This document shows positions 1-64,000 of a DNA stretch of 64,000 nt, in pieces. Origin of the DNA: Candidatus Latescibacterota bacterium. GTDB lineage: Bacteria > Latescibacterota > UBA2968 > UBA8231. The stretch lies in assembly GCA_022826515.1 (NCBI GenBank), contig JAJDUT010000021.1:7997-71996 (forward strand), written 5' to 3'. Each line of letters opens with the position of its first letter. Position 1 is the first letter of the stretch. The position numbers were made by a program, and so were the translations under genes. A model generated the notes under the pieces. The model searched no databases and was not told the DNA's origin. It was given only the letters and a program-made list of their open reading frames with translations.

Positions 1-2646
1 CAAGGCCATCCGCCCCACCGCAGTGAAATCCTCCCCGGCGATGAGTCGGTACAAATAGACGCCGCTAGCCACCGGCCTCCCCTCGTCGTCGCGGCCGTGC
101 CAAGCGGTGCGATAGTGCCCAGCCGCCAGCGTCTCCCCACTGTGCAGGGTGCGGACGCGGCGTCCGAGCACATCGTACACCACGAGGCGCACCGGCGCGG
201 TCCTCGCCACGTCAAAGGCGATGACCGCGTTGGCATTAAACGGATTCGGCCAGTTGCCGTGCAGCCGAAACGCCTCGGGCACTCCTGCGGCCTGCTCGGC
301 AACTGCCGTCTGAACCTGATTCGGCGCACCCGGCGTAGGCGTATCTACCGTCTGAAAGTCGCCCGTAACGTCCGGCAAGCGCGCCCAGCTCGTTCCCTCG
401 TCGGCCTGTCCCTCCTCCCAATCGACGCTGGCGACTAGCGCGCCATCTACCGTCCAGATACCCAGCTCTTCGTCGCGGCCAAGAGCAAAGCCGGGCCAGC
501 CGTCTTTGTCTAACTCAATCTGTAGAAACGCACCCGCTTCGATGACCATATCCGCCAGGAAGGGAGTGCGCTTACTCTCGTCCGTCAGATCGTCGGCCAT
601 CACAAAATTCGCAAGATCTATCGGCCCGTCCGAGGCATTATACAGTTCAAACCAATCGAGCGGATCGCCTTGAGCGGCGACCTCGTTGATGACTAGTCTG
701 GTATCAGTCGCCGCTTCGTCGTCACTAGCTTCGGCTGAACTCTCTCCTTCAAAGCTGAACAACGTGCCGTAGAACCGACCCGCAACCCTTGCACCCGGTT
801 CCGTGCTAGCCTCACTGAATTCAATCCCCCCCTTGCCGATCAAGTCAAACTGCTCTGGGGGGCTATCAGGCGATGGCAACAACAAGTGGTAGCCACTGAC
901 CGCATCCATGTCGATGGCGAGGTGGGCACCGCTCTTCACCCAGTCAATCGGCAGCTCCGCTACGAGAATGTCGATGGCAAAATCTTTTCCAAGGCTGACA
1001 ATGGATACGGACGCTCTCTCTTCAGCGCCCTCTGCTCCCACCGCGTCCTCAAACTCGCCCCGGTCAATAGCCCCGTCGCCGTTGGCGTCAATGGTCAGAA
1101 TTTCTTCCCACCGCGGCAGGTCTTCAACGCCGAACGCAATGGCCGCATCGTAGTCGGCTTGGTCGAAAACGCCGTTGCCATTGCTATCGAGCGCACCCAA
1201 GGTTTCATCCCAGCTTTCCCCTTCGCCGGCGTCGCCTTCTTCAAAGCCGGCCGTAGCTCCCGAGAGATCAAAGCGCTGCTCTTTTCCTGCTAGCTTGTAC
1301 TCAGTGAACTCGACCGTCCCTTCTACCAGCGGATTCTCACGCGCGCTCGACCCCCACGTCGTCTCAAAGCGCAGCTCAAACGTGCCTCTTTCCGGCCAGC
1401 AAATATCGGCCGCGGCCAGCGGCCAAGGCCAAGCCGGTGGCTGTGGGTCGAGATCGGCCAAAATCACCGCTCGCCGCTCGCGGATGAACTCGCGCATCCG
1501 CTCGGCGTCGCGGGCGGCACTGGCTTGCCTTTTGTCCAGTATGTGCTGCTGGACGATCGCTGCCATGTCGTCGGCGAGGCTGAGCAGTTCTTCTTCGTTC
1601 CAAACTGTGTCGAGCAATTCCTTGACGCGGGCTACATAGGCGGCTCTCATCGCGTCGTCGCGGTATAAACGATGGGCAATGGCTCCGTGTGCCATGACCG
1701 CCGGCGGCGACTCAAACTCGTCAAAGGGGCCATCGATCGAGGTAAAAACTTGATCCGCGCCCCAAGGTATGAATACAAACGGCGCACCCGGCTCGCGGTA
1801 GAGGTAAAAGTTGTTGCGGTTGCCAGCGTACCCATCCCAATGCCCAATGAGCACCTCGACAGCCCAGAAGGTGAGAAAGCGGTCGATATCTATGATGTCG
1901 GCAAGGGCTTCAAGACCGGCCGGGGAAGGGTCCTGCAGCGCGGCGACAACCGCGTCGATATCCGACCAGTCCGCTTCCGTCTCATTGGTTTTCTTTTGCA
2001 AAGTACCGCGCCACTTGGGACGAAAATCGCTGACGGTCCCTTCGTAGAGATTGCCGCTTGGATCGGAGAAATTGCGATCCAAAAAGGCGGTTTTCATGCT
2101 CTCGACGTGGACGTACAAGCCCAAGTTTTCGCCGTTTACCGCAACAGTGGCAAAGTTGCAGCGCGGCGCTGGCAGGCCAGCGGCAGCGAAGACGTGGTAG
2201 GCCATGCAGGTATTGAGCATAGACGGGTCTTGCTGGACATTGTTCAAGGTCAGGCGCTTCATTGCGCCGCCGAGGACCTGCCCATCGACGAACTTGTCAA
2301 AGCGGACCTTGAGCGCGGGTTTAACCTTACTCAGCGACCCGAGAAACCCTTTCTTGCGAATGCCAACTTGGGTGTGGATTTCGCCGTCCACAGTTACAGT
2401 TGCCTCAAACCAAGTGAAGATATCATCCGCAGGGCTGTCGAGGCAGTCGGCACCGACGAGTATATCCGCAAGAATCCGCGTCTGGCCGCGCAGGCGATCC
2501 CAATCCTCGGGGGCTATCTCAATTCTCACGTCGAGTACGCGGTCGAGGGCGAAATAGGGATCGGCGTCCGCAGCGCCAAACGCTGGGCGGACGGTTAATA
2601 GAAACGCTATAAGTGCGGTACTAAGTAAGTTCTGATGATTTTTCAT
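1..2646 (-). CDS. Secreted CotH-kinase-family protein with lamin-tail and FlgD-like C-terminal domains (partial)
   Basis: The reading frame runs from an ATG at 2646 to the left edge without a stop (882 codons), so the C-terminus lies outside the window. An N-terminal signal peptide (hydrophobic LLSTALIAFLL, then RPAFGA) indicates export. Residues about 30-380 read as a CotH kinase domain: the stretches RKKGFLGSLSK, LNNVQQDPSM and HWDGYAGNRNNFYLY are typical of the family. Two EF-hand/dockerin-like loops follow (DSNGNGVFDQADY near 485, DANGDGAIDRGEF near 517), then a lamin-tail-like domain (INEVAAQGDPLDWFELYN, near 650). The visible end (WPNPFNANAVIAFDV ... VASGVYLYRL, from about 792) is an FlgD-Ig/T9SS-like sorting module. 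It is transcribed divergently from the DUF4143 ATPase. CotH domains are protein kinases in spores and other bacteria; the substrate here is unknown. Confidence 0.85.
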   Translation of the reverse strand, partial: MKNHQNLLSTALIAFLLTVRPAFGAADADPYFALDRVLDVRIEIAPEDWDRLRGQTRILADILVGADCLDSPADDIFTWFEATVTVDGEIHTQVGIRKKGFLGSLSKVKPALKVRFDKFVDGQVLGGAMKRLTLNNVQQDPSMLNTCMAYHVFAAAGLPAPRCNFATVAVNGENLGLYVHVESMKTAFLDRNFSDPSGNLYEGTVSDFRPKWRGTLQKKTNETEADWSDIDAVVAALQDPSPAGLEALADIIDIDRFLTFWAVEVLIGHWDGYAGNRNNFYLYREPGAPFVFIPWGADQVFTSIDGPFDEFESPPAVMAHGAIAHRLYRDDAMRAAYVARVKELLDTVWNEEELLSLADDMAAIVQQHILDKRQASAARDAERMREFIRERRAVILADLDPQPPAWPWPLAAADICWPERGTFELRFETTWGSSARENPLVEGTVEFTEYKLAGKEQRFDLSGATAGFEEGDAGEGESWDETLGALDSNGNGVFDQADYDAAIAFGVEDLPRWEEILTIDANGDGAIDRGEFEDAVGAEGAEERASVSIVSLGKDFAIDILVAELPIDWVKSGAHLAIDMDAVSGYHLLLPSPDSPPEQFDLIGKGGIEFSEASTEPGARVAGRFYGTLFSFEGESSAEASDDEAATDTRLVINEVAAQGDPLDWFELYNASDGPIDLANFVMADDLTDESKRTPFLADMVIEAGAFLQIELDKDGWPGFALGRDEELGIWTVDGALVASVDWEEGQADEGTSWARLPDVTGDFQTVDTPTPGAPNQVQTAVAEQAAGVPEAFRLHGNWPNPFNANAVIAFDVARTAPVRLVVYDVLGRRVRTLHSGETLAAGHYRTAWHGRDDEGRPVASGVYLYRLIAGEDFTAVGRMAL

Positions 2647-2681
2647 TTTCGTCCTCTCCACCTGCTTGAACAGTTATTTAC

Positions 2682-2717
2682 CTTGTAAACTGATGATAGC
2701 ATCATTAAATTTACAAG
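2682..2717. promoter_or_regulatory. Nested palindromic operator upstream of the DUF4143 ATPase
   Basis: A perfect 8-bp inverted repeat, CTTGTAAA (2682-2689) and TTTACAAG (2710-2717), encloses a second one, TGATG ATAG CATCA (2691-2704). It ends one base before the ATG at 2719 and lies in the 72-bp gap between two divergent genes. The position fits a repressor operator, possibly autoregulatory. No binding protein can be named from the sequence. Confidence 0.5.
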
Positions 2718-2718
2718 C

Positions 2719-3975
2719 ATGAATTACAGAAACCGCCACTTAGAGACCAAAATTCTTCGTTATAAAGAAATTTTTCCCGTCCTGCTGGTGACCGGTGCTC
2801 GTCAGGTTGGCAAGAGTACCCTGCTTAGTCATCTGTGCGGTGCCGTCATGCCACATATTACCCTTGATCCGGTAATTGATGTAGGCAATGCCCGTCAGGA
2901 TCCTGAATTCTTCATCGCTCAGCACCCGCCCCCTATCATCCTCGACGAGATTCAGTACGCGCCCGAATTGCTGGCGATTATCAAGCGCCGCGTCGATCGC
3001 GACGACTCGCCCGGACAGTACTTTCTCACCGGCTCGCAAAACCTAGCCCTGCTCCGCGATGTGAGCGAAAGCCTAGCGGGCCGGGTCGTCGTTCTCGATC
3101 TGGGTCCTTTGACTCTGAGTGAGCGCCAAGGCTGGGGCAACCGAGCCGCACCCGTGTGGTTAGAACTCCTGCTGAAGGCCGGCGGCGCATTGCCGGACTT
3201 GCACCACCAAGCACGCGTACCAAACCTCGCACCGCTGCGGACCGCATTCGAGGTGCTGTGGCGCGGCGGCTATCCCCGGATCTTGGACCAATCGCCGGAT
3301 GTCATTATCGACATCATGCAATCCTACGTGCGAACCTATGTTGAGCGCGATGTGCGCAGCCTAGCCAGCGTGCAGGACCAGCAGCAATTCTCGCGCCTGC
3401 TGAGTCTGTGCGCTGCTTTGACGGCACAGGAGGTGAATCACAGCCAATTCGGCCGCGAAATCGGCGTTACCCCACAGACGGCCTCGCGCTGGTTAAACAT
3501 CCTCAAGGCGACCTACCAGTGGCTAGAACTGCCGCCCTATCACGGCAACACAATCAAACGGATCAGCGGCAAACCCAAAGGGTATCTGACCGACACAGGG
3601 TTAGCCTCTTTCCTCCAGAGAATTTCCTCTCCCGAGGCGCTCTCTGGCCACCCCCTCCTAGGGTCGCTTTTCGAGACGCATGTAGTGCTAGATATCCACC
3701 GGAAATTCCACTGCTTGGACATGCCCCCTCAAGTGTATCACTGGCGCACCCTCGCTGGTGCTGAGGTCGATTTGCTGCTGGAGCGAGACGGGATTTTCTG
3801 GCCGGTAGAAATCAAAAGCAGCACGCGCATTACTAGCGCAGATGCGCGGGGCATTATGGCATTCCGAAAGACGTATCCGGCTCTGCGCCACGGTCCCGGA
3901 ATTATAATTGCCCCCGTAGAAGAGGCATCCCAACTCCGCGACGAGGTCCTCGTCATCCCGTACGATCTGCTGTAA
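2719..3975 (+). CDS. ATP-binding protein, AAA_14/DUF4143 family
   Basis: A 418-residue protein of the AAA_14 plus DUF4143 type. The Walker A motif GARQVGKST is at residues 26-34, the Walker B-like PPPIILDEIQYAP near 72-84, and a sensor-like FLTGSQN near 102. The C-terminal third carries a PD-(D/E)xK-like motif, GAEVDLLLERDG ... PVEIKSS, as in other DUF4143 proteins. The cellular role of this family is not established; members are often scattered, single-gene and auto-repressed. It is preceded by a nested palindrome abutting the start codon and converges with the membrane-protein gene that ends 1 bp downstream. A paralogue of the same family lies at 39982-41211. Confidence 0.88.
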   Translation: MNYRNRHLETKILRYKEIFPVLLVTGARQVGKSTLLSHLCGAVMPHITLDPVIDVGNARQDPEFFIAQHPPPIILDEIQYAPELLAIIKRRVDRDDSPGQYFLTGSQNLALLRDVSESLAGRVVVLDLGPLTLSERQGWGNRAAPVWLELLLKAGGALPDLHHQARVPNLAPLRTAFEVLWRGGYPRILDQSPDVIIDIMQSYVRTYVERDVRSLASVQDQQQFSRLLSLCAALTAQEVNHSQFGREIGVTPQTASRWLNILKATYQWLELPPYHGNTIKRISGKPKGYLTDTGLASFLQRISSPEALSGHPLLGSLFETHVVLDIHRKFHCLDMPPQVYHWRTLAGAEVDLLLERDGIFWPVEIKSSTRITSADARGIMAFRKTYPALRHGPGIIIAPVEEASQLRDEVLVIPYDLL

Positions 3976-3976
3976 C

Positions 3977-5944
3977 TTAGCCGTGCAGAATGGGATGGCC
4001 GTTGCCGGGGAAAAACGCCACATCCACGAGAAAGGAAAGGCCGACGCCAAGAAAGTAGCCTGCAATCAGGCCGATGAAAAACGGCGCGGCTTTGCGGTAC
4101 AACTCAATGCCGCCAAAGCGCATGATCAGGCTCTTGGCTGCCCACGCCACAAAAATCGCTGGGGCTTGATTGCGCACCATCCAGATCGCGGAAATGGCCA
4201 AGCCCACCGGGTGCAGGGGCCACCACGGAAAGCGGTACTGCATAAACGTCAAAACCGACATCGCCGCCGCACCAATGCCAAAGAAGCCTAACTTTTGCGC
4301 GTGAAAGTCAGCCGGGGCCTTGATCTTAGCCATCACGTCGCCAAAGGCCATCACGCCGGCACCGGAAGAGACGCGGAAAATCCAAGAGTTGAAGTTAGAA
4401 GCCCCCTGCTCGTAGGCCATAGCTATGAGATTGGTCAGCGAAACCGCAAAGGACAGCACCACGGCCAAGGCAATGGCCAAAACAAAGCCGCGGCGGGCAA
4501 TGCGCAGACTGTGCTGCAACTTGGCCGCGTGCGCTGCCGAGGGCATGAAGATGGATTGCACATCGCCAAAAAAAGAATAGGTCAACCCCAAGGCCGCCAA
4601 CCCCGTCGGCGAAATGGCGCTAGTGCCCAGCGTCATCATGGTCATCGCCTGACTAACCACAGGCGTGGTCAGATAGAACACGCCCGTCTGGACCACTAGA
4701 CGCGTAATGCCCAAATAGGCGATGAGCACGCCAGCCAGAAAAAGCATCGCCACCGACCATTCCATGCCAGACTCGTGCAGCCAAGTTAGCATGTAGCAGG
4801 TCCCCAGCAAAAGGCCCAGCACCGCGGCGCGGTAGGACATCAACTCGCGCCGGTCGTCAATCGGGTACGCGGGATTCCACGCCTTGCGGACCACATCCTT
4901 GAGGTGGTCGCGCGCCATCCACAATCCCCACAGCACCAACACCACGAACGCCCCCCAACACTGCCAAGATGTCGATGGTAGCCCCCAAACGAACTTATCC
5001 GCCTCAGTGACGCCGAGACCAAAGCGGTTGAACAACCCCTCCTCGATCAGCGTCAGCAAAAAGAAGAACCAGATGCTGAAGGTCACATTGAGATTGGCAA
5101 AATACATGAAGCCAACGACCGGGAAGTAGAAGCGGATGTTAATGGTCGGAAAGCCGTGCGCGATTTGGATGGGGTGATGCCATTCGATTTTGGGAAAGAA
5201 GTGAAAGAAAAAGCCAACGATGTTCCATAAGACAATGCACAGCGGAATGGCCGCCCCTGCCCAGAAGACTTTGCTGTACATGACCGCTGGCAGTCGGCGG
5301 GAACTGTCGGCATTGGCGACGAGGGCTTGCGGCACCTCCATCAGCGGGTAGGCCAACCGCTCGCGCTCGACCCACTGCTTGCGCAGGATGACCACCACGC
5401 AGAAGCAGACCAAGTACAAAGTCCATATAAAACTCAGCCACCAAAACAGCGGCATAGCCCAAGCGGCGAGCAAGGTGCCCCAAGGGGTCGGTTCGCCGAT
5501 GGGCAGGCCCTCAAAAAACCAAGTCATGGCCAAGCCGTCGTTGCTCGGCAACAGCCACGTCGGTAGGTAGGGCAACACGTACGTGCCCCATTGATTCTCC
5601 GCCGACGCAAAGTAATACGGCGTCGTCGGTATGGCTAGGAAGTAGCCGATTAGAAAAACCGGAATGCCTGTACAGACCAAGCCCATGACGACGACGGTGA
5701 TCATCTCGGCAGGGCGCAGTGCCCAGTTAAAATTGAGGGTCTTCAGCAGGGCGTTGGCGAAGATGAGGCAGACAAAGAGAAACCCCACCCCAATCGGAAA
5801 GAACGACCACGTCATCTCAGACGAGCCAAACGTCCAGATCGAGTGCGGTGCCCCCAAGCTGATCAACACCACCACCGCGCAACCCACGAGCAACGAGCGC
5901 ACGGTGACGCCTGTGCCCTCTTGCTGTGCGGGATGGATTGACAA
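3977..5944 (-). CDS. DUF6784/DUF6785-family multi-pass membrane protein (copy 2)
   Basis: A 655-residue polytopic inner-membrane protein with about 14 hydrophobic segments. Family-typical stretches include ALRPAEMITVVVMGLV, FFHFFPKIEWHHP and SWQCWGAFVVLVLWGLWMAR. It is a tandem paralogue of the gene immediately upstream (5952-7949), nearly identical over long blocks and diverging mainly at the N-terminus and in some loops. The start is an unusual TTG 7 bp after the upstream stop with no clear ribosome-binding site, which suggests translational coupling. The function of the family is not known; its general layout resembles oligopeptide-transporter-like proteins, and the gamma-glutamyltransferase upstream makes peptide or amino-acid transport a reasonable guess only. 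Confidence 0.82.
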   Translation of the reverse strand: MSIHPAQQEGTGVTVRSLLVGCAVVVLISLGAPHSIWTFGSSEMTWSFFPIGVGFLFVCLIFANALLKTLNFNWALRPAEMITVVVMGLVCTGIPVFLIGYFLAIPTTPYYFASAENQWGTYVLPYLPTWLLPSNDGLAMTWFFEGLPIGEPTPWGTLLAAWAMPLFWWLSFIWTLYLVCFCVVVILRKQWVERERLAYPLMEVPQALVANADSSRRLPAVMYSKVFWAGAAIPLCIVLWNIVGFFFHFFPKIEWHHPIQIAHGFPTINIRFYFPVVGFMYFANLNVTFSIWFFFLLTLIEEGLFNRFGLGVTEADKFVWGLPSTSWQCWGAFVVLVLWGLWMARDHLKDVVRKAWNPAYPIDDRRELMSYRAAVLGLLLGTCYMLTWLHESGMEWSVAMLFLAGVLIAYLGITRLVVQTGVFYLTTPVVSQAMTMMTLGTSAISPTGLAALGLTYSFFGDVQSIFMPSAAHAAKLQHSLRIARRGFVLAIALAVVLSFAVSLTNLIAMAYEQGASNFNSWIFRVSSGAGVMAFGDVMAKIKAPADFHAQKLGFFGIGAAAMSVLTFMQYRFPWWPLHPVGLAISAIWMVRNQAPAIFVAWAAKSLIMRFGGIELYRKAAPFFIGLIAGYFLGVGLSFLVDVAFFPGNGHPILHG

Positions 5945-5951
5945 CGCGGAC

Positions 5952-7949
5952 TCAGCCGTGCAGGATGGGATGGCCGTTGCCGGGGAAGAAAATCATATCG
6001 ACGATAAACGAGATCCCCACTCCAAAAAAGTGCCCGAGAATCAGGCCGATGAAGAAGGGTGCAGCCTTGCGGTATAGCTCAATGCCGCCAAAGCGCATGA
6101 TCAGGCTCTTGGCCGCCCAAGACACAAAAATCGCCGGGGCTTGATTGCGCACCATCCAGATCGCGGAGATGGCCAAGCCCACCGGGTGCAGGGGCCACCA
6201 CGGAAAGCGATACTGCATAAACGTCAAAACCGTCATAGCTGCCGCACCGATACCGAAGAAGCCTAACTTTTGCGCGTGGAAATCGGCCGGGGTTTTTATT
6301 TTGCTCATTGCGTCTTCAAAGGAGCGCACTCCCGCGCCCGAGGAGACGCGGAAAAACCAAGAATTGAAGTTGGAAGCCCCCTGCTCGTAGGCCATGACAA
6401 TGACGTACACAATGGCGGCGATAAAGCCGATCAACAGGGCCAGCGCAATAGCCAAGCACAGGCCGCGACGGCTCATCCGCATGGCGTCGTGCAGCCGGGT
6501 GGCATGGGCAGCCGACGGCATAAAAATCGACTGCACATCGCTGAAGAACCCATAACTCATCCCCAAGGCCGCCAAGCCCGTCGGCGAAATCGCACTCGTA
6601 CCAAAAGTCATCATGGTCATGGCTTGGCTGACCACGGGCGTCGTCAGGTAAAAGACGCCGGCCTGCACCACCAAGCGGGTAATGCCCAAGTAGGCAATCA
6701 GCACGCCGCCCAAGAAAAACGCCGCCACCGACATTTCCATGCCAGCCTTGTTGAGCCACGCCAGCATATAGACGACCCCGACCAATAGGCCGACGACTGC
6801 GCTGCGATAGGACATCAACTCGCGGCTGTCGTCAACCGGATGCGCGGGATTCCACGCCTTGCGGAACACATCCTTTAGATGATCCCGCGCCATCCACAAG
6901 CCCCACAGCACCAGCACCACAAAAGCTCCCCAACACTGCCACGACGTCGAAGGCAAGCCCCACACGAAGTTGTCCGCCTCAGTCACGCCAACGCCAAAGC
7001 GGTTAAACAAACCCTCTTCGACCAACAGTAACAAAAAGAAAAACCAGATGCTGAAGGTGACGTTGAGGTTGGCAAAATACATGAAGCCAACGACCGGAAA
7101 GTAGAAGCGGATGTTAATGGTCGGAAAGCCGTGCGCGATTTGGATGGGATGGTTCCATTCGATCTTGGGAAAGAAGTGAAAGAAAAAGCCGACGATGTTC
7201 CACAATACGATGCACAGAGGGATCGCCGCTCCCATCCAAAAGACCTTGTTGCGCAAAATGGCCGGCACGCGCGCCGGACCATCGGCATCCGCCACCAGAG
7301 CTTGCGGCACCTCCATCAGCGGATAGGCCAACCGCTCGCGCTCGACCCACTGCTTGCGCAAGATGACGACGAGGCAAAAACAAACCGCGTACAAGGTCCA
7401 GATAAAGCTCAGCCACCAAAACAGCGGCATGGCCCACGCATCGAGCAGCGTGCCCCAAGGCATCGGCTCACCAAGGGGCAGTCCTTCAAAGAACCAAGTC
7501 ATGGCCAAGCCGTCGTTGCTCGGCAACAGCCACGTTGGCAGGTAGGGCAACACGTAGGTACCCCACTGATTTTCAGCCGAGGCAAAGTAATAGGGCGTGG
7601 TGGGGATCGACAGCACGTAGCCCATCATAAAGATGGGAATGCCGGTCGTCACCAAGCCCATTACTACTACCGTAATCATCTCGGCCGGCCGCAAGGCCCA
7701 GCCGGGGTTGATTGTCTTGAGCAGGATGTTGAGCAGGATGAGGCAGCAGAACGAGAAGCCGACGGCAATCGGAAAGAACGACCACGTGATTTCGGACGAC
7801 CCCAAGACCCAGATAGCGTAGGGCGCGCCCAAACACACCACGAGGACTTGAATGACGCCGAGCACCAAGGAGCGGAGCGTTAGGCCGCTAGCCGCACTTT
7901 GGCGAGCGTGCTCTTCTCGATATATAGGGGCCGCAGTCGGCGACGTCAT
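5952..7949 (-). CDS. DUF6784/DUF6785-family multi-pass membrane protein (copy 1)
   Basis: A 665-residue membrane protein, first of a tandem pair. The ATG at 7949 opens the frame MTSPTAAPIYREEHARQ, a short hydrophilic N-terminus before the first membrane segment (LRSLVLGVIQVLVVCLGAPY). Shared blocks with the downstream copy include RKQWVERERLAYPLMEVPQA, ITRLVVQ.GVFYLTTPVVSQ and MQYRFPWWPLHPVGLAIS. The nucleotide sequences are also close, so the duplication is fairly recent or under gene conversion. It lies downstream of, and on the same strand as, a gamma-glutamyltransferase with a 160-bp gap. A transporter role is plausible but not shown. Confidence 0.82.
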   Translation of the reverse strand: MTSPTAAPIYREEHARQSAASGLTLRSLVLGVIQVLVVCLGAPYAIWVLGSSEITWSFFPIAVGFSFCCLILLNILLKTINPGWALRPAEMITVVVMGLVTTGIPIFMMGYVLSIPTTPYYFASAENQWGTYVLPYLPTWLLPSNDGLAMTWFFEGLPLGEPMPWGTLLDAWAMPLFWWLSFIWTLYAVCFCLVVILRKQWVERERLAYPLMEVPQALVADADGPARVPAILRNKVFWMGAAIPLCIVLWNIVGFFFHFFPKIEWNHPIQIAHGFPTINIRFYFPVVGFMYFANLNVTFSIWFFFLLLLVEEGLFNRFGVGVTEADNFVWGLPSTSWQCWGAFVVLVLWGLWMARDHLKDVFRKAWNPAHPVDDSRELMSYRSAVVGLLVGVVYMLAWLNKAGMEMSVAAFFLGGVLIAYLGITRLVVQAGVFYLTTPVVSQAMTMMTFGTSAISPTGLAALGMSYGFFSDVQSIFMPSAAHATRLHDAMRMSRRGLCLAIALALLIGFIAAIVYVIVMAYEQGASNFNSWFFRVSSGAGVRSFEDAMSKIKTPADFHAQKLGFFGIGAAAMTVLTFMQYRFPWWPLHPVGLAISAIWMVRNQAPAIFVSWAAKSLIMRFGGIELYRKAAPFFIGLILGHFFGVGISFIVDMIFFPGNGHPILHG

Positions 7950-8109
7950 TAAAAGCCAGCTTCAGAGGCAATTTTATCGGGATTAAACGCGGACAATATG
8001 GCTCCAACGCACCGCAGCCGCAATCTCAAGGGAGCTATAGCCATTAGGTCTTAGCACGGGGTCTTGGGTATGAGATGCTGAGCGAAGCGAAGCGGAGTCG
8101 AAGCACCTC

Positions 8110-9720
8110 CTACACTCCATCGTCCAACCCAGCGGCGTGGCGGCCCGCAGCCGGATCGCCGGCCGCGTAGTACGTGCCCGCGTCGGCCCACAACATGACC
8201 GGAGTGGCGATGGGACCGTTGCGGGCCTCGACTTGGTGGCCGCGTCGCGCCAGTTCGTCCCGGACCTCTGCATCGACGGCCGAGTTGATAGCTAGCGAAC
8301 CAGCCTGGATGAACGTCTGCTCGCGCACCGGGTTGGGATCAAACGAGTCCTCGTGGTGATCCGTGGCAAAGCGCGGCGCAACGACCGCTTCGGCCGGCTG
8401 CATCCCAAACTCCACAAAGTCGAGCAACAGGTTCAAAGCCGCTTGGTCTTGCAAGTCACCGCCAGCCACGCTGATGGCCAACACGGGCGCGCCGTCTTTG
8501 AGCACCATCGTAGGCGTCAGGGTGATGCGGGGCCGCTTGCCCGGCGCGATACAGTTGGGGTGTCCGGGCGTTGTGTTGAGGCTGCGCAGACGATTGCCAT
8601 ACGAGACGCCCGTGCTGCCGGTGCCGCCAGCGTGATAGACGTTCGCGCTCGGCGTAGCTGATACGACCATGCCCCAGCGGTCGGCCACTACGCACGTGGT
8701 GGTGCCGCCGACTCCGGGCCGAAACGCGCCGCCCTCCTGCACCGCCTTCATGCCGAGCGGGTCGCCAGGGCGGGCGTCCAGCGCGGCTTGCCCCATGTCG
8801 ATCAGGGGCTGCCGGAGTTGGGTATATTCGTCGGACAGCAAGGCGTTCATGGGCACATCCACGAACAGGGGATCTCCATAGTGCGCGTCGCGGTCGGCCA
8901 TGGCCAGCTTCATCGCTTCAGTGACCGCGTGGACGTAGTCGGCCGAGCAATGCCCCATGCTTTTGAGATCAAACCCTTCGAGCAGACGCAGGGCTTGGCA
9001 CAGATAGGGGCCTTGGGTCCACGGGCCGCACTTGTACACTTGGTAACCCCGGTAATCGACTACCACCGGCTCTTCGATCAAAGTCCTATGAGCGGCCAAG
9101 TCCGCGCGGCGCAAGAACCCGCCCTGCTCCACGTAGAACGCCTCTAGGTCTGCGGCTATATCGCCGTGCTCGGCGCGGCGGCCATAGAAGTGATCGCAGG
9201 CCGCTTGCAGCTTCTCTTGGCGATTGCCAGTGGCGCGGTGTTCCTCCTCCACCATCCGCCGCAGCGTCCGCGCCAAGTCGGGGTGCCACGCCTCCTCGCC
9301 TTCGTCGAGCAGGGCCAAGGTCGGCGCGACAATCGCGGCAAAGCTCTGCGTGCCGTAGTGCTGCAAAAGGGTAATGCACAAATCCACGACCGAGGGCACC
9401 GGAGCCATCTTGATGTCGTGGTCTGGGATGCAGTGCTCCATGTACCAAGCAATGGCTTCCGGCGACAGCGGCGCGCGCCCCTGGCCAGACAGCGACTTGA
9501 CCGCTTTCCCGTCCCAGACGAGCACCGGCACTTCCCCGCCGATGGAACAGGCCCCGTGATCAGTGACGTTGAGCGCTATAATCGCACCGGCTGCGGCATC
9601 GGCCGCATTGCCACCCGCGCCGAGAATTTCAATACCAGCGGCTACAGCGCCAGCGCCGCCGGCCGCAATGACACCGGTTTTGCTCTCGGCCTGCCAGCCG
9701 ATCTGATCTACCCTACTCAT
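8110..9720 (-). CDS. Gamma-glutamyltransferase family protein
   Basis: A 536-residue Ntn-hydrolase-family protein. The start chosen is the ATG at 9720 (MSRVDQIGWQAESKTG), which has AAGGAGCAAC just upstream; an in-frame ATG at 9837 would add 39 residues with no family similarity. The N-terminal GVIAAGGAGAVAAGIEIL and GGNAADAA motifs are typical of the family. The candidate nucleophile threonine is in GGTTTCVVADRWG near residue 338, followed by the GTGSTGVSYGNR and GKRPRITLTPTMV segments. These enzymes cleave or transfer the gamma-glutamyl group of glutathione and related peptides, usually in the periplasm after autocleavage; no signal peptide is evident here, so a cytoplasmic amidase-like role is possible. 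A second family member is at 38305-39921. Confidence 0.88.
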   Translation of the reverse strand: MSRVDQIGWQAESKTGVIAAGGAGAVAAGIEILGAGGNAADAAAGAIIALNVTDHGACSIGGEVPVLVWDGKAVKSLSGQGRAPLSPEAIAWYMEHCIPDHDIKMAPVPSVVDLCITLLQHYGTQSFAAIVAPTLALLDEGEEAWHPDLARTLRRMVEEEHRATGNRQEKLQAACDHFYGRRAEHGDIAADLEAFYVEQGGFLRRADLAAHRTLIEEPVVVDYRGYQVYKCGPWTQGPYLCQALRLLEGFDLKSMGHCSADYVHAVTEAMKLAMADRDAHYGDPLFVDVPMNALLSDEYTQLRQPLIDMGQAALDARPGDPLGMKAVQEGGAFRPGVGGTTTCVVADRWGMVVSATPSANVYHAGGTGSTGVSYGNRLRSLNTTPGHPNCIAPGKRPRITLTPTMVLKDGAPVLAISVAGGDLQDQAALNLLLDFVEFGMQPAEAVVAPRFATDHHEDSFDPNPVREQTFIQAGSLAINSAVDAEVRDELARRGHQVEARNGPIATPVMLWADAGTYYAAGDPAAGRHAAGLDDGV

Positions 9721-9937
9721 GTGTTGCTCCTTGTCGAAAAGAAGATTTGCCGCGCTCAATATCGCCTTGCGAGGGCGGTCTGTCGAGTCTGCGACGGAGG
9801 GACGCGCCCCTTCCGCGCGAAGCAGGCCAATATCCATGCTCCAAATAAGAGAAAATTCGATTATGTCTCAATATCCCGTTATATTTACAGGCCCACTACG
9901 ATGCCGACAGAAACCGGCAAAATTAAGGAGAACTGTC

Positions 9938-10195
9938 ATGCTAGGATTTGAACGCATTACCTTTGACCCGGGTGTAATGGGCGGTCGGGCTTGTATCCGC
10001 GGTATGCGCGTAACGGTCTCCCTCGTGGTCAATTTGGTTGCCAGCGGGATGTCAACCAAGGAAATCTTGGAAGCTTATCCATACCTCGAAGCCGAGGATG
10101 TCAGCGAGTGTCTTCGTTATCACAAACAACTTGAAGATGGCTGCGTCATAAGCGTCACAGAGGGCCAAATTCGCGCTCGCCAGCTTCCGATATAG
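9938..10195 (+). CDS. DUF433 (VapB45-like) antitoxin-type protein
   Basis: An 85-residue protein with the DUF433 signature: RITFDPGVMGGRACIRGMR, then VASGMSTKEILEAYPYLEAE. The ATG at 9938 has AAGGAG 8 bp upstream; a longer frame from 9719 lacks support. DUF433 proteins are usually antitoxins to a DUF5615 PIN-like ribonuclease encoded just downstream. Here no such toxin follows; the next gene, 19 bp on, is hsdM. It is therefore an orphan antitoxin or a small regulator attached to the restriction operon. It has a homologue at 46759-47007. Confidence 0.8.
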   Translation: MLGFERITFDPGVMGGRACIRGMRVTVSLVVNLVASGMSTKEILEAYPYLEAEDVSECLRYHKQLEDGCVISVTEGQIRARQLPI

Positions 10196-10214
10196 AAATG
10201 TTCTGTTGGATACA

Positions 10215-12338
10215 ATGAGTCCCGAAACCCATTCCCAGCTCGCCAACTTCATCTGGAGCATCTGCAACCTGCTGCGAGGGCCGTACAAGCGCAATGAGTA
10301 CCGCAAGGTTATTCTGCCGCTGACCGTGCTGCGCCGCTTCGATTGTTTGCTCGCTCCCACCAAGGTGCAGGTGCTCGAAGAATACGAGAAAATTAGGACT
10401 AGGCCGGAGGCTGCCGTCCGCCGTATGCTGAGCGGAATTACCGAGCGCCCGTTTTACAACTTGTCCAAGCTCGACTGGCCGACGCTGTTAAACGACCCCA
10501 ATCAACTCGCCCCCAATCTGAACGCTTACATCAATGGCTTTTCGGACAACGTGCGCGAGATCATGGAGCGGTTCGCCTTTGGGCAGCAGATTGCGCGCAT
10601 GGATGAGAAGAATCTGCTCTACGAGGTGATAAAGCAGTTCAACGGGGTTGATTTGTCGCCGAAGCGCGTGGATAACGTGCAGATGGGCTATGTCTTTGAG
10701 GAACTCATCCGCATCGGGGCTGAGCAGTCTAACGAGGAGGCCGGCGAACATTTTACCCCGCGCGAGGTCATCAAGCTGATGGTCAATTTGCTGCTCGCGC
10801 CCGAACAAGACCTGCGCAAGAGCCATATCGTCAAGACCCTGTACGACCCAGCCTGCGGCACCGGCGGCATGTTATCAGTAGCCGAGCAGTACATCCGCGA
10901 CCTCAACGACGAGGCCAAGCCCTTCCTGTTCGGCCAAGACTATAACGACGAAGCATGGGCGGTTTGCAAGTCCGACATGCTCGTCAAGGGCGAAGACGCC
11001 GACAACATACGCCTCGGCGACACATTCACAGAGGATGCCTTTGAGTACGACGATCAAGACCGGAAGCACACCTTTGACTACATGCTGGCAAATCCGCCTT
11101 TTGGCGTGGAGTGGAAGCAGCAGCAGCAATACATCAAGCGCGAGGCGGCGACGTTGGGCGATAAGGGCCGCTTTGGCGCTGGCCTGCCGCGCATCAACGA
11201 CGGCTCCCTGCTCTTCCTCCAGCACATGCTCTCGAAAAGACGCCCCCCGCAAGAAGGAGGCAGCCGCATCGCCATCGTCTTCAACGGCTCTCCCCTGTTC
11301 ACTGGCGACGCTGGGAGTGGCGAGAGCAATATCCGCCAATGGATCATTGAAAACGACTGGTTAGAGGCCATCGTCGCGCTGCCCGATCAGCTTTTCTACA
11401 ATACCGGCATCTCGACTTACATCTGGGTGCTCAGTAACCGCAAAACGCTCCAGCGCAAGGGCAAGGTTCAGCTCATCGACGCCCGCCGATTCTTCGTAAA
11501 AATGCCCAAGAGTCTCGGCAACAAGCGCAACAAGTTAGGCGACCCCAGCGACCGGCCCGGCGAGCCGGATCAGATCGGCGACATTACCCGCATCTTCGGC
11601 AACTTTCAAGACGACGAGACCTACACCTTCCCCGAAGAAGATCCGATCACGAAAGAGCCGGTTGAGCGGGAGCGGATCGTCAGCAAGGTGTTCGACAACG
11701 AAGACTTCGGCTTTCACAAAATCACCGTCGAGCGTCCATTGCGGCTGAACTTCCAAGCAAGCTTGGAGCGGATCGCCCGTTTGGAAAGCCAGCCTGCGTT
11801 TGTGAAGCTGGCCATCAGCAGCAAGAAAGACGAAGCGGTGCGACGCCGGGAGATTGAAGCGGGTAAACAGCGGCAGAAGGAAATCAGGCAACTGCTCGCC
11901 GAGTTTGCGGCGGCGCATGGAGAGACGCTTTACAAACAGCGGGAGGCGTTTGTGGACGATCTGCGTTGGCGAGAACGCGTTGCTGGCATCATTCTGAGCA
12001 CAAGCGAGCGCAAGGCCGTTTTAGCTGCTCTCAGCGAGCGCGACGAAACCGCTGAAATCTGCCGCGACCGAAACGGCAACCCGGAACCCGACCCAGAATT
12101 GCGCGATACCGAGAGCGTCCCGCTCAAGGAAGACATCGCCGAATACTTCCAGCGCGAAGTGCTGCCGCACGTCCCGGGCGCATGGATCGACGAGAGCAAA
12201 ACCAAGGTCGGCTACGAGATTCCACTCAACCGGCATTTTTACTGCTATGAGCCGCCGCGGCCGTTGGATGTGATTGAGAAGGACATCAAGCAGCTTGAAA
12301 AGGAGATCACCGAATTACTAACCGAGGTCACGCAATGA
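10215..12338 (+). CDS. hsdM: Type I restriction-modification system methyltransferase subunit HsdM
   Basis: A 707-residue N6-adenine methyltransferase subunit. Residues 1-150 form the HsdM N-terminal helical domain (SQLANFIWSICNLLRG, LTVLRRFDCLLAP). The S-adenosylmethionine motif DPACGTGGML is at about 211-220 and the catalytic NPPFG at about 292. The C-terminal 200 residues include charged helices and a GYEIPLNRHFYCYEPPRPL segment typical of the larger HsdM class. ATG 10215 is preferred; an in-frame TTG at 10206 is possible, and neither has a strong ribosome-binding site. It overlaps the next gene by 4 bp (ATGA). With HsdS it would methylate a bipartite DNA site; with HsdR it forms the restriction complex. 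Confidence 0.92.
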   Translation: MSPETHSQLANFIWSICNLLRGPYKRNEYRKVILPLTVLRRFDCLLAPTKVQVLEEYEKIRTRPEAAVRRMLSGITERPFYNLSKLDWPTLLNDPNQLAPNLNAYINGFSDNVREIMERFAFGQQIARMDEKNLLYEVIKQFNGVDLSPKRVDNVQMGYVFEELIRIGAEQSNEEAGEHFTPREVIKLMVNLLLAPEQDLRKSHIVKTLYDPACGTGGMLSVAEQYIRDLNDEAKPFLFGQDYNDEAWAVCKSDMLVKGEDADNIRLGDTFTEDAFEYDDQDRKHTFDYMLANPPFGVEWKQQQQYIKREAATLGDKGRFGAGLPRINDGSLLFLQHMLSKRRPPQEGGSRIAIVFNGSPLFTGDAGSGESNIRQWIIENDWLEAIVALPDQLFYNTGISTYIWVLSNRKTLQRKGKVQLIDARRFFVKMPKSLGNKRNKLGDPSDRPGEPDQIGDITRIFGNFQDDETYTFPEEDPITKEPVERERIVSKVFDNEDFGFHKITVERPLRLNFQASLERIARLESQPAFVKLAISSKKDEAVRRREIEAGKQRQKEIRQLLAEFAAAHGETLYKQREAFVDDLRWRERVAGIILSTSERKAVLAALSERDETAEICRDRNGNPEPDPELRDTESVPLKEDIAEYFQREVLPHVPGAWIDESKTKVGYEIPLNRHFYCYEPPRPLDVIEKDIKQLEKEITELLTEVTQ

Positions 12339-12706
12339 GTGAAACGACATTAGACATCGCGGCGCAGATATACGATCTGCGGCAACTGAAAGATGGCTGG
12401 TTGGAAGGTCAAGGGAAGGCTCCTTCCAAGGAGGGGCTCGATTGGCTTTCGCAGGCGTTCGACAACTATTACCCAAGTGATCTACCGCTGCCTTATCTCT
12501 ATCCAACGGAACCGGGTGGTGTTCAAGCGGAATGGTCGCTAGGTCGGAACGAGATTACGCTGGAAATCGACCTCGCGGAACATTCTGGATATTTCCATGC
12601 CCTCCACATGGAGGACAATACTGCAGAAACGCTGTGTCTCGATCTTGGTAGCGAGATATGTTGGATAGCTCTGAAAAACTTGATTACGAGCAAGAGTGAG
12701 CAATGA
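12335..12706 (+). CDS. Small hypothetical protein between hsdM and hsdS
   Basis: A 123-residue acidic protein that I do not recognise as a named family. It begins MSETTLDIAAQIYDLRQLKDG and has the pattern of a compact alpha/beta protein (QAEWSLGRNEITLEIDL, then HALHM). It overlaps hsdM by 4 bp (ATGA) and hsdS by 4 bp, so it is translated as part of the hsd operon. Such tight embedding suggests a role linked to the R-M system, either regulatory or as an accessory subunit; there is no direct evidence for either. Confidence 0.75.
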   Translation: MSETTLDIAAQIYDLRQLKDGWLEGQGKAPSKEGLDWLSQAFDNYYPSDLPLPYLYPTEPGGVQAEWSLGRNEITLEIDLAEHSGYFHALHMEDNTAETLCLDLGSEICWIALKNLITSKSEQ

Positions 12707-13428
12707 TGCTTGAAGTAACTGCACGAACTAGCAAGCGGGCTTCCTATCCAGCGTACAAAGACTCTGGCGTCGAAGGACTTGGGAATGTACCGGCTCATTG
12801 GGAAGTTACGCGGCTGAAGCATGTTGCGAGCTATTGGGTCAGCAACGTAGATAAAGTAGCAACCGACGGCGAGTTGCCAGTTCGTCTGTGCAACTATACT
12901 GATGTTTATTACCACGACTACATCAGACCAGACATGGGCTTGATGGAAACCACCGCCACAGCCCAAGAGATCAACCGCTTTGGACTTCAGGTTGATGACG
13001 TCGTGATTACCAAAGATTCCGAGGATTGGTCCGATATTGGAGTTCCCGCCTTGGTTGTCGAGTCCGCATCCGACCTTGTTTGTGGCTATCACTTGGCGAT
13101 TATTCGTCCACAAGAATCGGCACTTCTCGGCACTTTCTTATTGCGTACCCTTCAGAGTTGCGTCGTAAATCAGCAGTTTCAAATTGCTGCAACGGGGGTA
13201 ACGCGCTACGGACTGCCAAAATCGGCAATCGGAGAGGCATGGCTTCCTATTCCGCCTCTACAGGAACAATCAACTATCGCCGACTTCCTCGACCATAAAA
13301 CCGCCAAAATCGACGAACTGACCACCAAAATCGGAGCCGCTATCGAACGCTTGCAGGAGTACCGTTCTGCCCTCATTACCGCCGCCGTGACCGGCAAAAT
13401 TGACGTGCGAGAGGAAGCCGCTTTATGA
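12703..13428 (+). CDS. hsdS: Type I restriction specificity subunit HsdS, half-size (one target-recognition domain)
   Basis: A 241-residue specificity subunit, whereas usual HsdS proteins are about 400-450 residues with two target-recognition domains. It opens with the classical YKDSGVEGLGNVPAHWEV motif, has a single recognition domain (about residues 35-190), then the conserved LPIPPLQEQSTIADFLDHKT and one coiled-coil spacer ending in TAAVTGKIDVREEAAL. That ending is normally found at the true C-terminus, so this is a complete half-subunit rather than a gene truncated at its end. By analogy with engineered and natural half-HsdS proteins it may dimerise and recognise a palindromic interrupted site. 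It overlaps both neighbours by 4 bp. Confidence 0.85.
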   Translation: MMLEVTARTSKRASYPAYKDSGVEGLGNVPAHWEVTRLKHVASYWVSNVDKVATDGELPVRLCNYTDVYYHDYIRPDMGLMETTATAQEINRFGLQVDDVVITKDSEDWSDIGVPALVVESASDLVCGYHLAIIRPQESALLGTFLLRTLQSCVVNQQFQIAATGVTRYGLPKSAIGEAWLPIPPLQEQSTIADFLDHKTAKIDELTTKIGAAIERLQEYRSALITAAVTGKIDVREEAAL

Positions 13429-14641
13429 AAGCCGACTCTATATACTTCAAGGGACATAGTTGTTTCAAAAGTGATTGGGTCGGCTTCGACGAAATCAAGC
13501 CGATTAACGTCATTATTGGACGCAATAATTCCGGGAAATCCCATCTGTTGGATTTGGTTGAAGCACTATGCGATGGCAAACTGTTCGACCGTGAGTGGAA
13601 GTACCAGTGCTCTGGTGTATTAGACGAAGAATCGCTGAAGGGAGTTTTCTCGGAAGACACAAGCGAAGGCGGCCTTCGTGGGAACCACTGGTCTGACCAC
13701 GGACAGTATTTCGTCAACGCAGAGGTGACATGGGAAGTTACCGGAAATGAGGTGTCAGATGTAAAATTTTCGGATGACTTCGATTTAATGCGCCTCCATT
13801 CAAAACAATTGACCGATGCCAGAATCTCAAGAGTTAAGGTGGCTCTAAGAGGCATAACGCATCAGCTTAATGGAACAGCTTTCCGTAGGCTCCTCGCAGA
13901 CCGGGACATCAAGACCGGACTACCGGAGACCACACTGGAACTTGGCTCTGATGGAGAAGGAACTACAAATATAATACGTCGATTCATCACGTCAGAGAAA
14001 CTCCCACGAGAGGTCATCCAAGACGAACTTCTAGCCGCGCTAAATTCGATATTTGGCAGTGACGGCCAGTTTTCAGAGATCCAAGTACAAGTTCACGACG
14101 AAGCACAGGAAGATGCGATAAAAGATCATTGGGAAGTCTATCTCGGCGAGGATGCCAAGGGGTTGATTCCCCTCAGCAAATCGGGAAGCGGCCTAAAGAC
14201 CGTTTTCCTGGTTCTGCTCAATCTACTGGTCATTCCCAAAATTCCAAATCCTCAAGAACACAAGAATAAATCTCAGTTCACGTTCGCTTTCGAGGAGCTT
14301 GAAAACAATCTCCATCCGGCCCTCTTACGGCGGTTATTCCAGTATCTTGAGGACTACGCAGTCAACGAAAAAGCGAAGGTCTTCCTGACGACTCATTCGA
14401 GCATCGCCCTCGACCTTTTCGGCGTATCTGAACATGCCCAGATCATCCACGTATCCCACGACGGCGAATCCGCCCGCACGACAACCGTCCCCACGCATTC
14501 TAACCTTATCAAGATAGTTTCCGAATTGGGAGCAAGGCCGTCGGATTTACTCCAAGCGAACGGACTCGTTTGGGTAGAAGGCCCTTCAGACCGCATTTAT
14601 CTCAATCGCTGGATTGAGCTTTACACCAAGGACCGTCCTAA

Positions 14642-15571
14642 GAAGCTGTCTGAAAACCCCATTTTCCTATTTGATCCGTTTGAGTAGTAAGTGAATCATG
14701 GCCACCTGAATCAAGGCTTCGCTATGGCGGGTCAAGACCTCATAATCTCTGGCATGTCGGCGAAAATTCATCAACCACGCCCAGGTGCGCTCGACGACCC
14801 AGCGGCGGGGTAGCACCGCAAAGCCGTCGCCTTGTTTGGCGACGACTTCCAAGTCGATTTTGTGGGTCTTTTTCCGGTTAGCCACCCACATTCGGATCGC
14901 CTCGCCTTGATAGCCGCCATCCGCCCACAGCTTGCGTAAGCGAGCCACGCCCGTGCGCCCTAAGCGCGTCAAAAGCTGCTTGAGGCCCGCTCGATCGTCG
15001 ACATCGGCGGCGGTGACCACCACCTGGCGCAGCAAGCCCTCGGTATCCACCAACAGATGTCGCTTGCGGCCTTTGATCTTCTTGCCGGCGTCATAACCCG
15101 TTGTTTGGCCTTGGGTTGCCGTCTTGATCGTCTGACTATCGACCCCCCCCGCCGACGGCCTGGCCGCCCGGCCGCTTAGGCGACGCTCCTGCTGGGTCAG
15201 GTGTTCCAACACCGGCGGCCAGACCCCTTGCAGGCTCCAGCGACGAAAGTAATCATACACCGTTTTCCACGGCCCAAAACAACCAGGCAATAACGCCCAA
15301 GGACACCCCGTCTTGTTCAAATACAAAAGCCCGTTGACCATCTGGCGGCGATCCCGGGGTGGGCGACCCGGACCGCCTGGCTGCCGACGCGGCGCGGGCA
15401 GCAACGGTTCGATCTGCTGCCATTGTGCATCGGTCAAATCGGTCGCATATTGCACACGCGGCGTACTCATCATACAAGCCTTTCTATTCGGATTCTTGGT
15501 GAAACCTGAATATGGCGCGATGAGTACGCCCGTTCAAATACCGACTACTGAAAGGGTTTTCAGACGGCTTC
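14642..15571 (-). mobile_element. IS5-family insertion sequence (930 bp) with TAA target duplication
   Basis: The terminal inverted repeats are GAAGCTGTCTGAAAACCC at the left (14642-14659) and GAAGCCGTCTGAAAACCC read inward from the right (15571-15554), 17 of 18 identical. The element is flanked by a 3-bp direct repeat TAA (14639-14641 and 15572-15574), as in IS5 subgroups that duplicate TNA. It contains one intact transposase gene on the minus strand. Its removal restores the interrupted OLD-type frame exactly, so the insertion is recent. Confidence 0.9.
14667..15473 (-). CDS. IS5-family transposase
   Basis: A 268-residue DDE transposase. It begins MMSTPRVQYATDLTDAQW and has the DUF4096-like N-terminal segment with GCPWALLPGCFGPWKTVYDYF. 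The catalytic triad is visible: D in GGVDSQTIK, D in LWADGGYQG and E in RWVVERTWAWL, with the K/R residues expected near the E. The gene fills almost the whole element, as a single unfused frame with no programmed frameshift, and appears intact. Either of the first two methionines could be the start. Confidence 0.92.
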   Translation of the reverse strand: MMSTPRVQYATDLTDAQWQQIEPLLPAPRRQPGGPGRPPRDRRQMVNGLLYLNKTGCPWALLPGCFGPWKTVYDYFRRWSLQGVWPPVLEHLTQQERRLSGRAARPSAGGVDSQTIKTATQGQTTGYDAGKKIKGRKRHLLVDTEGLLRQVVVTAADVDDRAGLKQLLTRLGRTGVARLRKLWADGGYQGEAIRMWVANRKKTHKIDLEVVAKQGDGFAVLPRRWVVERTWAWLMNFRRHARDYEVLTRHSEALIQVAMIHLLLKRIK

Positions 15572-16026
15572 TAAAGGCATTCTTCGAGAAGCCCGCGATT
15601 ACCAGTGCGTATTCTACGGCGGTGCGCTCCTAGCACAAGTCCAATTCGCGTCGCCCGAAGACGAAGCTGCCAAACTCGCCAACCTGTTCCAGATAAATCA
15701 CAACCTCATCGTCGTGTGCGACGGAGATCGAGAAGCCAAGACCGCTGATCTAAAGCCAAGAGTGGAGAGAATCCGCGAGGAAGTCGAAAAGATAGACGAC
15801 GCGCATATTTGGATCACTGACGCCAAGGAAATTGAGAACTATCTTCCCGGCTCTGTCCTTGCAGAAGCAACGGGCTTGTCGCCGCTACCAGACCCCAAAA
15901 AATATGAAAGTTGGTCGTCATACACCGAAAATAACATGGATGGCAAGCGCATAGACAAAGTAGATTTAGCCATTTCGAGCACTCCGAGTATGACCATAAA
16001 GTTGATGCAAGGGCGATTCGATTGGA

Positions 16027-16077
16027 AGGAACAGATGAAACAAATCGTCGAGCGCATTGACTCGTGGAATGGGAATA
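16027..16077 (+). repeat. Direct repeat, left copy (end of the OLD gene)
   Basis: About 50 bp beginning AAGGAACAGATGAAACAAAT is repeated at 17585-17635 with one mismatch (T or C in the phrase TGGAAYGGGAAT). Both copies are in the same frame and encode KEQMKQIVERIDSWNGN. The two copies flank the segment carrying the HEPN/MNT pair. Confidence 0.9.
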
Positions 16078-16079
16078 TA

Positions 16080-16137
16080 GCAGTCCTACATGATTTGCAA
16101 GGTGATCCGCAGATGGACGCAGATAGACGCAGAAGGT
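16080..16137. repeat. Two dispersed repeat fragments at the junction
   Basis: CAGTCCTACATGATTTGCAA (from 16080) recurs at 26875 in an unrelated intergenic region. ATCCGCAGATGGACGCAG (16105-16122) recurs on the opposite strand at 37107-37124, and a diverged form occurs on the opposite strand at 49966-49992. They create the artificial end of the disrupted OLD frame. The remaining intergenic sequence to 16366 shows nothing else I can identify. Confidence 0.7.
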
Positions 16138-16366
16138 AGAACAAGACGATCCACATCTCGGATCGTTCAAGTCATTCAGGGTTGCTATAGCTCTTCGGAA
16201 GGGCCGTAAGCAGATTCCTGCCGGACGAAGGTTTCGCTTGATTGACAAGAGACTCGACTCTTATCATCTTGTCCTAGAGCCTTCTTGGCTCTGGGTTTTG
16301 CTGCAAAAAAGGATGCCATGCCTCGATTCACGTCGCACACAGCCCAAATGATCTGATTAGAAAACT

Positions 16367-16792
16367 ATGTCGAACACCGAAGCTGAAAAATCCCTATCAC
16401 GCGCAAAACAGCATTTGGAACGCGTCCTTGCAGCATGGGATGACCCTACTGATTGGGCAGACCTTACAATCTATGGGTTTTACTGTCTTGAAGCCTCTGT
16501 TGTTGCAGCAGCAGCACATCTAGGTCTGGAACTCAAAAAGACCCATGCAGATAAAGCTGCAATGGCAAGCGAACTTTCTCGTTCTCACAGCCTACCTGAT
16601 ATTGCCGATTTTCTTTGGGATCTCAATAGTGCCCGCAAAGCTGTGGCCTATGGAGATGTAGATTCTCCAGTATTGAATGCACAGGATGTGGCCATTGAAA
16701 TTGAGGATTACGTGGAAGCAGTTTCTACGTTATTAGGAGATGAACCAAATGAGCAATCCTCTGATGAACAAGATGAACAAGATGAACAATAG
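16367..16792 (+). CDS. HEPN-domain protein (toxin of a HEPN/MNT pair)
   Basis: A 141-residue helical protein that fits the HEPN fold: AEKSLSRAKQHLERVL, DLTIYGFYCLEASVVAAAAH and DLNSARKAVAYGD. In HEPN ribonucleases the active motif is R-x4-6-H; here the matching stretch is RKAVAY, with tyrosine where histidine is usual. The C-terminus is an acidic tail (DEQDEQDEQ) encoded by a 9-bp tandem repeat. The gene overlaps the downstream nucleotidyltransferase by about 44 bp. HEPN/MNT pairs form toxin-antitoxin modules in which MNT AMPylates the HEPN toxin. AT-rich codon use sets it apart from the neighbouring GC-rich genes and suggests transfer. Confidence 0.72.
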   Translation: MSNTEAEKSLSRAKQHLERVLAAWDDPTDWADLTIYGFYCLEASVVAAAAHLGLELKKTHADKAAMASELSRSHSLPDIADFLWDLNSARKAVAYGDVDSPVLNAQDVAIEIEDYVEAVSTLLGDEPNEQSSDEQDEQDEQ

Positions 16793-17453
16793 GCCCGAAA
16801 GCGTGGATTCATCTCACGTCCTCGAAACGATCGATAAATGGCCCAGTACTCGTGCAAAAGAATGGGTCGAAAACTTTGTCCAAACATCTCGTCAGCAATC
16901 CGACATATGGGCGCTTGTGATTTTCGGTTCCATTACTCGTCCGCGAGTCATATACAGTGTTGATGTTGACTTACTGGTCATTTATGAGAGCGAAAAGCCA
17001 AATTTTGTAATCCCACCCCTTGATGTCGATATTCGGTCGTATCGTCAAGAGGATATAGAGTCTCTTCTTTTAGAGGGACATGAACTTCTGTGTTGGACGA
17101 TTCTCTTTGGAAAAGTTCTCTATGAAAAAGATACATATTGGACAACCCTATGTGATAAATGGAAGAATTCTCTGCCTTTGCCTTCTGCAAAAACAGCAGA
17201 TAAACGCGCAAAAAGAGCGAAGCAGCTATTCGAGGATCTCAAAGTGATCGGTGACGAGGACGCGGCTCAGGAACAATACATTACGATGTTGACGCAAATT
17301 GCTCGTGCCTATTTAATCAGGTCAGATACCTACCCTGCATCCCGCCCTGAATTACCAGATCAATTAAAATCTGTTGGAGAACACGAGCTTGCCTCTCAAT
17401 TGGAAAAAGCATTGCAGACGCGTCGTGAATCGATGGAGACGCAAGCAATTTAG
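16749..17453 (+). CDS. MNT-type nucleotidyltransferase (antitoxin of a HEPN/MNT pair)
   Basis: A 234-residue protein with the minimal nucleotidyltransferase motif GS-x10-DxD: FGSITRPRVIYSVDVDLLV near residue 60. In MntA-type antitoxins this domain adds AMP to the partner HEPN toxin. ATG 16749 is chosen because AGGAG lies 9 bp upstream; ATGs at 16740 and within the ATGAACAAG tandem repeat (16764-16790) are alternatives. The C-terminal half is helical (KTADKRAKRAKQLFEDLKV) and may bind the HEPN partner. The HEPN/MNT pair lies inside the direct-repeat-flanked segment in the OLD gene. Confidence 0.78.
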   Translation: MSNPLMNKMNKMNNRPESVDSSHVLETIDKWPSTRAKEWVENFVQTSRQQSDIWALVIFGSITRPRVIYSVDVDLLVIYESEKPNFVIPPLDVDIRSYRQEDIESLLLEGHELLCWTILFGKVLYEKDTYWTTLCDKWKNSLPLPSAKTADKRAKRAKQLFEDLKVIGDEDAAQEQYITMLTQIARAYLIRSDTYPASRPELPDQLKSVGEHELASQLEKALQTRRESMETQAI

Positions 17454-17455
17454 CC

Positions 17456-17484
17456 ACTGGACTCCCGCCTTCGCAGGAGTGACC
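17456..17484. repeat. Palindromic dispersed repeat
   Basis: CACTGGACTCCCGCCTTCGC and the following GGAGTGAC form a short hairpin (ACTCC/GGAGT). Read on the other strand it matches the repeat at 26931-26958 (GTCATTCCCGTGAAAGCGGG), and several differences keep base pairing. It is probably a member of a genome-wide small palindromic repeat family. Confidence 0.65.
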
Positions 17485-17545
17485 GTCGTCTCTTCCCGCC
17501 AACAATTTCAGAGCCAAAGCTCCTCTACCATCCTCCCATCTTTCC

Positions 17546-17650
17546 ATGAACACCCCAACCAACAAACAAGCCTTTGAAGCCCAAAAGGAACAGATGAAAC
17601 AAATCGTCGAGCGCATTGACTCGTGGAACGGGAATTCCGTTAGTACGTGA
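17546..17650 (+). pseudogene. Chimeric 34-codon frame: hsdR 5' fragment fused to the OLD 3' end
   Basis: An ATG frame of 34 codons. Its first half (17541-17584, MNTPTNKQAFEAQ) nearly duplicates the start of hsdR at 19525 (MNTQTNEQAFESQ). Its second half (17585-17635) duplicates 16027-16077 of the OLD gene and continues NSVST then TGA. The TGA at 17648-17650 is 10 bp before the next gene, so this is probably the original 3' end of the OLD gene, captured behind a copied hsdR start. Confidence 0.7.
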
Positions 17651-17660
17651 GCTACCGATC

Positions 17661-19505
17661 ATGCCCGATAGAATAGACAAAGCCTTAAAAAAGCTAGCCG
17701 CCCTCATCGCGGCAGGACGCTTCGAGAACGTGGAAGACGACGGCTTGGAAATCAAACCCACTCCGTCCGCTACTTCTTCTTGGCGCGAAAGCCACAAATC
17801 CGCCAACGCCTTTCTCAACACCCGAGGCGGCCTCCTCCTTTTCGGCTGCAAGGAAGAGGGCCAAGGCTCGCAGCGTCGGTGGGTCTTCACTGGCTACCGG
17901 GAGGACGCCGAAGCACAGCTAAAGGAGTTCCCGCGCCGCTTTACGGACAAAAACGGAACGCCTCTCGACCTGAGCGAATTCTTCCCGCCGCCGCAAATCC
18001 GCGACTTTCAAAATGGTCGCGTAGCCGTGCTCTACGTAGATGAACTACCCGCCGACCGCAAGTTTGTCTTTTACAATGGCCAAGCGTGGAAGCGCGTCCT
18101 AACCGGCGACCACAAGCTCACCGAAGCCGACATCGCTCGCCAAGAAGAGTACAAGGAACAGGTGCGGGACGCCCGCGAAGTACAGCCCGTGCCGAGCACG
18201 ACCCTCGCCGACCTCAACCTCGACGCGCTCAATGACTACATCCAACAGCTCAACAGCCTTGGCAAAGTGGAAACCATCAAGGCCGATTTAGCAGCGGCCA
18301 GCGGATTTCTCGCCCGCAAACTGTTTATCAAGGACGAAACCGTCACCACCCTCGGCATGTTAGTATGCGGGCAGCACGTAGGCGATCAACTCGGATTCCG
18401 CTGCCACGTCCACGGCTACGTAGATGCGCCGCAAGAAGTCGCCCAAGACAAGCAGGACCTAATCGACAACATCCTGCCGCTGATGGAGAAAAGCCTCGCC
18501 TACATCCTGCGCAACATCCAGATCGGCATTTCCATTGCCGAGGGTGGCACGGCCGTGCCGCAATATCCCGAGGAAGTGCTGCGCGAAACAGTAAATAACG
18601 CCCTCGCCCACCGCGATTATTCCATCAACAAGCAAGTCATCATCTCCATCAAGCCGGGGCAGCACATTTCCATTCGCAATCCAGGATCATTCCGCCCGCA
18701 CTTGCTCATTGAGCACCCAAGAGATGCCATTCCACTGCGCCGCATCATCCCCGAGGCCCGAGCGCGCAATCCCAAGCTAGCGGATGCGCTGCGGGTGTAC
18801 CGGAAGTGGGAGGGCCGGGGCATTGGCATGGCCACGTTGGTAAACCTGTGCTTGGAAAATCAGATCGACCTGCCGACTTATCGCATTCACAGCGAAGAAG
18901 TAACCCTCTTTCTCAATGCCGGTCCTTTAGTCGGCGAGCGTATGAAAGCACGGCTGGATTCGTTTGACGCCTATATCGCCGACAAACTCGGCGGACCGCT
19001 CTCTGCCCAACAAACGCGGGTACTCTCTTACCTGATGAAAGCGGAATGGGCGAATGAAAACCATCACTACACCATTCTGCTGACCCCAGACAACAATCAC
19101 TTTGAACAACTCGTAGTGCTAGAACGCGCTGGCCTGATCTACCAACACGATAGCAGCACACCGACGCAGCCCATTTTCGTCGCCGATCGCGTCCTGATGC
19201 AAACGGATTACCAGACGGAACTGGAAGCACTATTCGGAGATCTCAGCGGTTTGGATTCCCTGTCGCGGAGATGCCTTAACGTTATGTGGCGGCGCGAAAA
19301 GTTCGCATTCCGCAAGGCCATGACGGAACCAGAGGTCATCTTAGCACCTTGGCATGAACACGGCGATATTCAAGACGCCGATGAATTCGTCACCGTCTAC
19401 CAATTAATGGTCACTTTTGAGCAATTGAAAGACGAAGAATTCATCGTCCTTGATGACGATCGCTCCGGTTTTGTGCTCAATACACAACGAACTCGTTTAA
19501 CTTGA
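17661..19505 (+). CDS. ATP-binding protein with AlbA_2/Schlafen-like domain
   Basis: A 614-residue protein. Residues about 1-150 resemble the AlbA_2 (Schlafen-like) domain (LEIKPTPSATSSWRESHKSA, then AFLNTRGGLLLFG). About residues 300-420 carry a GHKL-ATPase-like segment (EEVLRETVNNALAHRDYS; ISIRNPGSF; GRGIGMATLV), as in the HATPase_c_4 class of putative transcriptional regulators. A C-terminal winged-helix-like region follows (LSAQQTRVLSYLMKAEW). ATG 17661 is used; the frame upstream to 17616 is repeat-derived. It lies 19 bp before hsdR, so it travels with the type I R-M operon, where accessory ATPase genes of this kind are often found. Its role, regulatory or defensive, is not known. Confidence 0.82.
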   Translation: MPDRIDKALKKLAALIAAGRFENVEDDGLEIKPTPSATSSWRESHKSANAFLNTRGGLLLFGCKEEGQGSQRRWVFTGYREDAEAQLKEFPRRFTDKNGTPLDLSEFFPPPQIRDFQNGRVAVLYVDELPADRKFVFYNGQAWKRVLTGDHKLTEADIARQEEYKEQVRDAREVQPVPSTTLADLNLDALNDYIQQLNSLGKVETIKADLAAASGFLARKLFIKDETVTTLGMLVCGQHVGDQLGFRCHVHGYVDAPQEVAQDKQDLIDNILPLMEKSLAYILRNIQIGISIAEGGTAVPQYPEEVLRETVNNALAHRDYSINKQVIISIKPGQHISIRNPGSFRPHLLIEHPRDAIPLRRIIPEARARNPKLADALRVYRKWEGRGIGMATLVNLCLENQIDLPTYRIHSEEVTLFLNAGPLVGERMKARLDSFDAYIADKLGGPLSAQQTRVLSYLMKAEWANENHHYTILLTPDNNHFEQLVVLERAGLIYQHDSSTPTQPIFVADRVLMQTDYQTELEALFGDLSGLDSLSRRCLNVMWRREKFAFRKAMTEPEVILAPWHEHGDIQDADEFVTVYQLMVTFEQLKDEEFIVLDDDRSGFVLNTQRTRLT

Positions 19506-19524
19506 AGCGTAAACCAAGCCTTCC

Positions 19525-22500
19525 ATGAACACCCAAACCAACGAACAAGCCTTTGAATCCCAAGTCGAGGCGATGCTCCTCGGGCCGGGCGGCTGGCATT
19601 GCGGCTCCACCGCCGAGTGGGATGTCGAGCGTGCCCTTTTCCCTACTCAGGTTTGCACTTTTCTCGCTGAGACCCAGCCGACGCTGTGGGAACAGATGAG
19701 TGCCCTGCACGGTGCTGGACTTGAAGACCTACTGATCGACGCGCTAGTCAAAGAACTCGACATCAAAGGCACGCTGCACATCCTACGCCACGGCTTCAAG
19801 TTCTACGGCAAGACCTTCCGATTAGCACACTTCAAGCCCGCCCACGCCCTCAACGACGAGGTGCTGGCATTGTACGCACAAAATAAGCTGACGGTCACGC
19901 GGCAAATTCCCTGCCATCCCAATAAACGAGATACAGTCGATCTGTTGTTCGCACTAAACGGACTGCCCGTGGCGACCTGCGAGCTAAAAAATCCCGGCAC
20001 TGGCCAAAGCTGGCGGCAAGCCGTACGGCAATACCAAGAGGACCGCGACCCACGCGCGCCACTGTTCCGCTTCAAGACGCGGGCGCTGGTGCACTTCGCC
20101 GCCGATCCAGACGAAGTACACATGAGCACACGCCTCAACGGTGAAGACACGCGCTTCCTCCCCTTCAACCGAGGCAGCCACCCAGGCCAAGTGCAATGCG
20201 GCGCTGGCAACCCGCAGCACGCCTCGGGCTACCGCACCGGCTATTTCTGGCAAGAAGTCATAGAGCGCAACAGCTTCCTCGACATCCTCGGCCACTTCAT
20301 GTTCGTCGAGAAGAAAGAGGAAAAGAGCGAAGACGACCAAGGCAGTACCCGGCGCATCGTTCACGAGACCATGATCTTCCCTCGCTACCATCAGCTCGAT
20401 TCCGTACGGCAGCTAGTCGCCGCGCGAGCAGACGGAGCTGGCCAAAATTATTTGGTGCAGCATTCGGCGGGCAGCGGCAAGACCAACAGCATCTCTTGGC
20501 TTTCACACCGCCTCGCCAGCTTGCACGACGATAAGGACCACAAAGTCTTCGACTGTGTCGTCGTCATCACCGACCGCCGTGTGTTGGACCAGCAGCTCCA
20601 AGATGCGATCTATCAGATCGAACACGCCCAAGGCGTAGTCAAGGCGATTGACCAAGACAGCCACCAACTCGCCAACGCCCTAATCGACGGCACCAAGATC
20701 GTCGTCACCACGCTTCAGAAATTCCCGTTCGTATTGCGCGGGTTGCTGCGCACCGCTGGGGCCGAGTCGCAGGAGGCCGCCACCGCCGAGGAGCGGGCGC
20801 AGGCCAAGGCTTGGGAAGCGGAAATCGGCAAGCGTCGGTATGCGGTGATTGTAGATGAGGCGCACTCCAGCCAGACCGGCGAGACCGCGCGGGAACTCAA
20901 GGAGATTCTGGGCGCAGGTACGGATGCCGAAGGAGAGCAAGACTGGGAAGACCGCCTAAATCAAGTGATGGCTTCGAGGGGACGGCAGCCGAACCTGTCA
21001 TTTTTCGCCTTTACGGCTACTCCCAAGGGCAAGACGCTAGAGCTGTTTGGCCGCCCTGGTGTTCGAGGCGTACCCGAGGCGTTCCACCTGTACAGCATGC
21101 GGCAAGCCATTGAGGAGGGATTCATCCTCGATGTACTCGCGAACTACACGACCTACAACGTTTATTACCGGCTGCTCAAAAACGCAGAGAACGACCCGAA
21201 TCTGCCGAAGAAGAAGGCGGCCCGCGCCCTAGCGAAATTCGCCAACTTCCACCCTCACAACATCGAGCAGAAGACTGAAGTAATCGTCGAGCACTTCCGC
21301 AACAAGGTGCAGCACCGGCTCGGTAGCCGTGCCAAAGCCATGGTAGTCACGGCATCGCGGCTACACGCCGTGCGCTACAAACTCTCCTTCGAGCGCTACA
21401 TAGAGGAAAAGGGCTATGCGGACATCCGTCCGCTCGTCGCCTTCAGCGGCACCGTGCGCGATCCCGACACCGGCCTTGAATACACAGAGCCGGGCATGAA
21501 CGTGGATGTCGTCACCGGCAAGCCCATCAGCGAAGCGGCGCTGCCCGACCGCTTCGACTCCCCCGACTACCAAGTACTACTGGTTGCGAACAAGTACCAG
21601 ACGGGCTTTGATCAGCCACGCCTGTGCGCGATGTACGTGGACAAGCGGCTCGATGGAGTTCAGGCCGTGCAGACGCTCTCGCGGCTCAACCGCACGGCAC
21701 CGGGCAAGGACGCTCCGTTCGTGCTCGATTTCGTCAACAAGGCCGAAGACATCTTGAACGCCTTCAAGCCGTATTACGACAAGACCGAGGTAATAGAGAC
21801 GTCTGACCCTTCAAGGCTAGAGGCCCTAAAACACGAACTCGACCAAGCGCAGGTTTACTACTGGAGTGAGGTCGAGGAGTTCACCGGGGTGTTCTACAAA
21901 GCCCCTGAAGACCAAAGATCTAGCGATCACGCCGACATGCAAAAGTGCCTCCAGCCAGCCGTAACTCGCTTCGCTGCAATAGAGCAAGACGAAGCCCGCG
22001 AACAGTTTCGCGACAAACTCTCTGGGTATGTAGGGCTATACGCTTACTTGAGCCAGATCGTCCCCTACGGCGATCCTGAACAAGAAATGCTCTACAGCTA
22101 CGGGCACTTTCTATTACCACACCTGCCTCTCGACCGCGACGACGAGGTCATCAAGCTAGGTAGCGAAGTCGCTCTGCAGTACTACCGGCTAGAGCGTGTT
22201 TCCTCGGGGCCGATAAATGTGTCAGAAGGTGAGCCTCAGCACGTCAAACCCCCGACCGAGGTCGGTACTGGTCGGGCGCAGGACCCCAAGGCTCCCCTCT
22301 CGGAAATCATTGAGGTGCTGAACGAGCGCTTCGGGACGCAGTTCAATGAAGTGGATCGGCTCTTTTTTCAGCAGATCAAGGAAAAAGCCTGCAACGACGA
22401 AACCGTAGTGGAGACGGCGCGCGCCAATCCGCGTGACCGGTTCGAGTTGGGAATTAAGAACCGACTCGACGAACTAATGATCGAGCGCATGAGCGAGAAC

Positions 22501-22623
22501 GACCAGATCTCGGAGCGCTATCTGTCGGACGAAACGTTTCGGAGTTTGGCCCTGCCCATCCTCGCGCGGGCCATATTCGAGGACTTGCAGACGAAAGATG
22601 TGGATGCGCCCGCGCCGAAATAA
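19525..22623 (+). CDS. hsdR: Type I restriction endonuclease subunit HsdR
   Basis: A 1032-residue translocase and nuclease subunit. The PD-(D/E)xK nuclease motif is DTVDLL ... CELKNPGTGQ near residues 135-158. The helicase motor has Walker A SAGSGKTNS near 313, a DEAH box (VDEAHSSQTG) near 442, FTATPKGKTLELFG near 495 and motif VI-like QAVQTLSRLNR near 715. The length is normal and no frame damage is seen. It is separated from hsdM/hsdS by the OLD and AlbA_2-like genes. With HsdM and the half-size HsdS it could form a restriction complex, provided the single-domain HsdS is functional. Confidence 0.93.
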   Translation: MNTQTNEQAFESQVEAMLLGPGGWHCGSTAEWDVERALFPTQVCTFLAETQPTLWEQMSALHGAGLEDLLIDALVKELDIKGTLHILRHGFKFYGKTFRLAHFKPAHALNDEVLALYAQNKLTVTRQIPCHPNKRDTVDLLFALNGLPVATCELKNPGTGQSWRQAVRQYQEDRDPRAPLFRFKTRALVHFAADPDEVHMSTRLNGEDTRFLPFNRGSHPGQVQCGAGNPQHASGYRTGYFWQEVIERNSFLDILGHFMFVEKKEEKSEDDQGSTRRIVHETMIFPRYHQLDSVRQLVAARADGAGQNYLVQHSAGSGKTNSISWLSHRLASLHDDKDHKVFDCVVVITDRRVLDQQLQDAIYQIEHAQGVVKAIDQDSHQLANALIDGTKIVVTTLQKFPFVLRGLLRTAGAESQEAATAEERAQAKAWEAEIGKRRYAVIVDEAHSSQTGETARELKEILGAGTDAEGEQDWEDRLNQVMASRGRQPNLSFFAFTATPKGKTLELFGRPGVRGVPEAFHLYSMRQAIEEGFILDVLANYTTYNVYYRLLKNAENDPNLPKKKAARALAKFANFHPHNIEQKTEVIVEHFRNKVQHRLGSRAKAMVVTASRLHAVRYKLSFERYIEEKGYADIRPLVAFSGTVRDPDTGLEYTEPGMNVDVVTGKPISEAALPDRFDSPDYQVLLVANKYQTGFDQPRLCAMYVDKRLDGVQAVQTLSRLNRTAPGKDAPFVLDFVNKAEDILNAFKPYYDKTEVIETSDPSRLEALKHELDQAQVYYWSEVEEFTGVFYKAPEDQRSSDHADMQKCLQPAVTRFAAIEQDEAREQFRDKLSGYVGLYAYLSQIVPYGDPEQEMLYSYGHFLLPHLPLDRDDEVIKLGSEVALQYYRLERVSSGPINVSEGEPQHVKPPTEVGTGRAQDPKAPLSEIIEVLNERFGTQFNEVDRLFFQQIKEKACNDETVVETARANPRDRFELGIKNRLDELMIERMSENDQISERYLSDETFRSLALPILARAIFEDLQTKDVDAPAPK

Positions 22624-22627
22624 TTAT

Positions 22628-22780
22628 TATTTTACAGGCTCGCAAGCTGGGAACCGCCCTCATTCCACGGCCGTAATCGACAAAATCGACGTATTGGCAG
22701 AAAGCGAGTTTATCGTCCGTGGAAGAGACCACCCCGGCTTTGTGCTCAATTTTGGCCCTATCCGACAGGCTACGCGCTAG
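22628..22780 (+). pseudogene. Relic resembling the C-terminus of the AlbA_2-like gene
   Basis: Just after hsdR a short frame reads VIDKIDVLAESEFIVRGRD then HPGFVLN and stops at 22780. It parallels the end of the 17661 gene (EQLKDEEFIVLDDDRSGFVLN). No intact start or other domain is present. It looks like the remaining 3' end of a second copy, or of a related gene, deleted from the island. Confidence 0.45.
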
Positions 22781-22807
22781 TACTTTCATAATTGACGAGA
22801 GGACGAC

Positions 22808-24607
22808 ATGAGACTGCTACATTACCTAGAGCTACAAAACTTCAAGCGCTTTGGCGACAGACAGCGCATTGAGTTGGATCATCCGTCCGTACTCATAGGA
22901 CCTAATAATTGCGGCAAAACGACGGCCATACAGGCCATCGCACTCTGGTCACAAGCCGTCAAAACTTGGTTGGAAAACAAAGGCACAGCACCGCCCAAAG
23001 AACGGACATCAACATCAATCAATCGGCTCAATATTGTCTCGGTGCCCGTGCAGCGTACGCGCTACTTCTGGCACAACATGGCCGTTCGCACCGGCAACCA
23101 CGACATCTACTTTCATATCACCCTCGGCGTCTTACACGAGCACAAAGTCGAGCCTGTCACCATGCGCTTCCGCAATCAGGGCAACGAACTGGTTTATTGC
23201 ACGCCTGATGAATCAACGCTCAAAAGGCCAGAACTCATCGAAACAGCAGCCAAATTCAATGTCAAATTACTATATCCAATGTCGGGCCTCGATACTGAAG
23301 AAGCCATTTTACAGCCCGGACGAATAGACGTATTGCTCGGCCAAGGGCAAACGGCGCAAGTGCTCCGTAACCTCTGCTTGACTGTATTCCAAAACGCGCC
23401 CAAAGATTGGGAAAAGATCGTTGATCTGATGAAGCGTTTGTTTACAATTGATCTTGAAAATCCGAAAGAGACTACACGCGGCAGCATTGATCTGTTTTAT
23501 CGGCAGTCTCATGTCAAGGATCGGTTAGATGTGTCGCTTGCTGGACGTGGACTTCAGCAGATGCTCCTAATCGTCGCCTACCTGTATTCTGATCAGCGCA
23601 ACGTCCTCCTAATCGACGAGCCAGATGCTCACCTCGAAATCCTACGCCAAAAACAAATCTACATACTGTTGCGCGAAATTGCCGACGAGAGAGAGTCGCA
23701 AATCATCCTCGCCACGCATTCGGAAGTAGTCTTAGAGGAAGCACGCGAGCACAACCTCACGCTGCTGCTGCAAGGTCGAGCAGATAACCTCGCAGGCAAG
23801 ACGAACATCCGCGAAGCACTCAAGCAATATGGAACCGAACACTACATTCGAGCACAGCAGCGGGGCTACGTGCTCTATGTGGAAGGAAGCACGGATGTCG
23901 ACATCCTGCGAGCGTTGGCAAAACAACTGAATCACAGTGCTGAAGACATTTGGGATGAGCGTGTCAACGCATTCTACGTGCAGAATAACTTCCCGGATAC
24001 CAACTTGGATTCAGAGCTTGAGCGTGTGGAAGGTGGTTTTGGTGCGACGCCGAAGCAGCACTTCTTCGCTCTGAAGCCCATGGTGTCCGACCTAAGAGGA
24101 TTGGCGATCCTTGATAGAGATGGCCAAGAGCAGGAGGACTCGGATGAAGGAGGCCTTCAGATAGTCTATTGGAATCGCTATGAGGCAGAAAACTATTTCA
24201 TTACGCCGGAAGTATTGCGAAAATACGTCGTCGCCCACTACCGAGATATGCCGCTCTTCTTCGCAACAATAGAAGACGTCCTCAACGCATTGATCCAAGA
24301 ACGCGTTTTTGACGATAACCAAAGCGACTTCACTACATGGCGCGATGCAAACGAGGACGTGAAACGGCTCTTGTGGGAAGCACAAACCCAGCGATTGAAG
24401 CTGAGCGATTTTGCCGAAGAGTTCTTCCGGCGGCTCGCACAGAAGCTCGGACACGCGATGTTGCTCAGGAAGGGCGAACTCCATCGCCTTGTTCACTTCG
24501 TTGACCCCGCCACAATCCCCAAAGAGGTGAGCGAAAAACTCGACCTGCTGCAAAAACTTTTTGAGCAAGCTAACCCAAGCGAGGAAGAGTCGGAAGAGCC
24601 TGAATGA
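22808..24607 (+). CDS. OLD-family AAA ATPase with TOPRIM nuclease domain
   Basis: A 599-residue protein of the overcoming-lysogenization-defect class. Walker A GPNNCGKTT is at residues 31-39, the signature-like LAGRGLQQML is near 245, Walker B NVLLIDEPDAHLE is near 263, and the H-loop ILATHSEV is near 302. The TOPRIM domain follows, with the glutamate in YVEGSTDVDIL near 361 and the acidic LAILDRDGQEQ near 435. Class 2 OLD proteins act with partner helicases (Gabija-type), but no UvrD-like partner is present here. The gene is complete, unlike the island's other OLD-type gene at 13425. It closes the defence island and converges with the selenoprotein gene. Confidence 0.85.
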   Translation: MRLLHYLELQNFKRFGDRQRIELDHPSVLIGPNNCGKTTAIQAIALWSQAVKTWLENKGTAPPKERTSTSINRLNIVSVPVQRTRYFWHNMAVRTGNHDIYFHITLGVLHEHKVEPVTMRFRNQGNELVYCTPDESTLKRPELIETAAKFNVKLLYPMSGLDTEEAILQPGRIDVLLGQGQTAQVLRNLCLTVFQNAPKDWEKIVDLMKRLFTIDLENPKETTRGSIDLFYRQSHVKDRLDVSLAGRGLQQMLLIVAYLYSDQRNVLLIDEPDAHLEILRQKQIYILLREIADERESQIILATHSEVVLEEAREHNLTLLLQGRADNLAGKTNIREALKQYGTEHYIRAQQRGYVLYVEGSTDVDILRALAKQLNHSAEDIWDERVNAFYVQNNFPDTNLDSELERVEGGFGATPKQHFFALKPMVSDLRGLAILDRDGQEQEDSDEGGLQIVYWNRYEAENYFITPEVLRKYVVAHYRDMPLFFATIEDVLNALIQERVFDDNQSDFTTWRDANEDVKRLLWEAQTQRLKLSDFAEEFFRRLAQKLGHAMLLRKGELHRLVHFVDPATIPKEVSEKLDLLQKLFEQANPSEEESEEPE

Positions 24608-24614
24608 AGGCGAC

Positions 24615-25151
24615 TCACTGTATCAATCGGTCAACTTGAGCCAAAATTTGATCGGGCGTCGGCCGGTCGGAGAGGCTTTCCCCGACGTATTTCCATTCGA
24701 TGTCACCCTTGGGCGAAACGATGACGGCGGACGGCGTCGCGACGCCGTCATTCAGCAGGTTGTAAACTCCGTAGTCCTTGGCTACCTCGGCGTCTTTGTC
24801 TGACAGAATAGCGAATTCAGCGCCGGTAAGTTCCACCATTTTCAGCGCGTCGGCGATGTCATCCGTGCTGATCGCCGCAAGCGACACATTGCGCTCTAGA
24901 AACTCGGGATACACATCTGCCAACTCACCTAGTTGGCTCCGACAGGAACCTCAGAAGAATCCTCGGTAAAACAGCAGTACCGCCGCCGCGCGGTTGTCGA
25001 GTAAGTCGGACAAGGAAACCGAAGTCCCATCCGCCGCAGGTAAGGTGAATTCAGGCGCTTGACCGCCCGTGGAGACCGGATTGGACCTGCAGCCGACGAG
25101 GGCGATGAGGGTCGCAGTTACCAAGGACAGAAGTACTGCGCTACGGTGCAT
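24615..25151 (-). CDS. Peroxiredoxin/thioredoxin-fold lipoprotein, probable selenoprotein (UxxC)
   Basis: Read through an in-frame TGA (24953-24951) the frame gives a 178-residue AhpC/TSA-like protein. ATG 25151 is preceded by AGGAGAAAG. A lipoprotein signal ends in LIALVGC. The core runs APEFTLPAADGTSVSLSDLL, then AVLLFYRGFF-U-GSCRSQL, where peroxiredoxin-like proteins have WCxxC; the recoded codon therefore sits on the first redox cysteine, giving U-G-S-C. The rest (AAISTDDIADALKMVELTGA, VATPSAVIVSPKGDIEWKY) is intact and in the same frame. A 7-bp hairpin lies at the right distance for a bacterial SECIS. TGA serves as a normal stop elsewhere in the window. The alternative is a nonsense mutation. 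Likely function: thiol/peroxide reduction at the membrane. Confidence 0.85.
24915..24953 (-). promoter_or_regulatory. SECIS-like hairpin downstream of the in-frame UGA
   Basis: On the coding strand GCCAACT-AGGTG-AGTTGGC forms a perfect 7-bp stem with a 5-nt loop (stem arms 24937-24931 and 24925-24919). The loop starts 20 nt after the UGA and has a G in its second position, as described for bacterial SECIS elements. The hairpin codes for SQLGELA and so must also satisfy the protein sequence. Confidence 0.72.
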
Positions 25152-25161
25152 TTTCTTTCTC

Positions 25162-25983
25162 CTACTCGGCGAGCCGCCCAATCGGCATCCGCGGCCCGAC
25201 TAAAATCATCCGGCCCCACGTGTTGTCGTCATCGCCATTGCCGTAGATCATGAAGTGCCCGCCGTATGCGCCGCCATCCGGGTCGGTGTGGACGATTTCC
25301 ATGCTGTATTCGTCGCCCACTTGCGGCGGCTGCCAGCGGGGGTCGCTGTGGGCAAACGTCGGAGCCATCTCAACGCGGGCCTCCAAAATAAAATCAGCCG
25401 CGCTCCGGCCCCAAGGATCCATGCGCACCACGTAGTCGCAAGCTGCCTCGGGGATCGGCTCTTCAATGTAGCTCTGGCCGGGCGCGCCGTGCCGCCACCA
25501 AGCGTTTTGCGGCGTGCGCTGCGGGTCGGCCACAAAGCAGAAGGCATTGTCGCCTTGGCCGAAGCGCTCGTTGGCCCGGTCGCGCGGGCCTTCCATAAAC
25601 CAACAAATCGCATCCTTGAAATACCAGCGCTTGTCCGCCGGATCGGGGTCGTCGAGATCATTGACATTGTCCCAGACCTCGGCCCCGAAGTAGAAATTTT
25701 GCGCGTCCCAAGCAATGTAGTAGCGGGCGCGCAAGTCGTCTTCGAGATGCGGCTCGTCGCCGTGGTCGGTGAGGCGGTTGCGCGCACCGCGATCGAGGCG
25801 ATAGAAGCCAGCCTCGCTGATGCGGCGCATGTCCCAAACGCCGTCGTTGTGAGCGAGATCCTTCCACTCGGCAAGGTCGCCGTCAATGGTCGGGGCCGTC
25901 TCCAACAAGGGAGCGTTGATGTTCATATCCGCGCGTACGGCGGAGACAGCGAGCAAAATCGCGCACACAGCAAAAGGCAGCAT
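25162..25983 (-). CDS. Secreted CBM9-like domain protein
   Basis: A 273-residue protein starting at ATG 25983 (MLPFAVCAILLAVSAVRA, a signal peptide); the longer open frame upstream overlaps the epimerase gene and is ignored. The body resembles the carbohydrate-binding family-9-like fold: NAPLLETAPTIDGDLAEWKD, YYIAWDAQNFYFGAEVWDN, then ADFILEARVEM. Such stand-alone domains are common in secreted proteins acting on polysaccharides or haem-type ligands; the ligand here is not known. It lies 10 bp upstream of the selenoprotein start on the same strand, so the two are probably co-transcribed. Confidence 0.75.
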   Translation of the reverse strand: MLPFAVCAILLAVSAVRADMNINAPLLETAPTIDGDLAEWKDLAHNDGVWDMRRISEAGFYRLDRGARNRLTDHGDEPHLEDDLRARYYIAWDAQNFYFGAEVWDNVNDLDDPDPADKRWYFKDAICWFMEGPRDRANERFGQGDNAFCFVADPQRTPQNAWWRHGAPGQSYIEEPIPEAACDYVVRMDPWGRSAADFILEARVEMAPTFAHSDPRWQPPQVGDEYSMEIVHTDPDGGAYGGHFMIYGNGDDDNTWGRMILVGPRMPIGRLAE

Positions 25984-25994
25984 GGATCTTCTCC

Positions 25995-26741
25995 TCAGCG
26001 GTAGTTTTCGGCTCGGTCTGCGGGCACAAAGCCCACCGTTTGGCGAGCGTGTTCTAAGTCGCGGTAGCCCCATTTGTTGTCCGAGTTGGCGAAGAAGGTG
26101 TCGAAGGGCAAGTCGAAGGGGGCGGCAAGGCACTTTTCGATCATCTGCACGGCGTCGCGCTGGCTACACCAGACGCAAAACTCGCGCGAATGGGTCGGGC
26201 GATTTTCCGGGTTGACGCGACCAAAGCGCAGGCAGAGGACAGACATGCCGTGGGCCGAGGCGTACTCGCGGCCTAGCTCCTCGCCCCAGACCTTGCTAGC
26301 TGCGTATAGTCCCGTTGGCCGCAGAGGCGATTGCGCAGTCAGCATCGGCCACTCGGCGGGTACTTGGTCGTATTCGCCAGCCAAAAGCTCCTTGTATGGC
26401 GAGAGCGCGGCATAGCCGCCCATGACCGACCCGCTGCTGGCGAAGAGGACGCGCCGCACCCCGGCCTCGTGAGCTGCGGCAAAAACATTCCCTGTCCCCT
26501 GCAAGTTGGCGCGGAAGATCGCCGCTATATCGTTTTCAATATGGGCGGCGAGATGGACGACCGCGTCGATCCCAGCAAAGGCTGGTCTGATGGCATCGAG
26601 ATCGGCAATGTCGGCTTGGTGGCAGTCGATGTTTGGGAGCGGGCGGCGGTTGAGGGCGCGCAGGTTATAGCGGGTGCGCAGGCTGGCGACCGCGGCCGTG
26701 CCGATCAGACCCGTAGCACCTGTGATGAGAATATTTTGCAT
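25995..26741 (-). CDS. NAD-dependent epimerase/dehydratase (extended SDR)
   Basis: A 248-residue extended short-chain dehydrogenase. The start is taken as ATG 26741 (MQNILITGATGLIG), giving the glycine-rich ITGATGLIG at the N-terminus; the upstream extension has no family likeness. The NAD-binding aspartate pattern (HQADIADLD), the VVHLAAH strand and the catalytic YAASK motif are present. Short for an extended SDR (usually about 300 residues), so the substrate lobe is compact. The substrate is probably a nucleotide sugar or uronate. It is first in a minus-strand group with the CBM9-like and selenoprotein genes. Confidence 0.82.
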   Translation of the reverse strand: MQNILITGATGLIGTAAVASLRTRYNLRALNRRPLPNIDCHQADIADLDAIRPAFAGIDAVVHLAAHIENDIAAIFRANLQGTGNVFAAAHEAGVRRVLFASSGSVMGGYAALSPYKELLAGEYDQVPAEWPMLTAQSPLRPTGLYAASKVWGEELGREYASAHGMSVLCLRFGRVNPENRPTHSREFCVWCSQRDAVQMIEKCLAAPFDLPFDTFFANSDNKWGYRDLEHARQTVGFVPADRAENYR

Positions 26742-26874
26742 AAGCCTATTGGGGGGTGAAGGTTGGCTCTCATTAGTAAGGAATACGGTTAGACGTGTCC
26801 AGCGGGCGCGGCCCTTGTTGTGGGCCACTGGCGCTTTGGCTACTATAAATCGGCGCGAAAATAGACTGTTATAA

Positions 26875-26960
26875 CAGTCCTACATGATTTGCAAGCATGC
26901 GTTCATCGACACGGTCTCTTTTACCTATACGTCATTCCCGTGAAAGCGGGAATCCAGTCT
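26875..26960. repeat. Dispersed repeats in the intergenic region
   Basis: CAGTCCTACATGATTTGCAA at 26875 also occurs at 16080. GTCATTCCCGTGAAAGCGGG from 26931 forms a 7-bp hairpin (ATTCCCG/CGGGAAT) and matches the palindrome at 17456-17484. The rest of the 26742-26986 gap shows nothing further apart from being the shared divergent promoter region. Confidence 0.65.
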
Positions 26961-26986
26961 TGAATGATGTAGGGTTGCGATAGATT

Positions 26987-28255
26987 ATGCACTTGAAACG
27001 AATACTATTTCCGCTCCTTGTCGGCCTGATCGCCTGCGGAGGCGACGACCGCCCGCGTCCCGGCGAACCAACCACGGTGGTGTTGTGGGAGTTCGGGGGC
27101 GTGCCGGGTCTGCGCGCATGGGTGCAGCAGGCCGTGGCCGACTTCAACGCCGCGCGCAGCGACATCCAGATCGAGCTGGAGTTCCGCGACTGGGCGACGC
27201 AGCGCGAGAGCTTGATCAGCACCACCATCGTCGGCGATGGGCCGGATATTGTGCGAGTGCATCACAAGTACTCGGTCGAGTTCGGCGAGTTGGGAGGGCT
27301 GTACGCACTGGAGAATTTCCCCGACTTCCCCCAGGTCAAGGAGCGCATCCTCGACAACGTCTGGGAACTGGTCGAATACGACGGCAAGCACTACGGCCTG
27401 CCAGTGACCATGCTGCCCTTCGTGCTGGCGGTCAACACCGACATTATGGGTCGGATGGGACTCGAAGTGCCCAAGACTTGGGACGAGATGCTGGCGCTGG
27501 GGCCGCAATTCGCAGGCACGGGGATCGAGCCTTTTACCATGCCTGGGGGCGTCAATCTGGACACAGCCTACCGCTTTTTGCCGCTGCTGTACAAAGCGGG
27601 TGGGCGCGTCTTTGACGAGGATTGGTCGGCCGCCGCCTTTAACGGCCCGGCCGGGCAGGCGGCGCTGGAGTTTCTAGTGGAGATGAAAAACAAGGGCTAT
27701 TTGCCTCCCGGCAGCGCGGCCTATCGCTTCGACGAAAACGCCGCGCACTGGTCAACCGGCAAGGCCGCGCTATCGATTGAAGGGCCGTGGTGGCAGGATA
27801 TCGTCCACGGCAACTACGACTTCGATTTGAACAATCTGGCGCTGGCGCAAATTCCCACGCCCACAGAGCACATCGGACCGCACGAATCGCGGACGTTGCT
27901 CGACGTAATTATGATTGCCATAACGGGCTATACCAAGGTGCCCAACGAAGCTTGGGAAGTGGTCAAGGCGCTGGATTTGGACCATCCGGTCTGGCGCAAC
28001 CCCAACCCGACCATGGGCGGCATTCCCACGCTAAAGGCAGCCTATGCCGAAGGCGTGCAGTCCGATTACATCGACCTAGATCAACTCGCCATCGCCGGGG
28101 CCAATGGGCTGGGTTGGCCGGGCCATCCGGCGATTACCCAGATCCAGCGGCACATTGCCGACGCGGTCAATATGGCGCTGACCGGCACGCTAAGCCCCAA
28201 GGAGGCGCTGGACTTTGCCGCCGAAGAAGTAAACGAGGTATTGAGTGATTACTAA
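26987..28255 (+). CDS. Sugar ABC transporter substrate-binding lipoprotein (family 1)
   Basis: A 422-residue extracellular solute-binding protein. A lipoprotein signal ends at LLVGLIAC (cysteine 17). The core has family-1 features: TTVVLWEFGGVPGLRAW, ADFNAARSDIQIEL, PKTWDEMLALGP, KAALSIEGPWW and NPNPTMGGIPTLK. It delivers an oligosaccharide or similar solute to the two membrane permeases (28245 and 32741). No matching ATPase is in the window; a shared MsmX/UgpC-like ATPase encoded elsewhere is likely. The gene overlaps the first permease by 11 bp. Confidence 0.88.
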   Translation: MHLKRILFPLLVGLIACGGDDRPRPGEPTTVVLWEFGGVPGLRAWVQQAVADFNAARSDIQIELEFRDWATQRESLISTTIVGDGPDIVRVHHKYSVEFGELGGLYALENFPDFPQVKERILDNVWELVEYDGKHYGLPVTMLPFVLAVNTDIMGRMGLEVPKTWDEMLALGPQFAGTGIEPFTMPGGVNLDTAYRFLPLLYKAGGRVFDEDWSAAAFNGPAGQAALEFLVEMKNKGYLPPGSAAYRFDENAAHWSTGKAALSIEGPWWQDIVHGNYDFDLNNLALAQIPTPTEHIGPHESRTLLDVIMIAITGYTKVPNEAWEVVKALDLDHPVWRNPNPTMGGIPTLKAAYAEGVQSDYIDLDQLAIAGANGLGWPGHPAITQIQRHIADAVNMALTGTLSPKEALDFAAEEVNEVLSDY

Positions 28256-29144
28256 AGGTGCGCTGCGCAAAAACCTGACGCCGTACTATTTCTTGCTGCC
28301 GGCCCTGCTGGTCTTGGTGGTCGTCATCCTCTACCCGGTGTTCAGCAACCTGATTATGAGCTTGTACAAGGTGAAGCTCTTTCGCGGCGCTGGCGACGAG
28401 TTCATCGGCCTGACTCACTACGCCAAGCTCTTCGGCAGCCGCACCTTCGTCAACAGCATCTGGAGCTCGGTGCGCTTTACGCTCTACTCCCTGCCGGTCG
28501 CCTTCGTCTTGGGCTTGGGGATGGCGTTGATCTTCAACGAGATTCGCAAGTATCGGCCGGTCTTTACCGGCTTTCTGCTCGTCCCTTGGGCCATCGCCCC
28601 AGTGGTGACCGGCTACATGTGGCGCTGGCTCTTCCACGACAGCTTCGGCCTCGTCAATCATACGCTCCTAAGCCTCGGCTTCATCGACGCCAATGTCCCC
28701 TGGCTAGCGCAGCCAGATGCGGCTATGGGCGCGGTGGTGGTGGCCAATGTCTGGCGCTTCATGCCCTACATCACCATCATGCTGCTAGCGGGTTTGCAGG
28801 GCGTGTCCGCCGAGCTGTACGAGGCCGCGCACGTCGATGGAGCCAATGTGTTCGGGCGCTTCTTCCACGTGACCCTGCCGCAGCTCAAACACGTGATCGG
28901 GGTAGTCTTCCTCTTCGCCACCATCTGGATGGTCAACGACTTCGCGCTGATTTTCATAATGACCGAGGGCGGCCCGGCCAAGGCCACGCAAGTAGTGCCG
29001 ATTACAGTCTATCGCATCGCCTTCGAGCACCTGCGGCTCGGCAAGGGCGCGGCAGCAGGGCTCATTCTGCTGCTCTTTTTGCTGGCCATGAGCATCGTCT
29101 TCATCCGCGTGCTCTTCCGCGAGGAGCGGCGGGACGACGATTAA
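28245..29144 (+). CDS. Sugar ABC transporter permease, MalF/UgpA type
   Basis: A 299-residue permease starting with GTG 28245 inside the end of the binding-protein gene. Six membrane segments are visible. The EAA-like cytoplasmic loop that contacts the ATPase reads ELYEAAHVDGANVFGRFFHV. The last 60 codons (from IMTEGGPAKATQVVP) are duplicated at 30349-30548, after an inserted Rpn-type gene. Its partner permease is 3.6 kb downstream at 32741, an unusual separation for a normally contiguous pair. Confidence 0.9.
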   Translation: MITKGALRKNLTPYYFLLPALLVLVVVILYPVFSNLIMSLYKVKLFRGAGDEFIGLTHYAKLFGSRTFVNSIWSSVRFTLYSLPVAFVLGLGMALIFNEIRKYRPVFTGFLLVPWAIAPVVTGYMWRWLFHDSFGLVNHTLLSLGFIDANVPWLAQPDAAMGAVVVANVWRFMPYITIMLLAGLQGVSAELYEAAHVDGANVFGRFFHVTLPQLKHVIGVVFLFATIWMVNDFALIFIMTEGGPAKATQVVPITVYRIAFEHLRLGKGAAAGLILLLFLLAMSIVFIRVLFREERRDDD

Positions 29145-29253
29145 AAATCATCAAACACCAAGGGTCTCGATGGCCTCGGTGGGCTGTGCTATGCCCTTTG
29201 TTTTGGTGTGCCAATCGGATATATTTCTCTACATCACATCGCGTCCACTCTTA

Positions 29254-29329
29254 GAAGCTGTCTTAAAATTCGCCGTGGTCCGTAGCCACGAATACACCTA
29301 TCGTCCGACGCGAGTTTTAAGAACGCTTC
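29254..29329. repeat. MITE-like 76-bp inverted-repeat element
   Basis: GAAGCTGTCTTAAAATTCGC at the left end pairs with GAAGCGTTCTTAAAACTCGC read from the right. Flanking triplets TTA and TCA fit a TNA target. The ends resemble those of the IS5-family element at 14642-15571 (GAAGCTGTCTGAAAACCC). It ends immediately before the ribosome-binding site of the Rpn-type gene (CAGGAGAAC). No other content is seen in the 29145-29345 gap. Confidence 0.55.
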
Positions 29330-29345
29330 TCAGGAGAACGGACCG

Positions 29346-30302
29346 ATGGCCGAATTTGACAGCGTTTCCAAATCCCTGCTCAGCACTCATCCGCAGAGCT
29401 TTCTGACCTTCCTGCTGGGGCACTCACAGGTGCAGCTACTGGATATGCTCAACCCGGAGCAACCCACCGTCGAGACGCAGGTGATGGACAGCTTACTGCA
29501 CGTGCAAATCCAAGGCGAGGAAGCGTTAGTTCATTGCGAGTTTCAAACTACCGATAGCACGGCCGTGCCCATGCCGCGCCGCATGGCCGGCTACATGGGA
29601 CGCTGCATTGCCGAGTACGGCTTGCCCCTGTTTTCCTACGTGATCTACCTGCGTCCCGAGGCCGGACGGCGCGATCCGGGGCATTATATTCAAGAGCATA
29701 CGGGCTTTGAGGTACTGCTGCGCTATAAGGTGATCCGTTTGATTGCGTTGGATGGGATGACGTATTTGTCGTCGGGCAATGTGGGGGTGCTGCCCTTTAC
29801 GCCGCTGATGGGGCGTCCTCAAGGGATGGATGTGGATGCGTGGTTGCGTCAGTGTGTGGAAACGACCGAGGAGTTAGCTGTATCTCGTGCCGTTAAGCAT
29901 AGTGTGTTGGCACACATGGGGATGTTGAGTTCATTGGTATGCGAGGAATCAACCGTTTTTTCTTTTATATCGGAGGAGATCATGACTGAGTTTCCGTTAC
30001 TTGAGTCTTTGCGCAAGCGAGCACTGGAACAGGGGCATGAGGAAGGGCTGAAGCAGGGACGTGAGGAGGGACGTGAGGAGGGACATGAGGAGGGGCTGGA
30101 GCAAGGGCTGGAGCAAGGGCTTCGGCAAAGTATCCAAGAAGCCTTGGCGCTTCGGTTTGATGCGGATGCGGCCAAGGCGTTGTCGGAGCGCTTGGAGAGT
30201 ATTGAAGCAGTCGAGCAACTCCAAGTCTTGCTGCGCGCCGCCATCCAGGTGGCGGAACTGGCCGAGTTCACGCGCTTGTTGGATGAGATAACCGCCGAGT
30301 GA
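29346..30302 (+). CDS. Rpn-family PD-(D/E)xK nuclease / putative transposase-like protein
   Basis: A 318-residue protein resembling the Rpn/YhgA-like family: MAEFDSVSKSLLSTHPQSFL, then the nuclease-type core VMDSLLHVQIQGEEALVHCE with the strand-borne E and Q, and FSYVIYLRPEA. The C-terminal part has a low-complexity charged run (EQGHEEGLKQGREEGREEGH) typical of these proteins, followed by a helical tail. Rpn proteins are recombination-promoting nucleases with toxin-like activity. It interrupts the sugar ABC operon, flanked by the original and a duplicated copy of the permease 3' end, so it looks like a late arrival. Confidence 0.78.
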   Translation: MAEFDSVSKSLLSTHPQSFLTFLLGHSQVQLLDMLNPEQPTVETQVMDSLLHVQIQGEEALVHCEFQTTDSTAVPMPRRMAGYMGRCIAEYGLPLFSYVIYLRPEAGRRDPGHYIQEHTGFEVLLRYKVIRLIALDGMTYLSSGNVGVLPFTPLMGRPQGMDVDAWLRQCVETTEELAVSRAVKHSVLAHMGMLSSLVCEESTVFSFISEEIMTEFPLLESLRKRALEQGHEEGLKQGREEGREEGHEEGLEQGLEQGLRQSIQEALALRFDADAAKALSERLESIEAVEQLQVLLRAAIQVAELAEFTRLLDEITAE

Positions 30303-30348
30303 AGCCCTGCTGATCCAGAATGCGAAAAAGGGCTGATTTTAGCCGTAA

Positions 30349-30548
30349 TAATGACCGAAGGCGGCCCGGCCAAGGCCACGCAGGTGGTGCCGATTACAGT
30401 CTATCGCATCGCCTTCGAACACCTGCGGCTCGGCAAGGGCGCGGGCGCGGGCGCGGCGCTCATTCTGCTACTCTTTTTGTTGGCCATGAGCATCGTCTTC
30501 ATCCGCGTGCTCTTCCGCGAGGAGAGGAGAGATGCGAATGCGAATTAA
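30349..30548 (+). pseudogene. Duplicated 3' end of the sugar ABC permease
   Basis: About 200 bp repeat 28959-29144: MTEGGPAKATQVVPITVYRI, ending IVFIRVLFREERRD then ANAN and TAA. Nucleotide differences are mostly synonymous, with one in-frame GCGGGC expansion (GAGAGAA). No start or earlier domain is present. It lies between the Rpn-type gene and the WD40 gene. Confidence 0.85.
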
Positions 30549-30580
30549 AATTCAAGAAAATGACTAAGGAGGATACGCCG

Positions 30581-32728
30581 ATGAACAAGATCCGGTTGTC
30601 CAACGTCAGCTTCTTGGTCGTCTGTGCCTTATGGGTGCAGAGCAGTTTCGCCCAAGACTACACCCCTTGGCCCGCAGAAGCCCTCGCCCGCTCGGGCAAG
30701 GTGAGCACCAGTGCAGGCGTCTCGCTCGACGATGCGAACACCAGTGCTGAAATCGCTCTACTCACAGGCCATATGGGTGTTGTCTGGTCCGTGGCGTTTT
30801 CGCCGGATGGAAAAACCCTCGCCAGTGCCAGTCGGGACGGCACAGTGCGACTATGGGATGTGGAAGCTGGACAATGGATAGACACCCTCAGAGGCCATAC
30901 GGATTCGGTCTATTCCGTGGCGTTTGCGCCCGATGGAACCCTCGCTAGTGCCAGTCGAGACCGCACAGTGCGGCTATGGAATGTGGAAGCTGGACAACTA
31001 CTAAACACCTTAGAGCATACGGATAGAGTTCATTCCGTGGCGTTTTCGCCCGATGGAAAAACCCTTGCCAGTGCCAGTTCGGACAGCACAGTGCGACTAT
31101 GGGATGTAGAAGCTGGACAACTGATAAACACTCTCACAGGCCATACGGGTGGAGTCCGTTCCGTGGCGTTCTCGCTCGATGGAAAAACCCTTGCCAGTGG
31201 CAGTTGGGACTACACAGTGCGGCTGTGGGACGTGGAAGCTGGACAACTAATAAACACGCTCACAGGCCATACGGGTGGGGTCTATGCTGTGGCCTTCTCA
31301 CCCGATGGAACCATTCTCGCCATTAACAGTTGGGAAGCGGTGCGGCTATGGGACGTGGAGTCAGGACAACTGGGAAACACTCTAGCAGGCCATACGGATC
31401 TGGTCTATGCCGTGGCCTTCTCACCCGATGGAAACACCCTCACCAGTGCCAGTTCGGACAGCACAGTGCGGCTGTGGAACGTGGAGTCAGAACAATGGGT
31501 AAAAGCCTTAGGTCATGGGGGGGCGATCCATTCCGTGGCGTTTTCACTGGATGGAACCACCCTCGCCAGTGCCATTCGGGACGGCACAGTGCAATTATGG
31601 GACATGGAAGCTGGACAACTAATAAACACACTCACAGGCCATACGGATTATGTGACTTTCGTGGCGTTTTCGCCCGATGGAACCACCCTCGCCAGTGCCA
31701 GTTTGGACGGCACGATGCAGTTATGGGACGTAGAAGCAGGACAACTAATAAACACTTTAGGTAATACTAGGGCTCCGGCTTATACTAGGGCTCCGGTCCA
31801 TTCCGTGGCGTTTTCACCGGATGGAACCACCCTCGCCAGTGCCGATTGGGACAACGGCACGGTACGGTTGTGGAAGGTAGAATCTGTACAACTGATAAAC
31901 ACCTTAGACCATAGAGGAAATGCGGTCTATTCCGTGGCGTTTTCGCCCGATGGAACCACCCTCGCCAGTGGTAGTGAGGACGACACAGTGTGGCTGTGGA
32001 ACGTAGATTCGGGACAACTAATAAACACTCTCACAGGCCCTAGGGGTTTTATCTTATCCGTGGCGTTTTCGCCCGATGGAACCACCCTCGCCAGTGCCCA
32101 TTGGGACGGTACAGTGCGGCTATGGGATGTGGAAGCAGGACGACTAATAAACACTCTCACAGGCCATACGGATCTGGTCTGTTCCGTGGCGTTCTCACCG
32201 GATGGAACCATCCTCGCCAGTGGTGGCAGTGAGGACAGCACAGTGCGGCTATGGGACGTGGAGTCGGGACAACTAATAAACACACTCACAAGACATCATA
32301 GTTGGGTCTATTCAGTGGCGTTCTCGCCCGATGGGACTACTCTCGCCAGTGGCAGTTGGGACAACATAGTGCTGCTATGGGATATGTCGCCCTACATCAC
32401 CCCCGCTGAACCAACGGCGATTCAATCTTCAGCACCGCGCTTGCTACCAGCCGTCAGCGGCCTAGATCCCAATTATCCCAATCCCTTCAACGCCAGCACC
32501 TATCTTATCTACCGTCTGGCCACCCCCGGTGTAGTACGGCTGAAGATTTACAACGCCTTGGGGCAGCCGGTGCGCACCCTCGTGGATCAATACCAGCCCG
32601 CCGGCTTCTACCAAGTCGCCTGGGATGGCCGCAACCAACGCGGGGCGGCGGTGGCCGCCGGTGTCTATCTGACGCGGCTTTTCTACCCCGGCGGCGAGCA
32701 GACCCGCCGAGTGCTCTTGCTCAAGTAA
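30581..32728 (+). CDS. Secreted WD40-repeat protein (13 repeats) with FlgD-like C-terminal domain
   Basis: A 715-residue protein. ATG 30581 is chosen because AAGGAGG lies 8 bp upstream and a signal peptide follows (NKIRLSNVSFLVVCALW ... SSFAQ). I count 13 WD40 repeats of about 42 residues from residue about 60 to 605, each close to the consensus LTGHTDxVYSVAFSPDGTTL. Repeat 9 carries a small duplication (TRAPAYTRAP). The tail (NYPNPFNASTYLIYRL ... VAAGVYLTRL) is an FlgD-Ig/T9SS-like domain also seen in the protein at 1-2646. The repeats probably form one or two beta-propellers that bind proteins outside the cell. It sits in the ABC operon without an evident link. Confidence 0.85.
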   Translation: MNKIRLSNVSFLVVCALWVQSSFAQDYTPWPAEALARSGKVSTSAGVSLDDANTSAEIALLTGHMGVVWSVAFSPDGKTLASASRDGTVRLWDVEAGQWIDTLRGHTDSVYSVAFAPDGTLASASRDRTVRLWNVEAGQLLNTLEHTDRVHSVAFSPDGKTLASASSDSTVRLWDVEAGQLINTLTGHTGGVRSVAFSLDGKTLASGSWDYTVRLWDVEAGQLINTLTGHTGGVYAVAFSPDGTILAINSWEAVRLWDVESGQLGNTLAGHTDLVYAVAFSPDGNTLTSASSDSTVRLWNVESEQWVKALGHGGAIHSVAFSLDGTTLASAIRDGTVQLWDMEAGQLINTLTGHTDYVTFVAFSPDGTTLASASLDGTMQLWDVEAGQLINTLGNTRAPAYTRAPVHSVAFSPDGTTLASADWDNGTVRLWKVESVQLINTLDHRGNAVYSVAFSPDGTTLASGSEDDTVWLWNVDSGQLINTLTGPRGFILSVAFSPDGTTLASAHWDGTVRLWDVEAGRLINTLTGHTDLVCSVAFSPDGTILASGGSEDSTVRLWDVESGQLINTLTRHHSWVYSVAFSPDGTTLASGSWDNIVLLWDMSPYITPAEPTAIQSSAPRLLPAVSGLDPNYPNPFNASTYLIYRLATPGVVRLKIYNALGQPVRTLVDQYQPAGFYQVAWDGRNQRGAAVAAGVYLTRLFYPGGEQTRRVLLLK

Positions 32729-32740
32729 TAGGCCCTACGA

Positions 32741-33589
32741 ATGATGTCTGTTCCAATTAAAACCCAAGAAAAAGTCCGCGCCTATCTCGCCTACGGCTTA
32801 GGCTCGGTCTTCGTACTCGCGCTGGTGATGCCGCTGATATGGGTGGTGACCACGTCCATGCGTCCCCTGTCCGAGATGACGCAGACGCCGCCTTTGGTCT
32901 TCCCCCGCTCCCTCACCTTCCACGCGTACGTCGAGATGTGGGACACCGGGCCGTTTGTGAAGTACTTTGCCAACAGCATGGCCATTTCCCTCTCCACGGC
33001 CCTAATCGCCCTCGCATTTAGCGTCTGCGCGGCGTATGCCTTTGCCCGCTTCCGCTTTCGCGGCAACACCTTGTTGCTGATGGTGGTGGTGATGTCGCAA
33101 ATGCTGCCCGGCTCTTCGATCCTCATCCCGCTCTTTCAGGTAATTCGCTCGTTCGGCTTGCTCGACACGCACGTGGGCATGGTGTTGATCTACACGGGCT
33201 TTGCCATTCCGTTTTGCACCTGGCTGCTCAACGGCTACTTCCGCGCCATCCCCACCGATTTAGAACAGGCCGCGCTCATCGACGGCTGCAACCGCCTCCA
33301 GCTACTCTACCGAATCGTCTTGCCGCTGGCCGCACCGGCGATCGTGGCAGTGGGGACTTTTGCCTTTTTGCTTTCGTGGAATGAATTCTTGTTCGCTTTT
33401 GTGTTTACCAAATCGCAGGCCCTGACCATTCCGGTGGGATTGCGCGCCGCGTTTTTGGGGCAATACGTCAACAAATACGACCAGCTATTCGCCGCATCGC
33501 TGATCTTTAGCCTGCCGCCAATCGCGCTCTTTGTGGGATTGCAGCGGTATTTTGTCCAAGGTTTGACGGCTGGTGCCGTAAAGGGATAG
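32741..33589 (+). CDS. Sugar ABC transporter permease, MalG/UgpE type
   Basis: A 282-residue permease with an N-terminal membrane anchor (LAYGLGSVFVLALVMPLIWV), the TSMRPLSEMTQTPPLVFP segment typical of MalG-type permeases, and the EAA-like loop DLEQAALIDGCNRLQLLYR. It is the natural partner of the permease at 28245 but is separated from it by the Rpn, permease-fragment and WD40 genes. The gene is intact and followed 8 bp later by the ribose-type binding protein, so transcription may continue into the second transporter. Confidence 0.9.
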   Translation: MMSVPIKTQEKVRAYLAYGLGSVFVLALVMPLIWVVTTSMRPLSEMTQTPPLVFPRSLTFHAYVEMWDTGPFVKYFANSMAISLSTALIALAFSVCAAYAFARFRFRGNTLLLMVVVMSQMLPGSSILIPLFQVIRSFGLLDTHVGMVLIYTGFAIPFCTWLLNGYFRAIPTDLEQAALIDGCNRLQLLYRIVLPLAAPAIVAVGTFAFLLSWNEFLFAFVFTKSQALTIPVGLRAAFLGQYVNKYDQLFAASLIFSLPPIALFVGLQRYFVQGLTAGAVKG

Positions 33590-33597
33590 GTGATCCA

Positions 33598-34587
33598 ATG
33601 AGTAAGACTAAAACATGGCTGCTGTGCGCCCTATTGGTCGCCGCTTGCGGGCAGCCGGACGATGCGCCCGATAAACTCAAGATCGGCTACGTCATCAACT
33701 TCATGTCGCACGAGTGGTATCAAAACATCAGCAAATCGGCGACAGCGCGAGCGGCCGAGTTGGATGTCGAGCTGATCGTCGCCGATGCCAACCTCGACGT
33801 GGCCGCGCAAATCTCCAAAGCCGAAAACCTGCTCGCCCAAGGGGTCGAGGTGCTGGTTTTGTCGCCGGTGGACGCCAAGGCACTGGGACCGATAGTGCGG
33901 CAGGCCAAGGCCGCAGGTACCAAGGTGATTACCGAATCCAACCCCGTGTCCGAGGCCGTCAGCTACGTGGGAATCGACAACTACGCAGGTGGAATCAAGG
34001 CCGGCGAGTGGTTTGCCAGCTATGCTGTAGAAAAGGGCCTCGCCCCCAAGATCCTCATCGTCGGTTTCCCCAACTTTGAGGACTGCCGACAGCGGGTCGA
34101 TGGCTTCAAAGACGCGCTCGCCGCTTCGGGTCTGACCCATGAGATCGTCCAAGAAGTCGATGGACAGGGCCTCAAGGAAAAGGCGTTCAAGGTGGCGCAG
34201 GACGCGCTGACGGCCAACCCGCAGATCAACGTGATCTATGGCATCAACGACGATTCGACGACCGGCGGCATGGCGGCCTACAAGGCGGCCGGATTGGACG
34301 AAGCGGCGCTGACGGCAATCGGCTTCGGCTTCGAGGGCACTGTGGGACAGACGGCCCTCACCGGCGACACGCCCTATGCAGCGGCGCTGGCGATGTTCCC
34401 GAATTTCGTCGGAAGCGCGCTCATCGATGCGGCGGTACAACTAGCGCGTGGTGAGCAGCTACCCGACCATTACGAGACGCCGACCATCGTCGTCACCCGC
34501 GACAATATCAGCCGCTTCTACGACACGAGCACCGAGCCGCCCTTCGCGCTCAAGGTGGATGCGGTGCGGGCCTTGATGCCGCAATGA
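33598..34587 (+). CDS. Ribose-type sugar ABC transporter substrate-binding lipoprotein
   Basis: A 329-residue periplasmic-binding protein of the RbsB/LacI-like type. The lipoprotein signal ends LLVAAC (cysteine 17). Features include KIGYVINFMSHEWYQN, ISKAENLLAQGVEVLVLSP, KVITESNPV, SYVGIDNYAGG and VIYGINDDSTTGG. It should bind a monosaccharide or polyol. The TGA overlaps the permease start (ATGA). Confidence 0.9.
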   Translation: MSKTKTWLLCALLVAACGQPDDAPDKLKIGYVINFMSHEWYQNISKSATARAAELDVELIVADANLDVAAQISKAENLLAQGVEVLVLSPVDAKALGPIVRQAKAAGTKVITESNPVSEAVSYVGIDNYAGGIKAGEWFASYAVEKGLAPKILIVGFPNFEDCRQRVDGFKDALAASGLTHEIVQEVDGQGLKEKAFKVAQDALTANPQINVIYGINDDSTTGGMAAYKAAGLDEAALTAIGFGFEGTVGQTALTGDTPYAAALAMFPNFVGSALIDAAVQLARGEQLPDHYETPTIVVTRDNISRFYDTSTEPPFALKVDAVRALMPQ

Positions 34588-35555
34588 GCCGCTTTCTGTC
34601 GCGGATGCTCCACAGCGAGCAGGCCGGGCTGTTGCTGGCGCTGGTCTTGCTCTGCGTGGGGATTTCCCTGCTGACGCCAGTATTCTTTACCGCCGTCAAT
34701 ATCAAGAACGTGCTGCGCGACGCCTCGCTGGTGGCCATCGCCGGAATCGGCATGGTGATGATCATCCTGCTCGGCGAGATCGACCTGAGCGTCGGCTCTA
34801 CCCAAGCAGTGGCCGGGATCATCGCCGTGGCCGTGCTCAATCAGTTTGAAAGTGTAACGCTGGCGCTGATCGCCGCACTCGCCGCCGGAGCACTTGTCGG
34901 CCTGTGCAACGGATTGCTGGTCACCAAGGCCGGTATCAACTCCCTGATCGCGACTTTGGGCATGATGGCCATTTTGCGCGGCGCAGCTATGGTCAGCACC
35001 CAAGCGGTGTCGATCCAAGGCAAAGTAGAAGGCTTCATCGAAGTGGGCACCGGACACTTGGGGCCGATCCCGATCCCAGTGCTGGTGACCTTTGTCCTCT
35101 TGGGGCTGTTTTACTACGTCCTCCACCACACCATCCTCGGCCGCTATATCTACGCCATCGGCGGCAATATCCAAGCGGCGCGGCTCGCGGGCTTGGCCGT
35201 CGATCGCACGCGCGTCTTAGTCTTCGTGCTCGGCGGCGTACTAGCGGCGCTGAGCGCTTTCATCTTAGCCTCGCGCCTCAACTCCGGGCAGCCGAATGCC
35301 GGCCTGGGGTTTGAGTTGCAGGTAATCGCCGCGGTGATCTTGGGCGGCATCAGCCTGACGGGCGGCGTGGGCACGCTCGGCGGCGCGTTCATCGGCATCC
35401 TGATTCTGACGGTGCTCTCCAACGGTTTGGTGCTGTTGAACGTGTCGTCCTTCTACCACGACATTGCGCGCGGCGCAGTAATTATCCTCGCCGTGTATCT
35501 GGACACCCGCCGCAAGCAAAGCCTCTTGCGACGGCTGCTCGCACCTCCGACATGA
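34584..35555 (+). CDS. Ribose-type sugar ABC transporter permease (RbsC-like)
   Basis: A 323-residue permease with about ten membrane segments. Family features are ASLVAIAGIGMVMIIL, GEIDLSVGS, NGLLVTKAGINSLIATLGM and the YAIGGNIQAARLAG/ILGGISLTGGVGTLGG stretches. It is joined by 4-bp overlaps to the binding protein and the ATPase, forming a complete operon of the carbohydrate-uptake-2 type. Confidence 0.92.
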   Translation: MSRFLSRMLHSEQAGLLLALVLLCVGISLLTPVFFTAVNIKNVLRDASLVAIAGIGMVMIILLGEIDLSVGSTQAVAGIIAVAVLNQFESVTLALIAALAAGALVGLCNGLLVTKAGINSLIATLGMMAILRGAAMVSTQAVSIQGKVEGFIEVGTGHLGPIPIPVLVTFVLLGLFYYVLHHTILGRYIYAIGGNIQAARLAGLAVDRTRVLVFVLGGVLAALSAFILASRLNSGQPNAGLGFELQVIAAVILGGISLTGGVGTLGGAFIGILILTVLSNGLVLLNVSSFYHDIARGAVIILAVYLDTRRKQSLLRRLLAPPT

Positions 35556-37036
35556 CGCCGCTACTGTCCCTAGAGGACATCCACAAGCGCTTCCCCGGCG
35601 TCTATGCACTCAAGGGCGTTGACTTTGAAGTGCGACCGGGAGAAGTCCACGCGCTAGTCGGCGAAAACGGCGCTGGCAAAAGCACCTTGATCAAAATCGC
35701 GGCTGGCGTGTACCACCGCGACCAAGGCCGCTACCAGATCGCGGGCCGTCCCGTAGATATCCGCCATCCGCGTCAAGCCCTGGACCACGGCCTTGCAGTC
35801 GTTTATCAAGAATTAGAACTAGTCCCTTCGCTGTCGGTCGCCGAGAATCTGTTCTTCGGTCGCCTGCCGCACGGACGCGGTGGCCGCGTCCAGTGGAACG
35901 CGCTCTACGACGCTTCGGCAACGCTATTGGACGAGGTCGGGCTGGCGGTCGATCCGCAAACTAAGGTCGGCCATCTCGGCGTGGCCGCTCAGCAATTGGT
36001 CGAGATCGCGCGAGCGCTGGCGTGCGACGCCCAGATAATCATCATGGACGAGCCAACCTCGGCCCTGAGCACGCGCGAGATCGACAAGCTCTTTGCGCTC
36101 ATTGCCCGGCTCAAGGCGCGAGGCGTCGGCGTGGTCTATGTATCGCATAAGCTCGCCGAGGTCATGGCGCTGGCCGACCGGGTGACGGTCTTGCGCGACG
36201 GCGAGCGCGTCGCTTGCGAACAGGCCGCCGACCTCGACGAGGAGCAGCTCATCGCGCTGATGGTCGGACGGGAGTTGGGGCAAGGTTTTCCCGCAGCCGA
36301 CCGTACACCGGGACCGTGTGCGCTGGAAGTAGAAGGACTGACCACGGACCGAGTGCAGGATATTTCCTTCCGGGTATGCGCTGGAGAAATCGTCGGCTTC
36401 TCCGGACTAATGGGCGCGGGGCGGACCGAACTAGCGCGAGCCGTGATAGGCGCAGATCGCCGCCGCGCTGGAACCATCACCATCGACGAAGTCACCGTAC
36501 CAGCGAACGCACCGCCGCAGGCGCGCACCCTCGGGTTGGGCCTAGTACCAGAAGATCGCCGGGCCGACGGCCTCTTCGCGCAGCAGAGCGTGCGTGCAAA
36601 CGCGAGCGTCGCAGCCTTAGAACAATTCTGCCGCGTCGGCCACGTGCAGGTAGGCGTGGAGCGGCAGCAGGTCGGCGCACTCGTCGCACGCCTGCGCCTG
36701 CGTCCCCCCGACCAAGAGCAGACCATCGCGCGGCTCAGCGGCGGCAATCAGCAAAAGGCACTGCTGGCCCGCTGGCTACTCAAGGAAAATTTGCGAGTGC
36801 TGCTCGTCGATGAGCCAACCCGGGGAATCGATGTCGGTGCCAAGGCCGAGATTTACCAATTGCTAGACGGGCTGGCGCGCCAAGGACTGGCAATCGTGGT
36901 CCTCTCCTCGGAAATGCCCGAAATTCTAGGGCTGTGCGACCGAGTGTACGTGATGCGCGAGGGGCGGATCGCCGCCGAATACGCACGGGCCGAGGCCACG
37001 CCAGAAAAACTCTTGGCCAGCGCCCTGCCGATGTAG
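35552..37036 (+). CDS. Ribose-type sugar ABC transporter ATP-binding protein (RbsA-like)
   Basis: A 494-residue double-domain ATPase. The first nucleotide-binding domain has Walker A GENGAGKSTL near residue 38, and Walker B IIIMDEPTSAL near 166. The second has a degenerate Walker A (GLMGAGRTELA), the signature LSGGNQQKALLARWL and Walker B LLVDEPTRGIDVG. A degenerate second Walker A is normal for this class. It closes the carbohydrate-uptake-2-type operon started at 33598. Confidence 0.93.
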   Translation: MTPLLSLEDIHKRFPGVYALKGVDFEVRPGEVHALVGENGAGKSTLIKIAAGVYHRDQGRYQIAGRPVDIRHPRQALDHGLAVVYQELELVPSLSVAENLFFGRLPHGRGGRVQWNALYDASATLLDEVGLAVDPQTKVGHLGVAAQQLVEIARALACDAQIIIMDEPTSALSTREIDKLFALIARLKARGVGVVYVSHKLAEVMALADRVTVLRDGERVACEQAADLDEEQLIALMVGRELGQGFPAADRTPGPCALEVEGLTTDRVQDISFRVCAGEIVGFSGLMGAGRTELARAVIGADRRRAGTITIDEVTVPANAPPQARTLGLGLVPEDRRADGLFAQQSVRANASVAALEQFCRVGHVQVGVERQQVGALVARLRLRPPDQEQTIARLSGGNQQKALLARWLLKENLRVLLVDEPTRGIDVGAKAEIYQLLDGLARQGLAIVVLSSEMPEILGLCDRVYVMREGRIAAEYARAEATPEKLLASALPM

Positions 37037-37106
37037 GGGCATCCCTTGTGGGCGCCCTTGCTTTAGGACCTGGACAACCACGAGGGTTGCCCCTACAATC
37101 CGGGGG

Positions 37107-37124
37107 CTGCGTCCATCTGCGGAT
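37107..37124 (-). repeat. Dispersed 18-bp repeat
   Basis: CTGCGTCCATCTGCGGAT is the exact reverse complement of 16105-16122 and resembles 49966-49992. Just upstream (37037-37102), GC-rich text contains the inverted pair GGGCAT...GGGCGCCC and CAACCACGAGGGTTG, also repeat-like. Confidence 0.55.
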
Positions 37125-37160
37125 TATCTTATGTAGTCCCTAACCACTAAGAGGTGCAAC

Positions 37161-38195
37161 GTGAAAATCCTAATCACCGGCGGTACCGGCCGCGTCGGAG
37201 CCAATTTGGCCAGAGCTTTGCTCGACAAAGGGCACGACATCCGCTCGTTTGTCTATCCCGGCGACCAAAGCCGCGCCCACAAGCTCGACAGCTTTGACCG
37301 CGTCGAAACCATCGAAGGCGATTTGCGCAATCTCGCCGACGTGCGCCGTGCCGTCGAGGGAGTCGATGCGGTGTACCACATTGCCGCAGCCTTTGGCGGC
37401 CCCTTCGACAACCGCGAATACCTCGAAATTAACGGCATGGGCACCATCAACGTGCTAGAGTCCATCCGCGAGCTAACGCCCAATCTGCACCGCTTGGTCT
37501 ATGCCTCCACCGAGGCGATCTACTGGGAGAACCCCTACAACGGCCGCTGCTTTGAAGAGCCAATCCGCGAAGACCAAGTCGCCCGCTACCAGACGATGCC
37601 CTACTTCCTGACCAAGTGGATTGGCGAGGAGCTGGTGATGAGCTACAACCTCCAGTTCGGGCTACCGTCGGTGACCACACGCTTTGCCACGATAATCGAG
37701 CCGGGGGAATTCCTCGACGAAAACGGCTTGCCGCATCTGTTTTTGTTCGGGCCGGTTTACGAGCAGTTCAAGGACCGAGAGGGAGCCGAGGAGCTCAAGA
37801 CACTGTGGACGGGCGAGGAGCAGTTCTTGCTATCGCGCAATCCAGACGGACGGCCCTATCGGCAGCAATTTGCCGACGTGCGCGACATCGTCCAAGGGCT
37901 AGTGTTGGCACTGGAGCGGGACGAGGCCGTGGGCGAGGTGTTCAACTTAGGCGGGGCCGCGCTGTTCGATTGGGGCGAGACCGTACCCTATCTCGCCGAG
38001 CGCTTCGGATTGGGGTACGCCGATGCGCGGCGGCCGGATTGGAACTACTTCGAGCTGGATTTGACGAACATCAAGCAAAAGTTGGGGTTTGAACCCAAGC
38101 ACGACTTAGCGAGCATTCTCGACGCGGCTGAGGCCATGCGGCGCGGGGAGGACGTGGGGATTATCCCGACGGGCGTGCGCTTCGGGCAAGCGTAG
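37161..38195 (+). CDS. NAD-dependent epimerase/dehydratase (extended SDR)
   Basis: A 344-residue extended SDR starting at GTG 37161 behind AAGAGGTG. The glycine-rich motif KILITGGTGRVGANL is at residues 2-16, IEGDLRNLADVRRAV provides the acidic residue of the NAD site, VDAVYHIAA follows, and the catalytic tyrosine/lysine pair is in YFLTKWIGEEL. The C-terminal half is substrate-specific (QFADVRDIVQGLVLALE). It follows the ribose-type transporter and may act on the imported sugar, but the 124-bp gap means a separate promoter is possible. Confidence 0.88.
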   Translation: MKILITGGTGRVGANLARALLDKGHDIRSFVYPGDQSRAHKLDSFDRVETIEGDLRNLADVRRAVEGVDAVYHIAAAFGGPFDNREYLEINGMGTINVLESIRELTPNLHRLVYASTEAIYWENPYNGRCFEEPIREDQVARYQTMPYFLTKWIGEELVMSYNLQFGLPSVTTRFATIIEPGEFLDENGLPHLFLFGPVYEQFKDREGAEELKTLWTGEEQFLLSRNPDGRPYRQQFADVRDIVQGLVLALERDEAVGEVFNLGGAALFDWGETVPYLAERFGLGYADARRPDWNYFELDLTNIKQKLGFEPKHDLASILDAAEAMRRGEDVGIIPTGVRFGQA

Positions 38196-38304
38196 TGGTG
38201 CGCCAAAATTCCCCGTTATGAGAAGAAGTTAGATATATGAACATTCCTGTATTCGTGGCGAGTAAAGCTAGTGTTGCGTTGGAATTTCCCATTGTGAGGA
38301 GAAC

Positions 38305-39921
38305 ATGATCGAAGGACACCAAGTACTAGCCGACCGCGGCGCTGTGTCCGCCCAGCAGCCAGCCGCGGCGCGCATTGGCGCGCAGATATTGGCCCAAGGC
38401 GGCAACGCCATGGATGCAGCCGCAGCCACTAGTTTGGCCTGCTGCATGTTGGCCCCCCAATCCAACGGCATCGGCGGCTACATGTCAGCGGCGGTCGTTT
38501 TGGAAGGTTCCACCGACCGCGTCTGGTCGCTCGACGCCAATGCCGTAGCCCCGGCCACAGCCCACGAACACATGTACGACATTCTGCCGGCCCGCCGCGA
38601 CAACATGTGCACCAACGAAAAGGAATACGCCTGTAGCGTCCGCGACGATGCCAACGTGTACGGCCCCCAGTCCGTAGCCGTCCCCGGCCAAATGGCCGGC
38701 ATGGGCTTTTTGCACGAGCGCTGGGGAAAGTTGCCTTGGGACGCGATTGTCGCCCCGGCTCAAGGACTCCTCGCCGACGGCTTTCCCTACGGCCCAGCCC
38801 TAGCCGGTGCCATCCGCAGCCAAGAAGCCATTCTGCGCCGCTTCCCCGCAACTTTCAGCCACCTCGCTCCGCAAGGCGAGTTGCCTAGCCCCGACGACAT
38901 TTGGCATCGCCCCGACATGGAGCGCACCTTAGCGCGTCTGGCTCAAGCCGGCTGGCGCGACTTTTACGACGGCGAATTGGGCCGCACCATCGGCGATTAT
39001 GTCCAAGCCAGCGGCGGTGCTCTCACCCGCGAGGATATGGCTGCTTTTGCACCGCGCCTGACCGATCCGTACCAAATCACCTACCGCGACGTGCCAGTGT
39101 ACGGACCAATTTTGCCCAACGGCTGCCTCTCCGCCCTACAGATTCTGCACATGTTGGAATGCCTGCCCGTGATACCCGACGACCAAGCCTTGTACTGGCA
39201 CCAGCTAGCCGAGGTCGTCAAACAGGCTTGGCGCGACCGCCTGCGCTACGTCGGCGACCCCGATTTCGTCGATGTGCCGGTGGAGCGCTTGCTGAGCAAG
39301 GACTACGCCGCCGGCCGCGTCGAAGCTCTGCGGCAATTCCCCGAGCATGTCGATCAACAAGTGTACGAAGCCTCGGGTCCAGCCGTCTCCGAAACCCTGC
39401 ACGTATCGGCCGCAGACGCCGAGGGCAATCTCGTCGGCATTACCATCACCCAAGGCGGAGCTTTTGGCTCCTGTTTCACCGTACCGGACACGGGCATTAT
39501 TTTGGGCCACGGCATGTGCCGTTTGGACCCTCGCCCCGGTCGGGCCAATTCCGTGTCTGCGCACAAGCGTCCACTCAACAACGTGGTCCCCATGATCTTG
39601 CGTCTGCCCCAGCGCGACGTGGCCATCGGCCTACCCGGCGGTCGCCGCATCATCAGCGTCGGTGCCCAACTCGGCCAGCGCATTATCGACTTCAACGCCA
39701 CCGCCTTGGGAGCCGCCACAGCCTCCCGACTCAATGCCGAAGCCCAAGAACCCCTCGAACTAAAGCGCGGCATCGACCCGGCGATTGTGCAAGCCCTAAA
39801 AGAAATGGGCCACCGAGTGCATGTAAGAGAAGAGGTGGCCGGCGGTGCGCACGGTGCCGAGGTGCTCAAAAGCGAAGGCAAGGTACGCGCTGGGGGCAAT
39901 GGCTGGGCCGCGGGCGTGTAG
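38305..39921 (+). CDS. Gamma-glutamyltransferase family protein
   Basis: A 538-residue Ntn-hydrolase family member with a clear ribosome-binding site (GAGGAGAAC) before ATG 38305. It has ARIGAQILAQGGNAMDAAAA near residue 20, SNGIGGYM, and VPGQMAGMGFLHERWGKL. The candidate nucleophile is the threonine in SETLHVSAADAEGNL near residue 363, and the second conserved block is RPLNNVVPMILR. It is not closely similar to the paralogue at 8110-9720. No signal peptide is seen. A role in hydrolysis of gamma-glutamyl compounds, or as an acylase of related type, is likely. Confidence 0.87.
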   Translation: MIEGHQVLADRGAVSAQQPAAARIGAQILAQGGNAMDAAAATSLACCMLAPQSNGIGGYMSAAVVLEGSTDRVWSLDANAVAPATAHEHMYDILPARRDNMCTNEKEYACSVRDDANVYGPQSVAVPGQMAGMGFLHERWGKLPWDAIVAPAQGLLADGFPYGPALAGAIRSQEAILRRFPATFSHLAPQGELPSPDDIWHRPDMERTLARLAQAGWRDFYDGELGRTIGDYVQASGGALTREDMAAFAPRLTDPYQITYRDVPVYGPILPNGCLSALQILHMLECLPVIPDDQALYWHQLAEVVKQAWRDRLRYVGDPDFVDVPVERLLSKDYAAGRVEALRQFPEHVDQQVYEASGPAVSETLHVSAADAEGNLVGITITQGGAFGSCFTVPDTGIILGHGMCRLDPRPGRANSVSAHKRPLNNVVPMILRLPQRDVAIGLPGGRRIISVGAQLGQRIIDFNATALGAATASRLNAEAQEPLELKRGIDPAIVQALKEMGHRVHVREEVAGGAHGAEVLKSEGKVRAGGNGWAAGV

Positions 39922-39931
39922 ATCTCCTTAT

Positions 39932-39981
39932 GGGTGATTATCACCCTTGACGTGGGTGATTATCACCCATATCATGGGTAT
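39932..39981 (+). promoter_or_regulatory. Promoter with two identical 15-bp palindromic operators
   Basis: GGGTGATTATCACCC occurs twice, 39932-39946 and 39954-39968, with centres 22 bp apart (two helical turns). TTGACG (39947-39952) lies between them, followed by exactly 17 bp and TATCAT (39970-39975). The second operator fills the spacer between -35 and -10. Transcription would start about 6-7 bp after the -10, at the ATG of 39982, giving a leaderless mRNA. Confidence 0.75.
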
Positions 39982-41211
39982 ATGAACACGAATCGCCTGC
40001 TACCTCGATTTGCTTCCGCGAGCGTGGAGCGAGCGCTGCGGGTTATGCCTGTGGCTGTTCTCACTGGCGCACGACAGACCGGCAAGAGCACCCTCGCCCG
40101 CATGCATCCCATCGGGGCAAGCCGATCTTACTTCACCCTAGACGATTACAGCGTCCTCGAACAAGCTCAACGCGAACCAGATGCTCTTGTTGCTCGGGCC
40201 GTGCAGATCACGCTTGATGAGGTGCAGCGGGTGCCGCATGTGCTGCTCGCCATCAAGCGCCTCGTTGACGAAGATCGAATTGCTGGTCGTTTCCTCCTGA
40301 CTGGGTCGGCGAATCTGCTGCTTATGAAGGAGGTGGGTGAAACGCTGGCTGGCCGCGCTAGCTACTTGACGCTCTGGCCCATGACCCGTCGCGAGCAACG
40401 CGGGTTGGCTAGGCCTGGTCTGTGGACAGAGCTTGTAGATGAGCCCCCTACTGCATGGCGGGATGTGCTGCTCGCGGAGCCAGCCGAAGCAGAGCCGTGG
40501 CAGGCCCTTGCTCGACGCGGAGGTTATCCTGTCCCAGCCCATGAGTTGAGCGATGATGACGACAGGCAGCTATGGTTCGAAGGCTACGCGGCTACCTACT
40601 TGGAGCGGGATATCCCGCGTCTGTCCCCTATCGCAAGCATAATCGACCTGCGGAGGTTGATGACGGCAGCCTGTCTGCGCCTTGGAGGGCTATTAAACCA
40701 AGCAGACCTAGCCCGGGACGTACATCTTGCCCCCTCCACAGTGCAGCGTTATCTCAACTTGCTAGAGGTGTCGTTCCAATTGGTGCGCCTGCCATCGTAT
40801 TCTGTCAACAGGACGAAACGGCTGATCAAGTCATCCAAACTCTACTGGGGCGACACCGGGTTGGCTTTGCACTTAGCGGGCGATGCACATCCTCGCGGCG
40901 AGCACCTAGAGAACATAGTGCTCTGCGACCTGCTCGCTTGGGCCTCTACTCGCGTTGCAAAAACAGAGATTCTCTTTTGGCGTACCACCAAGGGTGCCGA
41001 AGTCGATTTCGTCATTGAAACGGGTCGATGTCTGCTGCCCGTAGAAGTGAAGGCCGCCGCAAGCATCCATCTCGGCGATGTGCGACATCTGCATACGTTC
41101 CTAGATGAGTACTCCGATATGGCGCAGTGTGGAATCATTCTCTACGATGGCGAAGAAACGTTCTGGCTCACTGACCGCGTACTCGCTGCACCGTGGTGGC
41201 GCGTGGTCTGA
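39982..41211 (+). CDS. ATP-binding protein, AAA_14/DUF4143 family
   Basis: A 409-residue protein starting at ATG 39982 (MNTNRLLPRFASASVERALR). An upstream in-frame ATG at 39934 lies inside the operator and is unlikely. Walker A GARQTGKST is at residues 29-37, Walker B-like VQITLDEVQRVP near 74, FLLTGSANLL near 106, and the C-terminal GAEVDFVIETGRCLLPVEVK has the PD-(D/E)xK-like pattern. It shares the architecture of the protein at 2719-3975 but is a distant paralogue. The function is unknown. It is tightly controlled by two palindromes overlapping its promoter, presumably by itself or a dedicated repressor. No ribosome-binding site precedes the ATG. Confidence 0.88.
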   Translation: MNTNRLLPRFASASVERALRVMPVAVLTGARQTGKSTLARMHPIGASRSYFTLDDYSVLEQAQREPDALVARAVQITLDEVQRVPHVLLAIKRLVDEDRIAGRFLLTGSANLLLMKEVGETLAGRASYLTLWPMTRREQRGLARPGLWTELVDEPPTAWRDVLLAEPAEAEPWQALARRGGYPVPAHELSDDDDRQLWFEGYAATYLERDIPRLSPIASIIDLRRLMTAACLRLGGLLNQADLARDVHLAPSTVQRYLNLLEVSFQLVRLPSYSVNRTKRLIKSSKLYWGDTGLALHLAGDAHPRGEHLENIVLCDLLAWASTRVAKTEILFWRTTKGAEVDFVIETGRCLLPVEVKAAASIHLGDVRHLHTFLDEYSDMAQCGIILYDGEETFWLTDRVLAAPWWRVV

Positions 41212-41240
41212 AACTACTATCTAACATACAGGAGAAAAAA

Positions 41241-42371
41241 ATGAAAATTACTGACTTGCAGGTGATGCGGATGGGGTCGGAAGGGACCAACAATTGGCTG
41301 TTCGTGAAAATTGAGACCGACGCCGGTATTCACGGCTGGGGCGAGGCCAGCCTGCAATACAAAGACGACGCCTTGACCGGCGAGTTTGCGGCGTTCAAGC
41401 GCTTTCTGATTGGCAAAAATCCATTTGAGATCGAGCGGATCTGGACTTCGCTGTATCGGCGCGTGACGTGGTCGGGGGGAGCGGTAACAACGAGTGCGAT
41501 CAGTGCAATTGATCTGGCTTTGTGGGACATTAAGGGTAAAGCCTTTGACGTCCCAGTGTACGAGTTGTTAGGTGGAAAATCGCACGACAAAATTCGCATG
41601 TACGCCAATGGCTGGCCGCGAAAGAACAACACACCTGAAGGAATCGCCGAGGGCGTAAAACGAGTAGTAGATCAAGGCTATGAGGCGTTGAAGTTTTACC
41701 CTTTTAGAGGTACACAGGTGGCCACCATCGAGCGCATTCAGCACGGCGTCGCCCTTGTGGAAGCGGCACGCGAAGCTGCTGGATCGCAAATTGAAATAGG
41801 AATTGACATTCGCGCACGGTTAAATATATGGAGCGCACGGCGTGTGGCGCAGGAATTGGAGCCTTATAACATTGCATGGATGGAAGAGCCGATTTTGTGG
41901 GATAATCCAGAAGCGCTGGCGCAATTTGCCCACGAGGTAAATGTGCCTATTGCGACGGGTGAGCAGTTGTACACTCGCTGGGATTTTCGTGCGTTGTTGG
42001 AACTGAATGCAGTCGGAATCATTCAGCCGGATATTTGTCATGCAGGCGGCATCACTGAATTGAAGAAAATTGCCGCAATGGCCGAAACGTATTACGTGAC
42101 GGTCGCACCACACAATTCCAATGGGCCGATTTCAACAATCGCCAGCTTGCATTTAGATCTGTGTATTCACAACAGTTTGATGCAGGAAATTTTTGTGTCG
42201 TCCATTGATCGATACAACAAAGTGCTTACGCAGCCTATTGAAGTAATCGATGGACATTGTGTACCACCTGAAGGTCCAGGTTGGGGCGTAGAGTTGCGAG
42301 AAGATTTTATGGAACAACATCCGCCGAAATCGTTTACGCCGATTGAGTCTGAACCGTATGTGGAATTTTAA
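41241..42371 (+). CDS. Mandelate racemase/muconate-lactonizing enzyme family dehydratase
   Basis: A 376-residue enolase-superfamily protein; ATG 41241 has AGGAG upstream. The N-terminal lid (MKITDLQVMRMG ... VKIETDAGIHGWGEAS) and the barrel metal ligands are visible: D in IGIDIRAR, E in WMEEPIL and E in IATGEQLYTRW, then PHNSNGPIS with the catalytic histidine. It resembles galactonate-type sugar-acid dehydratases, which make 2-keto-3-deoxy acids for an aldolase; two aldolases are encoded nearby. Its codon use is more AT-rich than the genes around it, so it may have been acquired. It ends near a strong bidirectional terminator. Confidence 0.88.
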   Translation: MKITDLQVMRMGSEGTNNWLFVKIETDAGIHGWGEASLQYKDDALTGEFAAFKRFLIGKNPFEIERIWTSLYRRVTWSGGAVTTSAISAIDLALWDIKGKAFDVPVYELLGGKSHDKIRMYANGWPRKNNTPEGIAEGVKRVVDQGYEALKFYPFRGTQVATIERIQHGVALVEAAREAAGSQIEIGIDIRARLNIWSARRVAQELEPYNIAWMEEPILWDNPEALAQFAHEVNVPIATGEQLYTRWDFRALLELNAVGIIQPDICHAGGITELKKIAAMAETYYVTVAPHNSNGPISTIASLHLDLCIHNSLMQEIFVSSIDRYNKVLTQPIEVIDGHCVPPEGPGWGVELREDFMEQHPPKSFTPIESEPYVEF

Positions 42372-42457
42372 GGCGCAGGTGTTCTGTGAGAATTGGGGAT
42401 TATACCGACGGAGGTGATTCGAGAAAGCGGAGAAAAAATCGACGAAAAGCTAACGAC

Positions 42458-42492
42458 CGGCCTCCGCGTCATGTGCGACGACGCGGAGGCCG
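42458..42492. terminator. Bidirectional hairpin terminator
   Basis: CGGCCTCCGCGTC (42458-42470) and GACGCGGAGGCCG (42480-42492) form a perfect 13-bp stem with a 9-nt loop between two convergent genes. The following T-rich text is weak on the plus strand (ATTTATTA) and moderate on the minus strand. Confidence 0.75.
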
Positions 42493-42524
42493 ATTTATTA
42501 CTACTACACCATTTTCGACATAGC

Positions 42525-43514
42525 CTATGTCTTCGCCGCCATAATCTCAGCCGCCTCAATCTGATCCACTAGCGCGATTGAGTGAATCACGTCGCGAATG
42601 TCGGTGATCGGCTGCCGGTTTTCAACCACGCAATCAAGGAAGTGCTCGTGCATGGTCAAGACCCCCTCGTAGCGAGGCACGTCGTCTTCGGGTACGCCGT
42701 CGATTTCCCAGCCGCCGAGAGTGCGCACTTGGTTGTCCTCGTGGATTTCGATTTCACTGGGAATTTTCATGTAGCAGCCAACGCCCACGCCGTGTAGCTC
42801 CGAGCGCAACACCCGCCCGCCAGAGGCGCGGTTGCCGAGCATCACGCCGGTCGCGCGATTGTCAAAGCGCACCAGCGCCGTGTAGTGGTTGAAGCCCTCG
42901 CCGCCGAATTTGTCTTGGTAGGCGGTAACTTCCACCGGCTCGCCGCCAGCCATGTAGCGCAGCAAATCGACGATGTGGACCAAGTCGTTCCACAAGGTCG
43001 TAGTAAACTCGTCGGCACCCTGCGGAAGCTGTTTGTTGAAGGTCGTCGTCGCCAGCGACACCGGACCTTTGGCCGCAACTAGGCCCATGGCCTCGCGGGT
43101 GACCGCGGTGTAGCGGCGCTGGAGGCCGACCATCACCCAGACGCCCTGACGCTCGGCAGCCGCCAAAATCGCCCGCGTCTCATCGCTGTTAGCTCCAGGC
43201 GGCTTTTCAATAAACAGGTGCTTGCCAGCAGCGATGCAATCGAGGGTCGGCTGCAAGAGCCACTTCTCGTTCATCACGCAATAGACAATGTCCGGGTCGA
43301 TCTCGTCGAGCATGGCGCGGTGGTCTTGGTACGTGTGCGCAAAGCCGTACTTTGCGACCACTTGCTTGAGGCGCTCCTCATCCAATTCGCAAACCGCGGC
43401 CATCTCCACGCGGCTTCGACCCGAGCTCAGCCGAGGGTCGGCGAGGCGATGGACCGATGGATAGTGGGCGCTCTGCCCGCGCCCTCCCGCGCCGATAAAT
43501 CCCGCTTTAAGCAT
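42525..43514 (-). CDS. Gfo/Idh/MocA family oxidoreductase
   Basis: A 329-residue NAD(P)-dependent oxidoreductase. The start is ATG 43514 (MLKAGFIGAGGRGQS), where the nucleotide-binding GAGGRG begins, preceded by AAGGGGAAG. The EKPPGANSDET motif, with the catalytic-type EKP, and the C-terminal alpha/beta domain (GGWEIDGVPEDDVPRYEG) are present. The family oxidises or reduces sugars, inositols and similar compounds. The start overlaps the end of the isomerase gene by 8 bp, so the two are translationally coupled and probably act in the same route. Confidence 0.88.
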   Translation of the reverse strand: MLKAGFIGAGGRGQSAHYPSVHRLADPRLSSGRSRVEMAAVCELDEERLKQVVAKYGFAHTYQDHRAMLDEIDPDIVYCVMNEKWLLQPTLDCIAAGKHLFIEKPPGANSDETRAILAAAERQGVWVMVGLQRRYTAVTREAMGLVAAKGPVSLATTTFNKQLPQGADEFTTTLWNDLVHIVDLLRYMAGGEPVEVTAYQDKFGGEGFNHYTALVRFDNRATGVMLGNRASGGRVLRSELHGVGVGCYMKIPSEIEIHEDNQVRTLGGWEIDGVPEDDVPRYEGVLTMHEHFLDCVVENRQPITDIRDVIHSIALVDQIEAAEIMAAKT

Positions 43515-44346
43515 GATCTTCCCCTTTCTGGCACAAAGCCGTAAAAAAGCGCACGTCAATCCGCGCCAAGTCGATGACGCTTTCCACTGGCTCGCCGCTG
43601 TACTCGCTGTGGAAGCTGACCGGGCCAGCAAAATCCAACCGCTTCAAGGTCGCGATCACGGCTGGCCAATCGACAAAGCCCTGTCCCATGCGCACGACGC
43701 CGGTAGTGGGATTACCCTGCTGCGTGATACTCAAGGGCCGCTGGCGAGCCAGATCCTTAAAAGCGACCAGACACAAGTGCGAGCGCACGATGTCGAGGGC
43801 CATGGCAATCGGCTCGCCGCACAGGGACAAGTGCCCAGGGTCGGCGAAGACGCCCACGTATTGCGGATCGCAGTCCTTGACGATGTTCATGGCGGCGCAG
43901 GCATTGAGACCCATAGACGCGCCCGAATGATTGTGAATGACGGTCTTGACACCGTATTTTTCCGACAGTGCCTGAAACCCCTGCATAAAACCGCGCACCT
44001 CGTCTAACTGCGTCCAGTAGGGCGTATCCGGCTGCCAGTGCCAGTAGCCTAACTTGACGTGGGCCACACCAGCCTCGCCCAAGGCCGCGTAATACCTTTC
44101 CGCGTAGTCGATGTCCGGGCGGTTGAAGTCGCCCGGAGCCGTGACCAAGGGGATGCAAAGACCGGTGTCGGCAAAGCGGCGCGCAGCCTCCGGCAGAGCC
44201 GTGGCCACATTGTCCGGGTTGACCGGGTAGCCGTCGCGCACGCACAGGTCGGCCCCCTGCACGCCAATGGACTGCAAGGCGTCGATGAGTTGCGGGACAT
44301 CGAGCCCCTCTAAATGCTTGGTAAATACGATATACGTCAGATCCAC
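43507..44346 (-). CDS. Sugar phosphate isomerase/epimerase (xylose isomerase-like TIM barrel)
   Basis: A 279-residue AP-endonuclease-2/xylose-isomerase-like protein. The start taken is GTG 44346 (VDLTYIVFTKHLEGLDVPQL) because AAGGAGCGC lies upstream; the 53-residue extension in the open frame is unlikely. Metal-site residues are suggested by KTVIHNHSGASMG, VGVFADPGHLSLCGE and FVDWPAVI ... SFHSEY. It forms a two-gene unit with the Gfo/Idh/MocA oxidoreductase downstream and is divergent from the PhyH gene across a 97-bp promoter region. Confidence 0.85.
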   Translation of the reverse strand: MDLTYIVFTKHLEGLDVPQLIDALQSIGVQGADLCVRDGYPVNPDNVATALPEAARRFADTGLCIPLVTAPGDFNRPDIDYAERYYAALGEAGVAHVKLGYWHWQPDTPYWTQLDEVRGFMQGFQALSEKYGVKTVIHNHSGASMGLNACAAMNIVKDCDPQYVGVFADPGHLSLCGEPIAMALDIVRSHLCLVAFKDLARQRPLSITQQGNPTTGVVRMGQGFVDWPAVIATLKRLDFAGPVSFHSEYSGEPVESVIDLARIDVRFFTALCQKGEDHA

Positions 44347-44443
44347 GAGGTGCGCTCCTTTCTCTATATTTGTTTGACAAAGCGAGGTAAGGGTATCAAA
44401 ATATCGGCCAAGTGCCAACGACTTAAACGGAGCAAATCGAATT

Positions 44444-45376
44444 ATGGAAGCAATTAAGATGAATCCCAGTCCGGCAATTAAAGTCCCCAAGCCGCTCACC
44501 CCCACCCAAGTGCAGTCCTTTATCGACGATGGCTATCTCGTCGTGCCGGGCCTGATGGAAGAATCCGAACTCGACGAACTCAAACGCGACCTCGTAGAAG
44601 TAGCGCGCGGCCGCTACGAGTGCGATAACATCGAGCCGGTCGATCCCACCATGAGCGACCAGGCAGTGCTGGAGAGCATCCTCTGCATCCACCAGCCGCA
44701 CTACGTCAGTCCGGTCATCGAAAAGTACGTCCGCCATCCCAAAATCTGCGGTGCCCTGAGCCAGATCACCGCCGCGCACCTGCCCTTTTGGGACGGCAGC
44801 GTCAAGTGCATGCAGTCCATGTACTTCGTCAAGCCGCCCAACTTCCAGGGGCAGGCTTGGCACCAAGACGAGATCTACATCCCCACGCGGGATCGCTCGC
44901 TAATCGGCGCGTGGATCGCTGTGGACGACGCCACCGTGGAAAACGGCTGCCTGTACGTCATTCCGGGATCGCACCGACCCGGGTACCTCTACCCGCAGCG
45001 GTCCCACGAAAATCCAGACGAGTTCGACTTCGCGCCCGAAAGCTACGGCTTTGACGAGAGCGTCGAGATCCCGGTTGAAGTGGAGGCCGGTGCCCTCGTG
45101 TTCTTCAACGGCTATCTCCTCCACCGCTCGTACAAAAACCGAGGCGACACCTATCGCCGCGTCTTGGTCAACCACTACTGCAACGCCTGGAGCCTGTTGC
45201 CTTGGAGCATTGAAGAAGGCGAGTCGCCCGCCCGCGCTGACCGGCGCAACATCGTGCCCGTGGCCGGCACCGACCCCTACGCCTGGAAGGGCTATCAAAC
45301 GCCAGCCAAGTCCGTGGGACTGCGGCATTGCAAAGCCATCGACGAGGTCCACGCCGCCCGCGAGGAACACGCATAG
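44444..45376 (+). CDS. Phytanoyl-CoA dioxygenase (PhyH) family protein
   Basis: A 310-residue Fe(II)/2-oxoglutarate oxygenase-like protein. The family pattern is clear: LTPTQVQSFIDDGYLVVPGL, then the iron-binding HxD in AWHQDEIYIPT, WIAVDDATVENGCLYVIPGS, and the distal histidine with the oxoglutarate-binding arginine in LLHRSYKNRGD. All three metal ligands appear present. PhyH homologues are expanded in Latescibacterota and Poribacteria, with mostly unknown substrates. ATG 44444 is preferred, with 44459 as an alternative. A Gfo/Idh/MocA gene follows within 15 bp. Confidence 0.9.
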   Translation: MEAIKMNPSPAIKVPKPLTPTQVQSFIDDGYLVVPGLMEESELDELKRDLVEVARGRYECDNIEPVDPTMSDQAVLESILCIHQPHYVSPVIEKYVRHPKICGALSQITAAHLPFWDGSVKCMQSMYFVKPPNFQGQAWHQDEIYIPTRDRSLIGAWIAVDDATVENGCLYVIPGSHRPGYLYPQRSHENPDEFDFAPESYGFDESVEIPVEVEAGALVFFNGYLLHRSYKNRGDTYRRVLVNHYCNAWSLLPWSIEEGESPARADRRNIVPVAGTDPYAWKGYQTPAKSVGLRHCKAIDEVHAAREEHA

Positions 45377-45391
45377 AAAAGAGAGGCGGCT

Positions 45392-46618
45392 TTGGACAAA
45401 ATAAGACTGGCATTAGTCGGCTGCGGAGGTATGGGAACGCGGCACCTATACGGCTTAGCAACACTCGCCAAAACTCCGTTTGACAATGTAGAGCTAGTCG
45501 CCGTATGCGACATCCAGCGCGACAACGCCGAACTAGCGGCCACAGAAGCCGAAAAGCTCGTGGGCCAGCGGCCCGCTGTGTTCACCGACCTTGAAACCAT
45601 GCACCGCGAAGTCCCCGACCTCATGGCCGTGGATGTCGTGGTGGACCCGTCGGTGCATCACGCCGTGGTCTGCCAAGCCCTCGATCTGGGGCTACACGTG
45701 ATGGTAGAAAAGCCCATGGCCATTACCGTCAAGGGCTGCCAGCAGATGATCGAGGCCGCCGAGCGCAACCAGCGCATCCTGTCGGTGGCGGAAAATTTTC
45801 GCCGCGATCCCTCGTCGCGGCTGGTGCATCACCTGCTGGAGCAAGGGGCCATTGGCCGCCCCTACATGGCGATCTTCCACTCGCTAGCTCCGCATCGCGA
45901 GGTATTCATCACACCTTGGCGGCACATGAAGGATCGGGGCGGGCTGCTGTTGGATCTGGGCGTCCATTTCACCGACATGATTCGCTATCAGCTCGGAGAC
46001 ATCAAGGAAGCCTACGGGGCCGTCGAGTTAGCCTCGCCCGTGCGCCACAAGCCCGAGGCCGTCAACTCGCCCTATGAGTTTTACCAAACCCGCTTCGCCG
46101 AGATGGAGCAGCAAGTCGAAGCCACGGCCGAAGACACCTCTATGGCGATGTTTCGGATGGAGAGCGGCCTCGCGGTCAACTGGGTGGTGGGCCTGGGAGG
46201 CTACGGCTCTTGCGGCGGCGAGGTCATCTTCGGGTCCGAGGGCATAATGCAGGGGTTTGGCACGCGTGGCGCTAGGGCGTGCTTGCAACGGGCCGACGGC
46301 ACAACGCTCGACCACGCTGCGCTCGTGGCTGGCGCAGAAGCATTCGCCCTAGAGCCACTGGCCGAGCACTTTTTCCCCGCGCGAGTCGCCGACCAAGATA
46401 TCGACTGGAAACTATTGGCGCTAGAGTACTTTGAACTAGCCGAGGCCATTCTCAACGGGCGGGAAATCGAAGTGAATGGAACGGAGGGCCTAAAAGACGT
46501 GGCCGCAGTGTACGCGATTTTCGAATCGAGCCGGTTAGGTCGGACGGTGCAGCTCAGCGAGGTAGAAAGCGGAGCCGTCTATGAGTACCAAGCCGAGATC
46601 GACGCGGCAGTGCGCTGA
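45392..46618 (+). CDS. Gfo/Idh/MocA family oxidoreductase
   Basis: A 408-residue oxidoreductase beginning with TTG 45392 behind AGAGAGG. The Rossmann motif ALVGCGGMGTRHL is at the N-terminus; VMVEKPMAITVKGC has the EKP motif, and the C-terminal domain has RGGLLLDLGVHFTDMIRY. It is longer than the usual 330-370 residues, mainly in the C-terminal part. It is co-transcribed with the PhyH gene upstream. The substrate is unknown. Confidence 0.87.
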   Translation: MDKIRLALVGCGGMGTRHLYGLATLAKTPFDNVELVAVCDIQRDNAELAATEAEKLVGQRPAVFTDLETMHREVPDLMAVDVVVDPSVHHAVVCQALDLGLHVMVEKPMAITVKGCQQMIEAAERNQRILSVAENFRRDPSSRLVHHLLEQGAIGRPYMAIFHSLAPHREVFITPWRHMKDRGGLLLDLGVHFTDMIRYQLGDIKEAYGAVELASPVRHKPEAVNSPYEFYQTRFAEMEQQVEATAEDTSMAMFRMESGLAVNWVVGLGGYGSCGGEVIFGSEGIMQGFGTRGARACLQRADGTTLDHAALVAGAEAFALEPLAEHFFPARVADQDIDWKLLALEYFELAEAILNGREIEVNGTEGLKDVAAVYAIFESSRLGRTVQLSEVESGAVYEYQAEIDAAVR

Positions 46619-46670
46619 CGTATAGTCTCTCGTCGGATCTGCCAACCACAGGGTCGCCCGTCGATGAAAT

Positions 46671-46781
46671 TCAATCCTCATCCAGACCGATAGGCAAAGA
46701 CCGAATGCGTATGCGGTCTCCCTCCAATACCACAATACTGCCCTGCAACAGTGCTTCCTCAAAACGGTCCAGATTGGTCAG
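46671..46781 (-). pseudogene. C-terminal relic of a DUF5615 PIN-like toxin
   Basis: Directly downstream of the DUF433 gene a short frame reads [20 protein letters not shown], then [14 protein letters not shown] and TGA. This matches the usual C-terminus of DUF5615 toxins, which partner DUF433 antitoxins, but the N-terminal two thirds with the catalytic acids are gone and the frame is shifted relative to the antitoxin's own end (STDQSGPF). Confidence 0.6.
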
Positions 46782-47007
46782 TAGAAGCCGGAGTTGCTGT
46801 TCCGGCCAGCGGGTCGTGTTGCGCCGCATAGTTCAGTGCTTGGCGAATATCATCCGGTTCTAGGTCGGGATAGGCTCGGAGAATTTCCTGTTGGCTCATA
46901 TTCTCGGCAACCATTCCCACGATGGTCGCCACCGGGATACGCAGTCCCCGAATACAGGGGATACCCCCCATTTGGGCCGGGTTTACTGTGATGCGCGTAT
47001 ATCTCAT
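46759..47007 (-). CDS. DUF433 antitoxin-type protein
   Basis: An 82-residue DUF433 protein: [20 protein letters not shown], then [23 protein letters not shown] 47007 has AGGAG upstream. The normal toxin partner is reduced to a C-terminal relic (46671-46781), and the last residues of this protein (from about 67) appear to be read from former toxin sequence, so a deletion fused the two. It may persist as a solitary DNA-binding protein. A homologue is next to hsdM at 9938. Confidence 0.8.
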
Positions 47008-47107
47008 AAGGCTCCTAGCTCGTGTTTTGTCAACTTGAGCTCGCTAGAACTTCCAAGACGACACCCTAAGCGTCAACAGCATCCTCTTGACATCGGCTTA
47101 TTGCGGT

Positions 47108-48265
47108 TCACCAAAGACGTTCTTTAACCTCGTCAAAGAACGTCTTAAAGGAACCTGAAGCGGCGTGCTCCCAACGGTCGAAGGTCGCTTGCAGCGCTTC
47201 TGGCCAACGCTCTTTGGGCAGATTTTGCACCGCTAAGCAGACATAATAGGCATCGGTCAACGCCAAGCCGCGCCGTCCATCCACGAGAGCTTGCTCCATG
47301 CGCTCGACAAACGGAGCCACTTCGGGCAAGGCTTCTATGCACTTTGCCTTTTGAATGACAAAGTTGGCCAAGTGATTGACCATGCTGCGGCTAAAGTCGT
47401 GCTGCTTTGCCGTGCCGGATACGTCGTCGAGGTCCAGCTCTCCCCTGTGATACAATTCCAACAACTGCTGGGTGATCGTGCGTTGCTTGGCACCAAGGGT
47501 CGCTTGCCGCGCGCTGCGCAAACCGCTGGTGAGAGCCGACATGTCGTGGCAGCAGTTGAGCCAGCGTGCGCCTTTGGCGACCACGCGGCGCATGGACTCG
47601 CCCGGGCCGACGGCCGTGCCCATAGCCTTGCCTGTGGCCGCGCAAGCTGCCCCCACGCGGTCAAAGGCCGCCAGCACGCGCTCGTGGTCTATGTGGGGGA
47701 TTCCCTCGCGCTCGACGCCGTAGCTGTGCGCCAAGTCGCTCGGCCCCACGAAGAGCAGGTCGATCCCTTCGATTGCGGCAATCGCTTCTACTTCCTCCAC
47801 GCCCTCGGCGTCTTCGATCATCACGCCCAGTATAGTCTCGGCATCGGCCCTGCCCATGTACTCGGTGGGATCCAGCGTCCCGTAGTCCGAATCCCGGCCA
47901 CAGCCCAAGCCGCGCAAGCCCAGCGGCCGAAACTTGGCCATCTGCACAAAAGCCCGCGCTTCATCCGCGCTCTTGCAATGGGGCCAAACCAATCCCCCGG
48001 CCCCTAACTCCAGCGGCTTAATCACTTGATTGTACGGCCCCTTGGGGATGCGGACCACCGTATCGACCCCCGTGGCCCGCGCCGCCAAAATTAGCTGCGA
48101 CAGCCCGTCTAGCCCGAGATGGGAATGCTCCATGTCGATCCAGACGCAGCCAAAGCCCGCTTGCGCCGCCAACTCAACTACGACCGGGTCGAAGATCCGA
48201 TTGATTTCGACAATCTCCACCGTCGCCCCCCCGAGCAGGGCGGCCTTGGTCTGATTGGTTTTCAC
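47108..48265 (-). CDS. HpcH/HpaI aldolase family protein with C-terminal extension
   Basis: A 385-residue protein starting at GTG 48265 behind AAAGGAGAG. Residues about 1-250 are an HpcH/HpaI aldolase barrel: FGCVWIDMEHSHLGLDGL, the catalytic-arginine strand VVRIPKG, the metal-binding MIEDAEGVEEV and FVGPSDLAHSYG. Typical members are about 255 residues. About 130 extra residues follow (from LGAKQRTITQQLLELYHRGE), helical and charged, with no domain I recognise. These enzymes cleave 2-keto-3-deoxy acids to pyruvate and an aldehyde. It faces the transaldolase-like gene across a 96-bp divergent promoter region. Confidence 0.85.
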   Translation of the reverse strand: MKTNQTKAALLGGATVEIVEINRIFDPVVVELAAQAGFGCVWIDMEHSHLGLDGLSQLILAARATGVDTVVRIPKGPYNQVIKPLELGAGGLVWPHCKSADEARAFVQMAKFRPLGLRGLGCGRDSDYGTLDPTEYMGRADAETILGVMIEDAEGVEEVEAIAAIEGIDLLFVGPSDLAHSYGVEREGIPHIDHERVLAAFDRVGAACAATGKAMGTAVGPGESMRRVVAKGARWLNCCHDMSALTSGLRSARQATLGAKQRTITQQLLELYHRGELDLDDVSGTAKQHDFSRSMVNHLANFVIQKAKCIEALPEVAPFVERMEQALVDGRRGLALTDAYYVCLAVQNLPKERWPEALQATFDRWEHAASGSFKTFFDEVKERLW

Positions 48266-48361
48266 GGACTCTCCTTTCTTCTACCTACTCGCTTTCGCCG
48301 CGCGATTTCTCTATATTCGCCCACCTGTCAACGCCCATTGTAAAATCACAGGAGACCTATT

Positions 48362-49093
48362 ATGGCAGCAAGTGGACCCGTTCCCACCGCCCGCGCCCAA
48401 GGCCGTGGCCCCACCATCTGGCTGGCTGGCTCGCCCGACGAACTCAAGGAGTGGATGCCCCTGGGGATCGCCGGAATCGTCACCAATACGGTGGTGCTCA
48501 ACCAATACGCCAAACAATACGGCTCGGTCATCAGCCTGATAGAGCAATATCTCAAGCTCACCGACAAGCCTGTGGTGATGGAAATCGACGGCCATTCCGT
48601 TGAAGAGCTGTTAGAAGTCGGGCAAGTTTTTACCAACATGTCGGAGCAAATCATCCTCAAAATCCCCTGCAACGTCAACGGACTCAAGGCATTTAGCATC
48701 CTCAAGGATCAAGGCGTCGAGACCTTCTGCACCACGGTGTTCTCGCTGACGCAAGCCGTGGCCGTCGCCCAAGCCGGAGTGAACCACATCCTACCGTTCT
48801 GCGAGCCGGTCAAGGAAGTAGGCGGCGACCCAACCAAGCTGATCCGCGAATGCGCCCAGGTGTTCAGCGGCTGGGGGCAGCGTCCCTTCATCATGGCCGC
48901 CCTCATCCGCTCGGTGGAAACCGCTCACGCCGCCTTCCGCGACGGGGCCGACGAACTCGTCACCATGTGGACGGTGTACCGCGACATGATGGATCACCCG
49001 CTAACCGCGCAGTGGAACAAGACCTTTATGGACGAGTGGGTCGATATGCACCAGAGCGGCTTGTTGGAGGGCGTGCCGGTGCGCTCCGATTGA
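48362..49093 (+). CDS. Transaldolase/fructose-6-phosphate aldolase-like protein
   Basis: A 243-residue class I aldolase-like barrel; ATG 48362 has CAGGAG upstream. The beta-strand carrying the Schiff-base lysine reads SEQIILKIPCNVNGLKAF, with the lysine near residue 99, followed by VETFCTTVFSLTQAVAVAQA and NHILPFCEPV, as in the FSA/TalC group (about 220 residues). It may shuttle dihydroxyacetone or act on the same sugar intermediates as the adjacent aldolases. It converges with the aldolase gene at 49102, 8 bp away. Confidence 0.82.
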   Translation: MAASGPVPTARAQGRGPTIWLAGSPDELKEWMPLGIAGIVTNTVVLNQYAKQYGSVISLIEQYLKLTDKPVVMEIDGHSVEELLEVGQVFTNMSEQIILKIPCNVNGLKAFSILKDQGVETFCTTVFSLTQAVAVAQAGVNHILPFCEPVKEVGGDPTKLIRECAQVFSGWGQRPFIMAALIRSVETAHAAFRDGADELVTMWTVYRDMMDHPLTAQWNKTFMDEWVDMHQSGLLEGVPVRSD

Positions 49094-49101
49094 CCGCGTC
49101 C

Positions 49102-49887
49102 TCACTCGCGCTCAGTCGGGATCTGGCACAGCAATTCGCTCCAAGCCGCGCCCAGATTCATCACGTCCCCGCCGCAGATTACCAAGTCGCAGCCCGCATC
49201 CATCGCGGCCGTAAGCAGTGGCCCGGGCAAGGTGAAGATGCCGCTCAGCTTGCCGACGGCCCGCGCCTTGGCTAAACACGAGAGCACGGCCTCGCGCAGA
49301 CGAGGATCGCCCATCTGGCCGGTGCAGCCCATATCGACCGCTAGGTCCCCCGGCCCCATGAAGATCCCAGCGAGGCCCTCCACGGCGAGTATCTCATCGA
49401 CATTCGCCACGGCCTCCACGGTCTCGATCTGGACAAAAAGGTGGGTGCGCGCATTGGCGCGGGCCAAGACATCGGGCAGGTTCTCCATACCAAAACCCAT
49501 GCCGCGCGTGCGCACATTAAAGCCGCGTCGGCCCAACGGCGGGTACTTGCCCACCTCGACGATGCGGCGCGCATACTCCGCATCATCTACCATCGGGACG
49601 AGAATGATCCGCGCTCCGATTTCGAGTGCCCGCAGCACGTGGTGGCGCTCGCCATCGGGCAGGCGAATCAGCGGAAAAATGCCGCCGGCCTCCGCGGCCA
49701 AGCACAAGGTCTCAGCCCGTTCAAAGCCGACCGGACCGTGCTCGCTTTCGATCCACACCGCTTCAAAACCTACCTGCGCCGCCAGCGAGACGAGCAGGGG
49801 CGAGGCGCTGTTGACAGTGACGCCGCGTATCCGCCGCGGGCGACCGTCCTGATCTAAGAATACGTCGTCGGTGATTTTTAAGGTCAT
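49102..49887 (-). CDS. HpcH/HpaI aldolase family protein
   Basis: A 261-residue barrel aldolase of normal length. ATG 49887 (MTLKITDDVFLDQDGRPRR) is used; an upstream ATG at 49947 adds residues without support. Motifs: VGFEAVWIESEHGPVGFE, LIRLPDGE, FVQIETVEAVANVDEI and FMGPGDLAVDMGC. It is a paralogue of the longer aldolase at 47108, lacking the C-terminal extension. It probably releases pyruvate from a 2-keto acid made from sugar acids. Confidence 0.87.
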   Translation of the reverse strand: MTLKITDDVFLDQDGRPRRIRGVTVNSASPLLVSLAAQVGFEAVWIESEHGPVGFERAETLCLAAEAGGIFPLIRLPDGERHHVLRALEIGARIILVPMVDDAEYARRIVEVGKYPPLGRRGFNVRTRGMGFGMENLPDVLARANARTHLFVQIETVEAVANVDEILAVEGLAGIFMGPGDLAVDMGCTGQMGDPRLREAVLSCLAKARAVGKLSGIFTLPGPLLTAAMDAGCDLVICGGDVMNLGAAWSELLCQIPTERE

Positions 49888-49965
49888 GGGAATCGTTTCT
49901 CTTGTTTGGAGCCGCTTTAATGTAGCCTTATTTTTCTCGCGTCCCAACCTTCCACCGTAGAGCTT

Positions 49966-50025
49966 CTGCGCTCATCTGCGTTATCTGCGGATACTTTTGC
50001 CACCGGGGACTTTCAGACAGCTTCC
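49966..50025. repeat. Dispersed repeat and a single IS-end-like sequence
   Basis: CTTCTGCGCTCATCTGCGTT followed by ATCTGCGGATA (49964-49992) is the diverged reverse complement of 16105-16137. GGACTTTCAGACAGCTTCC (50008-50025) matches the right end of the IS5-family element (15553-15571) at 15 of 18 positions, but no second end or transposase is nearby. Confidence 0.5.
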
Positions 50026-50040
50026 AAAGGAGGCGCTATT

Positions 50041-50745
50041 GTGACACCACTAGACTACGGGCGATCATTTCTAATCGGCAATGCCCCGGAAAACGAAGTG
50101 CGGTTTTGGGTCGAGTCGCGGACGCGCATCATCGACCAAGCCTCCGGCCAAAGCGAGGACTACGTGCAGGTGGGGTCGTGCAAGAGCGAGCACACCTTTG
50201 CCAAAGACAATCTTCTGCACGAAGACAACTACGACTTCCTGCCCGTCTTTGGCCCAGAGTGGTCGGTCGTCTATCGGCGTCACGCCAACCTACGCGACAG
50301 CTATCGGGAAATACGCCGCTCAGCGGAGTGGTGGAACGGACAGCAGTATCATTTGATTGTCGGAAGTGATGTGGAGGAACTGACCAGCGATGCGGCAGTG
50401 CGCGAAGCAACCTACGACTCAGTGCCAATCGTCGCGCAGACCCAAGTGCGGAACGAGGAAATCGGGTTACAGGCGATCATGGAGTGCCCAGTCAAAACCA
50501 TGAACACCAACCGCGCCAACGATATTTACCAAGTCGATACCGGCCCGATGGCCTTCCCCGACCTGAGCCAGCGCCACGCCCGCCACGTCGATTCTCTATC
50601 CCTAGCCTTTGTGGTCTTCAATGCCCCGCACTTTGCCGACTTCGTCCTCGAAGCACCGACCCGCGTAGGCGACGAGCAGGTGTATCACTATTCCAAGCTA
50701 GTGTCCCTAGCGGCAGTAAACAGGCTCTACGCGGTGCGATCTTAG
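50041..50745 (+). CDS. Uncharacterised protein
   Basis: A 234-residue protein that I do not recognise. GTG 50041 is preceded by AAAGGAGGCGC, a strong ribosome-binding site. It has no signal peptide or membrane segments. It is rich in aromatic and charged residues (EVRFWVESRTRIIDQ, EDNYDFLPVFGPEWSVVY) and looks like an all-beta enzyme or binding domain. It lies in the sugar-acid and peptide region between an aldolase and a Gfo/Idh/MocA gene, so a metabolic role is more likely than not. Confidence 0.75.
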   Translation: MTPLDYGRSFLIGNAPENEVRFWVESRTRIIDQASGQSEDYVQVGSCKSEHTFAKDNLLHEDNYDFLPVFGPEWSVVYRRHANLRDSYREIRRSAEWWNGQQYHLIVGSDVEELTSDAAVREATYDSVPIVAQTQVRNEEIGLQAIMECPVKTMNTNRANDIYQVDTGPMAFPDLSQRHARHVDSLSLAFVVFNAPHFADFVLEAPTRVGDEQVYHYSKLVSLAAVNRLYAVRS

Positions 50746-50748
50746 AAT

Positions 50749-50820
50749 TAAAAATTAAAAATTAGGAATTAGGAATTGCGAAGAGATAATTTTTAATTCT
50801 TAATTCCTAATTCCCAATTG
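50749..50820. repeat. AT-rich inverted repeat
   Basis: AATTAAAAATTAAAAATTAG and what follows form an imperfect palindrome with AATTTTTAATTCTTAATTCC downstream (right arm up to CCAATTG at 50820). It lies between two same-strand genes, just before the ribosome-binding site of the next. It is a low-complexity hairpin, possibly a dispersed repeat or a weak terminator. Confidence 0.6.
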
Positions 50821-50835
50821 CTCAAAGGAGGCATC

Positions 50836-51822
50836 ATGTACAGAGTAGGAGTCATCGGCTGTAGAGGCATTGGCAATCGGCACGCCCAAGGGGCCGAGAG
50901 CCTAAAAAACGCCGAGGTCGTGGCCGGTTGCGACCTCGTGCCAGAGCAACGCGACGAATTTGCCGCGCAGTTCAAGGCGACCAATCCCGGATTGGAGATG
51001 TACGCCGATTACCGAGAGATGCTGGAAAAGGCACAGCTCGACATCGTCACGGTAGCCACCGGCGACAACCGACACGCCGACCTAGTGGTGGCCGCGGCCG
51101 AAGCCGGTGCCAAGGGGATTTTCTGCGAAAAACCGCTGGCTACCAGCGTGGAGGACGCCGATCGCATGGTGGCGGCCGCAGAAAGCCACAACGCCTTGCT
51201 GTCGGTTGACCACACTCGCCACTGGATGCCCGTCTGGCATCGCTGCCACGAACTAGTGACCGAGGGCGAGATTGGCGACGTGAGAACAGTCTTGTGCGAG
51301 CACTACGGCACGCGCTCAATGTTGTTCCGCAACGGCACTCACCTGCTCGACGCCATCATGTGGTACGCTGGCAGTACACCAGAGTGGCTCGTCGCCGAGC
51401 TGGAAGACGGGTACGAAGACTACAGCGAGTATCGCGGCGACGGCGGGCACGACCCCGCCACCGAGCCGAGCGCCAACGCCTACATCCACTTTGCCAACGG
51501 CGTGCGCGGGGTCTATCTCGGAGAAAAGCAAGCCCCCAACCGACTCGACTTCACCATATCGGGAACCACGGGGAATATTTTCATCGAGCGGGAAGGCGAT
51601 GCGTACATCGAGCGAGACGGAGAGCGAGAGTTGGTTGAACCGCGCCCGTGGGAAGTCGATGGAATCGCCGCGGGTGTGCACGAACTCGTGCGCGCGCTCG
51701 ACGGCGAAGGCGAACTGTCGTGTACCGGCCGAGATGGTTTGACCGTTGTGGAGATGATGATCGCCTGCCTGCAATCGCAGCAGCAAAACAACGCAAAAGT
51801 CGCGCTGCCGCTGGTTCGGTAG
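50836..51822 (+). CDS. Gfo/Idh/MocA family oxidoreductase
   Basis: A 328-residue oxidoreductase. ATG 50836 has AAAGGAGG upstream; the frame opening at 50818 is not used. RVGVIGCRGIGNRHAQG is the Rossmann motif, GIFCEKPLATSVEDAD contains EKP, and DHTRHWMPVWH lies where the substrate-binding region is expected. The C-terminal sheet follows (RLDFTISGTTGNIFIE). It is the third of the family in 9 kb and shows only the general family similarity to the other two, so they are not recent copies. Confidence 0.88.
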   Translation: MYRVGVIGCRGIGNRHAQGAESLKNAEVVAGCDLVPEQRDEFAAQFKATNPGLEMYADYREMLEKAQLDIVTVATGDNRHADLVVAAAEAGAKGIFCEKPLATSVEDADRMVAAAESHNALLSVDHTRHWMPVWHRCHELVTEGEIGDVRTVLCEHYGTRSMLFRNGTHLLDAIMWYAGSTPEWLVAELEDGYEDYSEYRGDGGHDPATEPSANAYIHFANGVRGVYLGEKQAPNRLDFTISGTTGNIFIEREGDAYIERDGERELVEPRPWEVDGIAAGVHELVRALDGEGELSCTGRDGLTVVEMMIACLQSQQQNNAKVALPLVR

Positions 51823-51901
51823 GCCCGAGGACGCCAGACAAGAGAGCGGTTTCCCGGCAGAATTGGCTGCGCCACCACACTAACGACATCAGGAGTTGAC
51901 C

Positions 51902-52828
51902 ATGGGAACTTGGATTCAACGCGCCCCTATGCCCACCCCCCGCCACGACCTGCAGTCCATTGCTGTCGATGGTACCATCTACGCCATTTCCGGTGCCGAT
52001 GATCTCACGGTCGATGCGGTCGAGATCTACGATGTAGTTAGCGACACCTGGACCCAAGGACCGCCCATTCCCACTAAGCGAGGATGGCTGGGTGCCGCAC
52101 GCATCGGCCGCAGGATCTACGTGGCCGGCGGCAAAACCATCCGCACGCCTGAAGAGAAGAAAGCCTACGGCCACGACTACCATTTCACTTCCCGCGACAA
52201 CTTGGAAATGCTCGACTTGGACGAGCAGACCTGGTCGGCGCTGGCACCCATGCCCGGCGGACCCCGCGCCGGCTTGGCCGTCACCGCCTGTCAAGACCAG
52301 ATCTGGGCCATCGGCGGCAACACCATGCTCCGCGAAGACCCAGGCATCCGCGACCGCGTCGAAGTGTACGACATCGCCACCAACACTTGGACCCTAGGGC
52401 CGGCCCTGCCCCGCCCCACGCAGGGCCCCACCGTAGCGACTCACAACGGCCGCATCTACCTGACCGGCGGAATCAGCGACGAAGATCCACAGCGGCCCTG
52501 CCGCAGCGAGACCTATGTGCTCGATCCAGCAGTGGGCCGCTGGGAAGCGCTGGCACCGATGCCTACCGGACGCGAATCATCCGGCTCCTGCGTCCTGGGC
52601 GATCTGCTCTACACCTTCGGCGGCAAAGACCCGCACTACTCAGCGGCCACCGAAATCTACGACATCCGGGCCGACCGCTGGTTCGAAGACGCGCCCATGC
52701 CGGTGGGCAAGGCCTGGCTGTCGGCCTGCGTAGTGGACAAGCGACCGTTCGTCATGGGAGGGGCCCACAAATGGGAGGACCGAGAGGGATACAACTGGAT
52801 CGCGGACCTACACGAGTTCGCGCCCTGA
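51902..52828 (+). CDS. Kelch-repeat protein
   Basis: A 308-residue beta-propeller protein of the kelch type, starting at ATG 51902 with AGGAG upstream. About six repeats are visible, each with the pattern of paired glycines and a spaced W (for example RIGRRIYVAGGKTIR, DQIWAIGGNTML, NGRIYLTGGIS, GDLLYTFGGKDPH). No signal peptide is found, so it may be cytoplasmic; propellers of this size often bind sugars or act as mutarotase-like enzymes (NanM type). It follows the oxidoreductase by 79 bp. Confidence 0.83.
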   Translation: MGTWIQRAPMPTPRHDLQSIAVDGTIYAISGADDLTVDAVEIYDVVSDTWTQGPPIPTKRGWLGAARIGRRIYVAGGKTIRTPEEKKAYGHDYHFTSRDNLEMLDLDEQTWSALAPMPGGPRAGLAVTACQDQIWAIGGNTMLREDPGIRDRVEVYDIATNTWTLGPALPRPTQGPTVATHNGRIYLTGGISDEDPQRPCRSETYVLDPAVGRWEALAPMPTGRESSGSCVLGDLLYTFGGKDPHYSAATEIYDIRADRWFEDAPMPVGKAWLSACVVDKRPFVMGGAHKWEDREGYNWIADLHEFAP

Positions 52829-52888
52829 CCGCAGTCCCACAGGTCGGCTGTGCGGCGACGGCCACTGCTATAGCCCTGCTCACTGGAT

Positions 52889-53896
52889 TCAGACGTTCCA
52901 CACCCGCTCGAAGAGACTCATCCAGTTTCCGCCCAACAGCTTGGTGATCTCCTCGGCCCTGTACCCGCGATTGGCGAGCGCCTCCGCTAAGTTGGGGAAC
53001 TCGGCCGGGCTATCGATCCCCTTTGGTTGAAAACTCAGCTCCGTGTACGGCACCGACCCATCGGCAAAGGTCGAGGGGAATTTCGTGCCCTGCTGCGATA
53101 CGATGTAATGCCAGAATTCGAGCGGCTGATCGTGGGTGGAATCCGTGCCGATGGCCACGTGATCGAGGCCGATCCGCTCCACCATGTCGTCGATGGCATC
53201 GACGAAATCCTCGACCGTCGAATCGAATCCCTTGGGAAGAAAGTTGGCGAACGACGTGGCACCCACGACGCCCCCCTTTTCGGCGAGGAGCTTGAGCGCC
53301 TCTTCTTCCTTGTTGCGCGGGTGGCCGCAAAAACTGCGGGCATTGGCATGGGTGATCGCAACCGGCTGCTCGGACATCTCAATGGCGTCCATCGTCGTCT
53401 TCGGGCCGACGTGCGACAAGTCGATGACAATGCCAAGCCGGTTCATCTCGCGCACTGCATCGACGCCGAAGTTGCTCAGGCCACAATCGTTCCGCTCCCA
53501 ACAGCCGCTGCCCAGCAGATTGGTCTCGTGATAGGTCAGTTGAATCACCCGCACCCCGAGGGCGAGGAACAACCCCAGGCGATCCAACTCGTTCTCGATG
53601 GGCGAGGCGTTCTGAAAACTGAGGATGATCCCGGTTTTGCCGAGTTTCTTAGCGGCGTAAATGTCGGCCGTCTCCTTCACCTGCAAGATGTCTTGGCGCT
53701 CGCGAAAACGCCGCATCCACGCCGCTAGGTGCGCCATGGTCTGCACGAAATTCTCCCACGTTGCCACCGTGGCGTTGATGGCGGTGATATTGCCGACTCG
53801 CAAACGCTCGAACACCGCGTCGCTCTCCCAGTTGCTGACGTTCAAACCGTCTATGACAATCGCCTCGTCGTAAACCTTTCTCGCTTCACTCGACAT
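52889..53896 (-). CDS. Membrane dipeptidase-like (M19) protein with altered metal ligands
   Basis: A 335-residue protein of the renal dipeptidase fold. The later active-site blocks are conserved: GIVIDLSHVGPKT, AITHANARSFCGHPRNK and VAIGTDSTHDQP. The usual first metal-binding block DGHND reads DGLNV (VIDGLNVSNWE), so both H and D are missing, and the usual bridging glutamate region reads FQNASPIE. The binuclear zinc site is therefore probably lost or remodelled. It may be a non-hydrolytic relative or use a single metal. It is transcribed downstream of the M55 D-aminopeptidase, 61 bp away. Confidence 0.83.
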   Translation of the reverse strand: MSSEARKVYDEAIVIDGLNVSNWESDAVFERLRVGNITAINATVATWENFVQTMAHLAAWMRRFRERQDILQVKETADIYAAKKLGKTGIILSFQNASPIENELDRLGLFLALGVRVIQLTYHETNLLGSGCWERNDCGLSNFGVDAVREMNRLGIVIDLSHVGPKTTMDAIEMSEQPVAITHANARSFCGHPRNKEEEALKLLAEKGGVVGATSFANFLPKGFDSTVEDFVDAIDDMVERIGLDHVAIGTDSTHDQPLEFWHYIVSQQGTKFPSTFADGSVPYTELSFQPKGIDSPAEFPNLAEALANRGYRAEEITKLLGGNWMSLFERVWNV

Positions 53897-53957
53897 CGCT
53901 CAGCTCCTCGTTTAAACCTCGTTCCAATCCCGAACAGATCGCGCAGTGTGTCTTCGC

Positions 53958-54773
53958 TTAAGCATGAGGCCAGAATTGATTCCACGCGGTCAGCCAATCT
54001 TCTGCGCGGCTTTCAACCGAGAGCGGCCCCGTAATCTCAACGCCAGGTCGTCCCTTGAACTCGGCGAGTTGATCGACACTGGCGAGTTCGATTTTTATGG
54101 TCGTTGGCTTTGCCGGGACATACGGCTTAGTCTGGGTCAGATCGGCAAGCGCGTTTTTAGCCCCGTCTTCGATCAACTGACGAGCGCGGACGGGTGGTAG
54201 CTGGCGCGCGCTAAACCGACTCAGTCCCTTTTTAACAGCCACGGTTGGCAGCGCTTCGCCGAGCAGGACTTTGGCTTCTCGGCAGACGGCCTCATCGCCG
54301 GTAACGAGGGCAATCGGCACCCCATAGTGCCCGTTGAGCGCGGCGTTGACGCCGGTCTCCCCGACGAGATCGTCGTTGAACCAAAGATTTCGATACTGGA
54401 CGCTGGAGATGGTATGGCACAGCACCCCGTCGGGGGTGCCGTCGCGGGCGTGCATGCCGATGAGCAGGCAGGCGTCGCATCCTTGCTCCCACAACTCGTC
54501 GTAGCGTCCCCACCCATGATGGGCGACCCATTCGCAATCGGGATCAATTTTGTCGGGGATGAGCGAATTAAAGCTCCATCCTTTGCCCGCACCATGACAA
54601 TCGACCACGACAATTTCCGTCGCACCAGCGGCTTTGGCCCCGCGCACGGCGGCGTTGATTTCTTCCGTATAGAGCTGGCGGCCCTCTTCAAACATCGCGG
54701 CCCCACCGCTGACCTGCTCCCATACCACAATGCCGCTTACACCTTCCATGTCAGACATGATCAACACGCGCAT
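53958..54773 (-). CDS. M55-family D-aminopeptidase (DppA-like)
   Basis: A 271-residue peptidase of the DppA type. Zinc-site motifs are all present: SDMEGVSGI at the N-terminus, EIVVVDCHGAGKG, LLIGMHARDGTPDG and the catalytic VGETGVNAALNGHYGVP. DppA removes N-terminal D-amino acids from small peptides and forms a decamer. With the M19-like gene it forms a minus-strand pair that fits catabolism of D-amino-acid-containing peptides, such as cell-wall fragments. Confidence 0.9.
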   Translation of the reverse strand: MRVLIMSDMEGVSGIVVWEQVSGGAAMFEEGRQLYTEEINAAVRGAKAAGATEIVVVDCHGAGKGWSFNSLIPDKIDPDCEWVAHHGWGRYDELWEQGCDACLLIGMHARDGTPDGVLCHTISSVQYRNLWFNDDLVGETGVNAALNGHYGVPIALVTGDEAVCREAKVLLGEALPTVAVKKGLSRFSARQLPPVRARQLIEDGAKNALADLTQTKPYVPAKPTTIKIELASVDQLAEFKGRPGVEITGPLSVESRAEDWLTAWNQFWPHA

Positions 54774-54877
54774 TATTCGTTCTCCTCGTAGCGTCAGAAT
54801 GTGAATTTTAAGGATGCAACCGCTGGCGTATAAGATAGGGCTGAAACCGAAATGTCATAGCTTTTAACTGCTATTGC

Positions 54878-54999
54878 TGAGTACACGACACCTGACCTGA
54901 GTGGGCGTTTTTTAGTGTTGTCTTGGGGTCGCGGGCCTCTGGCCTGCAGGCGGGCAGGATGCCCGCGCTCCCAGGCAAAACCCTACTGTCGTGTACTTA
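54878..54999. repeat. MITE-like 122-bp element
   Basis: TGAGTACACGACA (54878-54890) and TGTCGTGTACTTA (54987-54999) are inverted repeats with 12 of 13 matches. The interior has a GC-rich palindrome of GCGGGC...GCCCGC type (GGGCCTCTGGCCTGC and neighbours). No coding potential. The rest of the 54774-55099 gap is AT-rich and contains only the promoter region of the TonB receptor. Confidence 0.6.
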
Positions 55000-55099
55000 G
55001 CTGTTCTTGTCAAAATCACTTATTTCACTGTGCTTTGTAGTTTAACATTTTTGTGCCGTTAGAGGCACAAAATCCATTCATCTTTAACGGGGAGGATCC

Positions 55100-57877
55100 A
55101 TGCAACCCTTTTTCCGCGCGTCGTTGGCCGCAGTGCTGCTGGCGACACTACCGGCCTGGGCCCAACAGGGCACCATCCAAGACGCCGTGACCGACGTCCT
55201 CAAGGCACTCGACATAGCGGCGCGACAAGAACAGGGCATTATCCGTGGCACGGTGACCGATGGCGAAGACGCCACGCCGCTGCCCAACGCCAATTTAAAC
55301 CTAGTAGGCACTATGCGGGGCACGATGACCGGCGACGACGGCACCTTTTTCCTAGCGGTCTCGCCCGGCTCCTATACCCTACAAGCGACCTTCATCGGCT
55401 ACCAAGCCGCCAAGCAAAGCGTCGAAGTCACTGTCGGGGAGACATCGACTGTTGATTTTTCCCTCAATGCTAGCCCCATCGCCCTGGGCGAAGAATTCGT
55501 CGTCGTCGGTTCGCGGACGGTGCGCACCGCTATTGAGACGCCGGCCCCGGTCGATGTCATCTCCGAACTCGAGATTCGCCAATCCGGCCAAACCGAGATC
55601 AACCAGACGCTGCGCCAATTGGCTCCCTCCTTCAACGCCTCGCATCAGACGATTTCCGACGGCACCGATCACATCAACCCAGCCAGCCTGCGCGGCTTGG
55701 GCCCCGACCAAGTGCTAGTGCTGATCAACGGCAAGCGCCGCCACTCCAGCGCCTTAGTACACGTCAACGGCACCTTCGGCCGCGGCACGGTGGGCGTCGA
55801 TCTCAATTCCATTCCCAAAGCCGCGGTCGAGCGCATTGAGATTCTGCGCGACGGTGCCGCGGCCCAGTACGGCTCGGACGCCATCGCCGGAGTGATCAAC
55901 ATCGTCCTCAAAGACGACACCGAAGGAATCCAGATCAACAACTTGGTCGGCACTACGGGCGAAGGCGATGGCGATCAAGTCAAGACCGATGTAAACTATG
56001 GCTTCGGTCTGGGCGACGGTGGCTACATCAACGTCACCGGCGAATTTTTAAAGCGCGATCGCACGCGCCGAGGCGGCCAGTACACCGCAGACGCGGACGA
56101 CGCCAACATCCAGTGGATCAAAGACAACAACTTGCCGGACGATGCTTTCAATATGAACATCGGCCAGAGCAAGGCCACGGTGGGTGGTGCCTTCTACAAC
56201 GCCGCGTATCCCCTAGCTGGCGATGCCGAATTCTACAGCTTTGGCGGGCTGTCGTACCGCCGAGGCGAGGCCACGGGCTTCTATCGCCTGCCGGGAAGCC
56301 AGCCGAATCGGGTGGTCTTTGAGTTGTATCCCAACGGCTTTCTGCCCCAGATCAATCCAGACATCGAAGACCGCTCGTTTAGCGCGGGTGTGCGCGGGGC
56401 TAAGGGGAAGTGGGACGTGGACTTCAGCGTGACCCAAGGCGGCAACGGCTTCAAGTGGAATATCGAAAACACCAACAACGCCTCTATGGGTGCCGACAGC
56501 CCGACCTCCGTCAACGCCGGGCGACTCGGTTTCAACCAGACCTCGGGGAACTTGGACTTGGTGCGGCCCCTAGACACCGACATGTTCGAGCGCACTTCAC
56601 TGGTGCTCGGCGGCGAGTTCCGCGTCGAGAACTACCAGATTGAAGCTGGCCAGTTCGAGTCCTATTCCTACGGTCGCGGTCCGGTAGATGGAACCAATTT
56701 TGCAGAGGGCAAAGCCTCCGGCGCACAGGTATTTCGAGGATTCTCCCCGGCCAGCGCACTCAATCGCTTCCGCAACAGCATCAGCGCCTACGCCGGCTTG
56801 GAAACGCAAGCGTCGGCCATGCTGACGGTCGATGTGGGCGGACGCTTTGAGCAGTACAGCGACTTTGGCAGTACGTCCACTGGTAAACTGGCCTTGCGCT
56901 TGGCCCTGAGCGACGCGTTGGCCCTACGTGCAACTGCCAGCAATGGCTTTCGCGCCCCGTCCCTGCATCAGGTGTGGTTCAACAGCGTCAGCACGCAGTT
57001 CGTCGCCGATGAGGTCACCGGCGAGTTGGTCCCCCGCGAGGTGCTTACCGCCAACAACAGCAGTCCCGTTGCCAAAGCCTTCGGCATTGGGGCACTGGAA
57101 CCAGAGACCTCCATCAATGCCAGCGCGGGCATCACCGCCCAACTGATGGACAATTTTTCACTTACAGCCGATTACTACCAGATCACCATCGAAGACCGGA
57201 TCGTGTTGACCGGGCGCTTCTCCGATGGCAACGAGGGCTACGCCGCCATTTTGGCCCCCTTCCGGGCGACAGCAGCCCAGTTCTTTACCAATGCCGTGAA
57301 CACCTCAACCAGTGGCGTGGACTTAGTCGCCTCGTATAGCGCTCCCGTGGGGGCAGGTGCCCTAAGTCTGTCGGCAGCGGCCAATTTCACCCAGACCTCG
57401 GTGGACGAGATCATGATTCCCGAGGGGCTTATCGCGGCCTTTGAGAAGGCCAATAATCGGCAAGCCACGGCTGAAGAGCGCACGGCCATCGAAGGCCTGC
57501 TATTCGATCGGGAAGCGCGCAACCGCCTCGAAGACGCCCTGCCGCGCACCAAGGTCAGCTTGTCGGCGCGCTATTCCCAAGATGAATTTAGCGCCCTAAT
57601 CCGGGCCACCAATTACGGGCCGGTCGAGTACAAGCCCAACAATGAAGCCAACGACGAGACCTTCTCGGCTAAAACCTTACTCGATGTAGATGTGTCGTAC
57701 CAAATGTTGCCGGGTCTGCGTCTGTCGGTAGGTGCCAACAATCTGTTGAATACCTTCCCAGATGAACATGAAAAAGACGCCAATATCGGCTCGCGTGGTT
57801 TTGTGTACAGCCGACGAGTGACGCAGTTTGGCACCAACGGTGGATTCTACTACGGGCGCTTGAGTTTCGATCTATAG
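55100..57877 (+). CDS. TonB-dependent receptor
   Basis: A 925-residue outer-membrane receptor. ATG 55100 follows GGGGAGGATCC. A signal peptide ends at LLATLPAWAQ. A carboxypeptidase-regulatory-like domain (GIIRGTVTDGEDATPLPNAN ... YTLQATFIGYQAAKQ) covers residues about 48-125. The plug (ETPAPVDVISELEIRQSGQT; LINGKRRHS; IEILRDGAAAQYGSDAIAGV) runs to about 280, and the barrel to the end, which finishes in GRLSFDL with a terminal aromatic-x-leucine. It imports a large substrate with TonB energy; the ligand cannot be told. It has its own terminator and is not clearly in an operon with a SusD-like partner. Confidence 0.93.
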   Translation: MQPFFRASLAAVLLATLPAWAQQGTIQDAVTDVLKALDIAARQEQGIIRGTVTDGEDATPLPNANLNLVGTMRGTMTGDDGTFFLAVSPGSYTLQATFIGYQAAKQSVEVTVGETSTVDFSLNASPIALGEEFVVVGSRTVRTAIETPAPVDVISELEIRQSGQTEINQTLRQLAPSFNASHQTISDGTDHINPASLRGLGPDQVLVLINGKRRHSSALVHVNGTFGRGTVGVDLNSIPKAAVERIEILRDGAAAQYGSDAIAGVINIVLKDDTEGIQINNLVGTTGEGDGDQVKTDVNYGFGLGDGGYINVTGEFLKRDRTRRGGQYTADADDANIQWIKDNNLPDDAFNMNIGQSKATVGGAFYNAAYPLAGDAEFYSFGGLSYRRGEATGFYRLPGSQPNRVVFELYPNGFLPQINPDIEDRSFSAGVRGAKGKWDVDFSVTQGGNGFKWNIENTNNASMGADSPTSVNAGRLGFNQTSGNLDLVRPLDTDMFERTSLVLGGEFRVENYQIEAGQFESYSYGRGPVDGTNFAEGKASGAQVFRGFSPASALNRFRNSISAYAGLETQASAMLTVDVGGRFEQYSDFGSTSTGKLALRLALSDALALRATASNGFRAPSLHQVWFNSVSTQFVADEVTGELVPREVLTANNSSPVAKAFGIGALEPETSINASAGITAQLMDNFSLTADYYQITIEDRIVLTGRFSDGNEGYAAILAPFRATAAQFFTNAVNTSTSGVDLVASYSAPVGAGALSLSAAANFTQTSVDEIMIPEGLIAAFEKANNRQATAEERTAIEGLLFDREARNRLEDALPRTKVSLSARYSQDEFSALIRATNYGPVEYKPNNEANDETFSAKTLLDVDVSYQMLPGLRLSVGANNLLNTFPDEHEKDANIGSRGFVYSRRVTQFGTNGGFYYGRLSFDL

Positions 57878-57900
57878 CGCTAGCGGCCCTAAGACCAAAA

Positions 57901-57934
57901 GCCCTGCACTCCGTCGAGGGATGCAGGGCTTTTT
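57901..57934. terminator. Rho-independent terminator
   Basis: GCCCTGCA (57901-57908) and TGCAGGGC (57922-57929) form an 8-bp stem followed by TTTTT on the plus strand; AAAA precedes the stem, so it also serves the convergent aquaporin gene. It lies 23 bp after the receptor stop. Confidence 0.88.
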
Positions 57935-57952
57935 ATGTTGTGCTAATCGGCT

Positions 57953-58666
57953 TCAGCAACAGCCCTTCACTTCTTGGTCGGAAGGCGCTTGGCAGCGAAT
58001 GAATTCGTAGAATAGCGCACCAGCCGCAGCTCCTAGCACTGGGCCAATGATGTATGCAGCAAAAGCCGTCCATTCGCCGGCCGCTAGGGCCGGACCCAAG
58101 CTGCGGGCTGGATTCATCGAGGCCCCGCACAACGGCCCGGCGAACATGGCCTCCAGCCCCACAGTGCCGCCAATGGCCAAACCAGCCGCCGGTCCCACAG
58201 CGCGAAAATCGGTCGCCATGCTCATAATGACCAGCATCAGCAAAAAAGTCAGCATGAATTCCCACACTAGAGCCGTGGTGAACAGGCCGTCCACTGGTAG
58301 GGTGACCCCCAAGTTCAGCACCTGCCCAGGTTGCGTGGCGACCAGCACCGACGACAAACTCGCTAGATGAATGTAGCTAGCCACCACGGCCCCGGCGCAC
58401 TGAGCCAAGATATAGGGCGCAATCTCCCTTTTCGGGAAATGTCGAGTCAGCGCGAATGCAAGGGTCACCGCCGGGTTGAAATGCGCCCCAGAAATGTGGC
58501 CGGTGGCATAGATCATCACCATAATGACCAACCCAAACGTGGCGGCAACACCCACGTGGCTAACCGCCCCTCCGGAAATCTGGTCAATGGCCACAGCGCC
58601 GCAGCCAGCAAAGACAATGGCAAACGCGCCGATGAATTCGGCGGCGCATTTTCGCAGTAAGTTCAT
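57953..58666 (-). CDS. Aquaporin (MIP family)
   Basis: A 237-residue channel starting at ATG 58666 (MNLLRKCAAEFIGAFAIVFA) with GGAG upstream; a longer frame to 58756 is not used. Six membrane segments and both half-helix motifs are present: HFNPAVT near residue 65 and SMNPARS near 185. The expected glycerol-specific insertions are absent, and length and motifs fit a bacterial water-type channel (AqpZ-like). The C-terminus ends in a cysteine pair (VKGCC), which is unusual. It is convergent with the TonB receptor across a terminator. Confidence 0.92.
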   Translation of the reverse strand: MNLLRKCAAEFIGAFAIVFAGCGAVAIDQISGGAVSHVGVAATFGLVIMVMIYATGHISGAHFNPAVTLAFALTRHFPKREIAPYILAQCAGAVVASYIHLASLSSVLVATQPGQVLNLGVTLPVDGLFTTALVWEFMLTFLLMLVIMSMATDFRAVGPAAGLAIGGTVGLEAMFAGPLCGASMNPARSLGPALAAGEWTAFAAYIIGPVLGAAAGALFYEFIRCQAPSDQEVKGCC

Positions 58667-58851
58667 AGCTCTCCAATTTGGCCCGTTAGCAAGAGTTATC
58701 CCACCCAAAGACCGCATAAATGTAGCGGGCCATACTGTCTTGCTCAACAACTGCACTCATTGACTCTATTCGTCGTTTGTTATACTTTTTTGTGAAATGT
58801 ATAACATCTATATCCCGCTATCGATGGATTAACCCAACAGAACGGAGCAAT

Positions 58852-59085
58852 ATGGCATCGGCCCGCATATCGGCCAAAGGCTGGATCGTCATTCCGGCAC
58901 CGCTGCGCAAGAAATACCGCCTGCAGCCCGGCGACCAAGTGCGTATTGTCGATTACGGCGGTGGCTTAGCCCTCGTGCCCGCCCTCGGCGATCCCATCGA
59001 AGAAGCCCAAGGAATGCTCGCGGGTCCAACATCCCTAGTGGAAGCCCTCCTCACCCAGCGCGCCGAGGACCGTCGTATTGAATGA
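58852..59085 (+). CDS. AbrB/MazE-type (SpoVT-AbrB) antitoxin
   Basis: A 77-residue swapped-hairpin DNA-binding antitoxin: ARISAKGWIVIPAPLRKKYR, then QPGDQVRIVDYGGGLALVP. ATG 58852 follows GGAGCAAT. The C-terminal 30 residues (PIEEAQGMLAGPTSLVEALL) match the usual toxin-wrapping tail of VapB antitoxins. It overlaps the PIN toxin by 8 bp and probably represses its own operon. Confidence 0.9.
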   Translation: MASARISAKGWIVIPAPLRKKYRLQPGDQVRIVDYGGGLALVPALGDPIEEAQGMLAGPTSLVEALLTQRAEDRRIE

Positions 59086-59494
59086 TCCCGGAGACCGCGT
59101 GCTCGACAGTTACGCGCTCTTAGCCTATCTGGAGAATGAAGCGGGTGCCCTTCAGGTTAAATCCCTGCTCAGCCAGGCAGCAACAGGCCCAAGCCGCCTG
59201 TGGATGTCCATCGTCAACTTGGGGGAAGTTCTCTACATCACCGAGCGCGAACGGGGATTAGCCCACAGCCGCAACGTTCTAGCGGCTGTAGAACAATTGC
59301 CGGTGGACATGGTAATAGCCGACCGCACCCATACCCTGTCTGCCGCCCATATCAAGGCCCGTTTCCCGCTCTCCTACGCCGATGCCTTCGCTGCTGCTCT
59401 GGCTCAGACCAAGAGCGTCCCTCTCGTGACCGGTGACGAGGAATTTAGCCGGGTCGAATCCCTCGTCGCCATTGAGTGGCTTCCTAAGTGTTAG
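59078..59494 (+). CDS. vapC: PIN-domain ribonuclease toxin (VapC-like)
   Basis: A 138-residue PIN-domain protein. The acidic site is visible: D in RVLDSYALLAYL, E in NLGEVLYI, D in SYADAFAAA and D in VTGDEEFSRVE. The start is a TTG at 59078 overlapping the antitoxin stop, or GTG at 59099 (VLDSYALLAYLENE), which would fit family length better. With the AbrB-type antitoxin it forms a type II toxin-antitoxin pair; VapC toxins cleave tRNA or rRNA. The pair appears intact. Confidence 0.9.
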   Translation: MNDPGDRVLDSYALLAYLENEAGALQVKSLLSQAATGPSRLWMSIVNLGEVLYITERERGLAHSRNVLAAVEQLPVDMVIADRTHTLSAAHIKARFPLSYADAFAAALAQTKSVPLVTGDEEFSRVESLVAIEWLPKC

Positions 59495-59570
59495 TTCGCT
59501 CGCAGTTCCGTGGGCAGTCGGTTTCGACATTGCGTGTTGATTCAAACAGGTGGATATCATAGGTGGCAAT

Positions 59571-62333
59571 GTGTCTAGGACACTGCTTGACTCCGCTCTG
59601 TTCATCGCAATCCTGGCGGTTGGGTGTTCCCCACAGGCCCCTTCGGAACAGCCGCAGTCGGCCACGGTCCAATCCCCTGCTCACCTGACGGCTGAGGAGC
59701 GCCACCCCGTGTTATTCTCCGATGTCGCGGCCCAAGTCGGCCTAGATTTCACCAATCTCTCGGGACGGGACAACCCGCAGCTCCTGGTGGAGACCACGGG
59801 TACCGGCGTGGCCTTCCTCGACTACGATGACGATGGCTGGCTGGACCTCTTCTTCGTCAACGGCACCTTGCTAGACGCGGATCCGCCACAAGCGACCAAC
59901 CGCCTCTTCCACAACGAACCCGGCCCCAATGCCCAGAGGCACTTCCGCGAAGTGACCCGTCAAAGCGGCCTACTATCCAAGGGTTGGGGCATGGGTTGCG
60001 CTACTGGCGATATCGACAACGATGGCGATACCGACCTATTGGTGACCTATTGGGGTCCTAATCTGTTGTACCGCAATAATGGCGACAGCACCTTTGACGA
60101 AATCGCCGACCAAGCCGGGGTGGACCACCCCGGTTGGGGCACGAGTGCGGCTTTTGCCGATTTGGATGGCGATGGCTGGCTGGATCTCTATGTGACCAAC
60201 TACCTCCACATAGACCTAGACCATCCCCCCAAAGACGGCCAACCGTGCCAATACAAAGGGCTGGCCGTACCGTGCGGACCACAGGGAGTTCCAGCCCAAG
60301 CCGATGTACTCTACCGCAACAACGGCAACGGCACCTTCGCCGATATGAGTGCAAGCAGCGGCCTAGACCAGTGGAGCTATGCTGGTTTGGGAGTCGCGTT
60401 CGGCGACCTCGATAACGACGGCGACCTCGATATATACGTTGCCAACGACAGCGAGCCCAATATGCTTTTGCGCAACGACGGCGACTGGTACTTCAGCGAA
60501 ATCGGCCAATCGGCCGGGGCAGCCTATAGCCAGAGCGGCCGGCCCCAAGCCGGCATGGGGGTCCACAGCGGCGATTACGACAACGACGGCGACCTAGATT
60601 TGTTTGTAACCAATTTCTCCGAAGACTACAATACCCTGTACCAGAACCAATCCCCGCCGACGACTGACTCCACGCACTTCGTAGATGTTTCGCACGCCAC
60701 TGGCTTGAGTGCCGGCGACCGGCCTTATCTGGGTTGGGCGACCGCTTTCTGGGATTACGACAACGATGGCTGGCTGGACCTATATGTAATTAACGGCCAC
60801 GTTTATCCGCAGTTGGGAGTACATGCTTCGGGATTGACCTACCGACAGCGCAACCTGCTCTATCAAAATCAGCACGGGCGCTTTATAGAAGTGGGCCGCT
60901 GGGCCGGAGCGGCCTGGCAACTCGAAGCGGCCAGTCGCGCGGCGGCCCAAGGCGACTACGACAACGATGGCGACCTCGATCTGGCCGTGGTAAATCACAA
61001 CTCAGCCCCGACCCTGTTGCGCAACGAGGGAGGCAACTTCAATGACTGGCTGGGGATTGAACTGGTAGGGCATACCAGCAACCGGGATGGCATCGGCGCT
61101 AGAATCTGGATTTTTACCGCCGATCAAGTGCAAATGAGAGAAGTGTTCCGGGGTTATGGTTTTCAAAGCCAACACGATCCTCGCGCGTTGATAGGCCTAG
61201 GTGCGAACAAAACCGTAGAGCGAGTCGAAATACACTGGCCCTCAGGCTCCCGTCAAACAATTGCTGCACCGCCGGTGCGGCGCTACCTCAAAGTGCATGA
61301 GAGGCGGGATGACTTTGAGCAAGGACCAGCTATTCCCCCACCCCAGAGCGAATCCCTTATCGCTGTGTCACAGACGTCGAACTGGAGCGCCGCGGATTTT
61401 GCCGCCCTCGGCAACCAATACTATCAAGCCGGACACTACGGTGAAGCTCACGCCGCTTTTTATCGGGCCTTGGCCTTGGATCCGACCCATAAGCTGGCCA
61501 ACCTAGGCATGGGCACATTGCTCTATGTCGGCATGGGTGAAGCCGATGCGGCGCTTCTGTATGTAGAAGAGGCGGCCCGCCGCGATTCATCATCCGCGGA
61601 AAGTTTTCTCGTGCTCGGCAAAGTCTATCTGGACTTGGATCGGCCCGTGTTAGCTGCCCAAGCTCTTGAGCGGGTCGCCAGCTTGCGAACACAGGATTGG
61701 GAGGCGTACTTCTGGCTAGGTCGGGCCTATGAGCAAAGCAATCGTTTGACCGAAGCGGCAAATGCTTTTGGCAACGCCACAAGGTGGGCACCTTGGGAAC
61801 CCGAGCCGCTGTTGGCATTGGCACAGCTTTACGCAAGGCAGGGCAATGAAAAAGCGGCTGCGGAAGCAAACAAACGGTTTGCACGGTATCGCCAGCTTGC
61901 GCAACGCGTCGAATCCCTCCAGTCCCAAATTGACCGTGAGCCGCAAAACGAAAGGGCCTTGTTAGATCTGGGTCTGGCGTATATGGAACAAGGGAGGCTA
62001 GATCGGGCTGCAGCGCACTATCAAGGGATGATAGACCGAGCGCCGCAAAGTGCGCTTGGTCTGTACGGCCTTGGTTTCCTCTGCTTGCGCCGCAATGATC
62101 CCCAAGGTGCCCTCGACTATTTGCATAAAGCAGCGATCTATTCACCAGACGACGCTGAGATTCGCGGTGCCTTGGGCCAAGCGTATTTCCAGTTAGAGCG
62201 CTACGACGAAGCCGTGGTGGAGTGGGAACAAATCGCGGACACAACCCGCATCGGTCGCATGTTGGAGCGAGCCCGTGCTCGAATAGCATCCGCAGCGGAA
62301 GGTCACCCGACCGCTGCCAAAAAGGACCGTTAG
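59571..62333 (+). CDS. CRTAC1-like lipoprotein: FG-GAP/VCBS repeats, ASPIC/UnbV domain and TPRs
   Basis: A 920-residue lipoprotein. GTG 59571 is preferred (AGGTGG 4 bp upstream; short signal SALFIAILAVGC), with GTG 59550 as an alternative. Seven FG-GAP-like calcium-binding repeats are visible, such as DYDDDGWLDLFFVNG, DIDNDGDTDLLVTYWG and DYDNDGDLDLAVVNHN. An ASPIC/UnbV domain follows (DGIGARIWIFTADQVQMREV ... EIHWPSGSRQTI, about residues 510-590). The C-terminal third (from about 610) has several TPRs (FAALGNQYYQAGHYGEAHAA). Proteins of this architecture are common in Planctomycetes, Acidobacteria and Latescibacterota; the function is unknown but probably cell-surface binding. Confidence 0.9.
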   Translation: MSRTLLDSALFIAILAVGCSPQAPSEQPQSATVQSPAHLTAEERHPVLFSDVAAQVGLDFTNLSGRDNPQLLVETTGTGVAFLDYDDDGWLDLFFVNGTLLDADPPQATNRLFHNEPGPNAQRHFREVTRQSGLLSKGWGMGCATGDIDNDGDTDLLVTYWGPNLLYRNNGDSTFDEIADQAGVDHPGWGTSAAFADLDGDGWLDLYVTNYLHIDLDHPPKDGQPCQYKGLAVPCGPQGVPAQADVLYRNNGNGTFADMSASSGLDQWSYAGLGVAFGDLDNDGDLDIYVANDSEPNMLLRNDGDWYFSEIGQSAGAAYSQSGRPQAGMGVHSGDYDNDGDLDLFVTNFSEDYNTLYQNQSPPTTDSTHFVDVSHATGLSAGDRPYLGWATAFWDYDNDGWLDLYVINGHVYPQLGVHASGLTYRQRNLLYQNQHGRFIEVGRWAGAAWQLEAASRAAAQGDYDNDGDLDLAVVNHNSAPTLLRNEGGNFNDWLGIELVGHTSNRDGIGARIWIFTADQVQMREVFRGYGFQSQHDPRALIGLGANKTVERVEIHWPSGSRQTIAAPPVRRYLKVHERRDDFEQGPAIPPPQSESLIAVSQTSNWSAADFAALGNQYYQAGHYGEAHAAFYRALALDPTHKLANLGMGTLLYVGMGEADAALLYVEEAARRDSSSAESFLVLGKVYLDLDRPVLAAQALERVASLRTQDWEAYFWLGRAYEQSNRLTEAANAFGNATRWAPWEPEPLLALAQLYARQGNEKAAAEANKRFARYRQLAQRVESLQSQIDREPQNERALLDLGLAYMEQGRLDRAAAHYQGMIDRAPQSALGLYGLGFLCLRRNDPQGALDYLHKAAIYSPDDAEIRGALGQAYFQLERYDEAVVEWEQIADTTRIGRMLERARARIASAAEGHPTAAKKDR

Positions 62334-62491
62334 AAGCTTGATAAATCCTTAAAGGCGGTCCGCCTGCAAGCAAATTGCCAGCACCCGCTTTGGTGTACAG
62401 AGGTTACAATCTATATTCTCCTCTAGGGGAAACGGCTTAATTCATTCCTGTTTTTCCTCTACTTCCGTCCGACCAAGACAAGGAGCGCGCC

Positions 62492-64000
62492 ATGGCAGGG
62501 CTTCTGTCCTTTTTCGTTTTTGCTATGCTGCTCAGTGCTGTGCCCGTATTTGGTGCAACCGAATACCGTCTGGGAGGGATTAACGGCAACGATTGGCAGG
62601 CGGCCCTGACCGCAGAGAGCTTCTTCCAGATCCAAGACGCCGACGGCCAGCCCCTGCGACAAGTGCCAGTGAGTATATCGCCCTTTGGCGCGGGGGCCGA
62701 TACGCTGGTCGATTTCTCCGGCACAGCCATCCAGCCCCGTTTGATTGACCCATCCGTCAATATCGCCCGGGCCGATGTGGACGCCAGCAAGACCGAAATC
62801 CCCCTGCCCTATATGCCTAGTTCGAGAGTCCTTACTAATAGTTGCGGTCAGGCGCAATTACATGCCAATACGATCAAGCTAATGCTGGACGGCGATCCCG
62901 CTACGGCTACCTTTCGCACCTTTGTCCAACGGGCCGGGGGCCGGCCTGGCGATGGCTTTACCTGGAGAGGAGCCGTGGTCTTTGATTTTGGCGGCGCAAT
63001 CCCCATCAATCGCATCCGCTTCTATCCCCGCCTGAGTCAGCGCGAAGACCGCCAACTGATCGAATCCCTGCGGGAACCCGCTCCAGATATCGAGAGTTTT
63101 GGCGAAGACAGCTTCCTCGACAATTTCCTCGCCTGGTACGAGATTCGCACCGGTGACAATTCGGTCGTCTTTGCCCCAGATCCATGCAGCGGCACCGGCA
63201 CCTTCCTCTTTGATAGCTCCAAGCGCGATTTAGGCGCTGTGGCCACTAGCAAGCGACGCACGGTCTTGGGCGACTTGCGCTGGGTGCGGAGCGGCGATCC
63301 ATTGCTGACGGTGCTGAAAACCACCCGCGAAAACCTCGACCCGGTCGTCGATCTGCGCTTTCCCACCCGCTCCACTCGCTGGCTCACCCTGCGCGCCTTT
63401 CCCCTGCGCGACTATGAAATCGCCGAATTCGAAATCTACGGCGACGGCTACGTCCACGAGACGACCTACCTCACCCCTATCCTCGACTTCGGCCAAGCCG
63501 TCACCTGGGGCAAAATACGCTGGGAGGGCGACATGCCCGACGGCACCCGCATCGAAATTCGCACCCGCACCGGCCACACCCCCGATCCGCTGCTCTACTT
63601 CGCGCCCAATATCAACGACGACCTCGTACCTATCACCCGCGACGAACACGCCAAAATCGATATCGCCGCCCGGCTAGTCCCCATCTACGATGCCGACCAT
63701 TGGAGCTTCTGGTCGTCGCCCTACGAGTTTGCCGCCGGACAGCGCAATCCCAACCATCCGGCCAACGCTTGGCAGGACGGGAGCCTGCTTTTGTCGCCCG
63801 GTCCCAGCCGATACATCCAAATCGCCATCAAGCTCTTCGCCAATCTCAATGCGGCCCCTCGCCTAGATCAACTCACCTTGCAGTTGAGCGAGACCCTGTC
63901 GGCTCAGGCGCTCGTCGGCGAGGTCTGGCCGATTGAGGTCTCCTCGTTTGAACCCACGCCCTTTACCTATGTAGTCTTGCCCACCCTCAACGACGACAAC
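62492..64000 (+). CDS. Secreted discoidin-like domain protein (partial)
   Basis: The frame starts at ATG 62492 behind AAGGAGCGC and runs off the right edge (503 codons visible). It has a signal peptide (LLSFFVFAMLLSAVPVFGA). About residues 130-325 resemble a discoidin/F5-8C-like arrangement: LMLDGDPATATFRTFVQ, RGAVVFDFGGAIPINRIRFY and STRWLTLRAFPLRDYEIAEF. The later part (WGKIRWEGDMPDGTRIEIRT) is a beta-rich domain of the kind found in Latescibacterota surface proteins. It lies 158 bp after the FG-GAP/TPR gene. The function is unknown. Confidence 0.75.
   Translation, partial: MAGLLSFFVFAMLLSAVPVFGATEYRLGGINGNDWQAALTAESFFQIQDADGQPLRQVPVSISPFGAGADTLVDFSGTAIQPRLIDPSVNIARADVDASKTEIPLPYMPSSRVLTNSCGQAQLHANTIKLMLDGDPATATFRTFVQRAGGRPGDGFTWRGAVVFDFGGAIPINRIRFYPRLSQREDRQLIESLREPAPDIESFGEDSFLDNFLAWYEIRTGDNSVVFAPDPCSGTGTFLFDSSKRDLGAVATSKRRTVLGDLRWVRSGDPLLTVLKTTRENLDPVVDLRFPTRSTRWLTLRAFPLRDYEIAEFEIYGDGYVHETTYLTPILDFGQAVTWGKIRWEGDMPDGTRIEIRTRTGHTPDPLLYFAPNINDDLVPITRDEHAKIDIAARLVPIYDADHWSFWSSPYEFAAGQRNPNHPANAWQDGSLLLSPGPSRYIQIAIKLFANLNAAPRLDQLTLQLSETLSAQALVGEVWPIEVSSFEPTPFTYVVLPTLNDDN

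Follow-up and report, generated by a model that had tools for sequence, protein, structure and literature searches.

Positions 25151 to 24615 on the minus strand of a 64,000-nucleotide stretch of Candidatus Latescibacterota DNA (the window) very probably hold one selenoprotein gene, whose in-frame UGA is decoded as selenocysteine (Sec) at residue 67 and whose product would be an exported, lipid-anchored redox protein. By computation we observed the anatomy of the gene, a conserved UGA, covariation at silent sites of the hairpin that follows it, the Sec machinery in near relatives, and a predicted fold. It is the conservation of the TGA together with the silent-site covariation, not the hairpin alone, that carries the case for Sec.

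Gene anatomy and conservation of the in-frame TGA

Translation of the minus strand, with TGA read as U, gives 178 codons from an ATG at 25151 to a normal TGA stop at 24617-24615, with a single internal TGA at residue 67 (24953-24951). The initial annotation had joined the two frames parted only by this TGA into one AhpC/TSA-like gene and had placed the TGA at the first Cys of a CxxC-type motif, and our results bear this out: against PF00578 (cut-off 26 bits) the N-terminal half alone scores just below the cut-off (25.4 bits, E 1.5e-5) and the C-terminal half alone gives E 1.4e-16, while the joined protein, with C in place of U, reaches 101.8 bits (E 3.2e-29), and the redox motif reads YRGFF-U-GSC. 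The protein has two features of a Prx-like UxxC protein, a PF00578 domain and a U in UxxC (here UGSC); the partner of Sec67 is Cys70 (24944-24942), which is Cys in all 35 of the distinct sequences compared below. Positions 25151-25089 encode a putative signal peptide, recognized by eye, with LVGC at residues 18-21, which we take to be a lipobox whose Cys21 would be lipidated; the nine close copies read LAGC or LVGC there. A Shine-Dalgarno-like AGGAG (25163-25159), likewise found by eye, lies 7 nt before the ATG. The same-strand gene upstream (26133-25162), weakly CBM9-like (CBM9_1 19.6 bits, under the cut-off of 23.4), ends 10 nt before that ATG, and its true start may lie inside the frame given here. 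Gene neighbours offered no functional lead and differ between the genomes looked at. The window contains no Rfam match at gathering scores and no tRNA genes. Elsewhere in it, the end of a sugar-permease gene (28245-29144) recurs at 30351-30548, next to a stretch that holds a 318-aa frame, and a WD40-repeat protein comes after it; L001 and L003 have the two permease genes side by side, and the arrangement in the window suggests an insertion that duplicated one flank.

A protein search returned 98 relatives, of which 92 begin after residue 67, two stop before it (both ending in FYRGFF) and four distant ones (31–38% identity) span it; annotation pipelines do split this gene, as had been predicted. 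One could take the 92 annotations at face value and envision two separate genes, one for a short lipopeptide and one for a 102-residue protein started after the TGA. However, such a split would cut the active site of one fold, ahead of the helix that carries it; the called start varies among the 92 pieces (query residue 80 in 70, residue 77 in 19), as with mechanical calling; and the hairpin is conserved at silent sites. We therefore consider two genes very improbable and treat the locus as one gene.

Conservation of the TGA was read in two sets of genomes. In a genome collection, all five loci found have the TGA at the identical position and are otherwise free of internal stops. Of 64 genomes of the phylum that were searched, 58 gave matches, and among the matches listed are 8 close copies (63–92% identity, one TGA each), four of the 8 genomes being the same as in the genome-collection loci. 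Counting the window, these 8 and L004, the TGA is present in 10 of 10 copies, so the alignment of homologues shows an in-frame UGA kept in 9/9 close copies where distant relatives have Cys or Thr. At the redox column, the best 30 loci of the phylum search have TGA in 25 and another codon in 5; further away in that search the column holds TGA, Cys or Thr (the last in TxxC peroxiredoxins). Cys occupies it in L041, L047, L094, L095, L099, P0096 and P0099, the last five of these being the Cys cases outside the phylum search, where others have Thr. A scan for viral copies found none. In-frame TAG or TAA codons in other redoxin matches were considered as recoded codons and rejected, as in the 12 stretches inspected the stop just precedes the gene start and is mostly the stop of the gene upstream.

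A nonsense mutation, in which the TGA killed a former Cys gene whose halves are now decaying, has in its favor that assembled metagenomes contain errors and that the evidence for the machinery comes from near relatives only. Against it, an identical TGA is found in the window and nine independent copies, and dN/dS is low on either side of it (0.04–0.17 upstream, in the 6 of 8 pairs that were computable, 2 being saturated; 0.19–0.34 downstream, in 8 of 8). The nine close copies have no further internal stop within the matched stretch, the check for frame damage that the initial annotation had named came out in favour of Sec, and the hairpin covaries at silent sites. The conservation of the TGA across genomes refutes a nonsense mutation, to which we give practically no probability.

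The hairpin and its silent sites

The hairpin after the UGA (24937-24919) has a 7-bp stem and a loop, AGGUG (24930-24926), starting 20 nt after the UGA. The published limits for a bacterial SECIS (bSECIS), as quoted in PMC13188914, are a loop of 3–9 nt, a stem of 4–16 bp, a G in the first two loop positions, a spacing from the UGA of 16–37 nt and an MFE of −7.5 or below; applied as numerical criteria rather than through bSECISearch, they all accommodate the window hairpin (5 nt, 7 bp, AG, 20 nt and −8.8 kcal/mol for the bare hairpin). The initial annotation had pointed to a perfect 7-bp hairpin of SECIS geometry, and the geometry stands, but its value as stand-alone evidence does not: when this peptide is recoded synonymously, 5.6% of the versions have a stem of at least 7 in the same place, compared to 0.60% (95/15858) of ordinary in-frame stretches, and among the window's TGA junctions of similar length, 15 of 61, this one included, have a hairpin of at least 6 pairs (G-U allowed). 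Folding of the downstream stretch, also looked to for support, provides none (z −0.61 for the 48-nt fold energy). All of the published limits hold for 17 of the 35 bare hairpins of distinct sequences, with those of L030 and L032 lacking 0.1 kcal/mol of the required energy. Taken alone, the hairpin is weak evidence.

Stronger evidence comes from comparing hairpins across two groups of bacteria. A search of 294 Dehalococcoidia genomes gave a match in 256, from which 25 stretches were used, namely seven (L069-L075) besides those of G004 and 18 hand-picked from the listed TGA matches, neighbouring arrays included; weaker TGA matches and the more remote Latescibacterota families did not enter the set. 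Filtering for the motif, with U required, yielded 32 places, and L068 and L071 were dropped as repeats of other rows. The 39 rows from Latescibacterota and Dehalococcoidia were reduced to 35 distinct ones by merging identical 48-mers. Because the set was chosen for the TGA, it tests the hairpin only and is silent on how often the TGA is kept.

Two codons in this stretch, Gln at +6 (CAA or CAG) and Leu at +10 (TTG or CTG), offer silent choices whose variable bases lie opposite each other in the stem. The table of these choices comprises 16 CAA-TTG, 15 CAG-CTG, 2 CAG-TTG and 1 CAA-CTG, with one row lacking the Gln, so that in 31 of the 34 usable rows the two facing bases vary in concert (Fisher p 2.1e-6); when rows are permuted inside five GC3 classes, p is 1e-5, the lowest value that 100,000 permutations allow. 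As a control, Gln/Leu pairs four codons apart in frames of at least 150 codons, from the window and the loci in hand, match in 166 of 317 cases (p 0.54). Neither codon +11 nor the third base of +8 is associated with the stem codons (p 1.0, 1.0 and 0.30), but the silent positions of Cys +3 and Tyr +14 are, more weakly (p 0.002–0.03), so composition explains part of the covariation signal. Mapped onto a protein tree, CAG_CTG requires 13 changes and CAA_TTG 10, of which at least 8 and at least 6, respectively, are forced by well-supported branches, and the pair has therefore switched many times. A second pair covaries at columns 18/34 (G-C in 16, C-G in 12, U-A in 1 and unpaired in 6 of the 35), and the covariation score of the whole stem, 0.214, exceeds that of the shuffles (0.107, with none of 500 equalling it) and that of slid positions (0.086 at most). 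Among the nine distinct close copies there are changes on both sides at 2 of 7 stem pairs. The pairing is not uniform: 29 of 35 rows lack a pair at the outermost stem column, 17/35, and 16 of 35 at column 24/28. Because the Gln/Leu covariation is absent from the control pairs, we conclude that it is the RNA that is under selection, which is what a bacterial SECIS would lead one to expect.

Selenocysteine machinery in near-relative genomes

The Sec machinery was read in near-relative genomes, whose contigs are 90–94% identical in DNA, rather than in the window's own. Individual contig identities to the window are 92.6% (G001), 90.2% (G002), 90.9% (G003) and 93.6% (G005), over aligned lengths of 8.9, 20.4, 19.6 and 13.1 kb, respectively, paralogous pieces included, and gene order is shared. 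Among the five genomes searched, selA is over the cut-off in four (G001, G002, G003 and G005), with none over the cut-off in G004, and selB in four (G002-G005), while G001 has a fragment that corresponds to positions 175-579 and lies at the end of a contig. All five have selD (L021-L025), each with one in-frame TGA in a UxxK motif (CGGU/CAGU), the motif known for Sec-containing SelD (PMC13188914); this in-frame TGA of selD, present in five genomes, is an internal positive control for Sec decoding. Genes for tRNA-Sec, 95 nt long and with anticodon TCA, are present in G001, G002, G003 and G005. An RF01852 match in G004 was rejected as tRNA-Sec, its anticodon reading GCT.

More broadly, selB is over the cut-off in 44 of the 64 phylum genomes, in 7 of the 8 with a close copy (the eighth being G001) and in 13 of 14 Dehalococcoidia genomes tested; in G198 a TGA copy is present and selB over the cut-off was not found. 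Few of the matches listed come from genomes without selB, which leaves too little contrast for a statistic on its co-occurrence with the TGA copy. G004 is a Dehalococcoidia MAG of 2.5 Mb, in which the contig of L004 is 87% identical to the window over 2.3 kb, an identity that reaches across the neighbouring OLD-type gene; this contig may reflect mis-binning or a recent transfer. Other homologues in G004, which belong to that genome itself, also bear a TGA.

That the frame stays open through the TGA would equally be expected if TGA had been reassigned to an ordinary amino acid or were read through by a near-cognate tRNA, without Sec. Yet TGA ends 14 of the 35 complete long frames of the window in addition to this gene, in agreement with the earlier remark that its use as a normal stop makes a reassigned code unlikely; it stands at the redox Cys/Thr column in the best phylum loci, as counted above; near relatives carry tRNA-Sec, selA, selB and selD; and the hairpin is under selection. 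Reassignment or read-through thus retains a very slight probability, and the reading of the TGA as Sec, proposed in the initial annotation, is upheld by the conserved TGA, the silent covariation and the machinery of near relatives.

Fold, known families and the wider group

The predicted model has a mean pLDDT of 89.5 (residues 1-3 and 7-22 are below 50) and a high-confidence fold of the thioredoxin/peroxiredoxin type, in which residue 67 lies just ahead of helix 68-86. The position just before such a helix is the usual place of the nucleophile in thioredoxin folds. By structure comparison, the model most resembles the solved structures of Bcp/PrxQ, 2-Cys Prx and AhpE peroxiredoxins; to the Bcp/PrxQ and AhpE structures 3hjp, 2cx3 and 1xxu the TM-score is 0.71–0.78, normalised by query length, but identity is 25–28%, and in two sequence alignments the residue opposite position 67 is T or S. 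In sequence alignments, the peroxidatic Cys of true peroxiredoxins aligns with Cys70 and not with Sec67. Peroxidase chemistry is therefore uncertain, and a thioredoxin-like selenenylsulfide cycle is just as plausible as a Prx-type peroxide cycle.

What we infer about Sec insertion, membrane location, substrate and reductant can be put as follows. SelB carrying Sec-tRNA(Sec) would bind the hairpin right after the UGA, and the ribosome would place selenocysteine at residue 67 with no termination. The product would be exported, lipidated at Cys21 and anchored in a membrane outside the cytoplasm, with Sec67-x-x-Cys70, at the helix start of the thioredoxin/peroxiredoxin-fold domain, as its probable redox centre. 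Its most likely activity would be the reduction of hydroperoxides or protein disulfides via a selenenylsulfide.

Selenoproteins of this kind have precedents. A Prx-like family with UxxC instead of TxxU was described in PMC1088965, Prx-like 1 is given as pfam00578 with UxxC in PMC2398784, and PMC13188914 lists a Prx-like thiol:disulfide oxidoreductase with UxxC or UxxU; PMC1794560 belongs to the same body of known work. Prx-like UxxC selenoproteins have thus been in print since at least 2005, and the window clade is a new member of that kind; a putative lipobox, a YRGFFUGxC motif and a hairpin written in Q-L-x-E-L codons may set it apart from the published subfamilies. A search of the open-licence literature on selenoproteins and Latescibacter, with supplements outside its scope, found nothing on the window gene, which does not establish absence from print; the terms sought do not occur in PMC12013277.

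Among NCBIfam models, 12 match the window protein at E ≤ 0.001 and none is over its cut-off (0 of 10 for the copy L033). The SelL-related NF040769 matches residues 31-129 (E 4.7e-14), but at 52.4 bits (64.1 for L033) compared to a cut-off of 120. The SelL motif is UxxU, whereas this protein has UxxC. PrxU (NF040737) shares superfamily and fold (E 5.3e-11), but scores 42.7 bits compared to a cut-off of 270, and the window protein has UxxC rather than the TxxU given for Sec-Prx (PMC13188914). The UGSC-containing selenoprotein family NF041046, named in the literature, has the same four letters, but gives no match to the window protein at E ≤ 0.001; UGSC is not fixed in the clade, as three other close copies read UGFC, UGLC or USxC.

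Other redoxins of the phylum also carry a TGA: a FYRGxWUPHC group at 12 loci (L034-L040, L042-L045 and L049), a RSASWUGxC group at 3 (L052, L053 and L055), a FFRGTWURRS redoxin at one (L051) and a TxxU-type peroxiredoxin at one (L048). Of such redoxins, five were tested besides L033, and none was over an NCBIfam cut-off. The Latescibacterota look rich in Sec redox proteins. In two Dehalococcoidia genomes (L076, G004:C198; L077, G353:C35), three Prx-like genes lie in tandem within ~2 kb, and the redox motif of each contains a single in-frame TGA; in L078 (G322:C48, minus strand, from ~2685 of the reverse complement) one frame contains two Prx-like domains and two in-frame TGAs, with motifs FYRGYFUGIC and FFRAWWUGSC, an apparent two-Sec fusion protein.

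Taken together, these findings correct a gene family whose members in the protein database are nearly all halves (94 of 98 relatives), and they extend Prx-like proteins with Sec to two groups of uncultured bacteria that have been little studied. The silent Gln/Leu codon pair is a clean example of how selection on a SECIS hairpin can be revealed, and the same test is usable on other candidate selenoprotein genes without experiment. There is perhaps an even chance that the window gene is part of a large radiation, so far unannotated, of Prx-like Sec proteins anchored at the cell surface in Latescibacterota and Dehalococcoidia, with Sec practically fixed, the SECIS lying in Q-L-x-E-L codons, and tandem arrays and a two-Sec fusion among its members, which would form a dedicated extracytoplasmic selenium redox layer.
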